Shown here: positions 1-64,000 of the stretch, in pieces | Numbering within the stretch: the stretch's first letter is position 1 | How the letters are laid out: each line of letters starts with the position of its first letter | NCBI GenBank assembly: GCA_001025035.1 | Contig: LCZK01000010.1 | Coordinates: 682,001-746,000, forward strand | DNA from: Actinobacteria bacterium IMCC26207 | Lineage (GTDB): Bacteria; Actinomycetota; Acidimicrobiia; Acidimicrobiales; Microtrichaceae | Reading direction: 5' to 3' | Length of the DNA stretch: 64,000 bases | The notes under the pieces: generated by a model | The model's database searches: none | What the model was told of the DNA's origin: nothing | What the model saw: the letters and a program-made list of their open reading frames with translations, nothing else | Translations under genes and position numbers: made by a program

Positions 1-490
1 CAACACGCCAGTACTGCTCAGGCGGGTCAAGAACCTGGTCGTCGATCCAGCCGCTACCGGGGGTTTGCAGCAGCGGGTGATTCAGCAGCAACAAAAAGGT
101 GCCGCCCGGTCGCAGCACCCGGGCTAGTTCAGCGAGGGCTGGGTCAATCTGCGCAATGTGCTCGAACACCAGACAAGCAACTGCTGCATCTACACAAGCT
201 GTGGCCAAGCCCACATCTGTGGCGCTGCCTTGGAAATACGCTGGCCCCCCGGCACGAGAGCCAGCAAGCGTTACCTGCGTAAATGCTGGGTCAAGCCCAA
301 CTACCTGCAGACCAAGTTCGGCTGCGAGTCGGGCCACCTGTCCCTCGCCACATCCCATATCGAGCATCCGACCACTGCGTGGTAAATGCTGCTGAATGAG
401 CGGCAAAATCTGTTCGGTGTACTCGGGGTCAGCACCGTTGGTGAACTCTCGCTGCCACCAGTCGGCGTGTTCTTCCCAAGGGTCAGTCAT
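1..490 (-). CDS. Class I SAM-dependent methyltransferase, C-terminus cut by window edge
   Basis: I translated this frame by hand from the ATG at 490. It begins MTDPWEEHADWWQREF and has the SAM-binding glycine motif MLDMGCGEGQ near residue 42, then a post-motif acidic position (VVGLDPA) and the LARVLRPGG segment typical of Methyltransf_11 proteins. About 163 residues are present and the frame is still open at the window edge. The ATG overlaps the uvrC stop (ATGA, 4 bp), so the two are probably co-transcribed and translationally coupled. The substrate cannot be deduced. Confidence 0.85.
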   Translation of the reverse strand, partial: MTDPWEEHADWWQREFTNGADPEYTEQILPLIQQHLPRSGRMLDMGCGEGQVARLAAELGLQVVGLDPAFTQVTLAGSRAGGPAYFQGSATDVGLATACVDAAVACLVFEHIAQIDPALAELARVLRPGGTFLLLLNHPLLQTPGSGWIDDQVLDPPEQYWRV

Positions 491-2340
491 GGTGCGGATC
501 TCAACTTCTCATAGACGGCTTGGGCTACATCATGCGGTAGCCAAGTCAACGAGGTGAACTCCTGCAATTCGGCGGCCTTCACAGCCCGAATCCCGCCGAG
601 CTCCTTGATGAGTCGCTCCTTGCGCTTGGGGCCGAGCCCTGCAATGCCGTCAAGAACCGAGGCAGTCATGCGTTTGTCGCGACGCTCACGATGAAAGCTG
701 ATGGCGAATCGATGCGATTCATCGCGGATTCGCTGCAACATAAACAACGCCTCTGATCCCCTCGGAATCGACACCGGCTGTGAGTTACCCGGCAGAAAAA
801 CCTCTTCGAACTGTTTCGCTAATGAGGCCACCGGAATCTCATCTGTCAGACCCAACTGCTCCAGAACACGCACTGCAACACTGAGCTGGCCCTTGCCGCC
901 ATCCACCAGCAACAACTGCGGCGGGTAAGCAAAGCGGCCGCGCTCTGCAATGGGAAGTTCTTTGTCTGCGACATAGGCAGCGAACCTTCTGGTGAGGACT
1001 TCTTCCATTGCTGCAAAGTCATCGTTCTGTGGCACATTCACTTTGAATCGCCGGTACTCGGATTTGCGAGGCAGTCCATCCTCGAGAACCACCATCGATC
1101 CCACATAATCAGTGCCCTGCAAGTGGCTCATGTCGTAACACTCAATGCGCAGCGGAGCTACTGGCAGCGACAAGTACTGCTCAAGGTCATTGAGAGCTTT
1201 GGCCCTGCTGTTGTGATCCGCTGCCCGCTTGAGTCGGTGTCGCTGAAAAGCGTCGACTGCATTCTTCTTCACTGTTTCTGCAAGCTCGCGCTTGGTGCCA
1301 CGTTGCGGAATGCGAATCTCAACCCTGCTTCCACGCTGCGCTGTCAACCACTCCTCATACATGGAAGGGTCCTCGGGAATGGTCGGCACCAACACAGACT
1401 TTGGGTATCCAACTGCTGGGGCATCGCCGTAGACCTGCTCCAGCACAGCAGCCATGGTCTGAGCAGGATTCAAGTCCATGACTTTGTCGAGAATGAAGCC
1501 GAGGCGGCCCACCACTCTCCCGCGCCGCACAAAAAATATCTGCGCAGCAGCCTCGAGGTCATCCTCGTGAACCCCAATGATGTCGACATCTTCGGTGGTG
1601 TCGCCCACCATCTGTTGTCTCTCAACTGCTCGCCGTACAGCTGCGAGACGATCACGGGTACGCGCAGCTTGCTCAAACTCCATCGCAGCGGCAGCAGTTG
1701 CCATTTCGGTTTCGAGGCGCTGCAGAACTGGCTCGACATCACCCTCTAAAAATTCCATGAACTCGGTGACGAGTCCGGAGTAGGCCTGCGGGGTGATCTC
1801 ACCTACACAGGGACCCGCGCATTTCTCAATGTGAAACAACAAACACGGCTTACCAACACGCTGATGATGTCGGAGCTTGTGATCAGAACAAGTCCTGATG
1901 GGAAAGGTCCGAAGCAGTTCGTCCAAGGTCTCACGAATTGCATAGGCATGCGCATATGGCCCGAAGTAGCGCGAGCCCTTCTTTCGCATGCCACGAGTCA
2001 CCGTTGCTCGCGGCCATTCATCGCCCAAGGTCACGGCCAAGAAGGGATAGCTTTTGTCATCCACCAGGCGCACGTTGAACCGAGGGCGATGCTGCTTGAT
2101 GAGCGAATACTCGAGCATGAGAGCCTCGACCTCATTGCGTACCTGGATCCACTCCACAGTCTCTGCGGTGGCCACCATTTGAGCGGTGCGAGGATGCAGA
2201 CTGCGAGGATTCTGGAAGTAATTCGAAAGCCGTTGACGCAGCGACTTGGCTTTGCCGACATAGATGATCCGGCCCTCGGAGTCTTTGAACTGATAGCTAC
2301 CGGGGGTATCGGGAATCGTCCCCGGCTCTGGTCGGTCCAT
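487..2340 (-). CDS. uvrC: UvrABC system protein C (excinuclease subunit)
   Basis: UvrC makes the two incisions around a lesion in nucleotide excision repair after UvrA/UvrB damage recognition. The 617-residue product has the normal family length. It opens with a GIY-YIG nuclease domain (PDTPGSYQFKD, IIYVGKAKSLRQRL, about residues 11-90), followed by a UVR segment near residues 200-235 that contacts UvrB, an RNase H-like second nuclease domain, and a C-terminal helix-hairpin-helix region (GIAGLGPKRKERLIKELGG). uvrA and uvrB lie nearby on the same strand but with other genes between. The downstream methyltransferase overlaps by 4 bp. No SOS box was seen upstream; instead there is a 20-bp tandem repeat. 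Confidence 0.97.
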   Translation of the reverse strand: MDRPEPGTIPDTPGSYQFKDSEGRIIYVGKAKSLRQRLSNYFQNPRSLHPRTAQMVATAETVEWIQVRNEVEALMLEYSLIKQHRPRFNVRLVDDKSYPFLAVTLGDEWPRATVTRGMRKKGSRYFGPYAHAYAIRETLDELLRTFPIRTCSDHKLRHHQRVGKPCLLFHIEKCAGPCVGEITPQAYSGLVTEFMEFLEGDVEPVLQRLETEMATAAAAMEFEQAARTRDRLAAVRRAVERQQMVGDTTEDVDIIGVHEDDLEAAAQIFFVRRGRVVGRLGFILDKVMDLNPAQTMAAVLEQVYGDAPAVGYPKSVLVPTIPEDPSMYEEWLTAQRGSRVEIRIPQRGTKRELAETVKKNAVDAFQRHRLKRAADHNSRAKALNDLEQYLSLPVAPLRIECYDMSHLQGTDYVGSMVVLEDGLPRKSEYRRFKVNVPQNDDFAAMEEVLTRRFAAYVADKELPIAERGRFAYPPQLLLVDGGKGQLSVAVRVLEQLGLTDEIPVASLAKQFEEVFLPGNSQPVSIPRGSEALFMLQRIRDESHRFAISFHRERRDKRMTASVLDGIAGLGPKRKERLIKELGGIRAVKAAELQEFTSLTWLPHDVAQAVYEKLRSAP

Positions 2341-2365
2341 TGCCCGTACAGTACTGCTGTGTTGC

Positions 2366-2440
2366 GGAAACTACTGCAGCGCTGAGGAAACTCTTGCAGC
2401 GCTCAGGAAACTGCTGCCTGATTAAGGAAACTGCTGCGCC
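2366..2440. repeat. Tandem repeat, 20-bp unit, about 3.8 copies
   Basis: Four successive units start with GGAAACT at 2366, 2386, 2406 and 2426. The period is exactly 20 bp; the first two units share GCAGCGCT and the last is partial. The array fills the space between the divergent uvrC and nadA genes, just upstream of the uvrC start. It could affect either promoter or be neutral slippage product. Confidence 0.85.
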
Positions 2441-2474
2441 CGCCGGCCCAGAACCGGGTAACATGTCTATGTCG

Positions 2475-2591
2475 GCCTGGTCTCCGGCACCATCACTTTT
2501 CGAGACCGACTTACCAGAGGCGTGGCGACCAGGCTGTCCCCACTGGATGATTCTCGAAAGTCTTCATCGTGTACGGGTGCGAATCCGTACA
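2475..2591 (+). promoter_or_regulatory. Structured 5' leader of nadA (candidate cis-regulatory RNA)
   Basis: Three complementary pairs are visible. GCCTGGT (2475-2481) pairs with ACCAGGC (2528-2534). ACTTTTCGAGA (2495-2505) pairs with TCTCGAAAGT (2552-2561) with one bulged T. TGTACGG (2570-2576) pairs with CCGTACA (2585-2591), a perfect 7-bp hairpin ending 4 nt before the AGGAGG ribosome-binding site at 2596-2601. The first two helices interleave, so they form either a pseudoknot or two mutually exclusive folds. Position upstream of an NAD biosynthesis gene suggests metabolite control, but no known riboswitch class was recognised. Confidence 0.4.
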
Positions 2592-2608
2592 TATAGGAGG
2601 TCACCAGA

Positions 2609-3718
2609 ATGCTCAGACTGCAAGTTCAACTACCAGAGCAGTACCTGCAAGCCACGCAAGAAGAATTGTCTGAACGCATAGCCACTGCCAAGGCAACCCT
2701 TGGCGAGCGGGTGTTTATTCTTGGGCATCACTATCAGCGAGATGAAGTCATGCGCTGGGCAGATGCGCGAGGCGACTCGTTTCGGCTCTCGGTGCTGGCA
2801 CAGGAACACCCCGAGGCTGAGTTCATTGTGTTTTGCGGGGTGCACTTCATGGCCGAGGCCGCCGACATCTTGACCGGAGACCACCAGCAGGTTGTCCTGC
2901 CCGATTTGAATGCCGGCTGTTCGATGGCGGATATGGCAGATATTGACTCGGTGGAAGAGGCTTGGGAATCCCTTGCAGAGGTCACTGACATTGAGCGAGT
3001 CGTACCAATTACCTATATGAACTCAGCTGCAAACCTGAAGGCCTTTGTGGGCAAGCAAGGCGGAGCTGTCTGCACCTCGACAAATGCTCGCGCCGTTCTC
3101 GACTGGGCTTTGCATCGCGAGGATGGCCCCCGGGGCAAGCAGGTTCTGTTCTTCCCCGATCAGCATCTTGGAAGAAATACTGGCTTTCAGATGGGGTTCA
3201 ATGATTCCGATATGGCGGTCTGGAACCCCCGTAAGGAGTTCGGCGGACTTGAAGAAGCCGAGCTGAAAAACCGCACATTCCTGCTGTGGAAGGGGCATTG
3301 CTCAGTACATCAGCGCTTTCAGCCAGAACACATTCAGGCCTTTCGTGCGCAGTACCCAGAGGGAATCGTGGTGATGCATCCTGAGTGCTCACACGAGGCC
3401 TGCGAGCTTGCCGATCAGGTCGGGTCAACGGACTTCATTATCCGTGCCATTGAGGCTGCTCCATCGGGTTCGGTTATTGGAGTCGGAACCGAAATTCATC
3501 TGGTGCAGCGTCTGAATAACGAGACCCCAGACAAAACAGTGATTTCGCTCGACCCACTGGTGTGCCCCTGCTCAACGATGTTCCGAATTGACGCCCCACA
3601 CCTGGCTTGGACCTTGGAGAGCCTGGTTGAAGGAACGGTCCGGAACCGAATCACAGTCAACCCAGAGGATGCACACTGGGCGCGGGTTGCACTTGAGCGC
3701 ATGCTCGAAATCACCTGA
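2609..3718 (+). CDS. nadA: Quinolinate synthase A
   Basis: NadA condenses iminoaspartate with dihydroxyacetone phosphate to quinolinate in de novo NAD synthesis, using an oxygen-sensitive [4Fe-4S] cluster. The 369-residue product shows the family signature [19 protein letters not shown] near the N-terminus, FCGVHFMAE, and three spaced cysteine regions that fit the cluster ligands: [26 protein letters not shown] and [11 protein letters not shown]. The ATG at 2609 has a strong AGGAGG site 7 nt upstream. No nadB or nadC is adjacent. The 3' end overlaps the convergent uvrA stop by 8 bp. The upstream leader can fold. Confidence 0.96.
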
Positions 3719-6700
3719 GCTCACCAGCGAGCAGTGGCGCTAGAAAGTGGCCGGTATAGCTCTGTTTGGCTGCAGCGATTGTTTCGGGGGTTCCTTCGGC
3801 CACCACAGATCCCCCACCGCGACCGCCTTCGGGCCCAAGGTCGATGACCCAATCTGCAGTCTTGATCACATCTAGATTGTGCTCAATCACCAAAACGGTA
3901 TTGCCTTGGTCAACAAGCCGAGACAGCACCGTCAGCAGCTTGCGAATATCTTCAAAGTGCAGGCCGGTGGTTGGTTCATCCAGCAGGTAAATCGTGTGGC
4001 CCGTGGAGCGCTTCGCTAACTCAGATGCCAGCTTGACCCGCTGAGCTTCACCCCCGGACAGCGTGGTAGCGGGCTGACCAAGCCGCACATAGCCCAGGCC
4101 CACATCTACAAGGGTGCGCATATGCCGAGCAATGGTGGGCTGATTCGAGAAAAACGCCAAAGCTTCTTCACAAGGCAGGTTGAGCACCTCGGAAATGTTT
4201 AACCCCTTAAAGGTCACCTCGAGGGTGTCTCGGTTGTAGCGAGCACCGCCGCAGACCTCGCAGGGCACATAAATATCTGGCAGGAAGTGCATCTCGATCT
4301 TTATTGTTCCGTCACCAGAACAGGCTTCACATCGGCCACCCTTGACGTTGAAACTAAATCGGCCTGGAAGGTATCCGCGCACTTTTGATTCAGAGGTCTG
4401 CGCAAACAGTTTCCGGATGTGATCGAACACACCGGTATAGGTGGCTGGGTTAGATCGAGGAGTTCGACCAATGGGCGACTGGTCGATGTCGATCACTTTG
4501 TCCAACTGGTCTAGGCCCTCAATGCGCTTATGTAACCCCGGTGGAATCTTGGATCCATAAATCTGCTGCATAAGCGAGCGCATGAGGATGTCATTGATCA
4601 GGGTGGACTTGCCCGAACCAGACACCCCGGTGACCGCAACAAAACACCCGAGTGGGATATCAACATTTACATTGCGAAGGTTGTGCTCACGGGCCCCTTG
4701 AATCTTGAGCCATTGCTCGCCTGGCTCCCGTCGAACTTCGGGCAGCGGAATGGAGCGCTTGCCTGACAAGTACTGCCCCGTGACCGACTCTTTTGCACGT
4801 AGCAACCCTTTGAAACTTCCCGAATGCACGACTCTCCCGCCGTGTTCTCCTGCACCCGGACCAACGTCAACAATGTGGTCGGCAATGCGAATGGTGTCCT
4901 CATCGTGTTCCACCACGATGACTGTGTTGCCCAAGTCTCGTAGTCGGATCAGCGTCTCGATCAGGCGATGGTTATCGCGTTGATGTAGACCGATGGATGG
5001 CTCGTCGAGCACATACAGTACGCCGACCAAGCCGGAACCAATCTGTGAAGCCAAGCGAATGCGTTGAGCCTCGCCGCCCGAAAGCGTGGCCGCTGAACGG
5101 GCAAGGGACAGGTAATCCAAGCCCACATCGCATAAGAACTTGAGCCGAACGTTGATCTCTTTCAGGATGCGCTCAGCAATCAGAGTCTGACGCTCATCTA
5201 GGTGGAGGTGCAGCAGTTTGTCTGTGGCCTCGGCGATCGACAGGCTGCAGAGTTGATGCATGTTGAGCCCATCAACAGTGACTGCAAGTGCATACGGGTT
5301 CAAGCGGGCACCATCGCAAGTAGCACACGGCACAAGGCGCATGTAGCCCTCAATGGCATCGCGTGAGGAGTCAGTTTCGGCCTCGCTATGACGACGTTTG
5401 AGATATGGAATCACGCCCTCATACTTGGCTGAGTAACTACGCGTTCTGCCGTAACGATTCTTGAACTTGACGGCTACGCGAGTTGATCCTTCAACACCAA
5501 AGAGCAAGAGCGTCTGCTGTTGCTTCGGGAGCTTCTCAAAAGGAGTGTTGATCTCAATCTCGTACTCCTCGCAGACTGATTCCAACAATCGGTGAAAGTA
5601 CTTAGCGTGGCCCGAGGCCCAAGGAGCGAGTGCGCCATCGGCCACCGAGACCTCGGGGTCTGGAACCACCAGTTCCGGGTCGACCTCGAACAAGGTTCCC
5701 AATCCATCACATGCAGTGCATGCGCCATAGGGAGTATTAAAAGAGAAGTTACGTGGAGCCAGTTCCTCAAAGCTTTTGCCATCAGATGGGCGGGCCAGCT
5801 TCTCGGAAAAAGTCAGCGTCTCTGACTCTGCATCAGGACCGGCATCCTTAGCGGCAAGCAGTTCGATCTGTGCCACTCCCTCGGCCAATGTCAGCGCGGT
5901 TTCCATAGAGTCGGTGAGGCGCCGCTCGATGCCATCTCGCAACACCAGGCGGTCAACAATGACCTCAATGGTGTGCTGCTCATAGCGGGCAAGGTCGAGT
6001 TCTACCGGAAGCTCGTGTACTTCGCCGTCCACGCGCACCCGACCAAACCCTTGGCTGGCAAGGTCAACAAAAAGCTGCTCGTAGGTGCCCTTCCGACCAC
6101 GAATTACTGGGGCAAGCACTTGAAAGCGTGTGCCCTCGGGTAAGGCCAAAATGCGATCCACAATCTGTTGTGGAGTTTGACGAACCAGTGCTTCGCCAGT
6201 ATCGGGATCATGGGGTTCACCGACTCGTGCAAACAACAGTCGCAGGTAGTCGTATACCTCGGTGACCGTTCCCACTGTTGACCGCGGATTGCGAGAGGCC
6301 GACTTCTGATCAATCGAGATTGCAGGAGACAGGCCTTCGATCACGTCGACATCGGGCTTATCCATCTGACCCAAGAACTGACGCGCATAGGAGGAGAGTG
6401 ACTCGACGTAGCGGCGTTGACCCTCGGCATAAATGGTGTCGAATGCAAGCGAAGACTTGCCCGATCCAGAGAGCCCAGTAAAGACAATGAGCTGGTCACG
6501 GGGAAGGTCAAGCGAGACATCGCACAAGTTGTGTTCGCGAGCGCCTCGAATCGTGATGCGATCGAGCGCATGATGCGACTGCGCTCTCTTGGCTACAGCT
6601 GCCTTGGGTGCAGCTGCGGTCTTGGCTATAGCTGCCTTCGTGGGTACAGCGACCTTTGGTACAGCTGCCTTGGGTGCAGCAGCCGTCTTCTTTGCAGGTG

Positions 6701-6743
6701 CCTTGCGGGGAGTGGCGCTTGTTCGCACCTTGGGTGTCGACAT
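3711..6743 (-). CDS. uvrA: UvrABC system protein A with Ala/Lys/Pro-rich N-terminal extension
   Basis: UvrA is the DNA-damage sensor ATPase of nucleotide excision repair. The 1010-residue product has two ABC ATPase halves: first Walker [20 protein letters not shown], second [15 protein letters not shown]. Two LSGGEAQR signature motifs and zinc-binding Cys clusters ([16 protein letters not shown] with CEVCGGARY) are also present. The normal UvrA start corresponds to about residue 58 ([11 protein letters not shown]). Before it lies a low-complexity segment of repeated AAPKAAVPK-like units, resembling histone H1-type basic tails. The ATG at 6743 begins this tail; an internal start would remove it, but none with a clear ribosome site was seen. 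An SOS box lies 20 bp upstream. Confidence 0.96.
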
Positions 6744-6762
6744 GATTCCCTAGTTTAGTTGG

Positions 6763-6776
6763 CGAACAGGTGTTCG
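6763..6776. promoter_or_regulatory. SOS box (LexA operator) upstream of uvrA
   Basis: CGAACAGGTGTTCG is a perfect palindrome of the GAAC-N4-GTTC LexA-box type known from Gram-positive bacteria and actinobacteria. It lies 20 bp upstream of the uvrA start, in the gap shared with divergent aroC. The same motif occurs at lexA in this window, which supports a functional site. Confidence 0.85.
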
Positions 6777-6864
6777 TGATTCAAGCTCGTTACGGCAGAA
6801 AGTTTTGCGGATCTGCCGAAACAAGGCGTGGAGCGTCCTTCAGCGACTGCCATACTTGCTTGAT

Positions 6865-7962
6865 ATGGGTTCAAGCACCGGTCGCCTCTTTCGTATTACA
6901 ACCTTTGGCGAGTCTCATGGTGGCGGGGTTGGCGTGGTTCTTGATGGGTGCCCTCCAGGACTCGCGCTCTCCGAGGCAGATATCCAGCCAGACCTAGACC
7001 GCCGTCGGCCTGGCCAAAGCCGCTTAGTCACGCAGCGGGATGAGTCGGACAAAGTCGAGATTCTTTCTGGGGTGTACGAGGGTCGAACACTCGGATCGCC
7101 GATTGCCATGCTCGTCCGCAATGCCGATCAGATTTCTGGCGCGTACGAGGAAATGAAGAGCAGCTACCGCCCCTCGCATGCAGACTTTACTACCGAGGCC
7201 AAATATGGGATTCGAGCTGTGGCCGGCGGAGGGCGGGCATCGGCAAGAGAGACGATCGGCAGAGTCGCGGCGGCCGCAGTGGCGCGCAAGCTTCTAGCTC
7301 AGAGCTGCGGCGTAGAAGTACTTGGCTGGGTCTCGCAGATCCACACAATCATGTCGGCCGTTGATGCCAGCGTGGTACAACTCGATCAGGTCGAGGCCAC
7401 GCCCACCCGCTGCCCAGACCCAGTAGCAGCCGAACTCATGGTTACAGCTATTGAGCAGGCCCGCCGAGATGGCGACTCACTTGGCGGAATCGTGAGCTGC
7501 ATTGCTCGAGGTGTGCCCGCCGGTTGGGGCGAGCCCGTATTCGACAAGCTCGAGGCCGACCTGGCAAAGGCTGTCATGTCGCTACCCGCGACAAAGGGTT
7601 TCGAACTGGGAAGTGGGTTTGGCGCAGTTGCCATGACGGGCAGAGAACACAACGACGCTTTTGTTCCCGGTGCAGATGGCAAGCCGCGCACACTCACGAA
7701 TCACTCTGGTGGCATACAAGGCGGTATCTCAAACGGCGAAGAGATCAACATTCGTGTTGCCTTTAAGCCAACTGCCACAATTTCTTCTGAACAGCAAACG
7801 GTTGACCGAGATAACAATGCCGTCACTCTGGCAGCTAAGGGCCGCCACGACCCATGCGTGCTGCCTCGTGCGGTGCCACTCGTAGAGGCAGCCATGCTGT
7901 TGGTACTCGCCGATCACTGGCTACGCCAAGAGTCGATTCGCACTAGCGCTGGGTTGTCCTAG
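6865..7962 (+). CDS. aroC: Chorismate synthase
   Basis: AroC converts 5-enolpyruvylshikimate 3-phosphate to chorismate, the last shared step of aromatic biosynthesis, with reduced FMN as cofactor. The 365-residue product from the ATG at 6865 starts [20 protein letters not shown], matching the family N-terminus. An open frame extends 20 codons upstream but adds nothing family-like. Other signatures are [43 protein letters not shown]-like ([16 protein letters not shown]) and [13 protein letters not shown]. No strong ribosome-binding site is visible before 6865. No aroK or aroB neighbours are present, unlike many actinobacteria. Confidence 0.95.
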
Positions 7963-7974
7963 AGCGAGTGCTAG

Positions 7975-10074
7975 CTAGGCCCCGCCGGCAGTGCGAAGTT
8001 CCCTTTTCAGGTCTTTAATCTCGTCTCGCAGTCGAGCCGCTTCTTCAAAGCGCAGTTCTTCAGATGCTGCGTTCATCTCGTCCTCGAGCAGGGAGATCAA
8101 CTTGCCAAGGTCAGAGGGAGGCAGGTCCTTGAACTGTTCAGCTCGAGCACGCTCGCCGGGTCGCTGCTTGCGCTTGCCTTGGCCCGGGTAGGGCGCCTCG
8201 TTCGAGGTTCCCCGCAGCTGATCCAAGATGTTGGTCACTGGCTTAATAATCGTCTTGGGGTCGATCCCATGTTCGGTGTTGTACGCCTCTTGCAAACCTC
8301 TGCGCCGGTTGGTCTCGGAGATTGCTTTGGTCATTGAGTCGGTCACGCGGTCCGCATACATAAAGACTTGACCGCGTACGTTGCGTGCAGCGCGACCAAT
8401 CATCTGAATCAGCGAGGTTTCGGAGCGCAGGAAGCCCTCTTTGTCAGCATCAAGAATCGCCACCATCGAGACCTCTGGAATATCAAGGCCCTCTCGCAAC
8501 AAGTTGATGCCGACGAGCACATCGAACTCACCAAGTCGCAAGTCCCGCACCAGTTCAATGCGCTGCAACGTGTCAACATCTGAATGCAAGTAACGCACCC
8601 GAACACCCATCTCAAGCAAGTACTGGGTCAGATCTTCGGCCATCTTCTTGGTGAGCGTGGTGACCAAGACTCGATCGCCTAGCTCCACTCGCTCATTGAT
8701 GTTTCCTAACAGGTCATCGATCTGACCCTCGGTCGGCTTGATGACAACCTGCGGATCAATCAGGCCTGTAGGACGCACAATCTGCTCAACCACTCGAGAG
8801 CTATGTTCGATCTCCCATTTACTTGGCGTGGCAGACAGGAACACAGTCTGGCCGGCACGCTCCACCCATTCCTCAAACCTGAGCGGCCGATTATCGCCAG
8901 CCGAAGGCAGACGAAACCCGTGCTCAATCAGGTTGTTCTTTCTTGATCGATCACCCTCGTACTGCCCATGCAACTGCGGAATCGTGACGTGAGATTCATC
9001 AATGATGGTCAGGTAATCAGAAGGAAAAAAGTCGAGCAAGGTATTCGGCGGCTCTCCTGGGGCACGACCATCTATCGGCCCCGAGTAATTCTCAATACCG
9101 TTACAGAATCCCAACTCCTGCAGCATCTCAAGGTCGTATTCAGTTCTCATACGCAGTCGCTGGGCCTCGAGCAACTTGCCTTCACTCTCAAACAACGCCA
9201 GCCGCTGCTGCAACTCAACTTCAATGCGGCCGATGGCATCACGGAGTCGCTCATCCGAGGTGGCGTAGTGGGTGTTCGGAAAGATCACCACCTCATCCAA
9301 TTCCTGCACGCGCTCCCCAGTCAGCGTGTCGACCACAGAGATCGACTCAACCTCATCCCCAAACAGCGCAATGCGCACTGCAGTTTCTTCATAGGCTGGG
9401 TGGACTTCAATGATGTCGCCGCGCACCCGGAACTTGCCTCGCACCAGGTTCATATCGTTACGCTCGTACTGCAGATCAACGAGCCGCCGAAGCATCTCTC
9501 GCTGGTCAATTGTTTCGCCCACCCGGGCGGCAAACAGTCTCTTGGAGTATTCCTCGGGCGAGCCGAGACCGTAGATACAAGACACCGAGGCCACGACAAT
9601 GGTGTCCCTGCGAGTCAGGAGTGCCGAAGTAGCGGCATGACGCAGACGATCGATCTCATCGTTGACCGAGGAGTCCTTCTCGATGAAGGTATCGCTGGCC
9701 GCCATGTAGGCCTCGGGCTGGTAGTAGTCGTAATACGAGACGAAGTATTCGACGCGATTCTCTGGGAAGAACTCACGGAACTCGTTGGCTAGCTGCGCAG
9801 CCAAACTCTTGTTGGGTGCCAGTACCAGCGTTGGCCGCTGCACCTGCTCAATCGTCCATGCCATGGTGGCTGACTTGCCCGAGCCTGTGATGCCAAGAAG
9901 GGTCTGAAAGCGTTGACCAGTGTTGATGCCTTCGGCGAGGGCAGCAATTGCGGCTGGCTGATCCCCTGCAGGCTGATAGTCCGAGACCATTTTGAATGGC
10001 CGCAGTGCAGAGGGTTGCACCCGGTCGGGACTTGCCTCGGAACTCACGGGGCCAGGCTCTGGATCCACTGCCAT
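7975..10074 (-). CDS. uvrB: UvrABC system protein B (excinuclease helicase subunit)
   Basis: UvrB verifies damage handed over by UvrA and forms the pre-incision complex with UvrC. The 699-residue product has Walker A GITGSGKS, the beta-hairpin region [15 protein letters not shown], the DEAD-like TIIDESHVT motif, helicase motif [11 protein letters not shown], and a C-terminal UVR domain ([24 protein letters not shown]) that binds UvrC. The annotated ATG overlaps the end of coaE by 31 bp; the next in-frame ATG (residue 29, before [11 protein letters not shown]) would remove the overlap and still keep the whole family core. The coaE-uvrB pairing is common in actinobacteria. Confidence 0.96.
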
Positions 10075-10640
10075 GCAAGAGCGATCTGGTCATCAAGCTC
10101 GTGTGGTTGACCGTGGTTATCGATCACAAAGTCGGCGCGGGCTAGGCGGTCAGATCGGCTGGCCTGTTTGGCGATCCGGTTTCTTGCGTCCTGTTCGGAA
10201 AACCCCCGAAACTCGATAAGGCGAGCGATCGCCACCTCGGGGTCAAGGTCAACCACGATGGTGCCTCGCAGGTCCTCCCATCCAGATTCGACGAGCAACG
10301 GCACATCAAGAATGACGACAGAATCTGTGGTTGATTGCTCTTCGATTCTTCTGGCGATCTCTTCGTGCACCCTTGGGTGCACGATCGCACCCAGATCGGC
10401 CAAGGCCGTGGCGTCAGTAAAGACCAAATCGGCTACCGCAGCCCGGTCAAGCTGGCCCGAGTCATCGAGTATTCCCGGCCCAAAACGCTCTTCCATCTCC
10501 TTGAATACCTGCGTTCCCGGCTGCTGAAGTTCCCGCACGATTGCGTCGGCGTCTACCACCACAGCGCCTCGCTCAGCGAGACCCAGTGAGACTGTTGATT
10601 TTCCGGCGCCGATTCCGCCCGTGAGGCCTACTAACAACAT
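10044..10640 (-). CDS. coaE: Dephospho-CoA kinase
   Basis: CoaE phosphorylates dephospho-CoA in the last step of coenzyme A synthesis. The 198-residue product starts [18 protein letters not shown] with a P-loop at residues 8-15. It continues with [15 protein letters not shown] and with VHPRVHEEI and [15 protein letters not shown], the usual CoaE segments. It precedes uvrB on the same strand and overlaps its upstream start candidate, suggesting an operon. Length is normal. Confidence 0.95.
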
Positions 10641-10768
10641 GGGTTTGAACCCTACCCGCCCGCCGCCGCATAGGTAATTTGAACTATTTGAACTAATAGT
10701 CCAGTTCGGGATTCAACCTGCCGATACCAATAAATATCTCGGATTTTGACCCAACCTCAGGACTACAT

Positions 10769-12745
10769 ATGCCCACAGAATTTCCTACTGACAACCTGAG
10801 CGAGCACCCGCTATCAGTGGCTGAAAGAAGCAGCACAAGCTTGGATACTGGTTTGGAAACGGGATCAAGCTCTCTCTCACAATCCGACTCAGAACCGGAG
10901 TCACTCAGGCAGAAAGCCGCTGCCAGGCTGCGTAGAGACCTAAAGAGTGCACTCATAGACACTTCACAAAAGCCCACCGGAGACTTCGACCTTCTGGCGG
11001 ATCAGAGCCCCAGCGGCACCGCCGATCGCGTCTCTAGCTTTAACGGCCTCATTACCACCATGCGTTTGGCAACCATGAGCATCTCGTTGCTGTTGGTTTC
11101 TGCAGACACGAGTTCTAATACGGCATCGCTGCGTTTTTGGACTGCTGTTCTGGTGCTCTACGCAATTTTCCGCACTGTTCGACCAATCAAGTACACGGAT
11201 TCTGTCAGTTCGCTGGTACTCGTGATTGCCGAGGTGTTTCTTGGAGTCCTCGCTGTTGTCGCAACCGGTGGCTGCGATTCACCGCTCATCTTCATGCTGC
11301 TGCCTGCCATCACCGTGGCTGGACTTGCTCGAGGGTTTGGATTCTCGTTCAGAGTTGCAGTTGTAACGATTCTGGCAGTGAGCTTTGTGTTTGTAGATCA
11401 GGCGAGCAACCCACGCGAGGCGCTAGTCAGAGCAGCGTCATGGGCCGGGATCATCATGCTCGTGGCGATCATCGCTGGCTACACAAGGCGTATCTCTGGA
11501 GTAGCTGACCGAGATCGCGAGCTCACTCTGGACCGCCTCGACAAACTGTCTGACGCGAACGATCTGCTTTTCTCGCTTCATCAGGTCACCCAGACACTGC
11601 CTGCCTCGCTCGATATGGGAGAGGTTCTGGATACAACCCTTCAGAGACTGCACTCACTCGTGAGCTTTGAAAGCGCTGCGGTTCTGCTCTTCGATGAGAC
11701 CGATGCCCACTGGGATGTTGTTCGCCATGAGGGCCTGCATATTCCAACTCGACTCGGGCCAACGGATTTGCCCGTCGGGCTTCGAAAGGCGCTTGCGCAG
11801 AACGGCATTGCGGCCGTTTCGAACCTGATTGCAGAGCCAGGAGGCGGCCTTTCCAAGCGCTCTGGGTCTGGGCTCTACAGCGTGCTCACCGCACGTGGAA
11901 CCATCATTGGGCTGTTGGCTCTTGAGCATGGAGAGGTCGGCCATTTCACTCATCGGGAGGAAGAACTAGTCGCCGGATTCATTGCACCTGCTGCGCTCGC
12001 AGTAGATAACGCTCGTTGGTTTGCTCGGTTACGCACGGTTGGGGCTGATGAGGAGCGAACGCGAATTGCTCGGGACCTTCATGATCGCATTGGGCAATCC
12101 TTGGCTTACCTTGGCTTTGAACTTGACCGGTTGGTCGAGAAGGACTCCCACGGAGAATCAGTCTCCCAACCAATCGCACAGCTCCGAGATGATGTACGCG
12201 GAGTCATCCGAGAGGTCCGAGACACCCTGTATGACCTTCGGACGGACGTCTCTGACGAGCGCAGCTTGGGTCAGGTGCTTGAGCAATATGCAGAACGAGT
12301 CGCAGAGCGAAGCGCCCTGCAGGTACACGTCGAGGCAGAAGAGTCTGCTCGCCTTCCCATCCTGCAAGAACGTGAGATGTGGCGGGTCACCCAAGAGGCA
12401 CTAGCCAACGTTGAGCGTCACGCCTCGGCCACTGCAGTACGGGTGGTCTGGCGCTGCGACGGCCACAGGGCACTAGTCGACATTACTGATAACGGCGTGG
12501 GGTTTGAACAAGGTCGAGCCGGCCGCTTGGACTCATACGGGTTGTTAGGGATGCGCGAGAGGGCAGCAAGTGTCGGAGCCAGCTTTGAGATTGTCAGCGC
12601 TCCAGGACGAGGAACACGGGTGCGTTGCACGCTGCAACCAGCCACTACCGAAACCCAGTCCTCAAGCAGCCCAAGAAATAGCCAAATCGGTGATTCAACC
12701 AGCACATCAAGAACCAGCAGCACTACTAGAAGGAAGAACGTATGA
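10769..12745 (+). CDS. Membrane sensor histidine kinase, NarX/DegS-like (HisKA_3)
   Basis: This 658-residue kinase probably phosphorylates the response regulator whose gene overlaps its 3' end. The first 90 residues are polar and low in complexity. About residues 95-235 hold several hydrophobic membrane segments. A GAF-like sensor domain follows (about 275-420). Then come the HisKA_3 phosphoacceptor site RIARDLHDRIGQSLAYLG and an HATPase domain with EALANVERHA, DITDNGVGF and GLLGMRERA. The last 30 residues are Ser/Thr-rich. The ATG has a weak AGGA site 7 nt upstream. The signal is unknown; the two Flp pilin genes immediately downstream are the obvious candidate targets. Confidence 0.9.
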   Translation: MPTEFPTDNLSEHPLSVAERSSTSLDTGLETGSSSLSQSDSEPESLRQKAAARLRRDLKSALIDTSQKPTGDFDLLADQSPSGTADRVSSFNGLITTMRLATMSISLLLVSADTSSNTASLRFWTAVLVLYAIFRTVRPIKYTDSVSSLVLVIAEVFLGVLAVVATGGCDSPLIFMLLPAITVAGLARGFGFSFRVAVVTILAVSFVFVDQASNPREALVRAASWAGIIMLVAIIAGYTRRISGVADRDRELTLDRLDKLSDANDLLFSLHQVTQTLPASLDMGEVLDTTLQRLHSLVSFESAAVLLFDETDAHWDVVRHEGLHIPTRLGPTDLPVGLRKALAQNGIAAVSNLIAEPGGGLSKRSGSGLYSVLTARGTIIGLLALEHGEVGHFTHREEELVAGFIAPAALAVDNARWFARLRTVGADEERTRIARDLHDRIGQSLAYLGFELDRLVEKDSHGESVSQPIAQLRDDVRGVIREVRDTLYDLRTDVSDERSLGQVLEQYAERVAERSALQVHVEAEESARLPILQEREMWRVTQEALANVERHASATAVRVVWRCDGHRALVDITDNGVGFEQGRAGRLDSYGLLGMRERAASVGASFEIVSAPGRGTRVRCTLQPATTETQSSSSPRNSQIGDSTSTSRTSSTTRRKNV

Positions 12746-13389
12746 CGATTCGACTCATGTTGGCAGATGACCATCGGATGCTCCGCGAGGGCCTTCGACG
12801 TTCCATGACAGAGTCGGGCTTTGAGGTGGTCGGAGAGGCCTGCGATGGTCTCGAAGCCGTCACCATGGCCGACGCACTCAAACCCGACGTCATCCTCATG
12901 GATGTGACTATGCCGAACTGCGGTGGGGTTGAAGCTTGTCGCTTGCTCAAGTCCACTGGCAACAAGTCCAAGATCGTCATGCTCACCATGCATGCAGATC
13001 AAGAGGTACTGACCAATGCCATTCGTGCAGGGGCGATTGGCTACCTGACCAAGGATTGTTCCACTCGAGAGATTGCTGATTCCGTGCGTCTTGCGGCCGA
13101 AGGGGACACGGTGCTCTCCCCCCACCTAGCTCGCTCGATGCTCGAGGAACTGCGCAAGCTCGAAGTCCCGCAGGATGCCGAGGAGGAACGAATCGTCACG
13201 CGAAGAGAAGAAGAGGTTTTGCAACTCATCGCTGATGGCTGTTCAACCCCAGAGGTTGCGGAGAAGCTGTTTATCTCACAGAAAACAGTCAAGAACCACT
13301 TGGCCTCGATCTATCAAAAGCTCGACGCACGCGACCGCACCCAGGCCGTATTGCAGGCAGTCCGAATGGGAATTGTCAGCCTGAGCTGA
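12742..13389 (+). CDS. NarL/LuxR-family response regulator
   Basis: The 215-residue product has an N-terminal receiver domain with the phosphoacceptor aspartate in VILMDVTMPN (about residue 54), a conserved Lys in YLTKDC, and a C-terminal LuxR-type helix-turn-helix (EEVLQLIADGCSTPEVAEKL followed by SQKTVKNHLASIYQKL). The start ATG overlaps the kinase stop codon by 4 bp, so the pair is co-translated and almost certainly cognate. Downstream are the Flp pilin cassettes with conserved promoters, which suggests but does not prove that they are regulated by this pair. Confidence 0.93.
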   Translation: MTIRLMLADDHRMLREGLRRSMTESGFEVVGEACDGLEAVTMADALKPDVILMDVTMPNCGGVEACRLLKSTGNKSKIVMLTMHADQEVLTNAIRAGAIGYLTKDCSTREIADSVRLAAEGDTVLSPHLARSMLEELRKLEVPQDAEEERIVTRREEEVLQLIADGCSTPEVAEKLFISQKTVKNHLASIYQKLDARDRTQAVLQAVRMGIVSLS

Positions 13390-13427
13390 ATGCCGTTGCA
13401 AAAGATTTCTAGGAAATTTCAAGAAAT

Positions 13428-13457
13428 TTGTAAAGGTCCCAGCTGGACGGTCGATAC
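13428..13457 (+). promoter_or_regulatory. Promoter-like element of first Flp pilin gene
   Basis: TTGTAA at 13428-13433 is followed after exactly 17 nt by TCGATAC at 13451-13457. The same arrangement (TTGTCA, 17 nt, TCGATAC) precedes the second pilin gene, and CACGGATCTCAC follows in both. Conservation between copies supports a promoter; the -10 hexamer is not close to consensus. AT-rich GAAATTT direct repeats lie just upstream. Confidence 0.5.
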
Positions 13458-13530
13458 CACTTACACGGATCTCACTACGGGGTTCGAAGTAGAACCCGAT
13501 CCAACAACACCTCACCACTAGGGAGACAAA

Positions 13531-13719
13531 ATGATTACTCAGTACAACTTCATCAAAGCATGGATGCAAGCACACGCAAAGACCGAACGAGGAGCCTCCC
13601 TCGTGGAGTACGCACTGCTCGTAGCGCTCATCGCTGTGGTCTGCATCGGCGCAGTTACCTTCCTCGCCAACGGCACCAAGAAGACCTTCAGCTCCGCTGG
13701 AACTTCACTCGGAGCCTGA
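13531..13719 (+). CDS. Flp/Fap-type pilin, copy 1
   Basis: This 62-residue prepilin has the Flp signature: a short charged leader ending in KTERG, then ASLVEYALLVALIAVVCIGAV. A prepilin peptidase would cut after the glycine, leaving the Glu-Tyr pair at mature positions 5-6, and the hydrophobic stretch forms the pilus core. Such pilins are assembled by Tad secretion systems for adhesion. No tad or cpa genes are in the window. It differs from copy 2 at only four residues (positions 2, 5 and around 51). A promoter-like element lies upstream and a strong terminator hairpin follows. Confidence 0.93.
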   Translation: MITQYNFIKAWMQAHAKTERGASLVEYALLVALIAVVCIGAVTFLANGTKKTFSSAGTSLGA

Positions 13720-13759
13720 GCAAGCAGAGCCAAGCGCTCAGCAACAAACAAACTTGAAC

Positions 13760-13785
13760 GATGGGGTCCCGCAAGGGGCCCCATC
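13760..13785 (+). terminator. Terminator hairpin after Flp pilin copy 1
   Basis: An 11-bp stem (GATGGGGTCCC with GGGGCCCCATC, one G-T pair) closes a GCAA tetraloop. It sits 40 bp after the pilin stop. A short U-poor tail follows (TTCGCG), so termination may be of the tail-less actinobacterial type. The identical hairpin follows copy 2. Confidence 0.8.
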
Positions 13786-13937
13786 TTCGCGTCCTGGGTC
13801 GAACGGCACGGCAAGCCTGCAGTGGTCGGTAGGTGTAGAGCAGTCGATCGGCCCTGACCGGCTCGCCATCACCAAAGGGGGTGCGGGGCACTAGTTCCTT
13901 CGACTTGGGTCATACGACCCAGAAAACTTCAAAAACA

Positions 13938-13967
13938 TTGTCAAGGTTTCCGAAGAGTTGTCGATAC
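13938..13967 (+). promoter_or_regulatory. Promoter-like element of second Flp pilin gene
   Basis: TTGTCA at 13938-13943, a 17-nt spacer, and TCGATAC at 13961-13967 repeat the arrangement before copy 1. The spacer sequences differ more than the boxes, which suggests selection on the boxes. Confidence 0.55.
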
Positions 13968-14046
13968 AACAATCACGGATCTCACCCCAGGGGGTTCGCA
14001 ACGGAATCTGATCCGACACCAACTCACCGACAAGACGGAGATCAAA

Positions 14047-14235
14047 ATGACAACCCAGTTCAACTTCATTAAGGCATGGATGCAAGCACACGCTAAGACC
14101 GAACGAGGAGCCTCCCTCGTGGAGTACGCACTGCTCGTAGCGCTCATCGCTGTGGTCTGCATCGGCGCAGTTACCTTCCTCGCCAACGGCACCAAGAGCA
14201 CCTTCAGCTCCGCTGGAACTTCACTCGGAGCCTGA
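14047..14235 (+). CDS. Flp/Fap-type pilin, copy 2
   Basis: This 62-residue prepilin is nearly identical to the copy 516 bp upstream, with the same KTERG leader end, ASLVEYALLV core and TFSSAGTSLGA tail. Most of the coding DNA is identical at the nucleotide level, while the 5' leader regions have diverged. It carries its own promoter-like element and its own terminator, so the copies can be expressed independently. The duplication includes roughly 400 bp from the promoter to past the terminator. Two expressed pilins or a dosage effect are both possible. Confidence 0.93.
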   Translation: MTTQFNFIKAWMQAHAKTERGASLVEYALLVALIAVVCIGAVTFLANGTKSTFSSAGTSLGA

Positions 14236-14288
14236 GCAAGCAGAGCCTGAGCAAGCAGAGCCAAGCGCTCAGCAACAAAGAAACTTGA

Positions 14289-14318
14289 AGGATGGGGTCC
14301 CGCAAGGGGCCCCATCCT
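14289..14318 (+). terminator. Terminator hairpin after Flp pilin copy 2
   Basis: Same GATGGGGTCCC-GCAA-GGGGCCCCATC hairpin as after copy 1, here extended by two further base pairs to a 13-bp stem. It precedes the 3' end of the convergent GntR regulator gene. Confidence 0.8.
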
Positions 14319-14352
14319 CGCGTTCTGGGTCGAACGGCTCAGAGGGCCCTCC

Positions 14353-14404
14353 AAGCAGTCAGTCAGGCAAGCAGTCAGTCAGGCAGTCAGGCAAGCAGTC
14401 AGTC
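14353..14404. repeat. Short tandem repeat at the 3' end of the GntR gene
   Basis: The 16-bp unit AAGCAGTCAGTCAGGC occurs at 14353 and 14369, then a truncated AGTCAGGC, then AAGCAGTCAGTC running to the GntR stop codon region (14399-14401). Built from AGTC/CAGG words, it looks like slippage expansion between convergent genes. Confidence 0.85.
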
Positions 14405-15142
14405 GAGGAGTCGCATGCCTGCCGGGTTGAGCGAGCCGCCGTCGGCTGCCAATCCAACTGGCAACTCAACGGCAAAGCGAGTGCGGTGAGCCGGAAAGAC
14501 ATGCTCGCTCATCAGCACAGCAACACCGTCTTGGCTGCGAGTGATGCGCTCAGCGACGAGAACCGGGGAACCAATCGGCACACCGAGGAGCTCCGCATCG
14601 GCCTCGCTCACCAACTCGGCACCAATAGTTTGGGTCGCTCCCCCAATGCGAACCGGAAGCTGCTCTAGGAATGATGCACGCTCCACGTCATCTCTGCTCA
14701 GTGAAGACCCGAGCGCCTCGGGGCACCACACCGTCACTCGAGCAAATGCCTGACCATCGGCAAGGTTCAGCCGCCGAACCTCGAGCAGGTTGGTCTCGCC
14801 AAGTACTGCGGCAACGTGCTCGGGTGCTGCAACAAAACCGAACGAGAGGATCTTTCGGTCGGAGCGGATCCCGGCCGCTGCGAGCTGAGCATCAAGGGTT
14901 CCTAGATGAGAGAGTTGCTGCTGGAGTGGTTCAGCCGCCACGAGCCAGCCAAATCCTTGCTTGCTCTCGATCAGGCCCTCTGATCGCAGAAGTTCGAGCG
15001 CCCTACGGACGGTTACTCTGCTCGCCGAGTACTGAGACGAGAGGTCTGACTCAGATGGCAGCACTCGTGCCGATGCGAATTCTTGGCCTTGCAGCCGCCC
15101 ACGCAGGTCATCGGCGATCGACTGATAGCGGATGCTCCTCAC
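14399..15142 (-). CDS. GntR-family regulator, HutC subfamily (HTH + UTRA)
   Basis: The product has an N-terminal winged helix-turn-helix ([50 protein letters not shown]) and a C-terminal UTRA ligand-binding domain ending near RTRFAVEL. I chose the GTG at 15142 (247 aa, VRSIRYQS) because the family domain begins at once; an upstream start at 15190 would add 16 residues and cover the presumed operator. The gene is divergent from aconitase, with two ACTTGTA direct repeats between them, so control of aconitase and of itself is likely. The effector is unknown. Confidence 0.88.
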
Positions 15143-15144
15143 AG

Positions 15145-15162
15145 ACTTGTAGTGTACTTGTA
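15145..15162. promoter_or_regulatory. Putative GntR operator between gntR and aconitase genes
   Basis: ACTTGTA occurs at 15145-15151 and 15156-15162, an 11-bp period that places both copies on one face of the helix. The central GTAGTGTAC is also a small inverted repeat. It lies 3 bp from the chosen GntR start and 32 bp from the aconitase start. Confidence 0.45.
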
Positions 15163-15193
15163 TTCTTTTCCGATTCGATCCGAGGAACACCCC

Positions 15194-17464
15194 ATGGCCG
15201 CTAGTGCTTCAACTCCGCTTGAGCTTGTAGAAACCGTTTACGAGCGATTCGAAAATCGCATTGACGCAGCCCGCGATCGCCTGGGCAGGGCACTCACGCT
15301 GTCAGAGAAGATTCTGATTGCACACCTAGATGATCCAAGTTCTGAGTTTGAACGCGGCGTGACCTACAACGACCTTCGCCCCGACCGAGTGGCGATGCAA
15401 GATGCCACGGCGCAGATGGCGCTGCTGCAGTTCATGACTGCTGGCCTGGACAAGGTGTCAGCACCTTCGACTGTGCACTGTGATCACCTGATCCAAGCTA
15501 AAGAAAACGGCAAGGTTGACCTGCTTGCGGCAGAGGCGAATAACTCCGAGGTGTACGAGTTCTTGGAGTCAGTCTCGGCTCGTTACGACATTGGTTTTTG
15601 GGGACCAGGGTCGGGAATCATCCACCAAGTAGTACTCGAGCAGTACGCCTTCCCCGGCGGCATGATGGTTGGTACCGACAGCCACACCCCAAATGCTGGC
15701 GGCTTGGGAATGATTGCCATTGGAGTAGGCGGTGCCGATGCAGTTGATGTCATGACTGGCTTCCCGTTCAACCTGCGCTGGCCAAAGCTGATTGGTGTGC
15801 ACCTGACCGGAGAACTCAATGGTTGGTCAGCCCCGAAAGACATCATTTTGAAGGTGGCCGAGATCCTGACCGTCAAGGGTGGGACTGGCGCAATTGTTGA
15901 ATACTTTGGGGCAGGTGCGAATTCCATCTCATGCACAGGCAAGGCAACGATTTGCAATATGGGTGCCGAGATTGGTGCGACCACCTCGGTCTTTGCCTAT
16001 GACGAGGCAATGGGCCGCTACTTAGAGGCCACCGGCCGCCAAGAAATTGCTGCTGCTGCAAACGGCTTGGCACGTCACCTGCGCTCGGACGACGAGGTGC
16101 TGACAAATCCTGAGCAGTATTTCGATCAGGTAATCGAACTCGACCTGTCGACTCTTCGCCCTCATATCAACGGGCCTCAGACCCCCGATTTAGCAAGGGA
16201 AGTGTCGGCACTTGGGGACGAGGCTCGCGCCGAGGGCTGGCCACTCGAAATCAGCTCCGCGCTTGTCGGGTCTTGCACGAACTCCTCGTATGAGGACATC
16301 ACTCGTGCAGCTTCGATTTTGCGATTCGCTGCTGCTAACGGTCTGGCTGTCAAGGTACCGCTCATGATCACCCCCGGTTCTGAGCAGGTCCGCGCAACCA
16401 TCGCCCGAGATGAACTCCTCAGCACCTTCGAAGCCGCTGGCGCAACTGTGTTGGCGAATGCCTGTGGGCCCTGCATTGGCCAATGGGATCGGCCTACAGC
16501 GGCAAACGACCACCCGAACACCATTGTGACCAGCTACAACCGAAACTTTCCGAAGCGCAACGACGGCTCTGTGAACACGCTGGCCTTTGTCACCTCACCA
16601 GAGACAGTTGTGGCACTTGCACTTGCCGGGACGCTCGACTTTGATCCAATCAGTGACACGCTCACCAACGCTTCGGGTGAGCAAGTGCTTTTGCCCGAGC
16701 CCATCGGAGAAGAACTTCCTGCGCTCGGATTCACCCCAGGCGAGAACACCTTTGTGTCTCCCCCGCAAGACCGCAGTGGGATCAGCGTCAAGGTTTCGCC
16801 CACCTCAGATCGCTTGCAGCTTCTCGAACCCTTCGCCGCTTGGGACGGACAGGACTACCTCGACCTGCCGATCTTGCTCAAGGCCCAAGGTAAGTGCACC
16901 ACCGATCACATCTCCATGGCTGGGCCCTGGCTCAAGTATCGGGGACACCTTGAGAACATCTCGGGCAACCTCTTTTTGGGCGCGATCAATGCATTCACTG
17001 GCGAGGCCGGCCAGGGCAAAGACCAACTCGATGGGACAACAAAGTCCTTCCCGGATATTGCCAAGCACTACCACGAGGCGGGGGAACGCTGGGTGGCAGT
17101 TGGTGACGAGAACTGGGGCGAAGGTTCCTCACGTGAGCACGCTGCCATGGAGCCCAGATTCCGCGGTGCGGCAGCAATCATCGTGCGAAGTTTCGCACGC
17201 ATCCACGAAGCCAATCTCAAGAAGCAGGGAGTGTTGGCCCTCACCTTTGCCGAGCCTGAGGTTTACGATGTGATTGGCGAGGACGACCGGATCAGCATTC
17301 TCGGCTTGGCAGACCTTCAGCCGGGCAAGCCCGTTGAGTGTCTGCTCACCAAACCCGATGGAACCTCCCTGAGTTTCCTAGGGAACCAGACGATGAGCCC
17401 TGAACACATCGAGTGGTTCCGCGCTGGCTCTGCTCTCAACATCATTCGCGCTCGCACTGCCTAA
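15194..17464 (+). CDS. Aconitate hydratase, mitochondrial type
   Basis: Aconitase interconverts citrate and isocitrate in the TCA cycle with a [4Fe-4S] cluster. The 756-residue product is shorter than the roughly 900-residue AcnA usual in actinobacteria and matches mitochondrial-type aconitase in length and wording. Examples are [35 protein letters not shown], the cluster cysteines in [12 protein letters not shown] and [10 protein letters not shown], and the C-terminal [13 protein letters not shown] swivel domain. The ATG at 15194 has GAGGA upstream; the longer open frame to 15083 runs into the GntR gene and is not used. A GntR regulator is divergent, and citrate synthase lies 5 kb downstream. 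Confidence 0.95.
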
Positions 17465-17551
17465 CGGGTTACTAATTTGCAGCAGGCGAGGGTTACACCT
17501 GTGCGACACCCTCCGTGATGCTGCACCTGCTGTCAGAGGGAGGGTCAGGTT

Positions 17552-19621
17552 GTGACAACGATCGCCGAGGAACCCCGCAGCCTTGCTCTGTCACAGGCAG
17601 AACCACTCCCCCACATTCCTGGTTTAGATGGTCTTCGGGCCATCGCAGTCATGTTGGTGCTGTTCTTTCACGCGGACTTTCCTTGGATGCAGGGTGGGTT
17701 TCTTGGAGTATCCCTCTTTTTCACCTTGTCAGGATTCCTGATCACCGCTCTGCTGCTGCGGGAGTGGTGGAATACCTCCTCAATTAGCGCCGGCAGTTTC
17801 TGGACACGCCGTTTACGACGGTTGACGCCAGCAGCATGGGCGGTGATTGCAGGCGTGCTACTCCTTGCCGTTTTCCGCGTCTGGGAGGACAGCCAACTTC
17901 GCGACCTTCGTAGCGACGTGCCTTGGTCGATTGTCGACTTGGTGAATTGGCACTTCATTTCTGTTGGCACCAGCTACGGCGAAGCGTTTACGGCACCTTC
18001 CCCGCTCGAGCACTTTTGGAGTTTGGCAGTAGAAACTCAGTTCTACGCGCTGTTGCTGATTGTCATTGGCACTGTCCTAGTCCTAGGGAGACCCACGACC
18101 CGACGGGTTCGCCTCAACCGCCTGATTGCAACTCTTCTGGCTGCCACAGTGATGTCGGCCACGGCGAATCTGTTGTTGGCCAGAAACTCAATGGATCGAG
18201 CTTATTTCGGCACCGATACCCGAGCAGCCGAGATGCTGATCGGGGCCTTGCTGGCATGCGCGACTCTTCGACACCTTCGACTGGGTTCGCAGATTGCTCG
18301 CAAAGCCCTCGCTGCCGCCGCACTGCTTGGCGTCGTTGTAATCCTCGCCCTGAGCAATCTGGCCCGCTTGGACTCAACTTGGCTCTACCCCTGGGGCTTA
18401 CTCTGCAGTGCTCTGTGCACCGCGCTCATCATTGGCAGCGTGATTCAGGGCGGAGTTCTGTCTCGGGTGTTGCAAACTCGAGTGCTGGTCAATCTAGGCA
18501 GAATTAGCTACGGGGTGTATCTCATCCACTGGCCAATCTTTCTGTGGCTGACCCCACAGCGAACCTCGCTTGGGCTGTGGCCGCTTTTCGCCGTGCGTAT
18601 GGCCATCGTCATTCCGCTAGCGCTGTTGTTGTTCCAGTTTGTAGAGCGGCCAATACGAACTGGCCTAGTACCCATCCGAACTCGCGCAGTGGTTGTGGTT
18701 CCCCTCGCAGCAAGTGTTCTGGTGTTGGCCACCTTGACAATCACCAGGGACCTTCCTCCTGCCCCAGCGTTTCTTCAACCGCGTGCAATGGGAGATATCT
18801 CCACCTCGAGTCCCAGGCTTGGGAAGCAGTTCGATTCAGCCCAAGAAGGCATAGCCTTTCTGCCTGTCCCCTCAACGATCGCACCTGCAGCAACTCCCGC
18901 CGCTCCCCGCCCACCGGCACGGGTGTTACTCGTAGGAGACAGCGTGGCCGCAAGCCTGCAGGACGCTCTGGCAGAGTCCCTAACGGCACGCGGAATCACA
19001 TTTGCATCTGTCGCAACTCCAGGATGTGGGGTGATCGTGGGAGTTCCCGGCAAAGGCCCAGATAAGCCAATCACGATGATGGGCAATGTGAAGGTCGCTG
19101 AATGTGAGAACTCCATTCCGCAACGGCAAAGCGATTCCGTAGCCCAGTTCAATCCCGACCTAGTTATTTCGCTCTCGGTGTGGGAGGGCATTGATCGCAC
19201 AGTCAATGACGTCTGGTATCAGTTCGGTACCCCCGAGTCAGACAGCATGTTGCAGCAGTTGTTCACCGATACCTATAACCGCCTGTCATCTGGCGGTGCG
19301 GCAGTGGCATGGGTACGCATGCCCGATACCGTTTCTGCGCCCAACACGCCGACCGGCAGCCCAAGCCCGCAGGACTTGCAGACCACGACACATCTGCGAG
19401 AACTGATTGATCGCTATGTTGCTGATCAGCCATCTGGAACAGCTATCGACTTGGCCGGCTTTGTCTGCCCTGAGATTCCCTGTCCGAAGCAGAGAGATGG
19501 ACTCACGCTTCGTCCCACCGACGGCTTGCACTTCGATACTCCGGAGGGTGCCCGCTATGTGGCCGAGTACATGAGCGACCTGATTGCTCAGATGGACTTG
19601 AATCAGATTGCCAAGCAGTAA
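17552..19621 (+). CDS. Membrane acyltransferase of the OafA/YrhL type with SGNH C-terminal domain
   Basis: Such proteins acylate surface polysaccharide or peptidoglycan sugars. The 689-residue product starts at a GTG with GGAGGG upstream. The N-terminal acyltransferase-3 domain (about residues 20-370) has PGLDGLRAIAVMLVLFFHADF with the catalytic-type histidine, GFLGVSLFFTLSGFLIT, and around ten hydrophobic segments. A linker leads to a C-terminal SGNH hydrolase-like domain with RVLLVGDSVAASL (about 455) and the DGLHFDTPEGARY Asp-x-x-His motif near the end. The acyl acceptor is unknown. It stands alone between aconitase and a phospholipid acyltransferase gene. Confidence 0.9.
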   Translation: MTTIAEEPRSLALSQAEPLPHIPGLDGLRAIAVMLVLFFHADFPWMQGGFLGVSLFFTLSGFLITALLLREWWNTSSISAGSFWTRRLRRLTPAAWAVIAGVLLLAVFRVWEDSQLRDLRSDVPWSIVDLVNWHFISVGTSYGEAFTAPSPLEHFWSLAVETQFYALLLIVIGTVLVLGRPTTRRVRLNRLIATLLAATVMSATANLLLARNSMDRAYFGTDTRAAEMLIGALLACATLRHLRLGSQIARKALAAAALLGVVVILALSNLARLDSTWLYPWGLLCSALCTALIIGSVIQGGVLSRVLQTRVLVNLGRISYGVYLIHWPIFLWLTPQRTSLGLWPLFAVRMAIVIPLALLLFQFVERPIRTGLVPIRTRAVVVVPLAASVLVLATLTITRDLPPAPAFLQPRAMGDISTSSPRLGKQFDSAQEGIAFLPVPSTIAPAATPAAPRPPARVLLVGDSVAASLQDALAESLTARGITFASVATPGCGVIVGVPGKGPDKPITMMGNVKVAECENSIPQRQSDSVAQFNPDLVISLSVWEGIDRTVNDVWYQFGTPESDSMLQQLFTDTYNRLSSGGAAVAWVRMPDTVSAPNTPTGSPSPQDLQTTTHLRELIDRYVADQPSGTAIDLAGFVCPEIPCPKQRDGLTLRPTDGLHFDTPEGARYVAEYMSDLIAQMDLNQIAKQ

Positions 19622-19625
19622 AGCC

Positions 19626-19715
19626 CAGCCAGTGCAGACTCAGTCAGTGCAGGCTCAGTCAGTACCGGCCCAATCAGTGCAGGCTCAGTCAGTGCCGGGT
19701 TAGTCAGTGCCGGGT
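19626..19715. repeat. Tandem repeat, 15-bp unit, six copies
   Basis: Units start at 19626, 19641, 19656, 19671, 19686 and 19701, each a variant of CAGTCAGTGCAGGCT or CAGTCAGTGCCGGGT. The array begins just after the acyltransferase stop and enters the last codons of the convergent HAD-PlsC gene, changing its C-terminus. Confidence 0.9.
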
Positions 19716-21175
19716 CGGCGGACTGTTTCGTGATCACTGGCCCACTCGACGTCATCGGGTACCACTCCCCCGGGATAGGTCCGGGCCAAGTCATCTTGTG
19801 AGGGCGGACGTTGAGAACGCGACTCCTCGGGAAGCAGCGCAGAGATCGCTGACATCACTCGTTTGGTCTCTGAATCGACATCACCAGTTCCCAGTTCAAC
19901 GGGGGCACCCACCTTGATGCTGACCTTGGGCGGGCGCAGCACTTGAGTCACGTCTGGGAACCGTGAACTACGGGGCCAAACCTGTTCGGTTCCCCACAGC
20001 CCGATAGGAATAATCGGCGCACCCGTGGCTTGGGCTAGCCGAACTGCACCCCAACGACCCTGGAGTTCGGGATTAAAGAAGGCCGGGCCGCGTGGAATGG
20101 TTCCCTGAGGCATCAGCGCAACCATTTCGCCTGCTACTAGGGCGTCCTCGGCAGCTCGCAGAGGTGCGTCTGAGCCAGTCCCGCGGTCCACTCTGATTCC
20201 GCCAAGAGCAGTCACGACGTCACCCACAAGCGGGGCATCAAAGACCTCTTTTTTGCCAAGGAAGCGAGCGGGCCGACCCCGACGAGCAAGCAGAAATGAG
20301 ATTGCGAGCGGATCAAAATAAGAGCGATGGTTTCCTACCAGAATTGCTGGGCCATCTGTGGGCAGATTCTCGAGCCCGTCGATACCAAAGCGAACCCAGG
20401 GGAAGAGCTGTGGCTGGGCCAGCACGAGCAGCAAGCGTTGCGGCTCAATGCCTGCAAACTTGGGCACACCTGGGGGTACGTCGAAGTGCATGACTGGCCA
20501 ACGTCGGATCGTGGCCTGAGCAAACATCCGCGGGTCTGGATTTACTGCGCGCGGGTTGGCAACGATGGACAACAAGGGGACGTCGTAATAGCTATCGGAG
20601 TAGGCATAGCTCTCATCTAGGTCCACCTGATGGTCCTGTGCCCACTGCCGTACTGCTCGGGCCTTACCCTTACCCCACACAAATTCGCCATCGATGGTTC
20701 CGTCATACTGGCCGCTGCTGTGGCCGTAACGAGTTGCCACTACATCATCAAAGGACAGGGCCTCGGCTAGTGGCGCAATCAGATCCGCAGGTGTGGTGGT
20801 AGCCATGACCAGTTTGCGACCGGCAGCGCGATGCTCCTCGATCTCTTGTAGTGCGAAGGGCAGAACTGACTGCAAGAGCTGAGCCGTTGCGATGTCTGCT
20901 GCCTCTTGAACGAGTTCAATAGGCCATCCCCGTGCAGCGCGTGCACCTTGTCGGGAAATCATCATGGATGGCCAAGTTTCACCGATGAGATTAAAAATCC
21001 CGAATGCCACCGACTCGATTCCCGAGGTCGAACCGGACAGCAGCCCAACCCGCCTAAGTGCATCACTAATGATCGGTCCGCTTGCTCCAGCTAGCAGTGT
21101 CCGGTCAAGATCAAAGAATGCTGCACCCGTAGTGGATGACGGGGCACTGCTGCTGCCGTTCTGCGATGTCTGCAT
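19700..21175 (-). CDS. HAD-type phosphatase fused to PlsC-type 1-acylglycerol-3-phosphate acyltransferase
   Basis: The 491-residue protein joins two lipid-linked domains. The N-terminal HAD-IB domain (about residues 17-215) has FFDLDRTLLAGASG and the later VATRYGHSSG and YAYSDSYYDVPLL segments, as in phosphoserine-phosphatase-like enzymes. The C-terminal PlsC domain (about 265-450) has the His-x4-Asp motif VGNHRSYFDPLAIS, then GGIRVDRGTGSD and MPQGTIPRG. Similar HAD-PlsC fusions are known in mycobacteria. It would act in phospholipid synthesis at the membrane. The 3' end runs into a 15-bp tandem array. A 6C-type RNA is encoded upstream on the same strand, so read-through into this gene is possible. 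Confidence 0.92.
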   Translation of the reverse strand: MQTSQNGSSSAPSSTTGAAFFDLDRTLLAGASGPIISDALRRVGLLSGSTSGIESVAFGIFNLIGETWPSMMISRQGARAARGWPIELVQEAADIATAQLLQSVLPFALQEIEEHRAAGRKLVMATTTPADLIAPLAEALSFDDVVATRYGHSSGQYDGTIDGEFVWGKGKARAVRQWAQDHQVDLDESYAYSDSYYDVPLLSIVANPRAVNPDPRMFAQATIRRWPVMHFDVPPGVPKFAGIEPQRLLLVLAQPQLFPWVRFGIDGLENLPTDGPAILVGNHRSYFDPLAISFLLARRGRPARFLGKKEVFDAPLVGDVVTALGGIRVDRGTGSDAPLRAAEDALVAGEMVALMPQGTIPRGPAFFNPELQGRWGAVRLAQATGAPIIPIGLWGTEQVWPRSSRFPDVTQVLRPPKVSIKVGAPVELGTGDVDSETKRVMSAISALLPEESRSQRPPSQDDLARTYPGGVVPDDVEWASDHETVRRPGTD

Positions 21176-21227
21176 GAGCAGAGAGTACTGCCGAAATCCT
21201 CAAATTACCTGACGTCGATTGGCTCTG

Positions 21228-21353
21228 GGTAAAAAGGCCGAAGGACTGGCGGGGGGAGCCAGTCCTTCAGCAGTTGAGCCATCAGATCGGGGGGAGATCC
21301 GATGACTCTGGCACGAGGGGGGCTTGCGCCCGCACCCTCGGCGTTTGTTTATG
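21228..21353 (-). ncRNA. 6C-type small RNA (C-rich loops)
   Basis: On the minus strand three hairpins follow one another. The first closes over a CCCCCC-containing 3' arm (CGAGGG with CCCTCG). The second is CGGATC / GATCTG around the loop TCCCCCC. The third is an 11-bp perfect stem (GAAGGACTGGC / GCCAGTCCTTC, plus positions 21240-21268) again with the loop TCCCCCC, followed by a T5 run at 21235-21231. Two hairpins with loops of six or more C residues define the actinobacterial 6C RNA family. In mycobacteria that RNA also lies beside a HAD phosphatase gene. A promoter with 17-nt spacing sits directly upstream. Ends are estimates. Confidence 0.8.
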
Positions 21354-21359
21354 AATACT

Positions 21360-21388
21360 AAGATAGCCTTAAGCAAGCAATCTATCAA
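21360..21388 (-). promoter_or_regulatory. Promoter of the 6C-type RNA
   Basis: On the minus strand TTGATA (plus positions 21388-21383) is separated by exactly 17 nt from TATCTT (21365-21360). This is a near-consensus sigma-70 promoter and would start transcription near 21353, just before the first hairpin. Confidence 0.65.
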
Positions 21389-21408
21389 GCACCTTGTTCA
21401 GATAGTTG

Positions 21409-21427
21409 CTATCTCTATTTATGATAG
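21409..21427 (+). promoter_or_regulatory. Putative LysR-type regulator binding site
   Basis: CTATC (21409-21413) and GATAG (21423-21427) form an interrupted palindrome containing ATC-N9-GAT, the classic LysR-family box. It overlaps a second palindrome GATAGTTGCTATC at 21401-21413 and ends 9 bp before the lysR ATG, consistent with autoregulation. It is also about 20 bp from the 6C RNA -35 box. Confidence 0.55.
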
Positions 21428-21436
21428 AAAGTGTCC

Positions 21437-22360
21437 ATGGACCGCAAGCAACTCAAAGCCTTTATGGCAGTGGTCGAACTGCACTCCTTCTCGGCTGCGG
21501 CTCGTTCCCTCGATACGGTGCAATCGAACGTATCCGCTCACGTCGCAAGGTTAGAAAGCGAGTTGGGCGTCACCCTGATTGACCGGGCAACTACCGAGCC
21601 AACTGATGAAGGCCGAGCAGTACTCAATCGTGCCCGCCGCATCGAGGCCGAGTTTGAGGCTCTGGACTCAGATGTTGCCTCACTACGAGACGAAGTCTCT
21701 GGAACAGTCCGGTTGGGCAGCATTGGTACAGTTACCCGCTGGCTGGTTCCCCCGTTACTCAACGAATTGGCGCTGCAGTTTCCGCTTGTCTCGGTCGTCA
21801 TCTTGGATGCCACGACGAGTTCACTCGTATTGAACCTGCTCTCAGGTGCCGTCGACCTTGCAGTGTTGAACCTGCCTCTCGATGAGGTAGAGGTTCGGGT
21901 AGACCCGCTCTTCGACGAGGATCGCGTGCTGATCGCCCCGAGTACGCACCCCCTCTTTGCCTACGAAACCGTCAGCATTGAAGAGGCTGTGCATCATGAA
22001 CTCCTGCTCGAAGCCCCGGGGAGCCCCTTTCGAACTCAGCTAGAAGAAGTCGCAGCACAGCAAGGGGTTCGACTGCGACCCAAGGCGCAGTTCGATGGCA
22101 TGCGTCTGCTCGCCTCGCTGGTGTTCAGTGGTTTCGGAGCCGGAATTGTGCCCGCTTCTGCCGCTCCCGCAGGTCTGGCTGGCGACTGGCGACGAGTCCC
22201 ACTTACTGGCGCCGAGGGACGCTCAGTCGGCCTTGGAGTTCGTCGGCGCAGCTTTCCCTCTGCTGCACAGCGAGTTGTTGCCGACACGATTCGTACAGTC
22301 ATTGAGCGTGAAGCTGCCGGGCCATCTGGTATCTATCCGGCCGCAACGATAGGCAGCTGA
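21437..22360 (+). CDS. LysR-family transcriptional regulator
   Basis: The product (307 aa from the ATG at 21437; a GTG two codons earlier is possible) has the LysR N-terminal helix-turn-helix (MDRKQLKAFMAVVELHSFSA, ARSLDTVQSNVSAHVARLE) and a substrate-binding-like effector domain (TVRLGSIGTVTRWLVPPLL onward to about residue 295). The C-terminal half has Arg/Ala-rich low-identity sequence. It is divergent from the 6C RNA and HAD-PlsC gene and upstream of citrate synthase. The target and ligand cannot be deduced; the palindromes before it suggest autoregulation. Confidence 0.9.
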   Translation: MDRKQLKAFMAVVELHSFSAAARSLDTVQSNVSAHVARLESELGVTLIDRATTEPTDEGRAVLNRARRIEAEFEALDSDVASLRDEVSGTVRLGSIGTVTRWLVPPLLNELALQFPLVSVVILDATTSSLVLNLLSGAVDLAVLNLPLDEVEVRVDPLFDEDRVLIAPSTHPLFAYETVSIEEAVHHELLLEAPGSPFRTQLEEVAAQQGVRLRPKAQFDGMRLLASLVFSGFGAGIVPASAAPAGLAGDWRRVPLTGAEGRSVGLGVRRRSFPSAAQRVVADTIRTVIEREAAGPSGIYPAATIGS

Positions 22361-22437
22361 CCCACCTGCATGCCGCGTCATGGAACCCTCCACAGAGGTT
22401 CTAAGATGCACCACGAGTAGACCTCAGGAGAGCAGAC

Positions 22438-23724
22438 GTGGCCGAGACAATCACCATCACCGATAATCGAACCGGTGAAGCAGTAGAGATCCCAATCCTC
22501 AACGGCGGAGTTGACTCCAAAGAGTGGAGCAAGTTGTTGCCAGGAGTCTGGTTCCAGGACCCCTCCTTTGGCACCACCTCAGGGGCATCCTCTGCAATCA
22601 CCGAACTCGATGGCGAAAACGGCATCCTGCGTTACCGCGGATACCCGATTGAACAACTGGCCCAACATTCGAGCTATCTCGAGGTTGCCTACCTGCTGAT
22701 CTTCGGGGACCTTCCAACCCCTGAGGAGTTTGAGGCTTGGCGCTACGAGATCACACACCACACGTTCATCCACGAGAACCTTCGCAAGCACTTTATGGAG
22801 GGCTTCCACCACGATGCTCATCCGATGGGAATGTTGGTCTCGACCATTGCGGCGCTGTCCACCTTCTACCCAGAAGCGAAAGACATTGAAGACCCGAATG
22901 TCGTGATGAAACAGGTCATCCGCCTGATTGCGAAAATGCCTACGTTGGCCGCTGGCGCTTACCGCCATTCAGCTGGAATGCCATTCGTCTACCCAGACAA
23001 CAGCTTGGACTTTGCTGCCAACTTCTTGTCCATGATGTGGAAAACAGCCGAGCCTCGCTACGACGCCAACCCCGTGCTGTCGCGTGCCCTTGACGTGTTG
23101 TTCATTCTGCACGCTGACCATGAGCAGAACTGTTCCACCACAGCAATGCGAACCGTTGGGTCCTCTCATGCCGACCCATACATTGCAACTGCTGCCGCGA
23201 CTGCGGCGCTGTACGGCCCTCGTCATGGTGGTGCCAATGAAGCCGTCATCAAGATGCTCAACGTGATCGGCTCTATCGACAACGTGCAGTCCTATGTGGA
23301 TGCCGTCAAGCGTGGCGAGATGCGTCTGCAGGGCTTCGGCCACCGGGTGTACAAGAACTACGACCCACGTGCTCGCATCATCAAGAAGACTGCCGATGAG
23401 GTGTTTGAAGTAACCGGCAAGAGCCCGCTGCTAGATATTGCGCTCAAGCTTGAAGAGGTCGCCTTGAGCGACGAGTACTTCTTGAGTCGCAAGCTGTACC
23501 CAAATGTGGACTTCTACTCAGGGCTCATCTATCAGGCGATGGGCTTTCCGATGGAGATGTTCACAGTGCTGTTTGCCATTCCGCGTACTGCCGGGTGGCT
23601 AGCTCACTACATCGAACTGCTCGACCAAGATTCCCGCATCTGTCGGCCGCGCCAGCTGTATATCGGTAAGCCGGAGCGTGAGTATGCACCCATCGAGACT
23701 CGTAACGGCTCGCAGGCTGGATGA
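22438..23724 (+). CDS. gltA: Citrate synthase (type II)
   Basis: GltA condenses oxaloacetate and acetyl-CoA at the entry of the TCA cycle. The 428-residue length fits the hexameric bacterial type. It begins at a GTG with CAGGAGAG upstream. Catalytic and substrate residues appear in FILHADHEQNCSTTAMRTVG, LQGFGHRVYKNYDPRA and the aspartate of NVDFYSGLIYQAMGF. The N-terminal beta-sandwich (ITDNRTGEAVEIPIL) is present. The stop overlaps the ATG of a DUF971 gene by 4 bp, so the two are coupled. Aconitase lies 5 kb upstream on the same strand. Confidence 0.96.
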   Translation: MAETITITDNRTGEAVEIPILNGGVDSKEWSKLLPGVWFQDPSFGTTSGASSAITELDGENGILRYRGYPIEQLAQHSSYLEVAYLLIFGDLPTPEEFEAWRYEITHHTFIHENLRKHFMEGFHHDAHPMGMLVSTIAALSTFYPEAKDIEDPNVVMKQVIRLIAKMPTLAAGAYRHSAGMPFVYPDNSLDFAANFLSMMWKTAEPRYDANPVLSRALDVLFILHADHEQNCSTTAMRTVGSSHADPYIATAAATAALYGPRHGGANEAVIKMLNVIGSIDNVQSYVDAVKRGEMRLQGFGHRVYKNYDPRARIIKKTADEVFEVTGKSPLLDIALKLEEVALSDEYFLSRKLYPNVDFYSGLIYQAMGFPMEMFTVLFAIPRTAGWLAHYIELLDQDSRICRPRQLYIGKPEREYAPIETRNGSQAG

Positions 23725-24083
23725 GTCCCTCTGCCTCAGAGCGCCAGCCGGATGTCACCGACATCACCATCGAGAGGGCGACTATGGAACTCCGGTTGGA
23801 GTTCGATGACGGCCTCAGTGGAACGATTGGGCTCACCGAGCTGCGACTGAACTGCCCCTGTGCTACCTGCCGCGCAGCCCGACAGGCTGGGCGAGCGCCG
23901 TGGCCGACTTCGAATAGTCAGCAGACCCTTGAACTCACCGATGCCTCCCTAGTAGGCGCTTGGGGACTTGGAATCACCTGGAACGATGGCCATGCCACGG
24001 GCATCTACCCCTTTGCTTCGCTGCATGATTGGATTCGCCTCGGCCGCCCCGGCTTCACACCCGATTCTGGACTAGGAAACTAA
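23721..24083 (+). CDS. DUF971 domain protein (GBBH-like N-terminal domain)
   Basis: The 120-residue protein has the DUF971 pattern. An RATMELRLEFDDGLSGTIG strand is followed by ELRLNCPCATCRAARQ with a Cys-x2-Cys-type cluster, then GAWGLGITWNDGHATGIYPF and LHDWIRLG. The fold is the N-terminal domain of gamma-butyrobetaine hydroxylase, which binds zinc; free-standing versions are often near iron-sulfur or respiratory genes. Its ATG overlaps the gltA stop. The role here is unknown. Confidence 0.85.
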   Translation: MSPSASERQPDVTDITIERATMELRLEFDDGLSGTIGLTELRLNCPCATCRAARQAGRAPWPTSNSQQTLELTDASLVGAWGLGITWNDGHATGIYPFASLHDWIRLGRPGFTPDSGLGN

Positions 24084-24090
24084 CCAGCGC

Positions 24091-25233
24091 ATGGAGTTTC
24101 GCCTGAGCCCCGAGTTGCAAGCGCTCTCGGATGAGGCCCATGCCGTAGGTCGCAGAGCAGCGGAGCGCCAAGAGATTCGCGAGGACTCTTGGCTGATTGG
24201 CACCTCACTGGAGTTCTCCGAGGAGTTGGCTCAGCGCGGTTGGCTCGGGATGACCTGGCCCGTGGACCAAGGTGGGGGCGGCCGGACTGCTCTGGAACGG
24301 TTCGTGGTTTTTGAAGCCCTGATTGCTGAGGGTGCCCCCGTTGCAACCTCATGGTTTGCCGACCGACAGATCGGACCAACCCTGATGCAGTTCGGAACGC
24401 AACAGCAGTGCGACCGTTGGCTTCCGGACATCATTTCTGGAACATCTGCTTGGTGTATCGGTATGAGCGAACCTGCGGCGGGGTCAGATGTCGCAGCGTT
24501 GCAAACCAGCGCTGTGAGCGTGCCCGGCCATGAGGATAGGTCCAACACCGCTGGGTGGGTGGTGAACGGGCAGAAAGTCTGGACTTCCGGTGCTGCCCAA
24601 GCTGACTGGTGCTATCTGATTGCTCGCACCGATCCGTCTGCGGCCCCCCACGCTGGGCTGTCTGAGTTTGTCGTTGACATGTCATCTCCCGGCATAGAAG
24701 TGCGGCCGATTCTGGACGCAACTGGCAACGCCCACTTTTGCGAGGTGTTCTTTAGTGATGTTGAGGTTCCAGCAGATCACCTGGTTGGCACCTTGAACGG
24801 AAGCTTCAAACAAGTCATGCGACAGATGGAACACGAGCGTGGAGGCATTGATCGACTGGTCTCAAACCGAGCCCTGTACTTGGATGCAGTGCAGCAGGCT
24901 GACATGCGCGACCCACTCATCCGTAACGAGTTTGCGGCCTTGGAATCGGGCTACACAATCGGCCGACTCTTGGTGCTGAGAGAGGTTCTTCAACAGGCAC
25001 CTGCAGGCTTCTCGGCAGCGACCAAGACTATCTGCACCGAGTTTGAGCAGCGAGTAGCCGAGTTCTGTCTGCGAGTTGCCGGAGCTGAGGCCATGTGTTC
25101 TGGCCGAGTTGCACGAAATATCTGTTACGCACCCGCCTACACAATCATGGGTGGAACTACCAACATCTTGCGCAACATCGTGGCAGAGCGGATGCTGGGC
25201 CTACCGAAGGAACCGGTGCAGCGTGGCTCGTGA
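24091..25233 (+). CDS. Acyl-CoA dehydrogenase
   Basis: The 380-residue flavoprotein has the three-domain acyl-CoA dehydrogenase layout. The N-terminal helices contain RGWLGMTWPVDQGGGG. The central beta domain has CIGMSEPAAGSDVAAL and NGQKVWTSGA. The C-terminal helical domain ends with YAPAYTIMGGTTNILRNIVA. The usual catalytic glutamate position of the short-chain enzymes (AYQ-I-GG region) reads as APAYTIMGG, so the base may sit elsewhere, as in long-chain or steroid-type homologues. It follows DUF971 by 7 bp and overlaps the next gene. The substrate is unknown. Confidence 0.92.
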   Translation: MEFRLSPELQALSDEAHAVGRRAAERQEIREDSWLIGTSLEFSEELAQRGWLGMTWPVDQGGGGRTALERFVVFEALIAEGAPVATSWFADRQIGPTLMQFGTQQQCDRWLPDIISGTSAWCIGMSEPAAGSDVAALQTSAVSVPGHEDRSNTAGWVVNGQKVWTSGAAQADWCYLIARTDPSAAPHAGLSEFVVDMSSPGIEVRPILDATGNAHFCEVFFSDVEVPADHLVGTLNGSFKQVMRQMEHERGGIDRLVSNRALYLDAVQQADMRDPLIRNEFAALESGYTIGRLLVLREVLQQAPAGFSAATKTICTEFEQRVAEFCLRVAGAEAMCSGRVARNICYAPAYTIMGGTTNILRNIVAERMLGLPKEPVQRGS

Positions 25234-27031
25234 ATCGACTCCAGTATCTCAAGCAGACGGGAGTACTGAGCTAGCTCAGATCTGTGCTGAGTTCTGGGCT
25301 CTGTCGCTGGAGAACAGCCCGCTCTCTGCGACTCTGCTTGGAGTTCACGATTTCGACGATCACCTTGACGACTTGTCGCTAGATGCTGAGCAAGATCACC
25401 GCGCAGCGCTGAATGGGTTGCGCCTGCGTAGCTCGGCGCTCAGTGATGCCAACCTGAGCATGGCAGATACGGTGACACGCTCAGTTCTTCTTCATCAGCT
25501 GCAAACGGGTATCGAATCAGCGGACTTGCGTCTGATTGAACTTGCCTCAGATCAGATGGACGGCCCGCACGCAGCGCTGCTCATGCTCGCCCCGCAACTC
25601 ACGTACCCAGAGCCTGAACATGCTCAGGCAGCTTTGGTTCGCTACGCCCAGGTCCCTCGAATGCTGAGCCAAGCAATACAGCGATTCAGCGCAGGCCTTG
25701 CGGTGGGGCGAACCCCTTCTGAGCGGGTCATTGGCCGGTCGCTGCACTCACTGGATTCCTATCTGGCTTCTAGCCCCGATGAGGATCCATTCCTCGCGGC
25801 GGGACTACCCGAGGGGTGGTCCGGGGCAGAGCAGTGGCAGAGTCAGATGGCTCAGCTGGTTCGGGAATGCATTCGGCCCGCGTTTGGGGAGTATCGCGAT
25901 GCGCTTCGCGATCAGATCGCCCCGTCAGCTCGCCCAGATGATCAGGCCGGATGGTGCTGGCTTCCTGACGGGCAGGAGTTGTACGCGGCGCTCATCCGTT
26001 CGCACACCACCTGTGAACTCTCAGCCAGCGAACTGCACGAGCTCGGCCGGCAGCACACCGAGGTCACCTTGCCCGCAGAGTATTTGGCGTTGGCCGAACA
26101 ACAGCCAGACCCAAAGGATGAACTCTCGGCAAGCTTCAAGACTCTGCAGAACAAGCCAGCGTCGGATCAGAACGCTGCCTCAGACAATCTTGCGGCCATC
26201 TTTGAGTGTCTGCGCACCAACCCCGCGCTGCGCCATGCGGACGCAGCCGAGATTGTTGAACTTGCCGAGCGCAGTGTGGCTCGGGCGACGCAGGGACTTC
26301 CCGAGTTCTTTTCTTTGCTACCAAGTTCGCCGTGTTTGGTGTCTCCGATCCCCGAGTTCCTAGCCGCCGATGCTCCCTACGCCTACTACTTTCCTCCAGC
26401 CATTGACGGAACGCGCCCTGGCACCTACTTCATCAACACTGCTCACCCTGAACAAGCCTCTCGCACTGAGGCCGAGTCGATTGCCTTCCATGAGGCCGTT
26501 CCCGGGCATCACCTACAAATTGCAATTAGTCAGGAACTCACAGGACTCCCGGAGTTTCAACGTCACGATGGCCCTACTGCGTACATCGAGGGATGGGCCC
26601 TGTACGCCGAACGCCTTGCCGATGAGATGGGCTTGTATTCAGACCGGGTTGCCCGATTTGGAATGCTGGCCGCTGACTCGTGGCGATCTGCCCGTCTTGT
26701 GGTCGACACCGGACTGCATGCACTGGGTTGGTCACGCCAACGTGCCATTGATTACTTCGAGTTGCACACACCCGTTCCAAAGGATCAGATACCCGGTGAA
26801 GTGGATCGCTACTTGGCCATCCCCGGCCAAGCGCTCTCGTACAAGGTTGGGCAACTTGAGTTCTTGCGACTGCGTTCTTATGCAGAGGTAGCCCTCGGGG
26901 ATCGCTTTGATCTGCCGCTATTCCATGACACGGTGCTGGGGTCCGGAGCGGTCACCTTGCCGGTGCTAGCTGACCTTGTCGAGGCATGGGTAGCTGTGCA
27001 GTCAGCCCGCCCAGTCAGCGAGTCTGACTGA
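25223..27031 (+). CDS. DUF885 family protein, probable metal-dependent hydrolase
   Basis: I chose the GTG at 25223 (602 aa, VARESTPVSQADGSTELAQI), which has GAAGG upstream and overlaps the acyl-CoA dehydrogenase end by 11 bp. The frame is open to 25076, but that part is antisense-like noise over the previous gene. The family hallmark is the AFHEAVPGHHLQIA metal-binding motif near residue 425, followed by YIEGWALYAERLADEMG and a GQALSYKVGQLEFL segment. DUF885 proteins resemble thermolysin-type peptidases and lack a signal peptide here. The substrate is unknown. The 3' end overlaps the convergent hydrolase gene by 17 bp. Confidence 0.88.
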   Translation: MARESTPVSQADGSTELAQICAEFWALSLENSPLSATLLGVHDFDDHLDDLSLDAEQDHRAALNGLRLRSSALSDANLSMADTVTRSVLLHQLQTGIESADLRLIELASDQMDGPHAALLMLAPQLTYPEPEHAQAALVRYAQVPRMLSQAIQRFSAGLAVGRTPSERVIGRSLHSLDSYLASSPDEDPFLAAGLPEGWSGAEQWQSQMAQLVRECIRPAFGEYRDALRDQIAPSARPDDQAGWCWLPDGQELYAALIRSHTTCELSASELHELGRQHTEVTLPAEYLALAEQQPDPKDELSASFKTLQNKPASDQNAASDNLAAIFECLRTNPALRHADAAEIVELAERSVARATQGLPEFFSLLPSSPCLVSPIPEFLAADAPYAYYFPPAIDGTRPGTYFINTAHPEQASRTEAESIAFHEAVPGHHLQIAISQELTGLPEFQRHDGPTAYIEGWALYAERLADEMGLYSDRVARFGMLAADSWRSARLVVDTGLHALGWSRQRAIDYFELHTPVPKDQIPGEVDRYLAIPGQALSYKVGQLEFLRLRSYAEVALGDRFDLPLFHDTVLGSGAVTLPVLADLVEAWVAVQSARPVSESD

Positions 27032-28007
27032 GTTCCTCGTTCAGAATGCTGGCCAATTCAATGGGGCGATCACCTTGGATACTGTGGCCAGCACCTTCGA
27101 TGACCTGCACGCGAGCCTCGGGTTGGCGAACGAGAAGCTCAGCCACATCGTCATCGTCGACGACTGGACTGAGCGCACCCCTGAGCAACAGGTAGGGCGC
27201 TTGAACATCAGCAACCTCTCCCCACAGATCCCCCGAGAACGTTGCTGCGTCGCCATCTTCAGGATTAGCGATTGACTCCTGCAGGATTGGCCGGCGGTCA
27301 TAATTCCACTCCCAAGAGCCATCCGGGAGTCGGTGCGCATTGTGCAAAATACCGCGTCGCAACGAATCGGCAGACCGGGTGGGGTTGAACTCTGCAGTTC
27401 GGTCGAAGATCTCTGTAAAGGATGCGAAGTGCTGAGGCCCTTCAATGAACGCGTGGACTTCGGCTGCTTTGTTACGAGTAACTCCGGGTGTCACATCAAT
27501 GATCACGAGCCGTTCAACTAGCCACGGGTAGGTGGCAGCCAGGACGTTTGCAGTGAGTCCGCCTAGCGACATTCCGACAAGCACTGTTGCCGCCGGGGCA
27601 AATTTGTCAATCATCGCAGCAGCATCATCAGCATTGTTCACTGGCCCGTACGCACCATCACTTCGCCAATCCGACTGCCCGTGCCCGGCTAAGTCGATCG
27701 CAAGGATTGAGCAAGGTCGGAGCGCTAGCGCGACCGTGTCCCAGGTATGCGCGTTTTGTGCCCCGCCGTGCAGAAGTACCAACTCTGGCGGGCCATCGCC
27801 CCATTTCAATGCTGAAGCCTGCCTTCCATCAGGCAGTTCATGGCTCACTCGTGCGACCTGAGCCTGGCCATCCCATGCCAAAGCGAACTCTTCGCAGTTT
27901 CCTGCGAAATATGAGAACTCGTCATAGACAAACTCCGCCGAGTCGGGATTATCGCTTGAGGAAGGGACTTGCGAATCAGGGGTGTTCTGTTCAGCCATGG
28001 TGGTCAT
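27015..28007 (-). CDS. Alpha/beta hydrolase
   Basis: The product has the alpha/beta-hydrolase order of motifs: oxyanion turn ELVLLHGGAQNAHTWD, LAIDLAGHGQSDW, nucleophile elbow VLVGMSLGGLTAN, and a C-terminal acid and histidine in VVDDDDVAELL and EGAGHSIQGDRP. I place the start at the ATG at 28007 (330 aa); ATG 27998 and an upstream codon at 28025 are alternatives, and an AGGAA site lies about 9 nt before 28007. The first 35 residues are acidic and disordered. The substrate cannot be predicted. It is divergent from the DUF2085-like membrane protein. Confidence 0.88.
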   Translation of the reverse strand: MTTMAEQNTPDSQVPSSSDNPDSAEFVYDEFSYFAGNCEEFALAWDGQAQVARVSHELPDGRQASALKWGDGPPELVLLHGGAQNAHTWDTVALALRPCSILAIDLAGHGQSDWRSDGAYGPVNNADDAAAMIDKFAPAATVLVGMSLGGLTANVLAATYPWLVERLVIIDVTPGVTRNKAAEVHAFIEGPQHFASFTEIFDRTAEFNPTRSADSLRRGILHNAHRLPDGSWEWNYDRRPILQESIANPEDGDAATFSGDLWGEVADVQAPYLLLRGALSPVVDDDDVAELLVRQPEARVQVIEGAGHSIQGDRPIELASILNEELSQTR

Positions 28008-28077
28008 CCTCGCGCGTTCCTGCACCCGGGGGCATCTGTTGTCTCAGGTTTGGTTGCATTCTGCCGATACAGAGAGG

Positions 28078-28665
28078 ATGACAGCGCCGGTGGATTCCCC
28101 GCATCTCCCCGGAGGGACTCATGTCAGCCCGCTGTGGTATTCCCACCACCATGAAGAGCAATACGACCGCTGCGTTCAAATAGGCAAACGACATGTGTGC
28201 CGACGTTGCGTGGTGTTGTATCCGCTCGTTCTGGTCAGTACAGCGGCCCTGATGGCCTTGGGAGTTTCGATTGGCCCCATTCTGGTTCTGGGAATGTGGA
28301 TACTTCCGCTTCCCATGACCTTGGACTGGATCGGCGAGTATCTCGGTCAGGTTCGCTACTCCCCGAGTCGCCAGGTACTACTGACGGCTCTTGCTGCGCC
28401 TGCTTTGGGCTGCGCATTCGCGCTGCACCTGCAACACGCATTCAGTCCAGTGGCACTTGCGCCGATGACTCTTTACGTTCTGCTGTGCTGCGCCGCTCTC
28501 CTATGGAGATCACGAAAAGCTAGGGAAGTCCGGGGATTCGAATCTACGAGCGAACCCGCTCAGGCGGCCCCTCTTGGCACCCAAGTTGAACCGCCGGAAT
28601 GGGAACAAGCCTTCCTGTCCGAGGAAGCCGAGCGCACTGCTGCTTTGCATGCACTCCTGAAATAG
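28078..28665 (+). CDS. DUF2085-like integral membrane protein
   Basis: The 195-residue protein has an N-terminal motif YSHHHEEQYDRCVQIG followed by HVCRRCVVLYP, i.e. histidines and a Cys-x2-Cys pair before four hydrophobic segments, which resembles the DUF2085 family. The C-terminal 45 residues are polar with a charged end. The ATG at 28078 has only GAGAGG immediately before it, so a different start is possible. Function is unknown; the Cys/His motif could bind a metal. Confidence 0.7.
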   Translation: MTAPVDSPHLPGGTHVSPLWYSHHHEEQYDRCVQIGKRHVCRRCVVLYPLVLVSTAALMALGVSIGPILVLGMWILPLPMTLDWIGEYLGQVRYSPSRQVLLTALAAPALGCAFALHLQHAFSPVALAPMTLYVLLCCAALLWRSRKAREVRGFESTSEPAQAAPLGTQVEPPEWEQAFLSEEAERTAALHALLK

Positions 28666-28706
28666 TTCGGACTCGTCACCTGCCAACGCCGCCACCGAAG
28701 AGCGTG

Positions 28707-29510
28707 CTACTCAGCAGGAGGGGTGTCTGCAGCCTTGCGCTTGCGCATCATGGTGACAGCAATGACCAGTGCTGCTCCGCCTACAAGCCCAATCAGTGCG
28801 TAGGGAAGGAAGTTGGTACTCGAAGGGTCCGAGGTTTCAGCGGCTTTGGTGGTGGAGGCTTCCTCGCTGTCGGACTCGTTTTTGCCGACAGACGGTTCGG
28901 CACCTTCAGCAGCGGCAGAACTTTCTGGCGCGACTGCATCACCCTCAGCAGCAGTTACTGCAACACCTGGAGTTAGCGTCACCGTGGGCGCTGGGAATTC
29001 TGGTTCTTCCTCGCCGCTCACAACTGGTTGGATCCACTCAACGGTGCCCTGTTCACAGGTCTCAATTGTTGGGAACCCGAGCATCGTTCCCGCAGCGTCG
29101 GGGAAGGTTGCCTGTATGGCGAACTCAATCTCCTCATGTGCAGGTTGCGGGCCACCCTGAAAGGTGACGACCGAATCGGTGACGGTACCCGTCCAGCCTT
29201 GAGGGGTTTCTGGCACGCTCACACCTGTTAGACCCGCTGGAAGTTGCATCTCGAGTTTGACGAGCGGACTCTCCTTGCATCCGTGCTCGACTGTGAAAGC
29301 AACGGTCTGGGTGCTGCCCGCTTGAACATCGCTAGGTGAAGGCTCAACGTGCGCTGAAGCCGTGCCGGCAAAGGCCAGGGTCAGCGCTGCGGCCATTGTG
29401 ACCCCAAGAAAGATCTTCTTGGCATGCCAATGCTGCGAAGAAGTGCGAGTCGGCGAAGCGCCAGCTTCTGCTGCGCAAAGGGGCTTGGATCTACTCACAA
29501 CTGTCTCCAT
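28707..29510 (-). CDS. YcnI family copper-related exported protein (DUF1775)
   Basis: The 267-residue protein has a signal peptide ending in FAGTASA. The mature chain would begin with His (HVEPSPSDVQAG), the position known to bind copper in YcnI proteins. The DUF1775 domain covers about residues 53-180 with LPAGLTGVSVPETPQGWTG. A Ser/Glu/Ala-rich linker leads to a C-terminal membrane anchor (YALIGLVGGAALVIAV) and RKRK. The annotated start overlaps the end of the upstream TMEM175-like gene by 20 bp; a later start is possible. The neighbours suggest envelope copper handling. Confidence 0.88.
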   Translation of the reverse strand: METVVSRSKPLCAAEAGASPTRTSSQHWHAKKIFLGVTMAAALTLAFAGTASAHVEPSPSDVQAGSTQTVAFTVEHGCKESPLVKLEMQLPAGLTGVSVPETPQGWTGTVTDSVVTFQGGPQPAHEEIEFAIQATFPDAAGTMLGFPTIETCEQGTVEWIQPVVSGEEEPEFPAPTVTLTPGVAVTAAEGDAVAPESSAAAEGAEPSVGKNESDSEEASTTKAAETSDPSSTNFLPYALIGLVGGAALVIAVTMMRKRKAADTPPAE

Positions 29511-30285
29511 CTGGAATCGGGTTCTGCCTCGAGGTCAGGGCGGCCGGTTTGCGTCGGTGAGCCCATCGGCCAGCCAGAGGCGCAATCACAATCCAGCTCA
29601 ACAACATCACTGTCGGAGAGACAAAGGCAAGCGGGATCGTCACTAAAAACATGGTAAATGGGATGAGCGCAACGGATACCTGCCAGCGGTAGACCTGTTC
29701 CGAGGCTGGCGTTCGCATGAGTCCTGCCCTCTGAGCGTGCCACAACAGAACTGTCTCGAGGCCACTCACCGCGGCAAGGGACAGTGCGAATAGAACCCCA
29801 GAGATGGGGTTGCTCTCGTATTCGCCGATCAGCGAAGTCGGGAATGGCAGGAATGCGACAGTAGCTAAGTAACACATGCAGATCGTTAGGTACCGCTTGT
29901 CAAACCGTCCGATGCGGGCGAAGAAGCCATGATTAGCTATCCAGTATTTGGCAAGAAGAGCAAAGGCGATACCGAACGAGACGAATTTTGGAGTCAAGTC
30001 CCCCAGAGCGTTCAGAATCGACGCTGGATCGTCGGGGTTCCCCGACATCCGAGGCAGGCGCAGGTCGAGCACCAAAAGCGTAAGTGCTATCGCGAACACT
30101 GCGTCCGTGAAGAACGCTATGCGGCCGAATTCAGGCTCCTCGCCGCGTTCCCAGAACGTGACTGCGTCGACCTCTCGCTGCACAGCTTCCACTCGTCTTT
30201 CTTCGCCGTGGGCGGGAGTGTTGGTCGATTTTTCGCGCTTCGGTTCATCAGCGTCTGGGAGCACAGCTCGGATTGTAGTCATCAT
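29491..30285 (-). CDS. TMEM175-family (DUF1211) potassium channel-like membrane protein
   Basis: The 264-residue protein carries the family motif FFTDAVFAIALTLLVLDLRL, matching the FSDxxxAIxxT filter helix of bacterial TMEM175 channels, and around six hydrophobic segments. The first 55 residues are charged and probably cytoplasmic. TMEM175 proteins conduct potassium or protons. The start ATGATG has GGGG upstream. Its 3' end overlaps the YcnI gene start, suggesting co-expression. Confidence 0.87.
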   Translation of the reverse strand: MMTTIRAVLPDADEPKREKSTNTPAHGEERRVEAVQREVDAVTFWERGEEPEFGRIAFFTDAVFAIALTLLVLDLRLPRMSGNPDDPASILNALGDLTPKFVSFGIAFALLAKYWIANHGFFARIGRFDKRYLTICMCYLATVAFLPFPTSLIGEYESNPISGVLFALSLAAVSGLETVLLWHAQRAGLMRTPASEQVYRWQVSVALIPFTMFLVTIPLAFVSPTVMLLSWIVIAPLAGRWAHRRKPAALTSRQNPIPDGDSCE

Positions 30286-30373
30286 CTACCCCAGCGATTC
30301 TGTTCTGTGACAGAGAGTCGGAAGTTGTCCGGGGTCCCGCTAAAAGAAAGAGTCAAGAAGGGCTAATGCGATT

Positions 30374-30404
30374 CACCCGGGGCGAGCGCCGGACTCGCTA
30401 GGTG
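30374..30404 (-). terminator. Possible terminator after the DUF305 gene
   Basis: On the minus strand CACC-TA-GCGAG pairs with CTCGC-CCC-GGTG around a short loop, and T-rich tracts follow further downstream. The stem is interrupted, so this is a weak call. It lies in the 143-bp gap after the DUF305 stop, which otherwise holds no gene. Confidence 0.35.
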
Positions 30405-30428
30405 GGTTCAAAAGATTGCTAAGCGCCG

Positions 30429-31154
30429 TTATCGACCTGCGGTGAGCAAGGCTTGCATCTGCTCGATCTCTGCTTGCTGAGTGTCGATAACCCCTTGAGC
30501 CAACTTGAGCGCAGCGGGATTCTTGCCTTCCTTGAGCTCAGTCTGGGCCATCCCAATTGCGCCTTCGTGGTGAGCAATCATGAGTTCGAGGTAGAGCTGA
30601 TCGAGTTCAGCTCCAGTCGCCTGTGAAAGCTCGTTCATCTGTGGCTCGGTCATCATGCCGTTCATGGCAGCACCGCCAGCATCAGCACCGCCCATATCGG
30701 CACCGTCCATATCTGCACCGCTCATATCATGGCCGTCCATCTCACCGCCGCCCATATTCATGCCGCCGTCATCGGTAACAGTGTCAGTGCCCATACCCCA
30801 ATCCTTGAGCCAGGTTTTCATCTGCTCAACTTCGGGGGCCTGTGCATCAGCTATCTGCTGAGCAAGCGCTCTGACCTCAGCGTTTGAGCCTGCGGCCGAG
30901 ACGGGCTGAGCGAGAATAAGATCTGACATCTCAACAGCTTGTTCATGATGAGGGATCATCCCGGTCACGAAGGCCACGTCCGCGCTGTTATGCACCTTCG
31001 CAGACTCGCTCCCAGCTGCAGGGACCGTGGTTGAGGTCGAGGTTTCTTGCGAGTCCTGCGTATTCGAGCATCCACCAGCGAATAGCATCATGGTTAATGC
31101 AACTGTGGCGCCCAGACGCAGACGGTTTGCAGTGCTGAGCACTTGGGTGGGCAT
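30429..31154 (-). CDS. DUF305 lipoprotein, probable copper-associated
   Basis: The ATG at 31154 (241 aa) has AAGGA upstream and gives a lipoprotein signal with lipobox MLFAGGC. The DUF305 domain shows the paired histidine signatures VTGMIPHHEQAVEMSDLIL and LMIAHHEGAIGMAQTELKEG. Between them lies a Gly/Met/Asp-rich insert (GGMNMGGGEMDGHDMSGAD and following), whose methionines and histidines suit copper(I) binding. Such proteins accompany copper-resistance genes. It lies 97 bp downstream of a CDF exporter on the same strand. Confidence 0.9.
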   Translation of the reverse strand: MPTQVLSTANRLRLGATVALTMMLFAGGCSNTQDSQETSTSTTVPAAGSESAKVHNSADVAFVTGMIPHHEQAVEMSDLILAQPVSAAGSNAEVRALAQQIADAQAPEVEQMKTWLKDWGMGTDTVTDDGGMNMGGGEMDGHDMSGADMDGADMGGADAGGAAMNGMMTEPQMNELSQATGAELDQLYLELMIAHHEGAIGMAQTELKEGKNPAALKLAQGVIDTQQAEIEQMQALLTAGR

Positions 31155-31251
31155 GAGGTCCTTCACCACCCGCACTCTAGAGGTGAGGGCTGAACCTCTG
31201 CGGGCAGCTCACCGAGCGCGTTTGAGCCGAGACTCAGGATTACCGTGCAGT

Positions 31252-32223
31252 TCAATTCGCGTGGGTATGGTCAGGTGCCGCGCAATCATGACACTCAGGC
31301 TCAAAAGTGGCGTGCGCAATGTTGAAGCGATCATGCACCAGCACTCTCGCCGCATCAGCTAGTTCCTGAGCACGATGCAAGTCTGTTCCATCTTCAAGCT
31401 CTAGGTGGGCGGTCAGCGCAGTGGCCTCAGAGTCAATTGCCCAGATATGAAGGTGATGAACGGAACGAATGCCTGTCATCGACTCAATCGCAGTCGTTAC
31501 ATCGGTGGGTTCAATCCCCTTTGGGGTGACCTCGAGAAGCACCATCACGGTGTCTTTCATGAGTCGCCAAACACCCACCAGAATCAGCGCCGAAATCAGA
31601 ATTGAGGCGGCGGGATCGGCCCATTCGGCATTGAAGAAGTAGATCCCCGCAGCAGCCAAGATAACGCCAAGCGAACCGAGCGCGTCGGCCACAAGATGCC
31701 AGAAAGCCGCACGAATATTTAGGTTGCTGCCACCGCTACGACTCAGGTACCAGGCACTACCACTGTTGACTACAAGACCAAGAAACCCAATCGCAGCCAG
31801 TGGCAATGGGTCGAGCGTTGTGGGGTTCGAGAATCGCCCGATGGCAGTGACCACTACCCAGCCTGTCAGAGCGAGCAGGACTGCCCCATTCAGCAAGGCG
31901 CCCAAAATCTCGGCTCGGGCCAACCCGTAGCTTTGGCGAGGCGTAGCTGGACGCGCAGCGAGGCTCTGGCCGATGAGTGCCACGATCAGGGCCACCACAT
32001 CGCTGGCGTTATGCAACGAGTCAGCCAGAAGCGCCAGCGAACCAAGTATCAAACCAACAGCAACTTGAGCCCCGAGCAGCAGCGTGTTTGCGCCGATGGC
32101 AAACACGAGCGCATTCTTCTGGGCACTACGAACATCATGGCCGTGGCTATGGCCGTGGCTATGGCCATGAGCGTGAGCATCGCTGTGAGCGGAGTGAACG
32201 TCCTGCTGCCCGCTTGTGCTCAT
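31252..32223 (-). CDS. Cation diffusion facilitator family metal exporter
   Basis: The 323-residue protein begins with a His-rich tail (HAHGHSHGHSHGHD) typical of zinc-type CDF proteins. Six membrane segments follow. The transport-site motifs DSLHNASD in helix 2 and FWHLVADALGSLG in helix 5 supply the HxxxD / HxxxD ligands expected for zinc. The C-terminal cytoplasmic domain includes SVHHLHIWAIDS, also with histidines. It would export Zn, Cd or Co in exchange for protons. It is divergent from the HTH-Mop gene. Confidence 0.94.
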   Translation of the reverse strand: MSTSGQQDVHSAHSDAHAHGHSHGHSHGHDVRSAQKNALVFAIGANTLLLGAQVAVGLILGSLALLADSLHNASDVVALIVALIGQSLAARPATPRQSYGLARAEILGALLNGAVLLALTGWVVVTAIGRFSNPTTLDPLPLAAIGFLGLVVNSGSAWYLSRSGGSNLNIRAAFWHLVADALGSLGVILAAAGIYFFNAEWADPAASILISALILVGVWRLMKDTVMVLLEVTPKGIEPTDVTTAIESMTGIRSVHHLHIWAIDSEATALTAHLELEDGTDLHRAQELADAARVLVHDRFNIAHATFEPECHDCAAPDHTHAN

Positions 32224-32461
32224 GTATCGATGGTACTGCCGCCCACCCGTTACCCACTGCTCCTGTTCTTGCAGCGCCCGATATCCCTGCTCCTAAGTTG
32301 GCGCCTGCTGCTTAGGGCTCTGCATGCGGCGATGATTCGCTTCACCTCAGCAAAATCTCGCTAATCTGCAGATGCGGCGGAACAATCATAATAAGTGGGT
32401 TAAATCGGTGAATATTCGGAATTTATGACGCAGATGCAACTAGGCGATTAGCATTTGGCGG

Positions 32462-32860
32462 ATGCCCACCTATAAGCCCAGCCAAGTCGCAGAGATTTTG
32501 GGAGTGAGCCCCGACACTGTTCGCAGATGGTGTGAGGAGGGCAAACTGCAAAGCTCCGAGAACAGCGGCCGAGGTCGCATCATTGACGGCATCGACCTTG
32601 CGGCTTATCTGAGCACGCAGGGCGCAGCGTACGAACCAGAATCGGTCTTGCACCAATCGGCTCGCAACCGCTTCACGGGCATCATCACCCGCGTAGAACG
32701 AGACAAGTTGGTAGCGATCGTAGAGATCCATTCCCCGCCGCATCGCCTGGTGTCCATGATGACCCGAGAGGCAGCGGATGAGCTCAATCTGCAACCCGGC
32801 GACCTAGCAACTGCGGCAGTCAAGTCAACCAACGTGGTCGTTGAGTTGCCACAGGCTTAG
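32462..32860 (+). CDS. HTH-Mop regulator (DNA-binding domain plus molybdate-binding TOBE domain)
   Basis: The 132-residue product has a MerR/excisionase-type helix-turn-helix (YKPSQVAEILGVSPDTVRRW, about residues 3-45) and a C-terminal Mop/TOBE domain (ARNRFTGIITRVERDKLVAI, EAADELNLQPGDLATAAVKS, residues 67-130). This two-domain form senses molybdate or tungstate. It lies 78 bp upstream of modAB on the same strand, so it most likely regulates molybdate uptake. No ModE-like operator was identified. Confidence 0.9.
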   Translation: MPTYKPSQVAEILGVSPDTVRRWCEEGKLQSSENSGRGRIIDGIDLAAYLSTQGAAYEPESVLHQSARNRFTGIITRVERDKLVAIVEIHSPPHRLVSMMTREAADELNLQPGDLATAAVKSTNVVVELPQA

Positions 32861-32938
32861 CCCGCAGAACCGACGCGGCCCGCAGAGCTAGCCAGAACTA
32901 AACAGATCTAAACAGAACTGACGACAGAACCGTTGACT

Positions 32939-33868
32939 ATGCGCACTCCAACTACTTCGAGCTACTCACAGCTGACTGCCAAGGTGATTCACCGACACAG
33001 CCGCAGGCAGCGCTCCGATCGACATGCAATCAGGATCGCCACAGCGCTGCTCAGCAAAGTCGCGTTCAGCACAGCGCTACTCGGAACTGCTCTGCTCATC
33101 ACCGGATGCAGTTCGACCTCGGCTGACAATCAATCAGCGGAAACTCAATCAGCAAATACTCGATCCTCCAACACTCAATCCACTAAGGCCTCCCAAGAAC
33201 TGTCGGGCAGCATCTTGGTCTCTGCAGCAGCAAGCCTGGATTCTTCGTTTACACAGATCAGCAAAGCATTTATGGAACAGCACCCCAGGGCCAAGATCAC
33301 GCTCAACTTCGGCTCCTCCGGCCAGATCGCAGCGCAGATCGAACAGGGGGCTCCCGCCGATATCGCAGCATTTGCAGATACTGCCCCGATGCAAGCCCTC
33401 GAAGAAGCACAGTTCGTTCTTGCACCATCGAAGATCTTTGCCCGGAACTCTCTGACAATCGTGACGAAGGCGAATAACCCCAAGAACATCGAGTCGCTTG
33501 CCGACTTGGCCACCGTTGGGACGGTCTCGCTATGTGTTCAGACTGCCCCCTGCGGCAAGTTCGCTGATCAATCCCTCACTACCGCTGGGGTGAGCATTGC
33601 AGAGTCGAACATAACCCGCGGGGCCGACGCACAAGCCACCTTGCGCGCGGTAACTGAGGGGGATGCCGAAGCAGGCATTGTCTATGCAACCGATGCCAGC
33701 CCCGACGCTTCTGTGGCCATTGAGCAGCGGTACAACATCAACAATGAGTACCCGATCGCCGTGACAAGGTCGAGTTCGCAGCGGGTGCTTGCTGCTGCAT
33801 TCATGGAGTTCGTGTTGTCAGCAGCGGGACAGAGCGTTTTGAGCCGAGCCGGGTTTCTAGCTCCGTGA
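32939..33868 (+). CDS. modA: Molybdate ABC transporter substrate-binding lipoprotein
   Basis: The ATG at 32939 (309 aa) gives a lipoprotein with lipobox LLITGC near residue 60, an unusually long basic N-terminal region, and a Gln/Ser/Thr-rich spacer (repeated SAETQSANTRSSNTQSTK). The binding-protein core has ILVSAAASLDSSFTQI, LNFGSSGQIAAQIEQGAPADI and GIVYATDA, which are ModA signatures for binding the oxyanion. It overlaps modB by 4 bp. No strong ribosome site was seen, and a TTG two codons upstream is an alternative start. Confidence 0.93.
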   Translation: MRTPTTSSYSQLTAKVIHRHSRRQRSDRHAIRIATALLSKVAFSTALLGTALLITGCSSTSADNQSAETQSANTRSSNTQSTKASQELSGSILVSAAASLDSSFTQISKAFMEQHPRAKITLNFGSSGQIAAQIEQGAPADIAAFADTAPMQALEEAQFVLAPSKIFARNSLTIVTKANNPKNIESLADLATVGTVSLCVQTAPCGKFADQSLTTAGVSIAESNITRGADAQATLRAVTEGDAEAGIVYATDASPDASVAIEQRYNINNEYPIAVTRSSSQRVLAAAFMEFVLSAAGQSVLSRAGFLAP

Positions 33869-34659
33869 TTACATCCTCTAACGACCGCAGAGCACTACTC
33901 GTGCCGGCTTTGGCAGCTGTTGCGGCACTGTTCTTTGTGGTTCCGCTTATCGGACTTCTGCGTCGCGCCTCCTGGTCGACACTCGCGAGCGACCTGTTAT
34001 TGCCCGAGTCACTGATCGCCCTGAGGCTCTCGCTGACCTGCTCGCTGAGCGCAACAGCCCTAGCTGTGCTCTTTGGTCTGCCGTTGGCTTTGATCCTCGC
34101 TCGAGGACAATTCTGGGGGCGATCACTTTTACGAGGGCTGATTCTGTTGCCATTGGTCCTTCCACCCGTAGTTGGTGGCATCGCACTCCTGACTGCGTTC
34201 TCACGAACCGGAATCATTGGGGAGTACCTCTACGACTGGTTTGGAATCCAACTGACCTTTAGCACCGCAGGAGTAGTTTTGGCAGAGACCTTTGTCGCGC
34301 TGCCCTTCTTTGTCATTACTGCAGAGGCCGGACTGCGCTCCTTTGATTCACAGTTTGAAGACGTTGCTCGCACCTTGGGGGCCGGACCGAGCGAGACATT
34401 ACGGCGAGTGACGCTGCCAATCATCGCTCCCAGTCTGATCGCAGGAACTGTGCTGGCTTGGGCGAGAGCACTCGGCGAGTTCGGCGCCACCATTACCTTT
34501 GCTGGCAACATTGTTGGACGCACGCAGACCTTGCCGCTAGCGATTTACGCACAGTTGGATTCCAACCCGGATGCAGCAATCGCGCTGAGCTTGGTGCTCC
34601 TCTTTATTTCGCTCACTGTCCTCATTGCTTTACGAGACAAATGGCTGCGTCCGATCTGA
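33865..34659 (+). CDS. modB: Molybdate ABC transporter permease
   Basis: The 264-residue protein starts at a GTG overlapping the modA stop (GTGA). It has five to six membrane segments and the EAA loop that contacts the ATPase (RTLGAGPSETLRRVTLPIIA and then GALGEFGAT-like ARALGEFGATITFAG), as in ModB. No ATPase gene (modC) follows: a terminator hairpin comes 17 bp after the stop, then a tRNA. The ATPase must be encoded elsewhere or shared with another transporter. Confidence 0.94.
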   Translation: MITSSNDRRALLVPALAAVAALFFVVPLIGLLRRASWSTLASDLLLPESLIALRLSLTCSLSATALAVLFGLPLALILARGQFWGRSLLRGLILLPLVLPPVVGGIALLTAFSRTGIIGEYLYDWFGIQLTFSTAGVVLAETFVALPFFVITAEAGLRSFDSQFEDVARTLGAGPSETLRRVTLPIIAPSLIAGTVLAWARALGEFGATITFAGNIVGRTQTLPLAIYAQLDSNPDAAIALSLVLLFISLTVLIALRDKWLRPI

Positions 34660-34675
34660 CCCCAATCGGAAAAGC

Positions 34676-34703
34676 AGAATCCCCTGCCGGAGCAGGGGAT
34701 TCT
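34676..34703. terminator. Bidirectional terminator between modB and tRNA-Val
   Basis: A perfect 12-bp stem (AGAATCCCCTGC / GCAGGGGATTCT) has a 4-nt loop. On the minus strand it is followed by GCTTTT, fitting termination of the tRNA-Val transcript; on the plus strand it ends modB. Confidence 0.8.
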
Positions 34704-34708
34704 TCGGG

Positions 34709-34782
34709 TGGGCGTACGCAGACTCGAACTGCGGACCTCTTCCGTGTCGAGGAAGCGCTCTAGCCAACTGAGCTATACGCCC
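34709..34782 (-). tRNA. tRNA-Val (GAC), with C at position 33
   Basis: The 74-nt cloverleaf has the acceptor GGGCGTA / TACGCCC, D-arm GCTC / GAGC, anticodon arm CTTCC / GGAAG around the loop TCGACAC, and T-arm CGCAG-TTCGAGT-CTGCG. The anticodon is GAC. Position 33 is C (plus position 34749 is g) instead of the near-universal U. The 3' CCA is not encoded (ACCC). Confidence 0.93.
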
Positions 34783-34866
34783 GAGCGGTTGCGAACTTAG
34801 CAGGAGTTGAGCGGGAGGCGACATCTCAGAGCTGCAAGGAGGAATGAATGTTCTCCTGCTCGGCAG

Positions 34867-35511
34867 TCAGGCGTTGGAATCGGAGCCTAGAACTGCATCA
34901 TCGACATCAGGCGGGCCGAGCACCCCAACCGCAATCACCACGAGCAGGCCAACCAGAAACTGCAACCAAATCCCAGAGCCAGGGCCGCTGCGGCTATTGC
35001 TAGCACCAAGGCCCCATTCTGCAACTGCTAGGAGCATCAACGTGGTTCCGCTGAGTACCGCCAGGACTCTTCCAGCTCGCCCGCGCTCTGCTGCAATGAG
35101 AACTCCCGAGACTGCTAGAAGAACAGCGCAGATCACGGTCATCCAGCCTCGTCCAAGGCCCCCGTTGGCTGCTGCCCAACCTGTCTCTTGGGCGCGGGTT
35201 CCGTAGCGGAAGGCATAGTCGCGCCAAGGCATCAGGCTTGAGGCTCCGGTAACGAGTGCCGAGATGAGCAGGACTGCAGTCAGAATGAGCTCGCGTCGAT
35301 CAGATTTGACCGGTTCCGCCACGCTTACCGGCAGAGTTCCACCGAGAGGTGAACTCTGCGAGAAGCTGACCTCTGGCGATCCACTACTACTGCTGGGCTG
35401 GCCGGCCTGAGGGGCGGGAGGGGCGGGAGGGTAGGACCAAGGGGTTTCGGGCTGCGACACTCCCCTAGTTTGCCTCAATTCAACGGTTCGCCCCCTAGGG
35501 CGAGGATGCAT
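34867..35511 (-). CDS. Small membrane protein with Pro-rich cytoplasmic tail, unknown function
   Basis: The frame encodes up to 214 residues. The N-terminal 70 are Pro/Ser-rich and disordered (YPPAPPAPQAGQ). Four hydrophobic segments follow (LILTAVLLISALVTGASSLM, MTVICAVLLAVSGVLIA, VLAVLSGTTLMLLAVAEWGL, GIWLQFLVGLLVVIAVGVLG), and the C-terminus is acidic. The start is uncertain: the ATG at 35511 or a GTG at 35460 (VSQPETPWSY). No family was recognised. It sits between tRNA-Val and tRNA-Cys on the same strand, separated by terminators. Confidence 0.7.
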   Translation of the reverse strand: MHPRPRGRTVELRQTRGVSQPETPWSYPPAPPAPQAGQPSSSSGSPEVSFSQSSPLGGTLPVSVAEPVKSDRRELILTAVLLISALVTGASSLMPWRDYAFRYGTRAQETGWAAANGGLGRGWMTVICAVLLAVSGVLIAAERGRAGRVLAVLSGTTLMLLAVAEWGLGASNSRSGPGSGIWLQFLVGLLVVIAVGVLGPPDVDDAVLGSDSNA

Positions 35512-35528
35512 TTCTGAGAAAAGTCAGA

Positions 35529-35565
35529 ATGGGCTTTGTCAGGCGGTTTGCCCGACAAAGCCCAT
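35529..35565 (-). terminator. Terminator after tRNA-Cys
   Basis: A perfect 12-bp stem (ATGGGCTTTGTC / GACAAAGCCCAT) encloses a further GGC/GCC helix. On the minus strand it follows tRNA-Cys directly and a TTTT run comes shortly after. Confidence 0.8.
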
Positions 35566-35571
35566 CAGTTG

Positions 35572-35642
35572 AGGCGACGAGGGGAATCGAACCCCTGTGC
35601 AAGGCTTTGCAGGCCTCTGCCTAACCACTCGGCCACGTCGCC
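35572..35642 (-). tRNA. tRNA-Cys (GCA)
   Basis: The 71-nt cloverleaf has acceptor GGCGACG / CGTCGCC, discriminator U73 as expected for Cys, anticodon loop CTGCAAA with anticodon GCA, and T-loop TTCGATT. CCA is not encoded. It lies between tRNA-Gly and tRNA-Val, an order known from other actinobacteria. Confidence 0.96.
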
Positions 35643-35719
35643 GGTAGACCTCATGCTAGCGGTCCGAGCAGCAGTTCCGTAACTAGGAGGAATTGCTATC
35701 CGGCGAAATAAAACGAAAT

Positions 35720-35745
35720 GATCCCGGCCACGAGTGGCCGGGATC
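35720..35745 (-). terminator. Terminator after tRNA-Gly
   Basis: An 11-bp perfect stem (GATCCCGGCCA / TGGCCGGGATC) with a CGAG-type loop lies 5 bp after the tRNA-Gly 3' end. On the minus strand a T-rich tail (TTTCGTTTTATTTC) follows. Confidence 0.85.
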
Positions 35746-35750
35746 TATGG

Positions 35751-35823
35751 AGCGGACGACCGGGTTCGAACCGGCGACCTCAACCTTGGCAAGGTTGCGC
35801 TCTACCAACTGAGCTACGTCCGC
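35751..35823 (-). tRNA. tRNA-Gly (GCC)
   Basis: The 73-nt cloverleaf has acceptor GCGGACG / CGTCCGC, D-arm GCTC / GAGC, anticodon arm CAACC / GGTTG around TTGCCAA with anticodon GCC, and T-arm GCCGG-TTCGAAC-CCGGT. The 3' CCA is not encoded. Confidence 0.96.
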
Positions 35824-35834
35824 AAGGCCGTTGG

Positions 35835-35862
35835 ATCGTAGCAGACCCTTCCGCTACGGCAA
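35835..35862 (-). promoter_or_regulatory. Promoter of tRNA-Gly
   Basis: On the minus strand TTGCCG (35862-35857), a 16-nt spacer, and TACGAT (35840-35835) form a good sigma-70 promoter. Transcription would begin a few bases before the mature tRNA 5' end. Confidence 0.6.
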
Positions 35863-35874
35863 GTTGAGCGGGGC

Positions 35875-35907
35875 AGCAGTGCTGAATACTCACCAAACAG
35901 CACTGCT
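35875..35907 (-). terminator. Hairpin at the end of the acidic-protein gene
   Basis: A 10-bp perfect stem (AGCAGTGCTG / CAGCACTGCT on the plus strand) with a 13-nt loop overlaps the stop codon at 35906-35908. It has no clear T-run and may end the met-to-acidic-protein transcript before the tRNA-Gly promoter. Confidence 0.5.
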
Positions 35908-37018
35908 ACCAACCACTCGGCTCCCCCGCGCCCCTGATCAGATTTGCGAGCTCAACGGCCATCGCAACCTCTGTAATCCCATCTACCATCGAGACCCGGT
36001 TCCGGTCCGAAAAACTGAGCGCAGCGATGTCGCGATCTTGGCGGCCGCGCACCGTCAGGTCGGCATTGATAGCAAAGACATCTACGACTGGGGTCCAACG
36101 GCGGTCATTTGCAATCACTACTCGGTACTCGGTGACGAGAACCGCAGCAGGGCGACCAAGCATCTGCCCGGTGAGCAGCGCAATGACTCCCTCTCCAGCG
36201 GGTAGGAGCGCACCACAGACCGAGAGTGCAACATGTGCAGCCTCTGCGTCCTCGGGGCGGAGTCGAAGTACCGCTGACTCAAAATCTGTTACGCCACCTG
36301 ATGCTCGCCGTGCGGATTGCGACTGTCCCGCACTCGATTGGGCAGCACTTGGCTGGGCCGCAGTTGGCGGGGCAGCAGTTGGCGGGGCAGCAGTTGGCGG
36401 GGCAGCAGTTGGCTGGGCAGCACTCGACTGATTAGGCGCAGCGAACGTTTCCCAATCAGGCTGATCAGACTGGCGTGGTTCCCACAGGTCATCTTGGGAG
36501 CCTTCAGGTGAAGCTGCAGGCGTCGCGTACTGGGGCTGCGAGGTTCTTTCCGGGCCGCTTGAGAACAACGGATTGCTCTGCTCTGGCACAACCGGAGGCA
36601 ACCACGCCCCGTTGTCAATCACCTCGGCTTCATCAATGGCGTCATCGAAGTGGTCCACAGGGTCGGCACTAAAAACTGAACCTAATGAATCCTGTGCCGG
36701 CCGAGAGTCCGGCTCGGCTGAGGTCTGCGAATCTGAGAAATCATCAAAGCCAGAATCCTGATCATCAGAAAGCTCGGTCCAGAAATCAGAGGAATCCTGA
36801 AGCGATGGATCTGCGGTGCTCCAGTCCTCAGCGCCCACAGAATCCTCTTGTGACCCTGCATCGGTCTGGGCCGCAGAATCGGCTTTAGGTGCAACGGTCC
36901 AGAGTCCCTCGGATGCCCGGGACGAGGCCTGTCCGACAATTTCTACATTGTCGGATGCGACAGTTGAGAACAATCCCTGCGAGGCGTCCAGGTTGGTTTG
37001 ATCATCGATGTCAGACAC
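35906..37018 (-). CDS. Acidic low-complexity protein with C-terminal globular domain, unknown function
   Basis: The GTG at 37018 (370 aa, VSDIDDQTNLD) has AAGGAG upstream; an open frame to 37060 is less likely. About the first 240 residues are Asp/Glu/Ser/Gln-rich and disordered, ending in a PPTAA pentapeptide repeat made by a 15-bp tandem array. The last 120 residues form a compact domain (FESAVLRLRPEDAEAAHVAL, GVIALLTGQMLGRPAAVLVT, YRVVIANDRRWTPVVDVFAI) that resembles PH-like or YokE-type folds, by inference only. There is no signal or membrane segment. It is the last gene of a minus-strand run that starts at metX. Confidence 0.75.
   Translation of the reverse strand: MSDIDDQTNLDASQGLFSTVASDNVEIVGQASSRASEGLWTVAPKADSAAQTDAGSQEDSVGAEDWSTADPSLQDSSDFWTELSDDQDSGFDDFSDSQTSAEPDSRPAQDSLGSVFSADPVDHFDDAIDEAEVIDNGAWLPPVVPEQSNPLFSSGPERTSQPQYATPAASPEGSQDDLWEPRQSDQPDWETFAAPNQSSAAQPTAAPPTAAPPTAAPPTAAQPSAAQSSAGQSQSARRASGGVTDFESAVLRLRPEDAEAAHVALSVCGALLPAGEGVIALLTGQMLGRPAAVLVTEYRVVIANDRRWTPVVDVFAINADLTVRGRQDRDIAALSFSDRNRVSMVDGITEVAMAVELANLIRGAGEPSGW
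36346..36420. repeat. In-frame 15-bp tandem repeat, five copies
   Basis: Units start at 36346, 36361, 36376, 36391 and 36406. The plus-strand consensus is CAGTTGGCGGGGCAG; three copies are identical and two vary by one or two bases. On the minus strand it encodes repeated pentapeptides of the type AAPPT. Copy number can change without frameshift. Confidence 0.95.
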
Positions 37019-37077
37019 GTGGGCTCCTTGAGTCGCTAGAAGGAATCGAACTATCCCCATAGGCTAGGGGTGTCTGC

Positions 37078-37707
37078 CTAGAGATCCCCCTGAGAGGACA
37101 AACTCTTTGTAAAGATCTTCACGGATTGGGCAACCAACTCAGCGCCATGAGCGGAAAGCTGCAGCTGAGATGTGGCTTGGATCCCTTGCGGACTCATCTT
37201 TGGCAGAGTTTTTGCAATGACCTCAACTAACTCAGCATCGCCGAGTTTGCTGGCGACAGCATCAAGTTGGGTGTCGAGGAACACTAAACAGAGCGCATCC
37301 TCATGGGTCTGCACCGCTGGATCCTGGGCCCGTTGTTCCTTACGAATAATGCAACCCACTCGGGCCACAAACTCTGGTGAATAGCCGCAGTTCAGTAGCA
37401 GTTCCCCAACAGCCTCGGCTTGGCGCTTCTTGGCCTGAGAACGCCAGCGCAAATAGCCGGATCTGCCAGCGGGATAGTCCGTTCGGGGGTACACCCACCG
37501 CCTGAAATGATGAGCCCTCGCTGCAAGCAACTGTGCTTCATCGGCCTCGGGGTCAAGTCGCTCAACCCAAGCTGTCATCATGGCAGCGTGAAGCGGTTCC
37601 TTGGGATGTGAGGCGCCCTGGTACTCCAACGTGTTTGGATCTTGATCATTTGCAGCGTCGATCTGCTCGCAGGCTGATGCGTACTGCGCAGAGAAATCCT
37701 TAACCAC
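37078..37707 (-). CDS. DUF4202 family protein
   Basis: The 209-residue protein has DUF4202 features: a start of the type F-xx-A-xx-QIDAANDQDPNTLEYQG, then LLAARAHHFRRWVYPRTDYPAGR, YLRWRSQAKKRQAE, and CIIRKEQRAQDP followed by an EDALCLVFLDTQL helix. The family resembles HD-type hydrolases in its histidine/aspartate placement, but its activity is not established. The start GTG at 37707 lies inside a 19-bp tandem repeat that also carries the previous stop codon, so the repeat sets the spacing between the two genes. Confidence 0.85.
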   Translation of the reverse strand: MVKDFSAQYASACEQIDAANDQDPNTLEYQGASHPKEPLHAAMMTAWVERLDPEADEAQLLAARAHHFRRWVYPRTDYPAGRSGYLRWRSQAKKRQAEAVGELLLNCGYSPEFVARVGCIIRKEQRAQDPAVQTHEDALCLVFLDTQLDAVASKLGDAELVEVIAKTLPKMSPQGIQATSQLQLSAHGAELVAQSVKIFTKSLSSQGDL

Positions 37708-37755
37708 GCTTTGCCGCCTTAACCATGCTCTGCCGCCTTAACCACGCTCTGCCTC
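37699..37755. repeat. Triplicated gene junction, 19-bp unit
   Basis: Three 19-bp units start at 37699, 37718 and 37737 (CTTAACCACGCTTTGCCGC and near-copies). On the minus strand the first unit read holds the stop of the 75-residue gene, and the last holds the GTG start of DUF4202. The junction itself has been tandemly copied. Confidence 0.9.
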
Positions 37756-37965
37756 GGGGCGTAGATCCACCCTCAGGACCAGAACCCCATCTTCGAGGGT
37801 AGCTGCAGCGTCGGCAATGAGAGCGAAGTCCTGAAAGTCCGACTCTGCCTGCCGGATGAAGTCCTTGCGCGCTTCCCCCTCTACCGGAGGGATGTTTCGA
37901 CGTTTGACTGAGGAGGCTCTCTCGGCGAAACGCTGGATCATTGCATCAGGATCAAATTCGGCCAT
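37738..37965 (-). CDS. Small conserved-looking protein, 75 residues, unknown function
   Basis: I chose the ATG at 37965 (MAEFDPDAMIQRFAERASSV); a longer frame to 38034 overlaps the upstream small gene. The product is soluble and charged, with a helical middle (RKDFIRQAESDFQDFALIAD) and a strand-like end (LEDGVLVLRVDLRP). It shows no known motif. It is 44 bp downstream of a 58-residue membrane protein gene in the methionine run. The composition and order (helix, helix, beta hairpin) look like a real folded protein. Confidence 0.65.
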   Translation of the reverse strand: MAEFDPDAMIQRFAERASSVKRRNIPPVEGEARKDFIRQAESDFQDFALIADAAATLEDGVLVLRVDLRPEAERG

Positions 37966-38009
37966 TCGCTCAGGATATCGAACTGCCGAGCGGGGGCTTG
38001 ACTCAACGC

Positions 38010-38186
38010 TTAGTCGGGCCTCGTGACACGCCAAAAAATGACTGTCGCAATGGTGACGATGACTGCGAGCAGCAAGAGCCCCGCTATGGCCATAGAGAGG
38101 CGAGAGCTGGGATCTGTGCCTTCAGTCTCCAACATGGTCAGGCTCAGGGTCCCAACGAGCTGATGCAGCAGAACGGTTGCGCTCAT
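38010..38186 (-). CDS. Small single-pass membrane protein, 58 residues
   Basis: Translated by hand: it starts MSATVLLHQLVGTLSLTMLE and ends in a hydrophobic helix (MAIAGLLLLAVIVTIATVIF) and the basic tail WRVTRPD. The ATG overlaps the sulfhydrylase stop (ATGA), so translation is coupled to it. Single-pass, C-terminal anchor topology. No function can be assigned; its position inside the SAM-riboswitch-controlled run suggests co-expression with methionine synthesis. Confidence 0.6.
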   Translation of the reverse strand: MSATVLLHQLVGTLSLTMLETEGTDPSSRLSMAIAGLLLLAVIVTIATVIFWRVTRPD

Positions 38187-39370
38187 CGCGTGCTGCCGAG
38201 CGCCCGGAGCAAGTCGTTCGCCACGTCTTCAGTTGCTTCTAGGCCTGCCGAAATGCGAACCGTCCCTGGCGTGATCCCAGCTGCTGCAAGCTCATCTGGC
38301 ATCAGGTTCACGTGGGTAGTCGACGCGGGATGGGTCACGAGCGTTTCTGGACCACCCAACGAGGTCGCAAGCTGACAAATCTGTGTGGATTCAACAAAGC
38401 GCTTCCCGGCATCGAACCCACCGGCAAGGTCAATAGTGAGCAGACCTCCGCTGTGGCGCAGCTGCTTCTGTGCAAGTGCAAACTGAGGGTGAGAAGCCAA
38501 GCTTGGATGACGAACTTCGGTCACGGAATCCTCTGCCTCGAACAGAATCGCAAGGCGCTCAGCAGTGGCTGTCTGTTGACGTAGGCGCACGTCAAGGGTT
38601 CGCAATCCTCGCAGCCCACCGAGCGCATCAAAGGGCGCAGCATTAGCGCCCTGCAGCACGGCGAAACCCCAGATCCAATCCATCAATTCACGAGTTCCGG
38701 CTACTACTCCGAGCGTGATGTCATTGTGGCCGCCGATTGCTTTGGTTGCGGAGTGCATGACGAGGTCAATCCCGAAGTCCAAGGGACGCTGAGAGAGCGG
38801 CGTTGCAAAAGTCGAATCAACTGCCTTCATAGGACCTGGGATTGCGGCAAGCTGTTCCAAATCCACCAGATCGAGACGCGGATTTGCTGGGGTCTCGGCT
38901 AGGAGCAACATGGTTCGTCCGGGAATAACTGCCGCACGCCAAGCTTCTGGGTCGGCGCAATCAACAAAGCTCACATCTATTCCAAAGCGTGGACATACAG
39001 ACTGCAGAAGCATCTGCGTACCTGCATACAACTGATGCTGACTCACAATGTGATCACCCTTGGAGCACAGCCCAAGCACTACTGCCGCAATTGCACCCAT
39101 CCCAGAACCAAACGCCCGGGCGGCCTCGGCACCCTCAAGTTCTGCGATCGCCTCTTCAAATGCGTTCACTGTGGGGTTGCCATAGCGGGTATAGAACTGC
39201 GCTGCGCCAACTGCCGTGGCCATCTTTCGACCCTCTTCAACAGTCGGGGTCACGAAGGTGGATGTGGCCCACAAAACAGGCGCCAAGGAGGAGCCATTGG
39301 CACTTCGGCCAGAGCGAATCGCCAAGGTCTCTGGCTGTAGTGCATTCTCGGGCGTGGGTTCGGTGGTCAT
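38183..39370 (-). CDS. O-succinyl/O-acetylhomoserine sulfhydrylase (Cys/Met metabolism PLP enzyme)
   Basis: The 395-residue enzyme belongs to the gamma-family PLP enzymes. Visible motifs are the N-terminal SLAPVLWATSTFV, YTRYGNPTVNAFEEAIAELE, AFGSGMGAIAAVVL, and the PLP-lysine site VMHSATKAIGGHNDITLG. Context favours direct sulfhydrylation: it follows the acyltransferase metX with a 4-bp overlap and comes under the same SAM riboswitch. MetZ, MetY and cystathionine gamma-synthase cannot be separated with certainty from sequence; the length (395, not about 430) favours the MetZ/MetB branch. Confidence 0.9.
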   Translation of the reverse strand: MTTEPTPENALQPETLAIRSGRSANGSSLAPVLWATSTFVTPTVEEGRKMATAVGAAQFYTRYGNPTVNAFEEAIAELEGAEAARAFGSGMGAIAAVVLGLCSKGDHIVSQHQLYAGTQMLLQSVCPRFGIDVSFVDCADPEAWRAAVIPGRTMLLLAETPANPRLDLVDLEQLAAIPGPMKAVDSTFATPLSQRPLDFGIDLVMHSATKAIGGHNDITLGVVAGTRELMDWIWGFAVLQGANAAPFDALGGLRGLRTLDVRLRQQTATAERLAILFEAEDSVTEVRHPSLASHPQFALAQKQLRHSGGLLTIDLAGGFDAGKRFVESTQICQLATSLGGPETLVTHPASTTHVNLMPDELAAAGITPGTVRISAGLEATEDVANDLLRALGSTR

Positions 39371-40548
39371 GTGTGCTCCTCAATGAACTGTGCAATTGGT
39401 GAGGACAACTGAGCGGTCTCGATGAGGAACCCATCATGGCCGTGTGGGGAATCAATTTCGAGCCACTTGCTGCCGCTACCTGCCTCGAGCAGCCCCTGAT
39501 GCAAGAGTCGCTGCTGCACGGGTGGGTACAGGGTGTCAGAGTTCACCGAAGCGACCAGTGCCGGTGCGAGAACGCGACTGAATGCTGCGGCAACTCCGCT
39601 GCGATCGCGTCCAATGTCATGTAAGTCCATCGAGCGATTCAAGCGTATGTAGCTATTGGCATCGAAACGGCCCACGAGTTTTTCACCTTGATATTCAAGG
39701 TAGTTCTCTACGTCGAAGCTGTGGCTAGTAGTGAAGTCCACAGGATCGGGACTACGCCTCGAGAATCGCTCCGAAAACGCCTGATCAGTGCGATAGGTAA
39801 CTTGCGCTGCCATGCGGGCAATGGCCAAACCGCGATGGGGTCCGTTGCCTGCCCCGTCGCCGTAGTAGTCGCCGCCCTGAAAGCCGGGGTCGGCCTCTAT
39901 GGCACTTCGGCCGATATGGCTCCAAGCAATCTGCTGCGCAGAGGCCTGAGCAGTGGCCGAGGCTAGGACCATTGAGCCAACTCGTTCTGGGTACATGATC
40001 GACCATTCAAGGGCCTGCATGCCTCCCATGGAACCACCGAGAACGCAACGCCACTTGTGCACACCAAGGGCATCTGCGAGTGATGCCTGTGTGCGCACCA
40101 TGTCGTGGATGGTCACCACGGGAAAGGAGGAGCCATAGGGCCGGCCCGTGGCCGGATCAAGCGAGGCTGGTCCCGTCGAGCCCTGACACCCACCGAGCAC
40201 GTTGATGCAGACTACAAAAAGTTCATCAGTGTTGACTGCCAGCCCTGGCCCAATGAGCGGCTCCCACCAGCCAGCCACTGGGTGGCCGTCCACTGCTCGT
40301 CCCGCCGCGTGACTATCACCAGTGAGAGCGTGGCAGATGAGCACAGCATTCGAGGCCGAATCGTTCAAACGCCCCCAAGTCTCGTAGGCAAGATCGAGCT
40401 TGTGAAGGGGCAGGCCACAGTCCAACTGAAAACTGCGTCCGTCAACCACCGAGTGGAACTTCCGACCCCCAAGCGCGTCGCCAGGTTGCCACGCGCCTGT
40501 TGGCGGGCGCTTGTCCTGACGGTTCGGTTGTGCGGGTAAGGAAGTCAC
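39367..40548 (-). CDS. metX: Homoserine O-acetyltransferase
   Basis: MetX acylates homoserine for methionine synthesis. The alpha/beta-hydrolase fold shows VLICHALTGDSHA, the GCQGSTGPAS segment, the nucleophile elbow CVLGGSMGGMQALEW, the aspartate in NSDTLYPP and the histidine in DSPHGHDGFL. I start at the GTG at 40548 (393 aa, VTSLPAQPN). The frame is open to 40731, but that part is the SAM riboswitch and leader. Acetyl- versus succinyl-specificity cannot be told with confidence. It overlaps the sulfhydrylase by 4 bp. Confidence 0.93.
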   Translation of the reverse strand: MTSLPAQPNRQDKRPPTGAWQPGDALGGRKFHSVVDGRSFQLDCGLPLHKLDLAYETWGRLNDSASNAVLICHALTGDSHAAGRAVDGHPVAGWWEPLIGPGLAVNTDELFVVCINVLGGCQGSTGPASLDPATGRPYGSSFPVVTIHDMVRTQASLADALGVHKWRCVLGGSMGGMQALEWSIMYPERVGSMVLASATAQASAQQIAWSHIGRSAIEADPGFQGGDYYGDGAGNGPHRGLAIARMAAQVTYRTDQAFSERFSRRSPDPVDFTTSHSFDVENYLEYQGEKLVGRFDANSYIRLNRSMDLHDIGRDRSGVAAAFSRVLAPALVASVNSDTLYPPVQQRLLHQGLLEAGSGSKWLEIDSPHGHDGFLIETAQLSSPIAQFIEEHT

Positions 40549-40663
40549 GAGCTTGAACTCATATCGAATCTGTGGACTTTGGCGTGGTGCGGAGGTCGAC
40601 AGCTGAGAGGTTCCGCGCGAGCGGAACACTTCGGACACTTGGTTGCGAACCTGCGCGGTCTGC

Positions 40664-40742
40664 CACATCCTCGCCGAAGCGAGAAGGCACCTTGGGTGTC
40701 CGTCCCAGGTTGCCGGACCCCGAGGGGCCACTCCTGATGATC
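40664..40742 (-). promoter_or_regulatory. S-box SAM riboswitch (SAM-I/SAM-IV clan) upstream of metX
   Basis: On the minus strand the leader reads TCATCAGGAGTGGC, a short CCCC-TC-GGGG hairpin, CCGGCAACC, a hairpin, CCCAAGGTGCC, then a CTCGC-TTCG-GCGAG stem and GATG closing helix P1. GGCAACC and AAGGTGC are the conserved SAM-I-type core. Downstream, a GTTCCGC / GCGGAAC hairpin at 40610-40627 could be the expression platform. A TTGACC -35-like box lies at 40778-40773. It should repress metX and the genes below when S-adenosylmethionine is abundant. Confidence 0.85.
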
Positions 40743-40814
40743 AGTTCATTGTCTCACAATGCTTACCCTTTTGGTCAAGCGGAACGAACAAAATCGGTGT
40801 AGCGGTGGTGTCAC

Positions 40815-42530
40815 TCATGGCTTCGCTGCGCGCAGGGCTAATTCCAACCACCATCCGAAGACTGCATCAGTTGGGTCTATCTCGTAAGCCGAACACATGA
40901 CCTTGCCGAGCTCGGCAAGGCTTTTTGCCCGATCAGTTTGGTCGCAGCTAGCGAGTTTCTGAGCGAGACCTGCCCCAGAAGCCCAGACTGTTTCATCGAT
41001 GGGGAGTTCCACCTGTAGCACTGACCGCGCCGACCACCGCAAAGCACCCGAGGACAACCCTGCACCAAGATGTGCGGACAGGGCACGGGCCGAAACTGGC
41101 GGGGACAACAGCGCTGCAGTCAGGTGCCACACGGACTCTTGAGCGCGACTGGTGTTTCGCGGTTCAACGCTGATGGTTGGCGTGACGGGGATCAATCTTC
41201 CCTCGGGGTCTGCAACTGCTTCCACGATTCGAGTCTGAGTAGCCACGAGCACCTTTGGCACCTGTCTGGCACGGGCCCATTCAGCGATACGAGGCTGCAA
41301 TCTCGCTAAAGCGTCCATATCTGCTGCGGGAGCGAGTTGCTTGCGACCACCGAACCGGCGCGCCTGCAGGCCCCAACTGTGACTGCCAGGGTCAATCATC
41401 CCAACAGTGATGAGCGGCGAAGCCTGCGCACCACCGAGGAGTTGAGAACCAGACTGACCAAGGTCCACCGAGGAGTCGAGCAAGGCATAGAACTCATCTC
41501 GAAACCCCGCTGTTGCCGTGGCAACCTCGCCGAGTCGCGGACCCGCAGTTGAATGCACCGATGGCAAGCCATGCGCACGCGCAAAGAGCGGACCCCAAGA
41601 GTCCCCAGGAAGCGGCTCTGGTTCTACAAACTGCTCGGCGATACCAAGGTCGTTGGGCTTGCCGCCCCACCAAACCTGAACCGACTGGGCTGGTTGGGCT
41701 GGTTGGGCGGACTGGGCTGACTGGGTCGACTGAACCACTCGGGAGTCGCCGGTTACTGAGCGTTGGAGAACGGGCGCACAGACCCGAACAGAAGCCTCAA
41801 AGAATTCAGCCTCGCTTGCCCAGATTCCGCGCAGTTTTGCTGATCCGAGCAAGGATGAGCGCACCGCTGCAGTGTCGCGGGTTGCTAAAAAGGATTGCGG
41901 CTGCACCATGACAACCACTCCCCCCTCGCAGACCATGTCTAGGGCACCAAGCAGAAACAACGAGGCAGAATCTGCGTAGACCCCAATCTCACCGAAACGC
42001 TGCTGCACGGCTTCTCGAACTGCGGAACTTCGAGAGGTACGAGTTGCAAGTTGACTAAGAAATGGCGGATTCCCAATGACTAGGTCCCAGCCTTCAGGAT
42101 TTCTACCAACCCAAGACTCCGGTGTTCGCAGCAACATGTCGCCAACGGCGACCTGCGGGCATAACCGAGACCCCGTCACGCGGCCAATACGCTGCTCGGC
42201 CCAGGCACGAAGCGAGTCCTTGGCAAGCGATCCTGCTCGCGGGTCGATCTCACCACCAAAGAGTCTCTGCTCAACAATCTCTTGGACAGCCACGCCGCGG
42301 TCGGCAAGCGCATCTGCTGCTGCGAGCAGAAATGAACCAGCACCACAAGTCGGGTCACAGATCTGTTGCGGCACATAACCGAGTGTCGCAATTGCCTGCT
42401 CAACCAAAAATCTTGCGAGCGCAGCGGGCGTGTAGTGCACCCCATCGGCCTTGCGCTGCTCGGCAGATACGGAACGCTCGTGGGCGTGAATGCGCGCCTG
42501 CACAGCAGTAGTCGAAGGGGCAGCACTCAT
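40815..42530 (-). CDS. Orphan adenine-specific DNA methyltransferase (Eco57I/N6_Mtase-like)
   Basis: The 571-residue protein has SAM motif I QICDPTCGAGSFLLAA (about residue 60) after the typical RKADGVHYTPAALARFLV segment, and the catalytic motif LVIGNPPFLSQLATRT (NPPF) near residue 150. This order and the NPPF form identify amino-methyltransferases acting on adenine N6. The C-terminal 350 residues may be the target-recognition part and include a Ser/Ala/Gln-rich tripeptide repeat (QSAQSAQPAQPAQ). No nuclease domain and no neighbouring restriction gene are seen. It is divergent from the NUDIX gene. Confidence 0.87.
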   Translation of the reverse strand: MSAAPSTTAVQARIHAHERSVSAEQRKADGVHYTPAALARFLVEQAIATLGYVPQQICDPTCGAGSFLLAAADALADRGVAVQEIVEQRLFGGEIDPRAGSLAKDSLRAWAEQRIGRVTGSRLCPQVAVGDMLLRTPESWVGRNPEGWDLVIGNPPFLSQLATRTSRSSAVREAVQQRFGEIGVYADSASLFLLGALDMVCEGGVVVMVQPQSFLATRDTAAVRSSLLGSAKLRGIWASEAEFFEASVRVCAPVLQRSVTGDSRVVQSTQSAQSAQPAQPAQSVQVWWGGKPNDLGIAEQFVEPEPLPGDSWGPLFARAHGLPSVHSTAGPRLGEVATATAGFRDEFYALLDSSVDLGQSGSQLLGGAQASPLITVGMIDPGSHSWGLQARRFGGRKQLAPAADMDALARLQPRIAEWARARQVPKVLVATQTRIVEAVADPEGRLIPVTPTISVEPRNTSRAQESVWHLTAALLSPPVSARALSAHLGAGLSSGALRWSARSVLQVELPIDETVWASGAGLAQKLASCDQTDRAKSLAELGKVMCSAYEIDPTDAVFGWWLELALRAAKP

Positions 42531-42642
42531 CCCACTAGTTTGTCGGCACGCGGGGATCTGGTGAGCGATGCCCTAGTGGGCCTCGGTCGCAGGTCGCAGA
42601 TTGCAGGTTGCAGTGAGCGGCACTTGAAGGGTGGGGACAACT

Positions 42643-43167
42643 ATGGAGTGGACAGTTCATGGGCAGCGCGAGGTGTACCAGAGTCCGTGGATCACGCTCT
42701 CACTCGTAGATGTAGAGACGCCCGGTGGCCGGCGCTACGAGCATCACGCAATCTCTTCCCTCGACGCTGCGGGGGTGATCGTGAGCGACCCCGACCGGGG
42801 AGTCATGCTTATGTGGCGACACCGTTTCTTGAGTAATCAATGGGGATTTGAAGTCCCGGGCGGGATGATCGAAGAAGGCGAAAGCCCGGAGGAGGCTGCT
42901 CGCCGCGAATGCATTGAGGAGTCCGGATGGTCACCGGGGCCTATGCGCCTGCTGCAGTACTTCAACCCCAATGCCGGGCAGTCAACGCAGCGATTCTGGG
43001 TTTTTGCAGCCGAGGGCGGCGAACAAGTTGGGCCCGCGTTCTCAGATGAGGCAGAGCGTGTGGACTGGGTCACTCCTTCGCGTCTGCGGCAAATCGTTTC
43101 CGAGAACCTGGTTCTGGATGGACTGAGCGCAATCGCAGTGCTGCAGTACTTAGCAAGTCTGACCTAG
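42643..43167 (+). CDS. NUDIX hydrolase, ADP-ribose pyrophosphatase-like
   Basis: The ATG at 42643 (174 aa) has GGTGGGG upstream; a GTG at 42631 would add four residues. The Nudix box reads GGMIEEGESPEEAARRECIE followed by ESG, fitting G-x5-E-x7-REUxEExGU. Flanking strands (SSLDAAGVIVSDPDRGVMLM, WRHRFLSNQWGFEVPGG) resemble ADP-sugar pyrophosphatases of the NudF type. The exact substrate is not determined. Confidence 0.9.
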   Translation: MEWTVHGQREVYQSPWITLSLVDVETPGGRRYEHHAISSLDAAGVIVSDPDRGVMLMWRHRFLSNQWGFEVPGGMIEEGESPEEAARRECIEESGWSPGPMRLLQYFNPNAGQSTQRFWVFAAEGGEQVGPAFSDEAERVDWVTPSRLRQIVSENLVLDGLSAIAVLQYLASLT

Positions 43168-43213
43168 CGGTGTCCTGACCAAGGATCAGAGCTTCTGTGA
43201 TGCGACTGCAGCC

Positions 43214-44377
43214 TTAGGAATCGGAACTTGGATCCCATGCTGCAAGATTTTGCAGGCGTGGATCGTTCGAGAACATCTCGACAATGGGAATATCTAGGCC
43301 CAGGCGCTTCTGAATTCGCTTCACTTCGAGTTCCTGATTCCACAGGACAAGAGAAACCACTAGGCCATCCTCGCCAGCTCGCGCAGTACGGCCTGAGCGA
43401 TGCAGGTAGTTCTTGTGATCCGAAGGCGGGTCATAGTGAATGACCACGTCTACTTCATCTACGTGAATGCCTCGAGCGGCAACATCGGTGGCTACGAGCA
43501 CCTGCAGTTTTCCGGCAGAGAAATTCGACAGCGCTTTTTCACGCATGTTTTGGCGAAGGTCGCCGTGAATTGCTTGGGCCGACACGCCAAGGTCATCAAG
43601 TTTGTCAGCTAGGCGATCTGCGCCGTGCTTTGTATTTGAAAAGATCATCGTCCGGCCGCTCGCCACAGCAATCGTCGCAGCAACTTTGGCCTTGTCCATC
43701 TCGTGAACGGTGATGAACCGATGCGTCATTTGCTCAACAGTGGCGCCCTTGGACTCGACCTCGTGGCGTGCCGGCTCATGCTGGTAACGCCGAACCAGCG
43801 TATCCACTGCACCGTCGAGCGTCGCCGAGAACAACAGGGTCTGATGACCAACCTCTACGTTGCGAAGGATCCATTCCACCTGCGGCAGGAATCCCATATC
43901 GGCCATCCGGTCGGCCTCGTCGATGATGACGTTCTTGACGTCTTCAACTGACAAATCGCCACGCTCAATCAGGTCAATGGCCCGGCCCGGGGTGCAGACT
44001 GCTAAGTCCACCCCGGCTTTGAGTGCCTTGATCTGCTTCTCGATTGGGTCTCCGCCATAGATGGCAGTAATCCGGATTCCTCGAGCATGCGCCAGGGGTA
44101 GTAGCTCATCACGAACCTGCGTTGCGAGCTCACGAGTTGGTACGAGCGCAATACCTGTGGGTCGGCCAGGTTTGGCCTTTGGCAGGATCTGCAGCATGGG
44201 TAGACCGAAGGCAAGAGTCTTACCCGATCCTGTTTTGGCTTTTCCACAGACGTCTCTACCGGCAAGGATGTCTGGAATGGACATCTCTTGGATAGGGAAT
44301 GCGTTGGTAATGCCCCGCTCGGAGAGGGCGTGGCACAAGTCAGGGGCCACACCGAGCTGTTCAAAAGTTTTTGTCAT
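43214..44377 (-). CDS. DEAD-box RNA helicase
   Basis: The product (387 aa from the ATG at 44377; GTG at 44383 also possible) has all core motifs in order: Q-motif FPIQEMSI, motif I AKTGSGKT, Ia PTRELA, Ib TPGRAIDL, II VIIDEADRMADMGF, III SAT, IV MIFSNTKHG, V ATDVAARGI and VI HRSGRTARAG. It lacks the long C-terminal RNA-binding tail of CsdA/DbpA types, ending soon after the helicase core. It would remodel RNA structure in ribosome assembly, decay or cold adaptation. Confidence 0.94.
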   Translation of the reverse strand: MTKTFEQLGVAPDLCHALSERGITNAFPIQEMSIPDILAGRDVCGKAKTGSGKTLAFGLPMLQILPKAKPGRPTGIALVPTRELATQVRDELLPLAHARGIRITAIYGGDPIEKQIKALKAGVDLAVCTPGRAIDLIERGDLSVEDVKNVIIDEADRMADMGFLPQVEWILRNVEVGHQTLLFSATLDGAVDTLVRRYQHEPARHEVESKGATVEQMTHRFITVHEMDKAKVAATIAVASGRTMIFSNTKHGADRLADKLDDLGVSAQAIHGDLRQNMREKALSNFSAGKLQVLVATDVAARGIHVDEVDVVIHYDPPSDHKNYLHRSGRTARAGEDGLVVSLVLWNQELEVKRIQKRLGLDIPIVEMFSNDPRLQNLAAWDPSSDS

Positions 44378-44453
44378 GTCCACTTCAGGATCGTTGTAAA
44401 GATGCCTAGGTTACCCGTGCCGGGGCTCAAGGCCGTATTCCCAAGGGAATCCA

Positions 44454-45284
44454 ATGACAAGTGAGACTCTGACAAGTGAGACTCTGCAGAGCATTGACTC
44501 ATGGGGAGCGCAGCATGCAGCGGCCTCCGTGGTTGGCCAAAGAGGTGTGTTGGCAAGCCACGGGGATTCCCATCGGCGATTTGCGGTTGCCTCGGTCACC
44601 AAGCTGATCAGTTCGCTTGCCATTCTGGTAGCCGTCGAAGAAGGAACGGTTTCGCTTGAGGATCAGGCGGGTCCACCCGGTTCGACCCTCAGACATCTGC
44701 TGAGCCATAGCTCTGGGTTGAGTTTCGAGACCGACGATGTAGCCGCTGCACCGGGAGTCAAGAGGATTTACTCAAACCGAGGCTACGAACTCGCAGCAAA
44801 ACACCTTGAAGCGCGTGCAGAGATGCCTTTTGCGCAGTACCTCTCAGAGGCAGTCCTCGAACCTCTGGGGTTACTCGACACCTCATTGGATGGTTCGGCG
44901 GCAAAGGATGCAGTCAGCACGTCAGCGGACCTCTGCCTGCTAGCTCGAGAGATGCTCTCCCCAACCCTTCTTGATTCCTCAACCTGGAGCACGGCTACTC
45001 AGGTGCAGTTCGCTGATCTGGCCGGGATTGTTCCCGGATGGGGTAGATACGAACTCTGCCCGTGGGGACTCGGACCTGAACTACACGGCGCTAAAAACCC
45101 ACACTGGATGGGTCAGACGACAAGCGCTCAGACCTATGGGCACTTTGGCGCGTCAGGCTGTTTCTTCTGGGTGGATCCCGTCCGTAGGCTCGCCTGTATT
45201 GTCCTCACTGACCGAGACTTCGGAGATTGGGCCATCAACCTGTGGCCCGGTTTCTGCGATCAGGTCCGGGCCAGCTTCCTCTGA
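44454..45284 (+). CDS. Serine beta-lactamase-fold hydrolase (class C / esterase type)
   Basis: The 276-residue cytoplasmic-looking protein has the catalytic SxxK in VASVTKLISSLAILV (about residue 48), HLLSHSSGLSFE, the second motif YSNRGYELAAKHLE and a third motif in YGHFGASGCFFWVD. It lacks a signal peptide, so an esterase or peptidase role is more likely than antibiotic resistance. The first codons are a 15-bp duplication (TSETL TSETL). Its 3' 132 bp overlap the antisense 3' end of lgt, and both reading frames are retained. Confidence 0.88.
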   Translation: MTSETLTSETLQSIDSWGAQHAAASVVGQRGVLASHGDSHRRFAVASVTKLISSLAILVAVEEGTVSLEDQAGPPGSTLRHLLSHSSGLSFETDDVAAAPGVKRIYSNRGYELAAKHLEARAEMPFAQYLSEAVLEPLGLLDTSLDGSAAKDAVSTSADLCLLAREMLSPTLLDSSTWSTATQVQFADLAGIVPGWGRYELCPWGLGPELHGAKNPHWMGQTTSAQTYGHFGASGCFFWVDPVRRLACIVLTDRDFGDWAINLWPGFCDQVRASFL

Positions 45285-46268
45285 GTCAGACTCATCCGAA
45301 GCAGTCTCCTCCGAGCCAGCATCCTCTGAGCCAGCATCCTCGGAATCAGTCTCAGAATCATCCCCTGCTTGCTCTGGATCAGTCGTCGGCAGGTCCTCCT
45401 CGGCAGAGGAGTCCAACTGTATGAGTCCTGCTAGCGGATCTCCTCCAGCACGAAGTTCTGCGGTGGAAACCGAATCAATCGGGTTCCCCTTCCAGAACAG
45501 CCAAGTTGCGCCGCCAATAATTGCGAAGAAGGAAATCCAAGTGTTGACCCGAAGGCCAAAAATCTCATTAGCAAAGTCAATACGCAAGGACTCAACCCAG
45601 AGTCTTCCGATTCCGTAGCCAAGGATGTACACGGCGAACCAACGGCCGGGCTTGAGTACCAGTTTGCGGCCCAGCAACACGATGAGTCCTGCGAGGGCCA
45701 AATTCCAGAGGCCCTCATACAAGAAGGTCGGGTGAAAGAGCGTTTCTACGGGATAACGCAACGGCGGATTCTCAACCTGCAGACCCCACGGAAGTCCCGT
45801 CGGCCGACCATAGAGCTCTTGATTGAAATAATTGCCAAGGCGACCAATAGCCTGCGCAATCGGAAGCGCTGGCGCAGCCGCATCGGCCATCAGCTTCCAA
45901 TCCATCTTCATGCGCCGCGCCATGAAGATCGCTACTAGTGCCCCAAGCAACACTCCACCCGGAATACCAAGGCCGCCCTTCCAAATAAAGAACGCGTTCG
46001 GCCACCAACGCCCGCCTGAGTACAAGTCGGGCCAGTCTGTGATGACGTGATAGAGCCGCGCCCCAATCAGGCCGGCAGGAACAGCCACCAGGGCAACAGT
46101 GGTGATGTCTTCTGGATCTCCCCCGCGAGCGGCCCAGCGGTGCCGCGCCAGCGTGACTGAGGCAAGCACGCCGAGGGCAATACAGAGTCCATACATACGA
46201 AAGTGCAGCGGGCCAAGAACGAGTTCCTGAAAGGGTGGGCTTGGGATGCTCCCGAAGAGCAGCGACAT
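45153..46268 (-). CDS. lgt: Prolipoprotein diacylglyceryl transferase with long acidic tail
   Basis: Lgt attaches diacylglycerol to the lipobox cysteine of prelipoproteins. The ATG at 46268 (371 aa) has GAGGA upstream. Core features are LHFRMYGLCIALGVL, the IGARLYHVITDW segment, and the Lgt signature AIGRLGNYFNQELYGRPTGL near residue 145, with seven hydrophobic segments. After about residue 275 comes a roughly 95-residue Asp/Glu/Ser tail with repeats (SEDAGSEDAGSEE), as in some other actinobacteria. This tail is antisense to the serine hydrolase C-terminus for 132 bp. Several lipoproteins in this window are its likely substrates. Confidence 0.95.
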   Translation of the reverse strand: MSLLFGSIPSPPFQELVLGPLHFRMYGLCIALGVLASVTLARHRWAARGGDPEDITTVALVAVPAGLIGARLYHVITDWPDLYSGGRWWPNAFFIWKGGLGIPGGVLLGALVAIFMARRMKMDWKLMADAAAPALPIAQAIGRLGNYFNQELYGRPTGLPWGLQVENPPLRYPVETLFHPTFLYEGLWNLALAGLIVLLGRKLVLKPGRWFAVYILGYGIGRLWVESLRIDFANEIFGLRVNTWISFFAIIGGATWLFWKGNPIDSVSTAELRAGGDPLAGLIQLDSSAEEDLPTTDPEQAGDDSETDSEDAGSEDAGSEETASDESDSEEAGPDLIAETGPQVDGPISEVSVSEDNTGEPTDGIHPEETA

Positions 46269-46372
46269 TGGATTCCTCATCTGTAGTCAGACTCAGGGGT
46301 AGTTAGTACTGAGTCAACAGTGTGTCTTGTTGAGGCTGCTCATGCCGCCATGGTCCGGTAGAGAAGGGGGCA

Positions 46373-47218
46373 TCAAGGTGCAGCGGAGGTGGGCGGTGCA
46401 GTGGTGGGCGGCGCTGTTGCTGGGGTATCAGGGCGGTCGGCTGGAGATGCCGAGTTCCCCGAACCGCCTGGAGAATCCGAATCGATCAGCGGGTCAGTTC
46501 CAGGGAGTCGCACATCAGGCCAATTCAGCGCAGTCGGTGAGATACAGACATCTGCCTGGGCGAGCAAGGCCGTTGCGAGTTGCCCGTTCTCTGCAAGCGG
46601 GTCGGTTGCTCCGCCAAACGCCCAGGCCTGCACAAACGGGCGAAGCAAGTCCTGATCGCCCAGGCCCTTTGCCATACAGGTCGCAGACCGGGTCGAGATT
46701 CTTCCATCCCCAAAGAACACCGCAGCTATCCCCTGCACAAGGTCGACACACTCGCTGAACTGATCCACAACGATTTCGCGCTCATCTGTGGTCAGAGCAA
46801 TGTCATTCAGCGCGGCACCAGGTGTACCTGCGCGGTAGCCCAGAGCCGATAAGCGGCTAGGTCCAATCTCTTGGACTATGCCCTTGGCCGCGCAGCGGGC
46901 CTGCGCGGAAGGAGGCGTCCAGTAGACCTGATCGGCCGGCCGTGTGGTCATGTCATACACCAGGCCGTCAACGAGTAACCCTGCTGGAACCTCGCCTTGG
47001 GTCGGAAACTCTGGAGCCGACACTGCCTCTCGGCCTGAGTCACTCCCGTCGTTCACCTCTGAAGAGTCTCCTCGCTTCTCGGGCACACAACCCGAAACCA
47101 GACCGATCAGGCTGAGTCCAACGCAGAGTCCGATGAAGAGCCTCAGGCTGAACTTTGGACGAGTTCCTGCCCTGCTCCCAGGGTGGACCCCCAACTTGTT
47201 AGACCCTTGCGAACCCAT
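46373..47218 (-). CDS. Hypothetical lipoprotein
   Basis: The ATG at 47218 (281 aa; frame open to 47248) gives a lipoprotein signal with lipobox GLVSGC near residue 43. The mature part has a Ser/Glu-rich spacer and then a domain of about 150 residues with regularly placed cysteines (QARCAAKGIVQEIG, VDQFSECVDLVQG, ATCMAKGLGDQDLL, QADVCISP), suggesting disulfides outside the cell. The C-terminal tail is Pro/Thr/Ala-rich. I recognise no family. It ends 100 bp from lgt and starts 5 bp after the glycosyltransferase stop. Confidence 0.8.
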   Translation of the reverse strand: MGSQGSNKLGVHPGSRAGTRPKFSLRLFIGLCVGLSLIGLVSGCVPEKRGDSSEVNDGSDSGREAVSAPEFPTQGEVPAGLLVDGLVYDMTTRPADQVYWTPPSAQARCAAKGIVQEIGPSRLSALGYRAGTPGAALNDIALTTDEREIVVDQFSECVDLVQGIAAVFFGDGRISTRSATCMAKGLGDQDLLRPFVQAWAFGGATDPLAENGQLATALLAQADVCISPTALNWPDVRLPGTDPLIDSDSPGGSGNSASPADRPDTPATAPPTTAPPTSAAP

Positions 47219-47223
47219 GTAGG

Positions 47224-48351
47224 TCAGGCTAGCCCTGCGCCTAAGCAATCAAGCCAGCGAGCCTGAATCTGCCCAAGGGCATACTCAGTTTCGACTCGCC
47301 GAGCACCAGTCGCAGCTAGCTCCGAGAACCTGCTCGAGTTACTGACAAGCTGCCCAAGTACTGCAACTAATCCGGCATCCAGAGATGCATCAGTGGGAAG
47401 GGTTCGTCCAGTCACATGGTCCTCGATCAGATCACTGATTGCCGGCAGATCAAGCGTGATTGCCACTGCTCCAGATTGCATGGCCTGGAGGAGCTCAAGC
47501 GAGGGTCCGTCCCAACAAGACAGGTCCACCACCACGTCACTGCCAGCAAGCAGAAGTTCCTCTTCGACTGCGGCGGCTGAGCGACCATCTATAAAATTCA
47601 CCCCGGCCGTGATTGCGGCCTGCCGCAGATTCACCGATTGGTCCGTACGGATTCGACTCCTGCTCACCGCCTGCGGCAGAAGTTCACGAACAGTCATCGC
47701 CGAGGGATCCAAACCTAAAGCTTGTTTGGCCGCCCGCCTTCGAGCAGTGGCCTGAGCAGTAGCTGCAGAGGAGGGAGCAGTTTGCTGTAGCGATTCAATC
47801 CCAGTGTGAATGAGATGCACGCCGCTGGGCTCTCTGGGCTGCATGGGCTGTATGGGCTGAGGTTGGGTTACCGCAGCGCTCTGGGCCGAAGCTGCTGAGT
47901 TCGACCTGTCGCCGGCGAACGCCCGGTCAACGACCTCGAGAGCAGCGCCTTGATGAACGACCAGTTGCGCCCCTGAGCGGAAGGACTTTGCGAGTCGCCA
48001 ACTGACTCTCTTACCCGCATGGAACTCCGCTGGCTCTGACCAGAGTGAGATTGCTGTGGGAATAGTGATCCGCAGAAGTGCTGCCACCTGAGCAACGCCC
48101 GCACCTTGCAGAATCACTGCGTCGGCCCAACGTTGTTCAGTTCGCAGTTGGGTATAAGCAGCTACGGAATGTCGTGAGGGGGAAATCACGGGAACTGCGT
48201 GTGCAAGCTGACCAGTTCTGCCGGGGCCTAGGGCAAGCGTGCGCACCTCACATCCAGCCTGTGACAGGCCTTTGTGTAGCTCAAGTGCAGCCAGATTCTG
48301 ATCTGTGGCATCAGTGTCTTGCAGGACCTGCAGAACGCGTTGAATTGCCAC
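47224..48351 (-). CDS. Glycosyltransferase (GT4-like)
   Basis: The 375-residue protein starts at a GTG (VAIQRVLQVLQDTDATDQNL) and fits a two-domain GT-B fold. The N-terminal half covers QAGCEVRTLALGPG to LVVHQGAALEVVDR. The C-terminal half has a donor-binding region with WDGPSLELLQAMQSGAVAIT and DLPAISDLIEDHVTGR, corresponding to the usual E-x7-E segment. A Gln/Pro-rich linker (QPQPIQPMQP) sits between. The sugar and acceptor are unknown. It begins 7 bp after carD and is likely co-transcribed with it. Confidence 0.8.
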   Translation of the reverse strand: MAIQRVLQVLQDTDATDQNLAALELHKGLSQAGCEVRTLALGPGRTGQLAHAVPVISPSRHSVAAYTQLRTEQRWADAVILQGAGVAQVAALLRITIPTAISLWSEPAEFHAGKRVSWRLAKSFRSGAQLVVHQGAALEVVDRAFAGDRSNSAASAQSAAVTQPQPIQPMQPREPSGVHLIHTGIESLQQTAPSSAATAQATARRRAAKQALGLDPSAMTVRELLPQAVSRSRIRTDQSVNLRQAAITAGVNFIDGRSAAAVEEELLLAGSDVVVDLSCWDGPSLELLQAMQSGAVAITLDLPAISDLIEDHVTGRTLPTDASLDAGLVAVLGQLVSNSSRFSELAATGARRVETEYALGQIQARWLDCLGAGLA

Positions 48352-48358
48352 TAGTCGC

Positions 48359-48838
48359 TCAGGAGAGTTTTGCCTCGACCTGAGACAGCGCGTCTTCCTC
48401 GCTCACATCAAGGGCAAAGCTCAGTTCAGAGACCAACACACTGCGGGCCTTAACGAACATCGACTTCTCTCCGGCAGAGAGCCCCTTGGACTGATCTCTG
48501 AGGGCCAAGTTTCTTACCACCTCGGCCACTTGGTACACGTCTCCGGATTTCAGCTTCTCTTGATGATTCTTGAAGCGTCGGCTCCAGTTGGCCGGTTCAC
48601 GGATGTCTTTTTTGCCGAGCAGTTCGAACAGGTCCTCGACCTCTTCGGCACCAATAGGCGGCCGCATACCAACGTCGTCAGCATTTTCAACTGGAACACG
48701 AAGCGTTAGCTCTCCGTGAGCCATCTGCAGCACTAGGTACTCAATGGACTTGCCCTCGACTTTGCGCTTCTCACGCTTGACGATAACTGCCGCTCCGTGA
48801 TGGGGATAAACAACCCGATCGCCTACATCAAAAGACAA
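48359..48838 (-). CDS. carD: CarD family transcriptional regulator (RNA polymerase-binding)
   Basis: CarD binds the RNA polymerase beta subunit and stabilises open complexes, chiefly at rRNA promoters. The 159-residue length fits actinobacterial CarD. The N-terminal Tudor-like domain reads MSFDVGDRVVYPHHGAAVIV, ELTLRVPVENADDVGMR. The C-terminal helical DNA-binding domain has WSRRFKNHQEKLKSGDVYQV and LSAGEKSMFVKARSVLVSEL with the conserved tryptophan. A glycosyltransferase follows 7 bp later. The 156-bp gap upstream (48839-48994) holds no gene. Confidence 0.96.
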   Translation of the reverse strand: MSFDVGDRVVYPHHGAAVIVKREKRKVEGKSIEYLVLQMAHGELTLRVPVENADDVGMRPPIGAEEVEDLFELLGKKDIREPANWSRRFKNHQEKLKSGDVYQVAEVVRNLALRDQSKGLSAGEKSMFVKARSVLVSELSFALDVSEEDALSQVEAKLS

Positions 48839-48994
48839 AACATTTTCCTGACATTGAGAATCGAGAATCGAGCCGCCGCAACTCTGAAGGCCTCAGATCG
48901 AGACAGGGGTTCCGGAAATGAGTCTCTAGGGGACATGCAATTGTAGCAGGTTTTCCAGCCTATTCCGGACAGTATTTCTGCCTCAGCAAAGCAG

Positions 48995-49477
48995 CTAGTT
49001 ATGCATCAATAAGGGCTGCCTGAGAGACCAAACTGGGTCACCGGGTAAGTCTGGGGACTCTCCCTGTTCATCCGACCACACGAGTTGCAGCGTCTCAGGC
49101 CACCTCTGCCCCCATGCCTCCATGACTATGCGACCAAGTACAAACCAGTCGCCGCGTGCGAGCCAGAGGGGATCCACATCTCTCACCTGTAGGTTGATGC
49201 CCCCAGTAAGTCTGACGACTTCTCCTGCACCTAGGTGTCGGCCTGCGGCAATCTCCTCTCCGAGCAGTTCGATTACCGCACCGGCAAAAGTGGCCTCTAG
49301 GCCCACCACGAGTAGCTCCGGGTGATTGAAATTGTGTTCAAGGCCAATTGAATAGGCCCAGTCACAACCAGTCTCATCAGCAGACAATGCAGCCACGTTA
49401 AATGAACCGGCCTGGATTTCTGTTCGAAACATTTTGATAATTCCGTCAACTTCCACCTCACTATGGTGGGGACTCAA
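48995..49477 (-). CDS. DUF4262 domain protein
   Basis: The frame encodes up to 160 residues. The DUF4262 pattern is clear: WAYSIGLEHNFNHPELLVVG, a helix, then VVRLTGGINLQVRDVDPLWL and the C-terminal QRWPETLQLVWSDEQGE. The start is uncertain: TTG at 49477, GTG at 49456, or a later ATG (MFRTEIQAG). No function is known for the family. The 176-bp gap upstream (49478-49653) contains no gene that I can support. Confidence 0.8.
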   Translation of the reverse strand: MSPHHSEVEVDGIIKMFRTEIQAGSFNVAALSADETGCDWAYSIGLEHNFNHPELLVVGLEATFAGAVIELLGEEIAAGRHLGAGEVVRLTGGINLQVRDVDPLWLARGDWFVLGRIVMEAWGQRWPETLQLVWSDEQGESPDLPGDPVWSLRQPLLMHN

Positions 49478-49653
49478 GTCAAGGCCAACAATGAGTCAAC
49501 AGACCCACTCTTTCCAAGGTTGACGCTGCGTAGCCAGAACACACGCTCTAGGTGAGGGCATCTCCGCCCAGAGTGCGGCCTTCGCTACCGAACGTAAAGA
49601 TTGTTCACTTTTTCTCGCAGATGAGGTCAAGTGACGTGACTTATGTCACATAG

Positions 49654-50220
49654 TCAAACCGGCTCATTCGGGCTGTCTATGGCCTGAGATGCCAAATGGT
49701 CAGGAGTTGATGGTGGAGCATTACGAGCCAAAAAGCGCAACCGGGCACCTCGCGCATCCCAGCCATAGACCACAGTTGTCTTCGCAATGCGATCATAGAG
49801 AGCCTGATGTTCTTTGTTCGTAATGATGCCAATGAATCCAAGTCCAAAGGTGATGAATCCCAGCGGAAACATGAGTGTGCGCAGGACTCCGCAGCGAAGT
49901 GTCGTCTGCGAGCCATCACGTTGAACCACGCGTAGCCCGAGGATGGCCATGCCAGCAGTCTTACCGCTCGTGGACCAGGGGTAGGAGTAATAGATGAACA
50001 GCCAGAACAGGTAGAGACAAGTCACTAGCGTTGGAGGCATCTGCAGTTTGTAGTTATCAGGGGTGATGACCACGATGATGTACGTCAGCGAGGCTGTTGC
50101 AATAGAAAAACAGATTGTCGCTATGGCTTGGTCACAGCAAAAAGCCACTAAACGACTGACTGCTCCGGCATAGTGGCCTTGCTGGGTTACGCCGAGTTCA
50201 CGTTGGGAGATATCAGTCAT
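49654..50220 (-). CDS. RDD family membrane protein
   Basis: The 188-residue protein has the RDD layout: AGAVSRLVAFCCDQAIA (Arg and Asp in helix 1), a second helix pair, WSTSGKTAGMAILGLRVVQRDG between helices, and NKEHQALYDRIAKTTVVYG at the end of the domain. RDD proteins are three- to four-helix membrane proteins of mostly unknown function, some linked to ion exchange. The ATG overlaps the stop of the upstream nonapeptide-repeat gene by 4 bp, so the two are co-translated. A polar tail follows the domain. Confidence 0.9.
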   Translation of the reverse strand: MTDISQRELGVTQQGHYAGAVSRLVAFCCDQAIATICFSIATASLTYIIVVITPDNYKLQMPPTLVTCLYLFWLFIYYSYPWSTSGKTAGMAILGLRVVQRDGSQTTLRCGVLRTLMFPLGFITFGLGFIGIITNKEHQALYDRIAKTTVVYGWDARGARLRFLARNAPPSTPDHLASQAIDSPNEPV

Positions 50221-51335
50221 GACTGGGCCTTTTCTGAGTCACTCTGTCCGCTTGGAAGCGCTAGTGGGGCTAACTCAATCAGTAGTGGCGGCCCAGCAGG
50301 CAGGGCGATTGGATCTCTTCGAAGCACCCGGTTGGCCCAGCGACTCAAGAAATTGTCAAGGCCCACACCCTGGCTCCTCACCACATCGAGCGCTTCTCCT
50401 GCAATGCCAGAAGTTGACTGCGCAATCAGGCTGCCAATCTCGGTATTGCGAACGAGCGAGTCGATATCGAGTTTGTTGACGAGCGAGTTCATATCCACGC
50501 CGTCGAGCAATGCATCAAGGTCGACGTTTTCGAGCAGCGCATTCAGGTCGACATTCTTGAGCAGTTCATTCAGGTCAATTTTGGTGAGCAGCAGGTTTAG
50601 GTCGATTCGATCGAGCAGCAGCCCAATGTCGATGCGTTCCAACAGAGCGTCAAGGTTCACCTTCGAGATCAGGGAGTCAACATCTACGCGCTCAACCACT
50701 GCAGCCACGTCGACACGAGAAACAATCCCATCGACGTCAACTCCCTGCACAAGTTCGTTCACATCGACCTTGGAAACAATCCCGCCTACGTCAACTCTCC
50801 CGACTAGGCGGTCGATGTCAATACGGTCAAGCAGTGCGTCCATGTCGATTGCAGCGAGGACTTCGTTGATGTTGACTGCGTCAATCACCCCAGGAGTTAC
50901 CCGTTGTATTGCATCACGGGCAACGGGGCCGGCATCGGTCACCAGTCGCTCGCGGACCTCGTGGCCTTCTTTGGCTAACGGCTCTGTCAGTCGCTTTGCC
51001 GCAGCCGCCGCCAATCTTGCGGGCAGGGATCCTCCCACAGCGGAGGCGACATCAGTGGCCGCTCGAGCAGCACGGGTTGCCGCTCCGAGTGCAGCGTCAA
51101 CTCCCCAGTCATTATCGCCCTCGTCCCTAGGGGTTCCGGGAACATCCTCGTCAGTCACTACTAGATCATGGCTCAGGATCGGTACCCGGTGCCTAAACCT
51201 GCCGAGAAGCTCAACCACACCTAACCAATTGGGGGTCCCCTCACGGCATGTGTCCTCATCGACCAACCCAGCTCGACCCTTCTCTGCCAATCGAAAGCCG
51301 AGGATGGCCGAGTGGTGCCCAACTTCATCACCCAA
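50217..51335 (-). CDS. Nonapeptide tandem-repeat protein coupled to RDD gene, unknown function
   Basis: The core (about residues 145-300) is about 17 consecutive nine-residue repeats of the form L-L-x-[RK]-[IV]-D-[ILV]-[ND]-x, for example LLERIDIGLLLDRIDLNL. An amphipathic region (AALGAATRAARAATDVASAV) precedes it and a C-terminal domain (NFLSRWANRVLRRDPIAL) follows. Similar repeats are known fused to RDD domains in actinobacteria, so the gene pair here looks like a split version. The start is uncertain: TTG at 51335 is the upstream limit, and GTG at 51158 (VTDEDVPGTPRDE) would remove 59 residues that look unlike the rest. The fold is unknown. Confidence 0.8.
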   Translation of the reverse strand: MGDEVGHHSAILGFRLAEKGRAGLVDEDTCREGTPNWLGVVELLGRFRHRVPILSHDLVVTDEDVPGTPRDEGDNDWGVDAALGAATRAARAATDVASAVGGSLPARLAAAAAKRLTEPLAKEGHEVRERLVTDAGPVARDAIQRVTPGVIDAVNINEVLAAIDMDALLDRIDIDRLVGRVDVGGIVSKVDVNELVQGVDVDGIVSRVDVAAVVERVDVDSLISKVNLDALLERIDIGLLLDRIDLNLLLTKIDLNELLKNVDLNALLENVDLDALLDGVDMNSLVNKLDIDSLVRNTEIGSLIAQSTSGIAGEALDVVRSQGVGLDNFLSRWANRVLRRDPIALPAGPPLLIELAPLALPSGQSDSEKAQS

Positions 51336-51631
51336 GCACTTGCCGATCGGCCACTCAGCATCTTTGGCGATGGCCCTCAGACCCCTAGCTATTGGTTTGT
51401 AGAGGATCAGGCAGCGGGCATCTTTTTGCCACTCGACAGCTAGCTAACGGGCCCCGCTGCTACTAGAAACCCGACCGAGCATACGGGGCTGCATCTAGCC
51501 GAAATTGTGATTGAACTCGCGGAGCCAACCGCTGCCCTGCAGTTATTCCAGCTTCCACGCGAGATCAGCCCTTGACCGAGGCATGCGTTGTTCCACAATC
51601 AATTGCTCATCTAGAAAGGTCAGGTTCAGCC
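51336..51631. other. Intergenic region, no supported gene
   Basis: Between the divergent repeat-protein and LAxTG-protein genes I see no complete gene. On the minus strand the repeat-protein frame stays open to a TAG near 51440 but without ATG or GTG. On the plus strand an open stretch from 51443 to 51553 encodes ELAEPTAALQLFQLPREISP before a stop, also without a start. Both look like possible gene remnants. TTGACC at about 51571 may be a -35 box for the plus-strand gene. Confidence 0.4.
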
Positions 51632-52258
51632 ATGATCAAACCGCCCTCCTCTAGTGCAACGAAGATTTTAGCTGCCTTGTGCGGCTTGGCCGCAGTCCTC
51701 GTGCTGTCTACCGGTTCCGCATCAGCGGGTGTGGCGCCGCCGGATTCCGTTACTGTTAGTCCTTCTGCGCCTTCTGCAGGTGGGCCAATTACGGTCACCG
51801 CTCAGAAGTTCGACCCAGACTCGGCAGTTGCGTTCAGCCTAGAATCACCTTCACAATCCTTGGGATCAGCCAGCGCTAACTCAAGTGGTGTCGCCACGCT
51901 GACCACAACCTTGCCGGCCAACCTTCCAGCAGGCTCGTATACGATTCGCGCCGTCGGGTTCATAAAAATTTGTGATGATATAGCGGTAGCAGCCGATGAA
52001 ACCACCACCACTTTGGATTGCAAGGAAGTTGCGGTCAACCTGACCACCAGAATTACAGTCGCTGCAGCTGAAACCACCACTACGACCACCACTACCACCC
52101 CCGCTACGACACCCACTACGACACCCACTGAAGTCAGTCCAACAAAACTGGCTGCAACCGGATCAAGCAGCGCCAGACTCGTGGGGATCGGCGTTGTGCT
52201 TGCAGTTCTTGGCGGACTCCTGATGCTTGTAGGTAAGCGCAGAGCTCGATCAGTCTGA
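51632..52258 (+). CDS. Exported wall-anchored protein with LAxTG sorting signal
   Basis: The ATG at 51632 (208 aa) gives a signal peptide (KILAALCGLAAVLVLSTGSA) cut before GVAPPDS. The mature part starts with a beta-sandwich-like domain (VTVSPSAPSAGGPITVTAQK, ANLPAGSYTIRAVG). A Thr-rich stalk (TTTTTTTTPATTPTTTP) follows, and then the sorting signal LAATG, a hydrophobic helix and KRRARSV. LAxTG is the motif of class E sortases in high-GC actinobacteria. No sortase gene lies in the window. An upstream in-frame start at 51572 is unlikely because the signal peptide would be buried. Confidence 0.85.
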   Translation: MIKPPSSSATKILAALCGLAAVLVLSTGSASAGVAPPDSVTVSPSAPSAGGPITVTAQKFDPDSAVAFSLESPSQSLGSASANSSGVATLTTTLPANLPAGSYTIRAVGFIKICDDIAVAADETTTTLDCKEVAVNLTTRITVAAAETTTTTTTTTPATTPTTTPTEVSPTKLAATGSSSARLVGIGVVLAVLGGLLMLVGKRRARSV

Positions 52259-52587
52259 TCCCTGCTCGCTAGGTGAGTGACGAGTTCGGGTGCGAGTCGG
52301 CTGATCCGACGCCCCACGTCTTCCCGCTCGAACTCGATGCTCTGTTCGGCTTCGAGCGGGGTAATGAGGCAGTAGCCCTCGCCGATGTAGTTTGGCGCGA
52401 CCTTTGCGGTGTCCCACTGGCCGGATGACGCCGCGAGGGGTTGTCGATGTGTTGGGGCGAGAGAGGGTGTGGCGCCGCAGAAAGTCGCTGGTGGGTCCGT
52501 GGATGCGGCCATCGAATGTACGCCGATACCTTCTCAGCGCCCTTCTCTCACTTCAGCTTGAAGGGGACACGGAGAGTTTGGTCATCC
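52259..52587. other. Intergenic region with possible coding remnant on the minus strand
   Basis: The gap between the LAxTG gene and nrdJ contains a minus-strand frame (about 52512-52260) with strongly GC-biased third positions. It encodes WDTAKVAPNYIGEGYCLITP and LEAEQSIEFEREDVGRRISR before running into antisense of the surface-protein gene without a stop there. The N-terminal part is not protein-like. I do not recognise it. It may be the leftover of a transferred gene. Confidence 0.3.
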
Positions 52588-55368
52588 TCAGGAACAGCCG
52601 CTCGTGCTGCCGCAGGCGCTGCACACGTAACACGAACCGGCCCGAGTCATTTGAATTCCGCACTGCATGCAGAGCGGGGCATCCATCGCTTGACCCAGAG
52701 GAGAATCAGAAACTGAGGGTTCCGCTGACGTGGTCTCGACGAAGTTGCGATCAGCCTCGGTGGCAGAACTTGCCAGGTCAAGCCCCTGAGAAGACCCGAC
52801 GGCATGCTCTTCTACCCCCGGCAGAGTCTGCTGCAGTCGTTCCTCCGTGCCAAGCACGCCAAGATCTAGGCGTTCGGAGTAGCTCAAGTAGTCCAGAGCC
52901 AATCTGCGGAACAGGTAATCAATGAGGCTGTTAGCCAACCTGACCTCTGGGTCATCAGTGATTCCCGCAGGCTCGAAACGCATGCCGACGAATGCGTGAA
53001 CAAACGCCTTGAGTGGAACCCCATATTGCAGTCCGTGACTCACTGAGATTGCAAAGGCATCCATGATTCCCGCCAGCGTGGAGCCTTGTTTAGAGACACG
53101 AATAAAGAGCTCGCCTGGGCGACCGTCTTCGTACTCCCCCACTGTGACGAACCCTTTGCAGTCAGCCACTCGGAATTCGAAGGTTCGAGAGGAACGCGAG
53201 CGGGGAAGCTTCTCGCGGACGGGCTTTGCAGCCACAAGTTCCGCAGGCAGATCAATGGTCTGCTTGCCTGTGCTGAGGGGCTGTCCCACTTTGCAGTTAT
53301 CCCGATACAGAGCCACGCACTTGATGCCCATCTGCCATGCATCGATCAGGAGTTGTTCAACCTCGTCCACGGTAGTTTCGGCTGGCACGTTGACTGTTTT
53401 GGACATCGCACCCGAGAAGAACGGCTGAATCGCAGCCATCATTCGCAGGTGTCCCCCGTACGAGATCACATTGTCACCCATGGCACAGGCGAACACCGCT
53501 AGGTGTTCGGGCCGAAGGTGCGGTGCTCCGAGAGCAGACTGCTGCTCGGCTATGTAGGCCACGATCTCTGCGACTTGCTCGGACGTGTACCCGAGGCGGC
53601 GCAGCGCCCGCGGAACTGTCTGATTAACAATTTGCAGGCTGCCACCGCCAACAAGCTTCTTGAATTTCACCAGGCCTAGATCAGGCTCAATCCCGGTTGT
53701 GTCGGCATCCATCATGAAACTGATCGTTCCAGTTGGTGCAGCAACGCTGAGTTCGGCATTGCGACTGCCGACTAGCTGCACCCGCTCGAGCGCCTCGGAC
53801 CAAACCTGGACGACTCGCTCGTTCAGCTCGGGTTGCACATCCACCGAGCCGATATGAGTTGCCGCTCCTAGATGCATCCGGTACACGCCAATCCACCCTG
53901 CAGCATCAGCAGCAAAAAGCGGTGCGGGGCCAAGCGACTGAGCTAGCTCAGTGGAACGGATTGCAGCAGTTCCGGTGAGTAGCGCAGTAATTGACGCAGC
54001 CCAAGCTCGCCCCTGTTCGGAGTCGTATGGGTAGCCCAGGGCCATGAGGCTTGCGCCAAGGTTGGTATAACCAATTCCAATGTCGCGCGACTGTGCGGTC
54101 ATCTCTGCAATTGATTCCGTCGGGTAGTCCGAGGCTCCCACCAGAATGTCTTGTGCGGTCACCACAATCCGAACGCTCCGCTCAAAGGCCTCTATGTCGA
54201 AACTGCCCTCTTCGTTCAGGAATCGCAAGAGGTTGAGCGAGGCCAAGTTGCATGCACTATTCGGCAGTCGTAGGTGCTCCGAGCATGGGTTGCTCGCCAT
54301 AATCTCACCAGCATTCGGCGTGGTATTCCACCGGTTGATGGTGCTGCCGAACTGCACTCCCGGGTCGGCGCATTCCCAAGCAGCCTGAGCGATGTGACGC
54401 ATGAGTTCTTGTGCAGATACGCGCTCAATGACTTCCTTGGTGGACCGTGCGACTAGATCGAATTCTTCGCCGGCGATGACTGCGTGCATGAACTCGTCGC
54501 TGAGCCGGACTGAGTTGTTCGCATTTTGGTATTGCAGCGAGATTGAGTCTTTGCCGTCGAGATCCATATCGAAACCAGCATCTCGGAGCACACGGGCTTT
54601 GCTCTCTTCTCTGGCCTTGCACCAGATGAACTCTTCGATGTCGGGGTGGTCGATATCCAGAATCACCATCTTGGCTGCGCGACGGGTGGTTCCCCCGCTC
54701 TTGATTGTTCCGGCAGAGGAATCCGCACCGCGCATAAAGCTGACTGGACCCGAGGCAGTTCCGCCGCCGCTGAGATGCTCTCGAGAAGAGCGCACCTTTG
54801 ACAGGTTTGCACCTGCGCCGGACCCGCCTTTGAAGATGACACCCTCTTCGGAATACCAGTTCAGAATGGAGCGGAGGTTGTCTTCGACATCAAGGATGAA
54901 ACATGCCGAGGCTTGTTGGGCCACTCCGGCAACACCGATGTTGAACCAGACAGGCGAGTTAAACGAGAGCATCTGATGCGCCAAGAGGTAACGAAGTTCT
55001 TGGGCAAAGCAATCTGACTCTTCATCGTCGGCAAAGTACCCGTCTCGCTCGCCCCAGGTAGTGAGCGCTCCTACGACGCGGTCAATAACTTGCTGAAGGG
55101 AGTCCTCTCTCTCTGGCGATCCCAAGATCCCTCGAAAGTATTTCTGGGCCACGATATTTGATGCCGTTGCAGACCAACCCTCGGGGAACTCAACACCAAG
55201 TTGCTCAAATGCCACGGACCCATCCCGATAGTCGGTGAGCCGCGCATCCCTTCGTTGCCAGATCAAATCGGCATACGGGGAACGACCGGGCACCGTGAAG
55301 TGTCGCCGCAGTCGAGCGGGAGGCCCTGATGGAGAAGTGGCAGGCTGGCTTGAGTCAGAAGTAACAGA
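52588..55368 (-). CDS. nrdJ: Adenosylcobalamin-dependent ribonucleoside-diphosphate reductase (class II)
   Basis: NrdJ reduces ribonucleotides using coenzyme B12 and needs no oxygen. The GTG at 55368 (926 aa, VSVTSDSSQPA) is the likely start; the longer frame to 55482 enters a structured leader. Features: FTVPGRSPYADLIW N-terminus, LAHQMLSFNSPVWFNIGVAG, GSGAGANLSKVRSSREHLSG, the active-site pattern NPCSEHLRLPNSACNLAS, and APTGTISFMMDADTTGIEPD. The C-terminus is a zinc-ribbon-like CMQCGIQMTRAGSCYVCSAC followed by GSTSGCS, which carries the shuttle cysteines. nrdR is encoded 1.1 kb away on the same strand. An AAAGG site lies upstream. Confidence 0.95.
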   Translation of the reverse strand, partial: SVTSDSSQPATSPSGPPARLRRHFTVPGRSPYADLIWQRRDARLTDYRDGSVAFEQLGVEFPEGWSATASNIVAQKYFRGILGSPEREDSLQQVIDRVVGALTTWGERDGYFADDEESDCFAQELRYLLAHQMLSFNSPVWFNIGVAGVAQQASACFILDVEDNLRSILNWYSEEGVIFKGGSGAGANLSKVRSSREHLSGGGTASGPVSFMRGADSSAGTIKSGGTTRRAAKMVILDIDHPDIEEFIWCKAREESKARVLRDAGFDMDLDGKDSISLQYQNANNSVRLSDEFMHAVIAGEEFDLVARSTKEVIERVSAQELMRHIAQAAWECADPGVQFGSTINRWNTTPNAGEIMASNPCSEHLRLPNSACNLASLNLLRFLNEEGSFDIEAFERSVRIVVTAQDILVGASDYPTESIAEMTAQSRDIGIGYTNLGASLMALGYPYDSEQGRAWAASITALLTGTAAIRSTELAQSLGPAPLFAADAAGWIGVYRMHLGAATHIGSVDVQPELNERVVQVWSEALERVQLVGSRNAELSVAAPTGTISFMMDADTTGIEPDLGLVKFKKLVGGGSLQIVNQTVPRALRRLGYTSEQVAEIVAYIAEQQSALGAPHLRPEHLAVFACAMGDNVISYGGHLRMMAAIQPFFSGAMSKTVNVPAETTVDEVEQLLIDAWQMGIKCVALYRDNCKVGQPLSTGKQTIDLPAELVAAKPVREKLPRSRSSRTFEFRVADCKGFVTVGEYEDGRPGELFIRVSKQGSTLAGIMDAFAISVSHGLQYGVPLKAFVHAFVGMRFEPAGITDDPEVRLANSLIDYLFRRLALDYLSYSERLDLGVLGTEERLQQTLPGVEEHAVGSSQGLDLASSATEADRNFVETTSAEPSVSDSPLGQAMDAPLCMQCGIQMTRAGSCYVCSACGSTSGCS

Positions 55369-55439
55369 CACTTGAATCGCCTTTGTAGGAGGGAGGAACA
55401 GAGTTGCTGTCCACGCAGGTGCCGTTGATCGGTTGGGCG

Positions 55440-55570
55440 GGCATAGACGACCGGGCGAAGACCAGCCGGTTGATCGAGTCACTCAGATGAATGACTCGCC
55501 TTCCGACCCCCAGGAGACGTAGCCCTGCACACGCAGTGCTACGCCAGCCACCATTCCGATCGTCTATGCC
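55440..55570 (-). promoter_or_regulatory. Large structured RNA leader of nrdJ
   Basis: A 15-bp helix joins 55570-55556 with 55454-55440 (GGCATAGACGATCGG and CCGGTCGTCTATGCC), with one G-U pair on the minus strand that would be a C-A mismatch on the plus strand, so the folding strand is that of nrdJ. Inside are two hairpins: plus positions 55516-55545 (CGTAGC / GCTACG enclosing CTGC / GCAG) and 55475-55498 (CGAGTCA / TGACTCG extended inward). The closed domain is 131 nt and ends 71 nt before the nrdJ GTG; that tail holds a CCTCCCTCCT tract. I do not find the GCCACTG or B12-box pattern of classical cobalamin riboswitches. Confidence 0.65.
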
Positions 55571-55645
55571 ACAACCTACGGGACGTAACTTAGTAAGGAC
55601 TGCCTGTGGGACAAAAGGGGATAACCATGTGAATTTCCGGAAAAC

Positions 55646-55678
55646 TTCTCCACAACCCTTGGGGAAAACTGTGTATAA
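55646..55678. promoter_or_regulatory. Two DnaA-box-like sequences upstream of nrdJ
   Basis: TTCTCCACA at 55646-55654 differs from the TTATCCACA consensus at one base. TTATACACA on the minus strand at 55678-55670 matches TTAT[AC]CACA exactly. They lie 16 bp apart in the gap between nrdJ and the divergent reductase gene. DnaA control of nrd genes is known in other bacteria; here it is inference. Confidence 0.4.
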
Positions 55679-55702
55679 ACGAGAATTAGCTATTCTCGGC
55701 AT

Positions 55703-56506
55703 GTGAAACAACTCTTCGATCAAGACGGAGCAACTTCTGCGGTCCCCGCTGTGTTGGACCGTTCCGACAGGCAAGCACCATCCGGACGTCCTTGGGTGAT
55801 GGCAAATATGGTGGCTAGCGCTGACGGTGCGTATGCCATTTCGGGAGTCTCTCGAGCGCTGAGCAGTCCCGAGGACCGAGAGATATTTCATGCTCTTCGC
55901 GCTTCGGCCGACGCAGTACTCGTTGCAGCCGGAACTGCACGAGCCGAGCGTTACCGCCGCCCAACCGCAATGGCTGAATTCGCAGATCAACGAACGGTGT
56001 TCACTCCTACCCCGGCACCTCGCCTTGTTGTGGTGAGTCGGTCCCTGAGGCTGGCCGAGGACCAACCGTTTTTGTCTGGAGAGGGTGTGGAACCGCTGCT
56101 GTTGCATCCAGCGGATGCTGACACTTCTGGTGTTCCGGCGGGGGTTGAACTTCGGGGGCTTGGCTCTGGAGGTGTGGACTTGGAAGCCGCAATGCGTTCG
56201 CTGTACGCGGACGGAGTTCGGGTGGTTCTGTGCGAGGGTGGGCCGACACTGCTTGGGCAGTTGCACGAACTCGACCTGATCGATGAGCTGTTTCTGAGCC
56301 TGGCACCGATTTTGGCTTCTGGGACCCAGGTGGGAATACTCGGTGGGGGCACAGAAACGGTTCGGCAGCTCAGCCTGCATCGGGTCTGGGAAGCCAACGG
56401 CTTTTTGTTCCTGAATTACCGCCGCGACCGGCAAGAACAACCTGCCAGCTCTGAACAACCTGCCAGCCCAGAACAACCTGCCAGCCCAGAACAACCTGTC
56501 AGCTGA
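55703..56506 (+). CDS. RibD C-terminal / dihydrofolate reductase-like reductase
   Basis: The 267-residue protein starts at a GTG (VKQLFDQDGA) and matches stand-alone pyrimidine-reductase-like proteins of the RibD_C family: PWVMANMVASADGAYAISGV, ALRASADAVLVAAGTARAE, and VVLCEGGPTLLGQLHELDLI. These bind NADPH and reduce a pyrimidine or pterin-like ring; the true substrate of the stand-alone forms is uncertain. The last 24 residues are EQPASS/EQPASP hexapeptide repeats from an 18-bp tandem array, probably not functional. It converges on nrdR with 1 bp between. Confidence 0.87.
   Translation: MKQLFDQDGATSAVPAVLDRSDRQAPSGRPWVMANMVASADGAYAISGVSRALSSPEDREIFHALRASADAVLVAAGTARAERYRRPTAMAEFADQRTVFTPTPAPRLVVVSRSLRLAEDQPFLSGEGVEPLLLHPADADTSGVPAGVELRGLGSGGVDLEAAMRSLYADGVRVVLCEGGPTLLGQLHELDLIDELFLSLAPILASGTQVGILGGGTETVRQLSLHRVWEANGFLFLNYRRDRQEQPASSEQPASPEQPASPEQPVS
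56435..56505. repeat. In-frame 18-bp tandem repeat, four copies, at gene end
   Basis: Units start at 56435, 56453, 56471 and 56489 with the consensus GAACAACCTGCCAGCCCA. They encode the C-terminal EQPASP repeats of the reductase and end with its stop codon. Confidence 0.95.
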
Positions 56507-56507
56507 A

Positions 56508-56999
56508 TCAGTACCCAGCCGGGGATGCAGCGGAACTGCTGTCAGCCGGTCCTTCTTGGCCGAGCAACTGGATCTCGCGCTCAAAGTCCTCGGGATCTTC
56601 GAATGATTTGTAGACACTTGCGAAGCGGACGGCCGCAACAGGGTCGAGGCGGCGTAGCTCCTCGAGGACCAGCTCACCGACCTGCGCAGCTTCGACCTCT
56701 CCCCGAGTCGTTGAAATACGGTCCTCGACCTGAGCTGAGAGCGCCGAGATTGCCGACTCTTCAACAGGGCGGCCTTTGCAAGCTGAGCGAACCCCAGACT
56801 CAATCTTGCTTCGATCAAATGGAGTGCGCCGACCGTCGCGTTTAACCACCACGGCGAGGACCTCTTCGACTCGTTCAAAGGTCGTGAATCTCTCAGAGCA
56901 CTGTTCACATTGTCTGCGTCGCCTGATCGAAGTTCCATCGTCAGCGGCGCGAGAATCGACCACTCGATCCTCAAGGGCTCCACAGGCGGGACATTGCAT
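56508..56999 (-). CDS. nrdR: Transcriptional repressor NrdR
   Basis: NrdR senses ATP/dATP and represses ribonucleotide reductase genes. I use the ATG at 56999 (163 aa, MQCPACGALEDRVVDSRAAD), which matches the family start; the open frame to 57035 adds 12 unlike residues. The N-terminal zinc ribbon has CPAC and CEQCSERFTTFE. The ATP-cone domain follows (VVVKRDGRRTPFDRSKIESG, VASVYKSFEDPEDFEREI-like FASVYKSFED). It lies in the lexA / LysM / nrdR order known from actinobacteria. The C-terminal tail is Ser/Ala-rich. Confidence 0.96.
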   Translation of the reverse strand: MQCPACGALEDRVVDSRAADDGTSIRRRRQCEQCSERFTTFERVEEVLAVVVKRDGRRTPFDRSKIESGVRSACKGRPVEESAISALSAQVEDRISTTRGEVEAAQVGELVLEELRRLDPVAAVRFASVYKSFEDPEDFEREIQLLGQEGPADSSSAASPAGY

Positions 57000-57074
57000 T
57001 TCTGGAACGCTACCGTTCCGGCAGGAATCACGCATGTTGAGTTGGCAAGCAAACCAAGGGTCATCTCAGATACG

Positions 57075-57620
57075 TCAGGAGTTGCTACTCGCTGGCAGCC
57101 GGAGTGTTTGACCTACACGAAGAGGTGCGTCGGCTGTGAACCCGTCGCTGCCTGCGTTGAGTTCCAGGATTTGATCCACTACATCGCGTGGGTCTTCTTG
57201 AGGGGAGACACGCTCTGCGAGTGTCCAAAGAGAATCGCCGGACTGCACAAAGTACGGGACAGAAGTATCGATTAGGGAGGCTGCACCGGCCTGAACAGCA
57301 CCGCCCTTGATAGCACCGCCCTGAGTTGCGGATGTACTCATGGACTGCTCACTAGTGGCTGCACTGAATCCCGAGCGAAGGAGCAACCCTGCCCCAAGAA
57401 CTGCTGTGCTCAGAACAACTAAGACCAGAGCCCGACGCAGAAGGAATACCTGTCGGCGCCGCTGAGCTACTGCTGACTTGCCGCCATGGATAACTCGCAG
57501 CTGCGGTGAGTTCGCCCGGGATGCGTTCCTGCGGGGACCGAACCCTTCAAGTGCCAAGTCGTGAGCCGTGAGTTGCTCAGCGAGTCCCTCGCCAGTTCGG
57601 ATGTCGATGATTGCTGCCAT
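57075..57620 (-). CDS. LysM domain membrane protein, probable SOS cell-division suppressor
   Basis: The ATG at 57620 (181 aa, MAAIIDIRTGEGLAEQLTAH) has AGGAG 8 nt upstream; the frame to 57782 runs across the SOS boxes and is not used. A basic segment (AQRRRQVFLLRRALVLVVLS) leads into one membrane helix, then a Gly/Ser/Ala linker and a C-terminal LysM domain (PYFVQSGDSLWTLAERVSPQ to VGQTLRLP). Its position, divergent from lexA with four SOS boxes between and followed by nrdR, matches mycobacterial Rv2719c and resembles Bacillus YneA, which block division after DNA damage. Function is inferred from that context. Confidence 0.85.
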   Translation of the reverse strand: MAAIIDIRTGEGLAEQLTAHDLALEGFGPRRNASRANSPQLRVIHGGKSAVAQRRRQVFLLRRALVLVVLSTAVLGAGLLLRSGFSAATSEQSMSTSATQGGAIKGGAVQAGAASLIDTSVPYFVQSGDSLWTLAERVSPQEDPRDVVDQILELNAGSDGFTADAPLRVGQTLRLPASSNS

Positions 57621-57672
57621 GTGAACAGTCTCCTGATGGGGTGTGACACTGAAGCTCGTTGAGCCACTACTG

Positions 57673-57789
57673 CGAACGAATGTTCGATAACTAGAATGCA
57701 CGAACAACTGTTCGGTGTCAACAGTAAAATCGAACGAGTGTTCCACAGGTTGTCTTGGCATGCTGCTAGTGTGTCCAAACACACGTTCG
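57673..57789. promoter_or_regulatory. Cluster of four SOS boxes between the LysM gene and lexA
   Basis: Three strong LexA sites are CGAACGAATGTTCG (57673-57686), CGAACAACTGTTCG (57701-57714) and CGAACGAGTGTTCC (57731-57744). A weaker one is CAAACACACGTTCG (57776-57789), 19 bp before the lexA ATG. Start-to-start distances are 28, 30 and 45 bp. They serve two divergent genes. Confidence 0.9.
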
Positions 57790-57807
57790 AACTATTTGGG
57801 AGTCAAC

Positions 57808-58440
57808 ATGAGCAGCACCGCACTCACCCCCCGCCAACAAGAGATTCTGGTATTCATCGAAAAGACCGTCGGAGATCGCGGGTACCCCCCATCAGTACGA
57901 GAGATTGGGGAGGCCGTCGGACTGGCCTCACCTTCAACTGTTCACAGTCACTTACACACCTTGCAAAGACTTGGATACCTTCGCAGAGACCCTACAAAGC
58001 CGCGTGCTATTGAAGTAACAGCCGATACCGCTAGCGGCACCACTGCGGAACGGCGTCCGACACGCCATGTTCCCCTAGTAGGAGATGTTGCTGCCGGTGT
58101 AGGCGTTCTAGCTCAAGAGCGTGTTGAAGAGATGATGCCTCTGCCTGCGGATTTCACTGGGGACGGAGAGCTATTCATGCTGCGGGTTCGGGGCGACTCG
58201 ATGATTGACGCTGGGATACTCGACGGCGACTTCATCGTTGCCAAGGTTCAGCCCGAGGTTGCAAATGGCGACATCGTTGTTGCTGGCATCCCCGGAGAAG
58301 AAGCCACGGTCAAGACATTTAAACGTCAGGGTTCCCGGGTGGTGTTGCACCCGTCTAATCCCACTATGGAACCAATGACCTTTGAACAGTCAGAGGTTGT
58401 TATCTACGGCAAAGTCGTCACGGTCATTCGCAAAATCTGA
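57808..58440 (+). CDS. lexA: LexA repressor
   Basis: LexA represses the SOS regulon and self-cleaves when RecA is activated. I use the ATG at 57808 (210 aa, MSSTALTPRQQEILVFIEKT), with GGGAG upstream; the frame to 57715 covers the SOS boxes. The winged HTH is RGYPPSVREIGEAVGLASPS. The cleavage site Ala-Gly lies in VGDVAAGVGVLA, the catalytic serine in RVRGDSMIDAGI and the lysine in ATVKTFKRQG. Four SOS boxes upstream imply autoregulation. Confidence 0.97.
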   Translation: MSSTALTPRQQEILVFIEKTVGDRGYPPSVREIGEAVGLASPSTVHSHLHTLQRLGYLRRDPTKPRAIEVTADTASGTTAERRPTRHVPLVGDVAAGVGVLAQERVEEMMPLPADFTGDGELFMLRVRGDSMIDAGILDGDFIVAKVQPEVANGDIVVAGIPGEEATVKTFKRQGSRVVLHPSNPTMEPMTFEQSEVVIYGKVVTVIRKI

Positions 58441-58476
58441 ATTGCAGCCTTGGCCCTGCTGACCGGGCTTGCACCC

Positions 58477-58511
58477 AACTAGTTGGCATTTTGCACAGAA
58501 CTAGTTGGCAT
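58477..58511. repeat. 22-bp duplication covering the dapD stop codon
   Basis: AACTAGTTGGCAT occurs at 58477-58489 and again at 58499-58511, separated by TTGCACAG-like sequence. On the minus strand each copy carries the dapD end (GCCAAC TAG), so a second stop-containing copy lies just downstream of the gene. Confidence 0.85.
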
Positions 58512-59670
58512 GTAGGGCCGCATTGAGACCCTCGGCCCAGGCTCCCGATCTTGGCAATACCTCGACTGCTCCCGAGACTGAGTTACGGCGAAATAACAGG
58601 TCATTACTTCCGCTGAGTTGGCTGGCCTTTACTCGGGTTCCGTCGGGCAGTTGGACCACTGTTCCAGCGGTGACATAGAGCCCTGCCTCAACTACGCAAC
58701 GGTCGCCTAAGGAAATCCCGATTCCCGCGTTGGCACCAAGCAGACATTCCTCTCCAATGGAGATGACCTCTTTGCCTCCTCCCGAGAGCACGCCCATGAT
58801 GGATGCGCTGCCGCCGATGTCGGAATTAGCACCGACCACAACACCTGCCGAGATTCGGCCTTCAACCATCGCTGGCCCCAGAGTCCCAGCGTTGAAGTTC
58901 ACAAATCCCTCGTGCATAACAGTGGTCCCTGCGGCTAGATGTGCGCCAAGTCGAACTCTGTCGGCGTCAGCAATCCGAACTCCAGCTGGAATGAGATAGT
59001 CCACGAGCCGTGGGAACTTATCTACCCCAAAAACCGTGCATGGTTGCGCCGATGCCATCAGCCGTGCACGCACCTGATCGAAGGAGGCAACATCGCAGGG
59101 GCCCAGAGAAGTCCATACAACGTTCGAGAGCAGACCAAAGATGCCATCGAGGTTTGCTCCGTGGGGCTGAACTTTGCAGGCCGAAAGTAAGTGCAGCCGC
59201 AGATACACATCTGACGCGCCTGCCGGTGGTTCGGCAAGATCTGCAATAAAGGTCACCACTGCCTTTCGCTGAACCGGAAGCAGCGGAACATGATTGCGCT
59301 GAGCATGATCAGGGGTTGAAAGACTGATTCCAGTGAGCGCAGCGAGCACCTCGACATTGGGATGCCTTTGGCCATCGTCAATCATCGGAGCGAATCTGTG
59401 CATCAGTTCACGAAGCAGATCCTCGTCCAGTTCATAGGTAGCCGAGCCATCAAGGTGGCCGAGCACATCAGCGAGGATCGCAGCTGAGCCGAAGTTTTCG
59501 TTGAGCGAGTAGGCACCAAACCACGTATCTAATACTGAACCATCTGCATCTGCGATATTCGCTATACCGATCCCGAAGGCTGCAGGCTCGACATAGCCCT
59601 CGCGAGCTCTCAACCTTGCAGCCATGGCTGCGAACTGCTCGGGAGTAGTTGGACGCAGATCGGTACTCAC
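58501..59670 (-). CDS. dapD: Tetrahydrodipicolinate N-succinyltransferase
   Basis: DapD succinylates tetrahydrodipicolinate in the succinylase branch to meso-diaminopimelate and lysine. The GTG at 59670 (389 aa, [13 protein letters not shown]) has AAGGAG upstream. The N-terminal domain ([17 protein letters not shown]) and the left-handed beta-helix are the actinobacterial type. Hexapeptide repeats are visible from [20 protein letters not shown] through [20 protein letters not shown] to [20 protein letters not shown]. The length is somewhat above the roughly 320 residues of mycobacterial DapD. It sits 127 bp downstream of dapE on the same strand. Confidence 0.93.
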
Positions 59671-59763
59671 AGATTTCTCCTTGGGATTGGGACTCGTAGT
59701 TGGCGGGCTTGCTGCCGAGACAGGTGCTGACACCCGTTAGCAAAAACACTTCTGGGCTGGAAT

Positions 59764-59797
59764 TCTGACAGCCTAGGGAATCTGACAGCCTAGGAAA
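59764..59797. repeat. 17-bp direct duplication abutting the dapE stop
   Basis: TCTGACAGCCTAGGGAA at 59764-59780 is repeated with one change at 59781-59797. The second copy ends exactly where the dapE stop codon begins (59798). Confidence 0.9.
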
Positions 59798-60895
59798 TCA
59801 CGGGCCAAACCGCAGCAGGTCATCAAGTGCCGCAAAGGTGCGTGCCAAGCTCTCAGCGAGCAGGTGCTCTTGTGCAGTGTGCGCCAAGGCCGAGTCTCCG
59901 GGGCCGAAGTTGACCGCTGGCACTCCGCGTTCCGTAAAGCGAGCAACGTCTGTCCAACCGAGCTTGCCAAGGACACCAAGATCGTGGCGTTCAATCAATG
60001 CTGCAATGAACGGGTGATCGACGGCAGGGTACGCAGCGGGTGACAGATCAAGGAGTTCGACCTGGTCCCCATCTTGTAAGAAGGGCTCGAGAATATTGCG
60101 AACATGTTGCTCTGCCTGATCGGAGGATCGGTCGGGCGCGAATCGGTGAGCGAGTTCAATCTGCACCTCATCCGGAACCACATTGCCTGCAACACCACCG
60201 TTTACCCGAACGACCTGAAGTGCCTCATGGAAGTGGCACCCAAGCAGCACTGGTTGACGCGGAACATACTGCTCAATCGCTGTTAGCAGCCCAGCGAGAC
60301 GGTGAATTGCGTTACTGCCCATCCATGCACGCGCAGTATGAGCACGCTTTCCGCGAAGGACCACAGAGAACCTCATGGTTCCCTGACAGCCAGCCTCGAT
60401 TTGCCCGTCGGTTGGTTCGCCGAGCAGCGCGACATCGCCCTCTAGAAGGTCGGGCCGCAACTGAAACAACTCCTCCAGACCACTGTGCTCCGAGGCAACT
60501 TCCTCTCTGGCGTAGAACACATAGGTCACATCAACTGCTGGCTGTTGGTGCTGCTGTGCAAGCTGCAACATGACAGCGAGCCCACCCTTCATATCGGCTG
60601 ACCCAAGGCCCCACAGCCGATCACCCTCTAGGCGTGGCTGAGCATTTCCGTTTGCGGGCACCGTATCTGTGTGGCCGGCAAGAATCACACGAACAGGGCG
60701 ACCCAGCTGTGTCCTTGCGACAAGATTGTCGCCCACTCGAGTGAGTTCAAGGTGCTGATGAGCGGCCAGTTCCTTCTGGATCAACTCGGTGATCTGTGCC
60801 TCAAAGAAACTCTCTGAAGGGACACCAACTAGCTCCGCTGAACACTGCAGCAAATCATCAACTGTCAGTGGGGCAGAAACGGCGTCGGAACTCAC
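59798..60895 (-). CDS. dapE: Succinyl-diaminopimelate desuccinylase
   Basis: DapE is a zinc M20 hydrolase that releases succinate from N-succinyl-diaminopimelate. The 365-residue product starts at a GTG (VSSDAVSAPLTVDDLLQ). Metal and catalytic residues lie in VILAGHTDTVPANG (His and Asp), WGLGSADMKGGLAVM (bridging Asp), VFYAREEVASEHSG (Glu pair) and the C-terminal NFGPGDSALAHTAQEHL (His). The dimerisation domain shows KRAHTARAWMGSNAIHRLA. It belongs with dapD downstream and dapC upstream. No clear ribosome site precedes the GTG. Confidence 0.94.
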   Translation of the reverse strand: MSSDAVSAPLTVDDLLQCSAELVGVPSESFFEAQITELIQKELAAHQHLELTRVGDNLVARTQLGRPVRVILAGHTDTVPANGNAQPRLEGDRLWGLGSADMKGGLAVMLQLAQQHQQPAVDVTYVFYAREEVASEHSGLEELFQLRPDLLEGDVALLGEPTDGQIEAGCQGTMRFSVVLRGKRAHTARAWMGSNAIHRLAGLLTAIEQYVPRQPVLLGCHFHEALQVVRVNGGVAGNVVPDEVQIELAHRFAPDRSSDQAEQHVRNILEPFLQDGDQVELLDLSPAAYPAVDHPFIAALIERHDLGVLGKLGWTDVARFTERGVPAVNFGPGDSALAHTAQEHLLAESLARTFAALDDLLRFGP

Positions 60896-60961
60896 GCCAT
60901 AGTTTTACACGGTGTGGGGCAGGTTTCGGCTAGCACTCGAGAATGCCGGCCACAGACCAGA

Positions 60962-61747
60962 TCACTGCAATTCGCCTGGTGCAGGCGGAGTAGGCGGCAT
61001 TGGAGGCGGGCTAGGCGTGGGCAAAACCGGAGTATCTGGCATCCAAGGAGTGGGCGCTTCGATCCTTGGGGCTTCAGCAGCACCCGGCAGCGGTGGCGGC
61101 ATCGGTGGAGCAGTAGCTACCGCACCACCGACTGCTGCGGGCGGCTGCGGAGGCGAGCTGGCCGCCGAGCCAGCCTGACGCTTCTTCCACCGGGAGCGCT
61201 TCACAAGGCCAACAATCAAAAAGATCAGGCCGAGGAATGTCAGAAAGATGCCACTCAAGAGCCCGGTTACGCCAACGCCGAGCTTTCCGAAACCTGGGAA
61301 GGAAGCAACGGCGTACTGCCCTTCGCTGAGCTCACTCCCTTCGCACACAACCTCGTAGGAAGAACCGGGGTTGGTATCGAATGAGTACACAAATGTGTAG
61401 GAGTCTGAACCGGAACTGATCTGGCCAGTGCTACCAGTTGATGGCTCGGCAAATGAGACCTTGCTGCCATTTTCATCCTTACCTTCACAGACAACATCTG
61501 CAGAGGTTGAGACCACGACTCCGGTAGAGGATGCAGCGTCCAAGCTGGTCGTCTCGCCAAGAGCCACTGTGGATGCGCCAGTGAGAATATCTGCGAATGA
61601 GGTACCAAAGCTGACACAGCTCAGGCCACCCACGCCACAACTCGACAGCGCAAGCAGAAGTAAAATGATTCCCGTAATGAGCGCACCCTTTGGTGGTCGG
61701 TCCGTCGCAGGAGTTGGAGGTGCCGCAGATGCGCCAGCTTGAGCCAT
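60962..61747 (-). CDS. Two-helix membrane protein with Pro-rich tail, unknown function
   Basis: The ATG at 61747 (261 aa; one at 61762 is possible) has GAAGGA upstream. A Pro/Ala-rich start leads into a first membrane helix (LITGIILLLLALSSCGVGGL), then an approximately 120-residue external loop with paired cysteines (ADVVCEGKDENG, YEVVCEGSEL), a second helix (GLLSGIFLTFLGLIFLIVGL) with KRSRWKKR, and a cytoplasmic Pro-rich tail (PPPMPPTPPAPGELQ). The repeated VVCEG segments suggest an extracellular beta domain. No family was recognised. It sits between dapC and dapE on the same strand. Confidence 0.75.
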   Translation of the reverse strand: MAQAGASAAPPTPATDRPPKGALITGIILLLLALSSCGVGGLSCVSFGTSFADILTGASTVALGETTSLDAASSTGVVVSTSADVVCEGKDENGSKVSFAEPSTGSTGQISSGSDSYTFVYSFDTNPGSSYEVVCEGSELSEGQYAVASFPGFGKLGVGVTGLLSGIFLTFLGLIFLIVGLVKRSRWKKRQAGSAASSPPQPPAAVGGAVATAPPMPPPLPGAAEAPRIEAPTPWMPDTPVLPTPSPPPMPPTPPAPGELQ

Positions 61748-61863
61748 GTTGGTTCCTTCCATCAGTGGATCTAGACCTGCTAGACCGCAAACCGAAGCAA
61801 CAGTCTGTCATTCCCTTGTCCCGTTCATGCCGAATAAAGAGGGAGAAGAGTCGAAAGGCCTTG

Positions 61864-63012
61864 TCAGAGGTTCTGGGCTCTCCGTTCGAGTTCTGCTATC
61901 TGATCCTCATCTTGCACAACAGCGACCCGAATAAAATCAGCAGCAGTAGACCCGTAGAACTCCCCCGGGCTGACCAACACACCTAGTTCTGTCGCTAGTC
62001 GCTCCGCTAGGCCCCATGCATCGCCATTCGTTGCAGGCACCCACAGGTAGAAAGCTCCGGCTGGCAACGGCGCATGCAAACCAATGGAGTTGAGCACAGC
62101 AGAGACTCGACCCAGCCGAGACCAGTAGCGCTCGCGCTGCTGCAGTACATGGCCGGAATCCTTGAGAGCAGCAACAGCGGCAAGTTGTGCCGGTCCTGAA
62201 ACCATGAGTCCTGTGTGCTTACGAATCTCGCTCAGGTAACTGACTAACTCGGCATCGCCCGCATAGAAACCCACCCGAATTCCAGCAAGATTTGAGCGTT
62301 TTGACAGCGAATGCACAGCGACGACGCCGTCGAGGCCAGAGGACAGGATGCTCTGGCCAGGAAGTTGCCCTGGAGTTGCTGCTGGGCCATCCCAAGTGAA
62401 TTCCACGTAGCACTCGTCAGAGAAAATTGGAACCTGATGTTTCCGGCCCCAAGCCGCTACAGCGGGCAAATCATCAAGACCTCCCGCAGGATTGCCAGGG
62501 CTGTTACTCCATAAACACAGCGCACGTTCTGCGTCTTGGGGGTCAATGGCGCCAAGGTCAAGGCGAAAGTGTTGATCCATTGGAACCGGCACCGCACGGC
62601 ATCCTGCGAGCAGCGCTCCCATTGCGTAGGAGGGATAGCTCACTTCCGGATACAACACGGTGTCCTTGGAGGGGTCTCGGAGACGAAGCCAGTGCGGTAA
62701 CCCAGCAACAAACTCTTTACTGCCGACACATGCAGCAATTTGGCTGACAGGAACCTCTATTCCCAGACGCAACCTAAACCAGTCAGCAGCGGCGGAGCGG
62801 AGTTGCTTTGTGCCAATCGAGGGTGGGTAGGTCCTTGCGGCATCGGCAGATTCGGCTAACGCAAGTAGCACTGCCTCGGATGGCGCATCACAGGGCGTTC
62901 CAACAGACAGGTCGATAACTGCGCCGTGCGCGTCCACTGCGAGTTGCTTTAGTGGCCCAAGGCGGTCATAAGGGTATGGGGGAAGTTTGATTCCTTGCGG
63001 TTCGGTGCTCAT
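61864..63012 (-). CDS. dapC: Succinyldiaminopimelate transaminase
   Basis: DapC transfers an amino group from glutamate to N-succinyl-2-amino-6-ketopimelate, using PLP. The 382-residue class I/II aminotransferase has PYPYDRLGPLKQLA, DLSVGTPCDAPSEAV, YPPSIGTKQLRSAAADW, SNSPGNPAGGLDDL (substrate Asn-Pro), SDECYVEFTWDG (PLP Asp and Tyr), and the PLP-lysine site HSLSKRSNLAGIRVGF. Its ATG overlaps the hflX stop by 4 bp. With dapD and dapE nearby, the DapC assignment is well supported over a general aminotransferase. Confidence 0.92.
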   Translation of the reverse strand: MSTEPQGIKLPPYPYDRLGPLKQLAVDAHGAVIDLSVGTPCDAPSEAVLLALAESADAARTYPPSIGTKQLRSAAADWFRLRLGIEVPVSQIAACVGSKEFVAGLPHWLRLRDPSKDTVLYPEVSYPSYAMGALLAGCRAVPVPMDQHFRLDLGAIDPQDAERALCLWSNSPGNPAGGLDDLPAVAAWGRKHQVPIFSDECYVEFTWDGPAATPGQLPGQSILSSGLDGVVAVHSLSKRSNLAGIRVGFYAGDAELVSYLSEIRKHTGLMVSGPAQLAAVAALKDSGHVLQQRERYWSRLGRVSAVLNSIGLHAPLPAGAFYLWVPATNGDAWGLAERLATELGVLVSPGEFYGSTAADFIRVAVVQDEDQIAELERRAQNL

Positions 63013-64000
63013 AAGGATGAAGCCGTTGCAGTCTCTGGGAGAGCCTGAGAAAGGAACTCCTCGAACCTGCCAAGTTCAGAGTCTTCAAGCCTCACCGATA
63101 CGCGCACTCCCTCGGGTTCGGCAGTCTCGGTGAGTACTTCACCACAACGATGCAATGCGGCGAGCACATCTCCTCGGTGGTACGGGATATACATCTGTAC
63201 CGCAGGAATCAGGGATCGCAATCGATCACCGATCCGCAAGAGCAACTCTGGTATTCCTTCGCCTGTCACTGCAGAGATTGCTACGGAACCTGGCGAATCC
63301 GCCGCCAGACGCGCTGCTTGATCGGAACAATCCGCTTTATTGAATACCAGCAGTTCGGGCACGGCATCGCCGCCGATTTCTTTGACCACTGCCCGAACGG
63401 CCTGCATCTGCCCCTCTGGGTCAGGGCCGGAGCCATCAACCACATGGATCAACAGGTCACCCTCGGCAACTACGTCAAGTGTGGATGCAAAGGCTTGAAC
63501 CAGCTGATGAGGCAGCTTCTTGACGAATCCCACCGTGTCGGTCAGCAGCACGGATTCGCCGCCCGGAAGTTGCAGCTTGCGAGTAGTTGCATCAAGAGTG
63601 GCGAACAGCCGATTCTCGACGAGCACTCCTGCCTCGGTCAGTGAATTGAGCAGGGTGGACTTGCCAGCGTTGGTGTAGCCAACGATGACAACATGGCGCA
63701 GTGTGGAACGCCGGCGAGACTTGCGCTGCGTGGCACGGTGATGTGCAATCTGGCGAAGGTCGGCCTCGAGCTTGTGAATCATCTTGGTGATCCGGCGACG
63801 GTCGATTTCGAACTGAGTCTCGCCTGGGCCGCTTCGAGTTCCGATACCACCTGCCTGCTGCGACATTGCAGTTCCCTTGCCTCGCAGCCGCGGAAGCCGA
63901 TACTTGAACAGCGCTAGTTGCACCTGCGCCTTGCCCTCTTGACTATGAGCATTCTGACCAAAAATATCCAGAATCACTGCAGTTCGATCGATTGCCGTTC
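63009..64000 (-). CDS. hflX: GTPase HflX, N-terminus cut by window edge
   Basis: HflX is a ribosome-associated GTPase that splits stalled or hibernating 70S ribosomes. The frame is open to the window edge, where it reads IDRTAVILDIFGQNAHSQEG, the usual middle of HflX, so roughly the first 100 or more residues lie outside. Present are the HflX domain (GGIGTRSGPGETQFEIDRRR), G1 GYTNAGKSTL, the LFATLDATTRKLQLP switch, G3 DTVGFVKKLP, G4 FNKADC and G5 AISAVTGEG. The stop overlaps the dapC start. Confidence 0.96.
   Translation of the reverse strand, partial: TAIDRTAVILDIFGQNAHSQEGKAQVQLALFKYRLPRLRGKGTAMSQQAGGIGTRSGPGETQFEIDRRRITKMIHKLEADLRQIAHHRATQRKSRRRSTLRHVVIVGYTNAGKSTLLNSLTEAGVLVENRLFATLDATTRKLQLPGGESVLLTDTVGFVKKLPHQLVQAFASTLDVVAEGDLLIHVVDGSGPDPEGQMQAVRAVVKEIGGDAVPELLVFNKADCSDQAARLAADSPGSVAISAVTGEGIPELLLRIGDRLRSLIPAVQMYIPYHRGDVLAALHRCGEVLTETAEPEGVRVSVRLEDSELGRFEEFLSQALPETATASSL

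Follow-up and report, generated by a model that had tools for sequence, protein, structure and literature searches.

A conserved, structured RNA upstream of the adenosylcobalamin-dependent ribonucleotide reductase gene nrdJ in Acidimicrobiales

In the 64,000-nucleotide stretch of DNA from Actinobacteria bacterium IMCC26207 analyzed here (the window), the ribonucleotide reductase gene nrdJ is preceded by a structured RNA that is conserved, strand-specific and near-exclusively tied to nrdJ. This RNA is very probably a cis-regulatory leader of the gene. Matches to NF005122 and PF08471 confirmed the encoded enzyme as a B12-dependent (class II) reductase, as the preliminary description of the locus had proposed. 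The features of the region are listed below.

52588..55371, minus strand: nrdJ, adenosylcobalamin-dependent ribonucleotide reductase without an ATP-cone (NF005122, 1289 bits; PF08471, PF02867, TSCPD)
55380..55384, minus strand: probable ribosome-binding sequence AAAGG ahead of the GTG start at 55371 (from the sequence)
55440..55570, minus strand: nrdJ leader RNA domain, a three-way junction closed by P1 (fold z score, covariance-model match, covariation)
55440..55454, minus strand: 3′ strand of P1 (same basis as the 5′ strand)
55457..55511, minus strand: P3 hairpin, base GGGGGUC with GGYCYYY, variable upper stem (covariation, 44 sequences)
55513..55549, minus strand: P2 hairpin with an invariant GG...CC base; stem and loop vary (double changes in 8 of 12 pairs)
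55550..55555, minus strand: junction J1/2, AAYGGU, nearly invariant in the window's family (alignments A1 and A3)
55556..55570, minus strand: 5′ strand of P1, 15 bp (100% paired in 18 family members; double changes in 10 of 15 pairs)
55587..55592, minus strand: putative −10 element TAAGTT (TANNNT), spaced 10 nt from the preceding CACAGG, a spacing shared with homologues (homologue comparison)
55603..55610, minus strand: CCCACAGG, a conserved element of the putative promoter spacer (present in UP60 of nearly every homologue)
55703..56506, plus strand: pyrimidine-reductase-like gene, divergent, between nrdR and the leader (the usual neighbor in homologous loci)
56508..57035, minus strand: gene for the repressor NrdR, the second gene upstream of nrdJ (TIGR00244; Zn ribbon and ATP-cone)

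Read on the minus strand from 55570 to 55440, the RNA is closed by the 15-bp helix P1, which contains one U-G pair and encloses a 101-nt interior. P2 is followed by a single U and then by P3, and two unpaired bases connect P3 to the 3′ strand of P1. The folding energy of this 131-nt RNA was −74.4 kcal/mol, compared with −48.2 ± 3.8 kcal/mol for dinucleotide shuffles (z = −6.9). The long helix first noticed here was borne out at the same positions; the 71 nt given from the helix to the nrdJ start had to be corrected to 68 nt, counted to the conserved GTG at 55371. The inverted repeat that forms P1 is unique on both strands of the window (15 bp or more, with no more than one G-U pair and a loop of 60 to 140 nt), and no such helix occurred in 20 dinucleotide-block shuffles of the window. 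The plus strand can also form a stable fold, but there the wobble position of P1 becomes an open C-A. A covariance model built from homologous leaders matched the window at 55439-55571 with 120 bits.

To assess conservation, homologous nrdJ genes were taken from 61 genomes around that of the window and their upstream regions were compared; the named near relatives are freshwater metagenome-assembled genomes (MAGs) of Microthrixaceae and related Acidimicrobiales. Alignment A1 holds 18 leaders of the window's family, in which the core is unambiguous, and was not fitted to the structure of covariance model R1. Alignment A3 holds 44 homologues fitted to the R1 structure, and its pair counts therefore lean toward R1. 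In both, the conserved core extends far beyond P1. RNAalifold recovered P1, P2 and a P3 base from A1, with double changes in 18 pairs; direct counting in A1 found double changes in 19 of 34 pairs, with 95.2% of cells paired compared with 86.2% in shuffles, and P1 paired in every sequence. When the pair partners were slid, pairing dropped to about 50%. Compensatory double changes rose to 30 of 34 pairs in A3, where the P3 base was 94.5% paired with double changes in all seven of its pairs, a covariation score that none of 500 shuffles reached. The same held for any covariation measure applied to A1 or A3 (0/500). Covariation among homologous nrdJ leaders, by which the preliminary description proposed to check the structure, is thus present at both depths of sampling. 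The minimum-energy junction of the window sequence taken by itself (A1 columns 23 to 26 with 118 to 121) was rejected, as its covariation was not above that of shuffles. In most other families the 3′ side is CCUGG, and a bulged pyrimidine can occur in P1.

The imperfect pair in P1 had been proposed as an indicator of the strand that folds, since it is U-G when read from the nrdJ strand but C-A when read from the plus strand, and the comparison extended this argument to the whole structure. G-U cells outnumbered A-C cells 260 to 14 in A3, and 86 to 5 in P1 alone, which shows that selection acts on the RNA of the nrdJ strand. These counts bear directly on the idea that the inverted repeat is instead a DNA element (the end of a mobile element, a cruciform or a regulator site) or an accident of assembly. 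Its setting, a promoter region that includes DnaA-box-like sites, would suit a DNA element, but a genome usually has a single copy of the repeat, placed at one locus throughout many families, and none was found on plasmids. Wobble asymmetry and covariation refute such a reading, which we consider scarcely credible. The DnaA-box-like sequences lie upstream of the nrdJ promoter at 55617-55678 on the minus strand (TTATACACA at 55678-55670 and TTGTGGAGAA at 55655-55646), perhaps linking nrdJ to the initiation of replication.

Covariance model R1 led to further families. Matches to a broader model, R2, were found in at least 75 of 397 Acidimicrobiales genomes, a lower bound given fast filters and the limited number of candidates scored. 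At E ≤ 0.002, 65 of 68 matches were directly upstream of nrdJ in the sense orientation; two ran off contig ends, and the remaining one (L228 in G055) was separated from nrdJ by about 1.95 kb, the sole such case and possibly due to DNA inserted between the two. In 296 genomes of the phylum, a single match fell outside the Acidimicrobiales (G236); it was weak (E = 0.01) and away from nrdJ. Since matches weaker than an E value of about 0.002 lay mostly away from nrdJ, they were taken as chance, G236 included. A plasmid search with the leader returned no match, and the RNA was seen neither before B12 uptake genes of the same genomes nor before class I reductase genes. It is essentially confined to the order Acidimicrobiales and to one gene, nrdJ.

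Several features of the homologous records themselves were observed. Six public MAG records (L112, L113, L128, L148, L187 and L188) carry an Acidimicrobiales nrdJ under the label Bifidobacterium breve; the records nearest to the window are mislabeled in this way, and in two of the six the protein is 98% identical to that of the window. In G045, G047 and G051, the segments that match NrdJ lie several hundred codons apart inside single open frames of 1,357 to 1,418 amino acids, which suggests inteins in nrdJ of several Acidimicrobiales. The nrdJ open frame of L020 (G020) contains one in-frame TAG, either a sequencing error or the mark of a pseudogene.

Specificity for one gene (65 of the 68 matches) would also be expected if the RNA were a binding site for a protein, either NrdJ itself or an RNA-binding regulator, in autogenous control of the kind known from ribosomal-protein leaders; the long closing helix and conserved junction nucleotides fit such control as well. 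However, a domain search found no evident RNA-binding domain in NrdJ, and autogenous leaders usually mimic another RNA target of their protein. To our knowledge, NrdJ has no other RNA target. A protein ligand is accordingly regarded as rather improbable.

The leader RNA was then compared with known RNAs. Rfam 15 covariance models searched against 55200-55800 at gathering and permissive thresholds returned no family, even at E ≤ 10, and no family was found at E ≤ 1 in seven further loci, from homologues or class I genes. Elsewhere in the window, a SAM-I/IV riboswitch was identified above its gathering score at 40629-40745 on the minus strand (48.3 bits). The preliminary description had mentioned a computationally named nrdJ RNA motif; that motif exists as RF03034, which in S. 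lividans is placed ahead of nrdJ (PMC8079986), but its covariance model has no match in the window. Both are structured RNAs placed just upstream of nrdJ in Actinomycetota, so by location alone the window RNA would qualify; RF03034, however, is an 80-position model whose core sequence is unrelated to that of the window RNA. No hit to RF03034 exceeded the cut-off in the 61 relatives, and among 198 genomes of the phylum it did so in one Streptomyces-type genus only. Conversely, the new covariance model did not match three Streptomyces-type nrdJ RNA loci at E ≤ 10. Searches in both directions thus leave the alternative that had been offered, another nrdJ-linked motif, as the fitting description of a leader RNA dedicated to nrdJ and distinct from RF03034.

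The conserved loops of classical cobalamin riboswitches had been reported missing here, in agreement with which RF00174 was not matched in the window. The leader shares with RF00174 and the AdoCbl variants a plausible tie to adenosylcobalamin, but it is unmatched by them and forms a three-way junction without evident kissing loops, and the classical copies sit elsewhere in the window's own genome. The 2′-deoxyguanosine riboswitches are also three-way junctions and can precede reductase genes; they belong to the purine clan and have conserved loop-loop contacts, whereas the window RNA has no Rfam match. In the searchable literature, subscription papers aside, no description of this RNA was found, and a mention outside Rfam is possible. 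The main text of two genome-wide RNA discovery surveys names neither nrd genes nor Acidimicrobiia, and the motifs of the 2017 survey of 224 motifs were compared via Rfam only. On these comparisons of sequence and structure models, the leader, which matches no Rfam family, appears to be a new nrdJ-specific RNA.

In nearly all homologues, two elements, CCACAGG and a TANNNT box, lie at a fixed distance shortly before P1. From this arrangement we infer that transcription begins just before P1, which would place the RNA at the 5′ end of the nrdJ message. A scan of the window leader for σ70 consensus promoters gave none, and a scan for intrinsic terminators found no terminator-like site. Complementarity between the Shine-Dalgarno sequence and the core CUCCU is present in many members, though not in the window, where the ribosome-binding sequence is AAAGG. 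The invariant CUCCU was considered as an anti-Shine-Dalgarno sequence and not adopted, since it suits neither the window nor L083 and L084; no anti-Shine-Dalgarno sequence or terminator is common to all members. In family f86 (L091, L094 and L097), an extra hairpin with arms that differ yet remain complementary lies between P1 and the Shine-Dalgarno sequence and might contribute to the expression platform.

With its very stable fold at what is probably the 5′ end of the mRNA, the leader RNA could block 5′-end-dependent decay, and it might then be a passive element that stabilizes the nrdJ mRNA or controls its processing with no ligand involved. A stabilizer, however, would have no need for unpaired junction nucleotides that stay almost unchanged in many families, and we hold this explanation to be quite unlikely. 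That the RNA is an aptamer for a small molecule appears probable.

Reductase genes are usually controlled by the ATP/dATP-sensing repressor NrdR through NrdR boxes, and this includes nrdJ of RNA-free Acidimicrobiales, where the promoter is TTGACA...TGTAAT with NrdR boxes, as well as nrdA of the window genome. This protein-DNA system differs from the RNA in acting at a separate promoter, and its boxes are absent from RNA-only nrdJ leaders. No paired CCACAANATNTTGTGG-like NrdR boxes were found in the window leader, where the best match had five mismatches. A near-perfect NrdR-like palindrome with one mismatch (CCACAATCTGTTGTGG) is present far from the leader, at window positions 6158-6173. The class I nrdA of the window organism, on another contig (L245 2053-2142, contig C5), is preceded by TTGACA-N18-TGTAAT and two NrdR-like boxes with at least three mismatches, the same architecture as that of nrdJ in RNA-free relatives.

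Thirty-eight RNA-bearing genomes were divided by the presence of a class I reductase, scored by NrdB (PF00268). Where class I was present, 24 of 25 genomes had no NrdR box between the RNA and nrdJ; where it was absent, 12 of 13 had one, nearly always with a TTGACA...TGTAAT promoter (Fisher P = 6e−8, uncorrected for kinship among related genomes, which are not independent). Families f13, f27, f86, f103 and f107 were purely of the first type (class I, no box), and f6, f12, f19, f31 and f91 purely of the second. Two families were mixed: f1 was of the first type except for G012, and f23 of the second except for G360. Together with the nrdA promoter, this distribution indicates that NrdR control falls on class I where that enzyme is present and on nrdJ where it is alone. 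The RNA itself would appear always to govern a separate, upstream nrdJ promoter, apart from the one with NrdR boxes.

Much of this could also be read as feedback by a product of the reductase, with the RNA sensing a deoxynucleotide (e.g., dATP) or another such product and regulating nrdJ in place of NrdR. This is the main rival, though we judge it unlikely. It would account for an RNA found essentially only before nrdJ, as expected of a pathway-specific product signal, and for class I genomes that keep nrdR yet have nrdJ leaders free of NrdR boxes; moreover, NrdJ has no ATP-cone, unlike class I NrdA in this organism, whose ATP-cone gives dATP feedback. Conversely, genomes with NrdJ as sole reductase would place two redundant signals on one gene, the RNA and NrdR boxes at separate promoters, and the RNA was not seen ahead of genes for class I enzymes, whose product is the same.

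With regard to B12 supply, cbiC (PF02570), required for de novo corrin synthesis, was absent from 36 of 39 genomes searched, nearly all of them RNA-bearing. Two RF00174-like elements occur in the window genome, of which one clears the gathering score and the other falls just short of it; one of the two adjoins a cluster encoding MeaB and a B12-binding domain. The missing cbiC and these elements suggest that the cells probably scavenge B12.

For the leader RNA as a small-molecule aptamer, the ligand moderately favored by the genomic evidence is adenosylcobalamin, the cofactor of NrdJ, as an ON signal, because the RNA-only arrangement is found where a B12-independent enzyme can substitute and a bypass promoter where it cannot. 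In the proposed mechanism, the nearly invariant junction (GGAAYGGUGG, CUCCU and CCYGG) would bind the effector, and binding would alter nrdJ expression. B12-scavenging cells with a class I enzyme would make NrdJ only if its cofactor is present, whereas in NrdJ-only species the second, NrdR-controlled promoter downstream of the RNA would bypass it. The output would be translational or Rho-dependent, because no intrinsic terminator is seen. Two observations argue against adenosylcobalamin: the B12 uptake genes of the same genomes use RF00174 rather than this RNA, unlike known AdoCbl sensors, and the RNA is kept where nrdJ is the only reductase, a setting in which such an ON switch would be less useful. 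The reading as a whole, a cis-regulatory nrdJ leader with an aptamer-type switch turned on by adenosylcobalamin, is plausible, at rather less than even expectation. Still more tentative is the suggestion that the RNA represents a new class of adenosylcobalamin riboswitches with no relation to RF00174, serving as an ON switch that chooses between the B12-dependent and B12-independent reductases in B12-scavenging Acidimicrobiales.

As Streptomyces has an unrelated RNA at nrdJ, control of this gene by RNA seems to have two or more separate origins. With the alignment and coordinates at hand, the RNA is ready for ligand tests, in which the B12 coenzyme and deoxynucleotides would be the first candidates. 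Should adenosylcobalamin prove to be the ligand, the leader would offer RNA a second way of sensing this coenzyme, independent of the known one; should it be a deoxynucleotide, the leader would be a rare sensor of dNTPs. The Acidimicrobiales are abundant, mostly uncultured bacteria of freshwater, sea, soil and activated sludge, and in them a dedicated RNA at the B12-dependent reductase, complementing NrdR, would link DNA precursor synthesis to vitamin supply.
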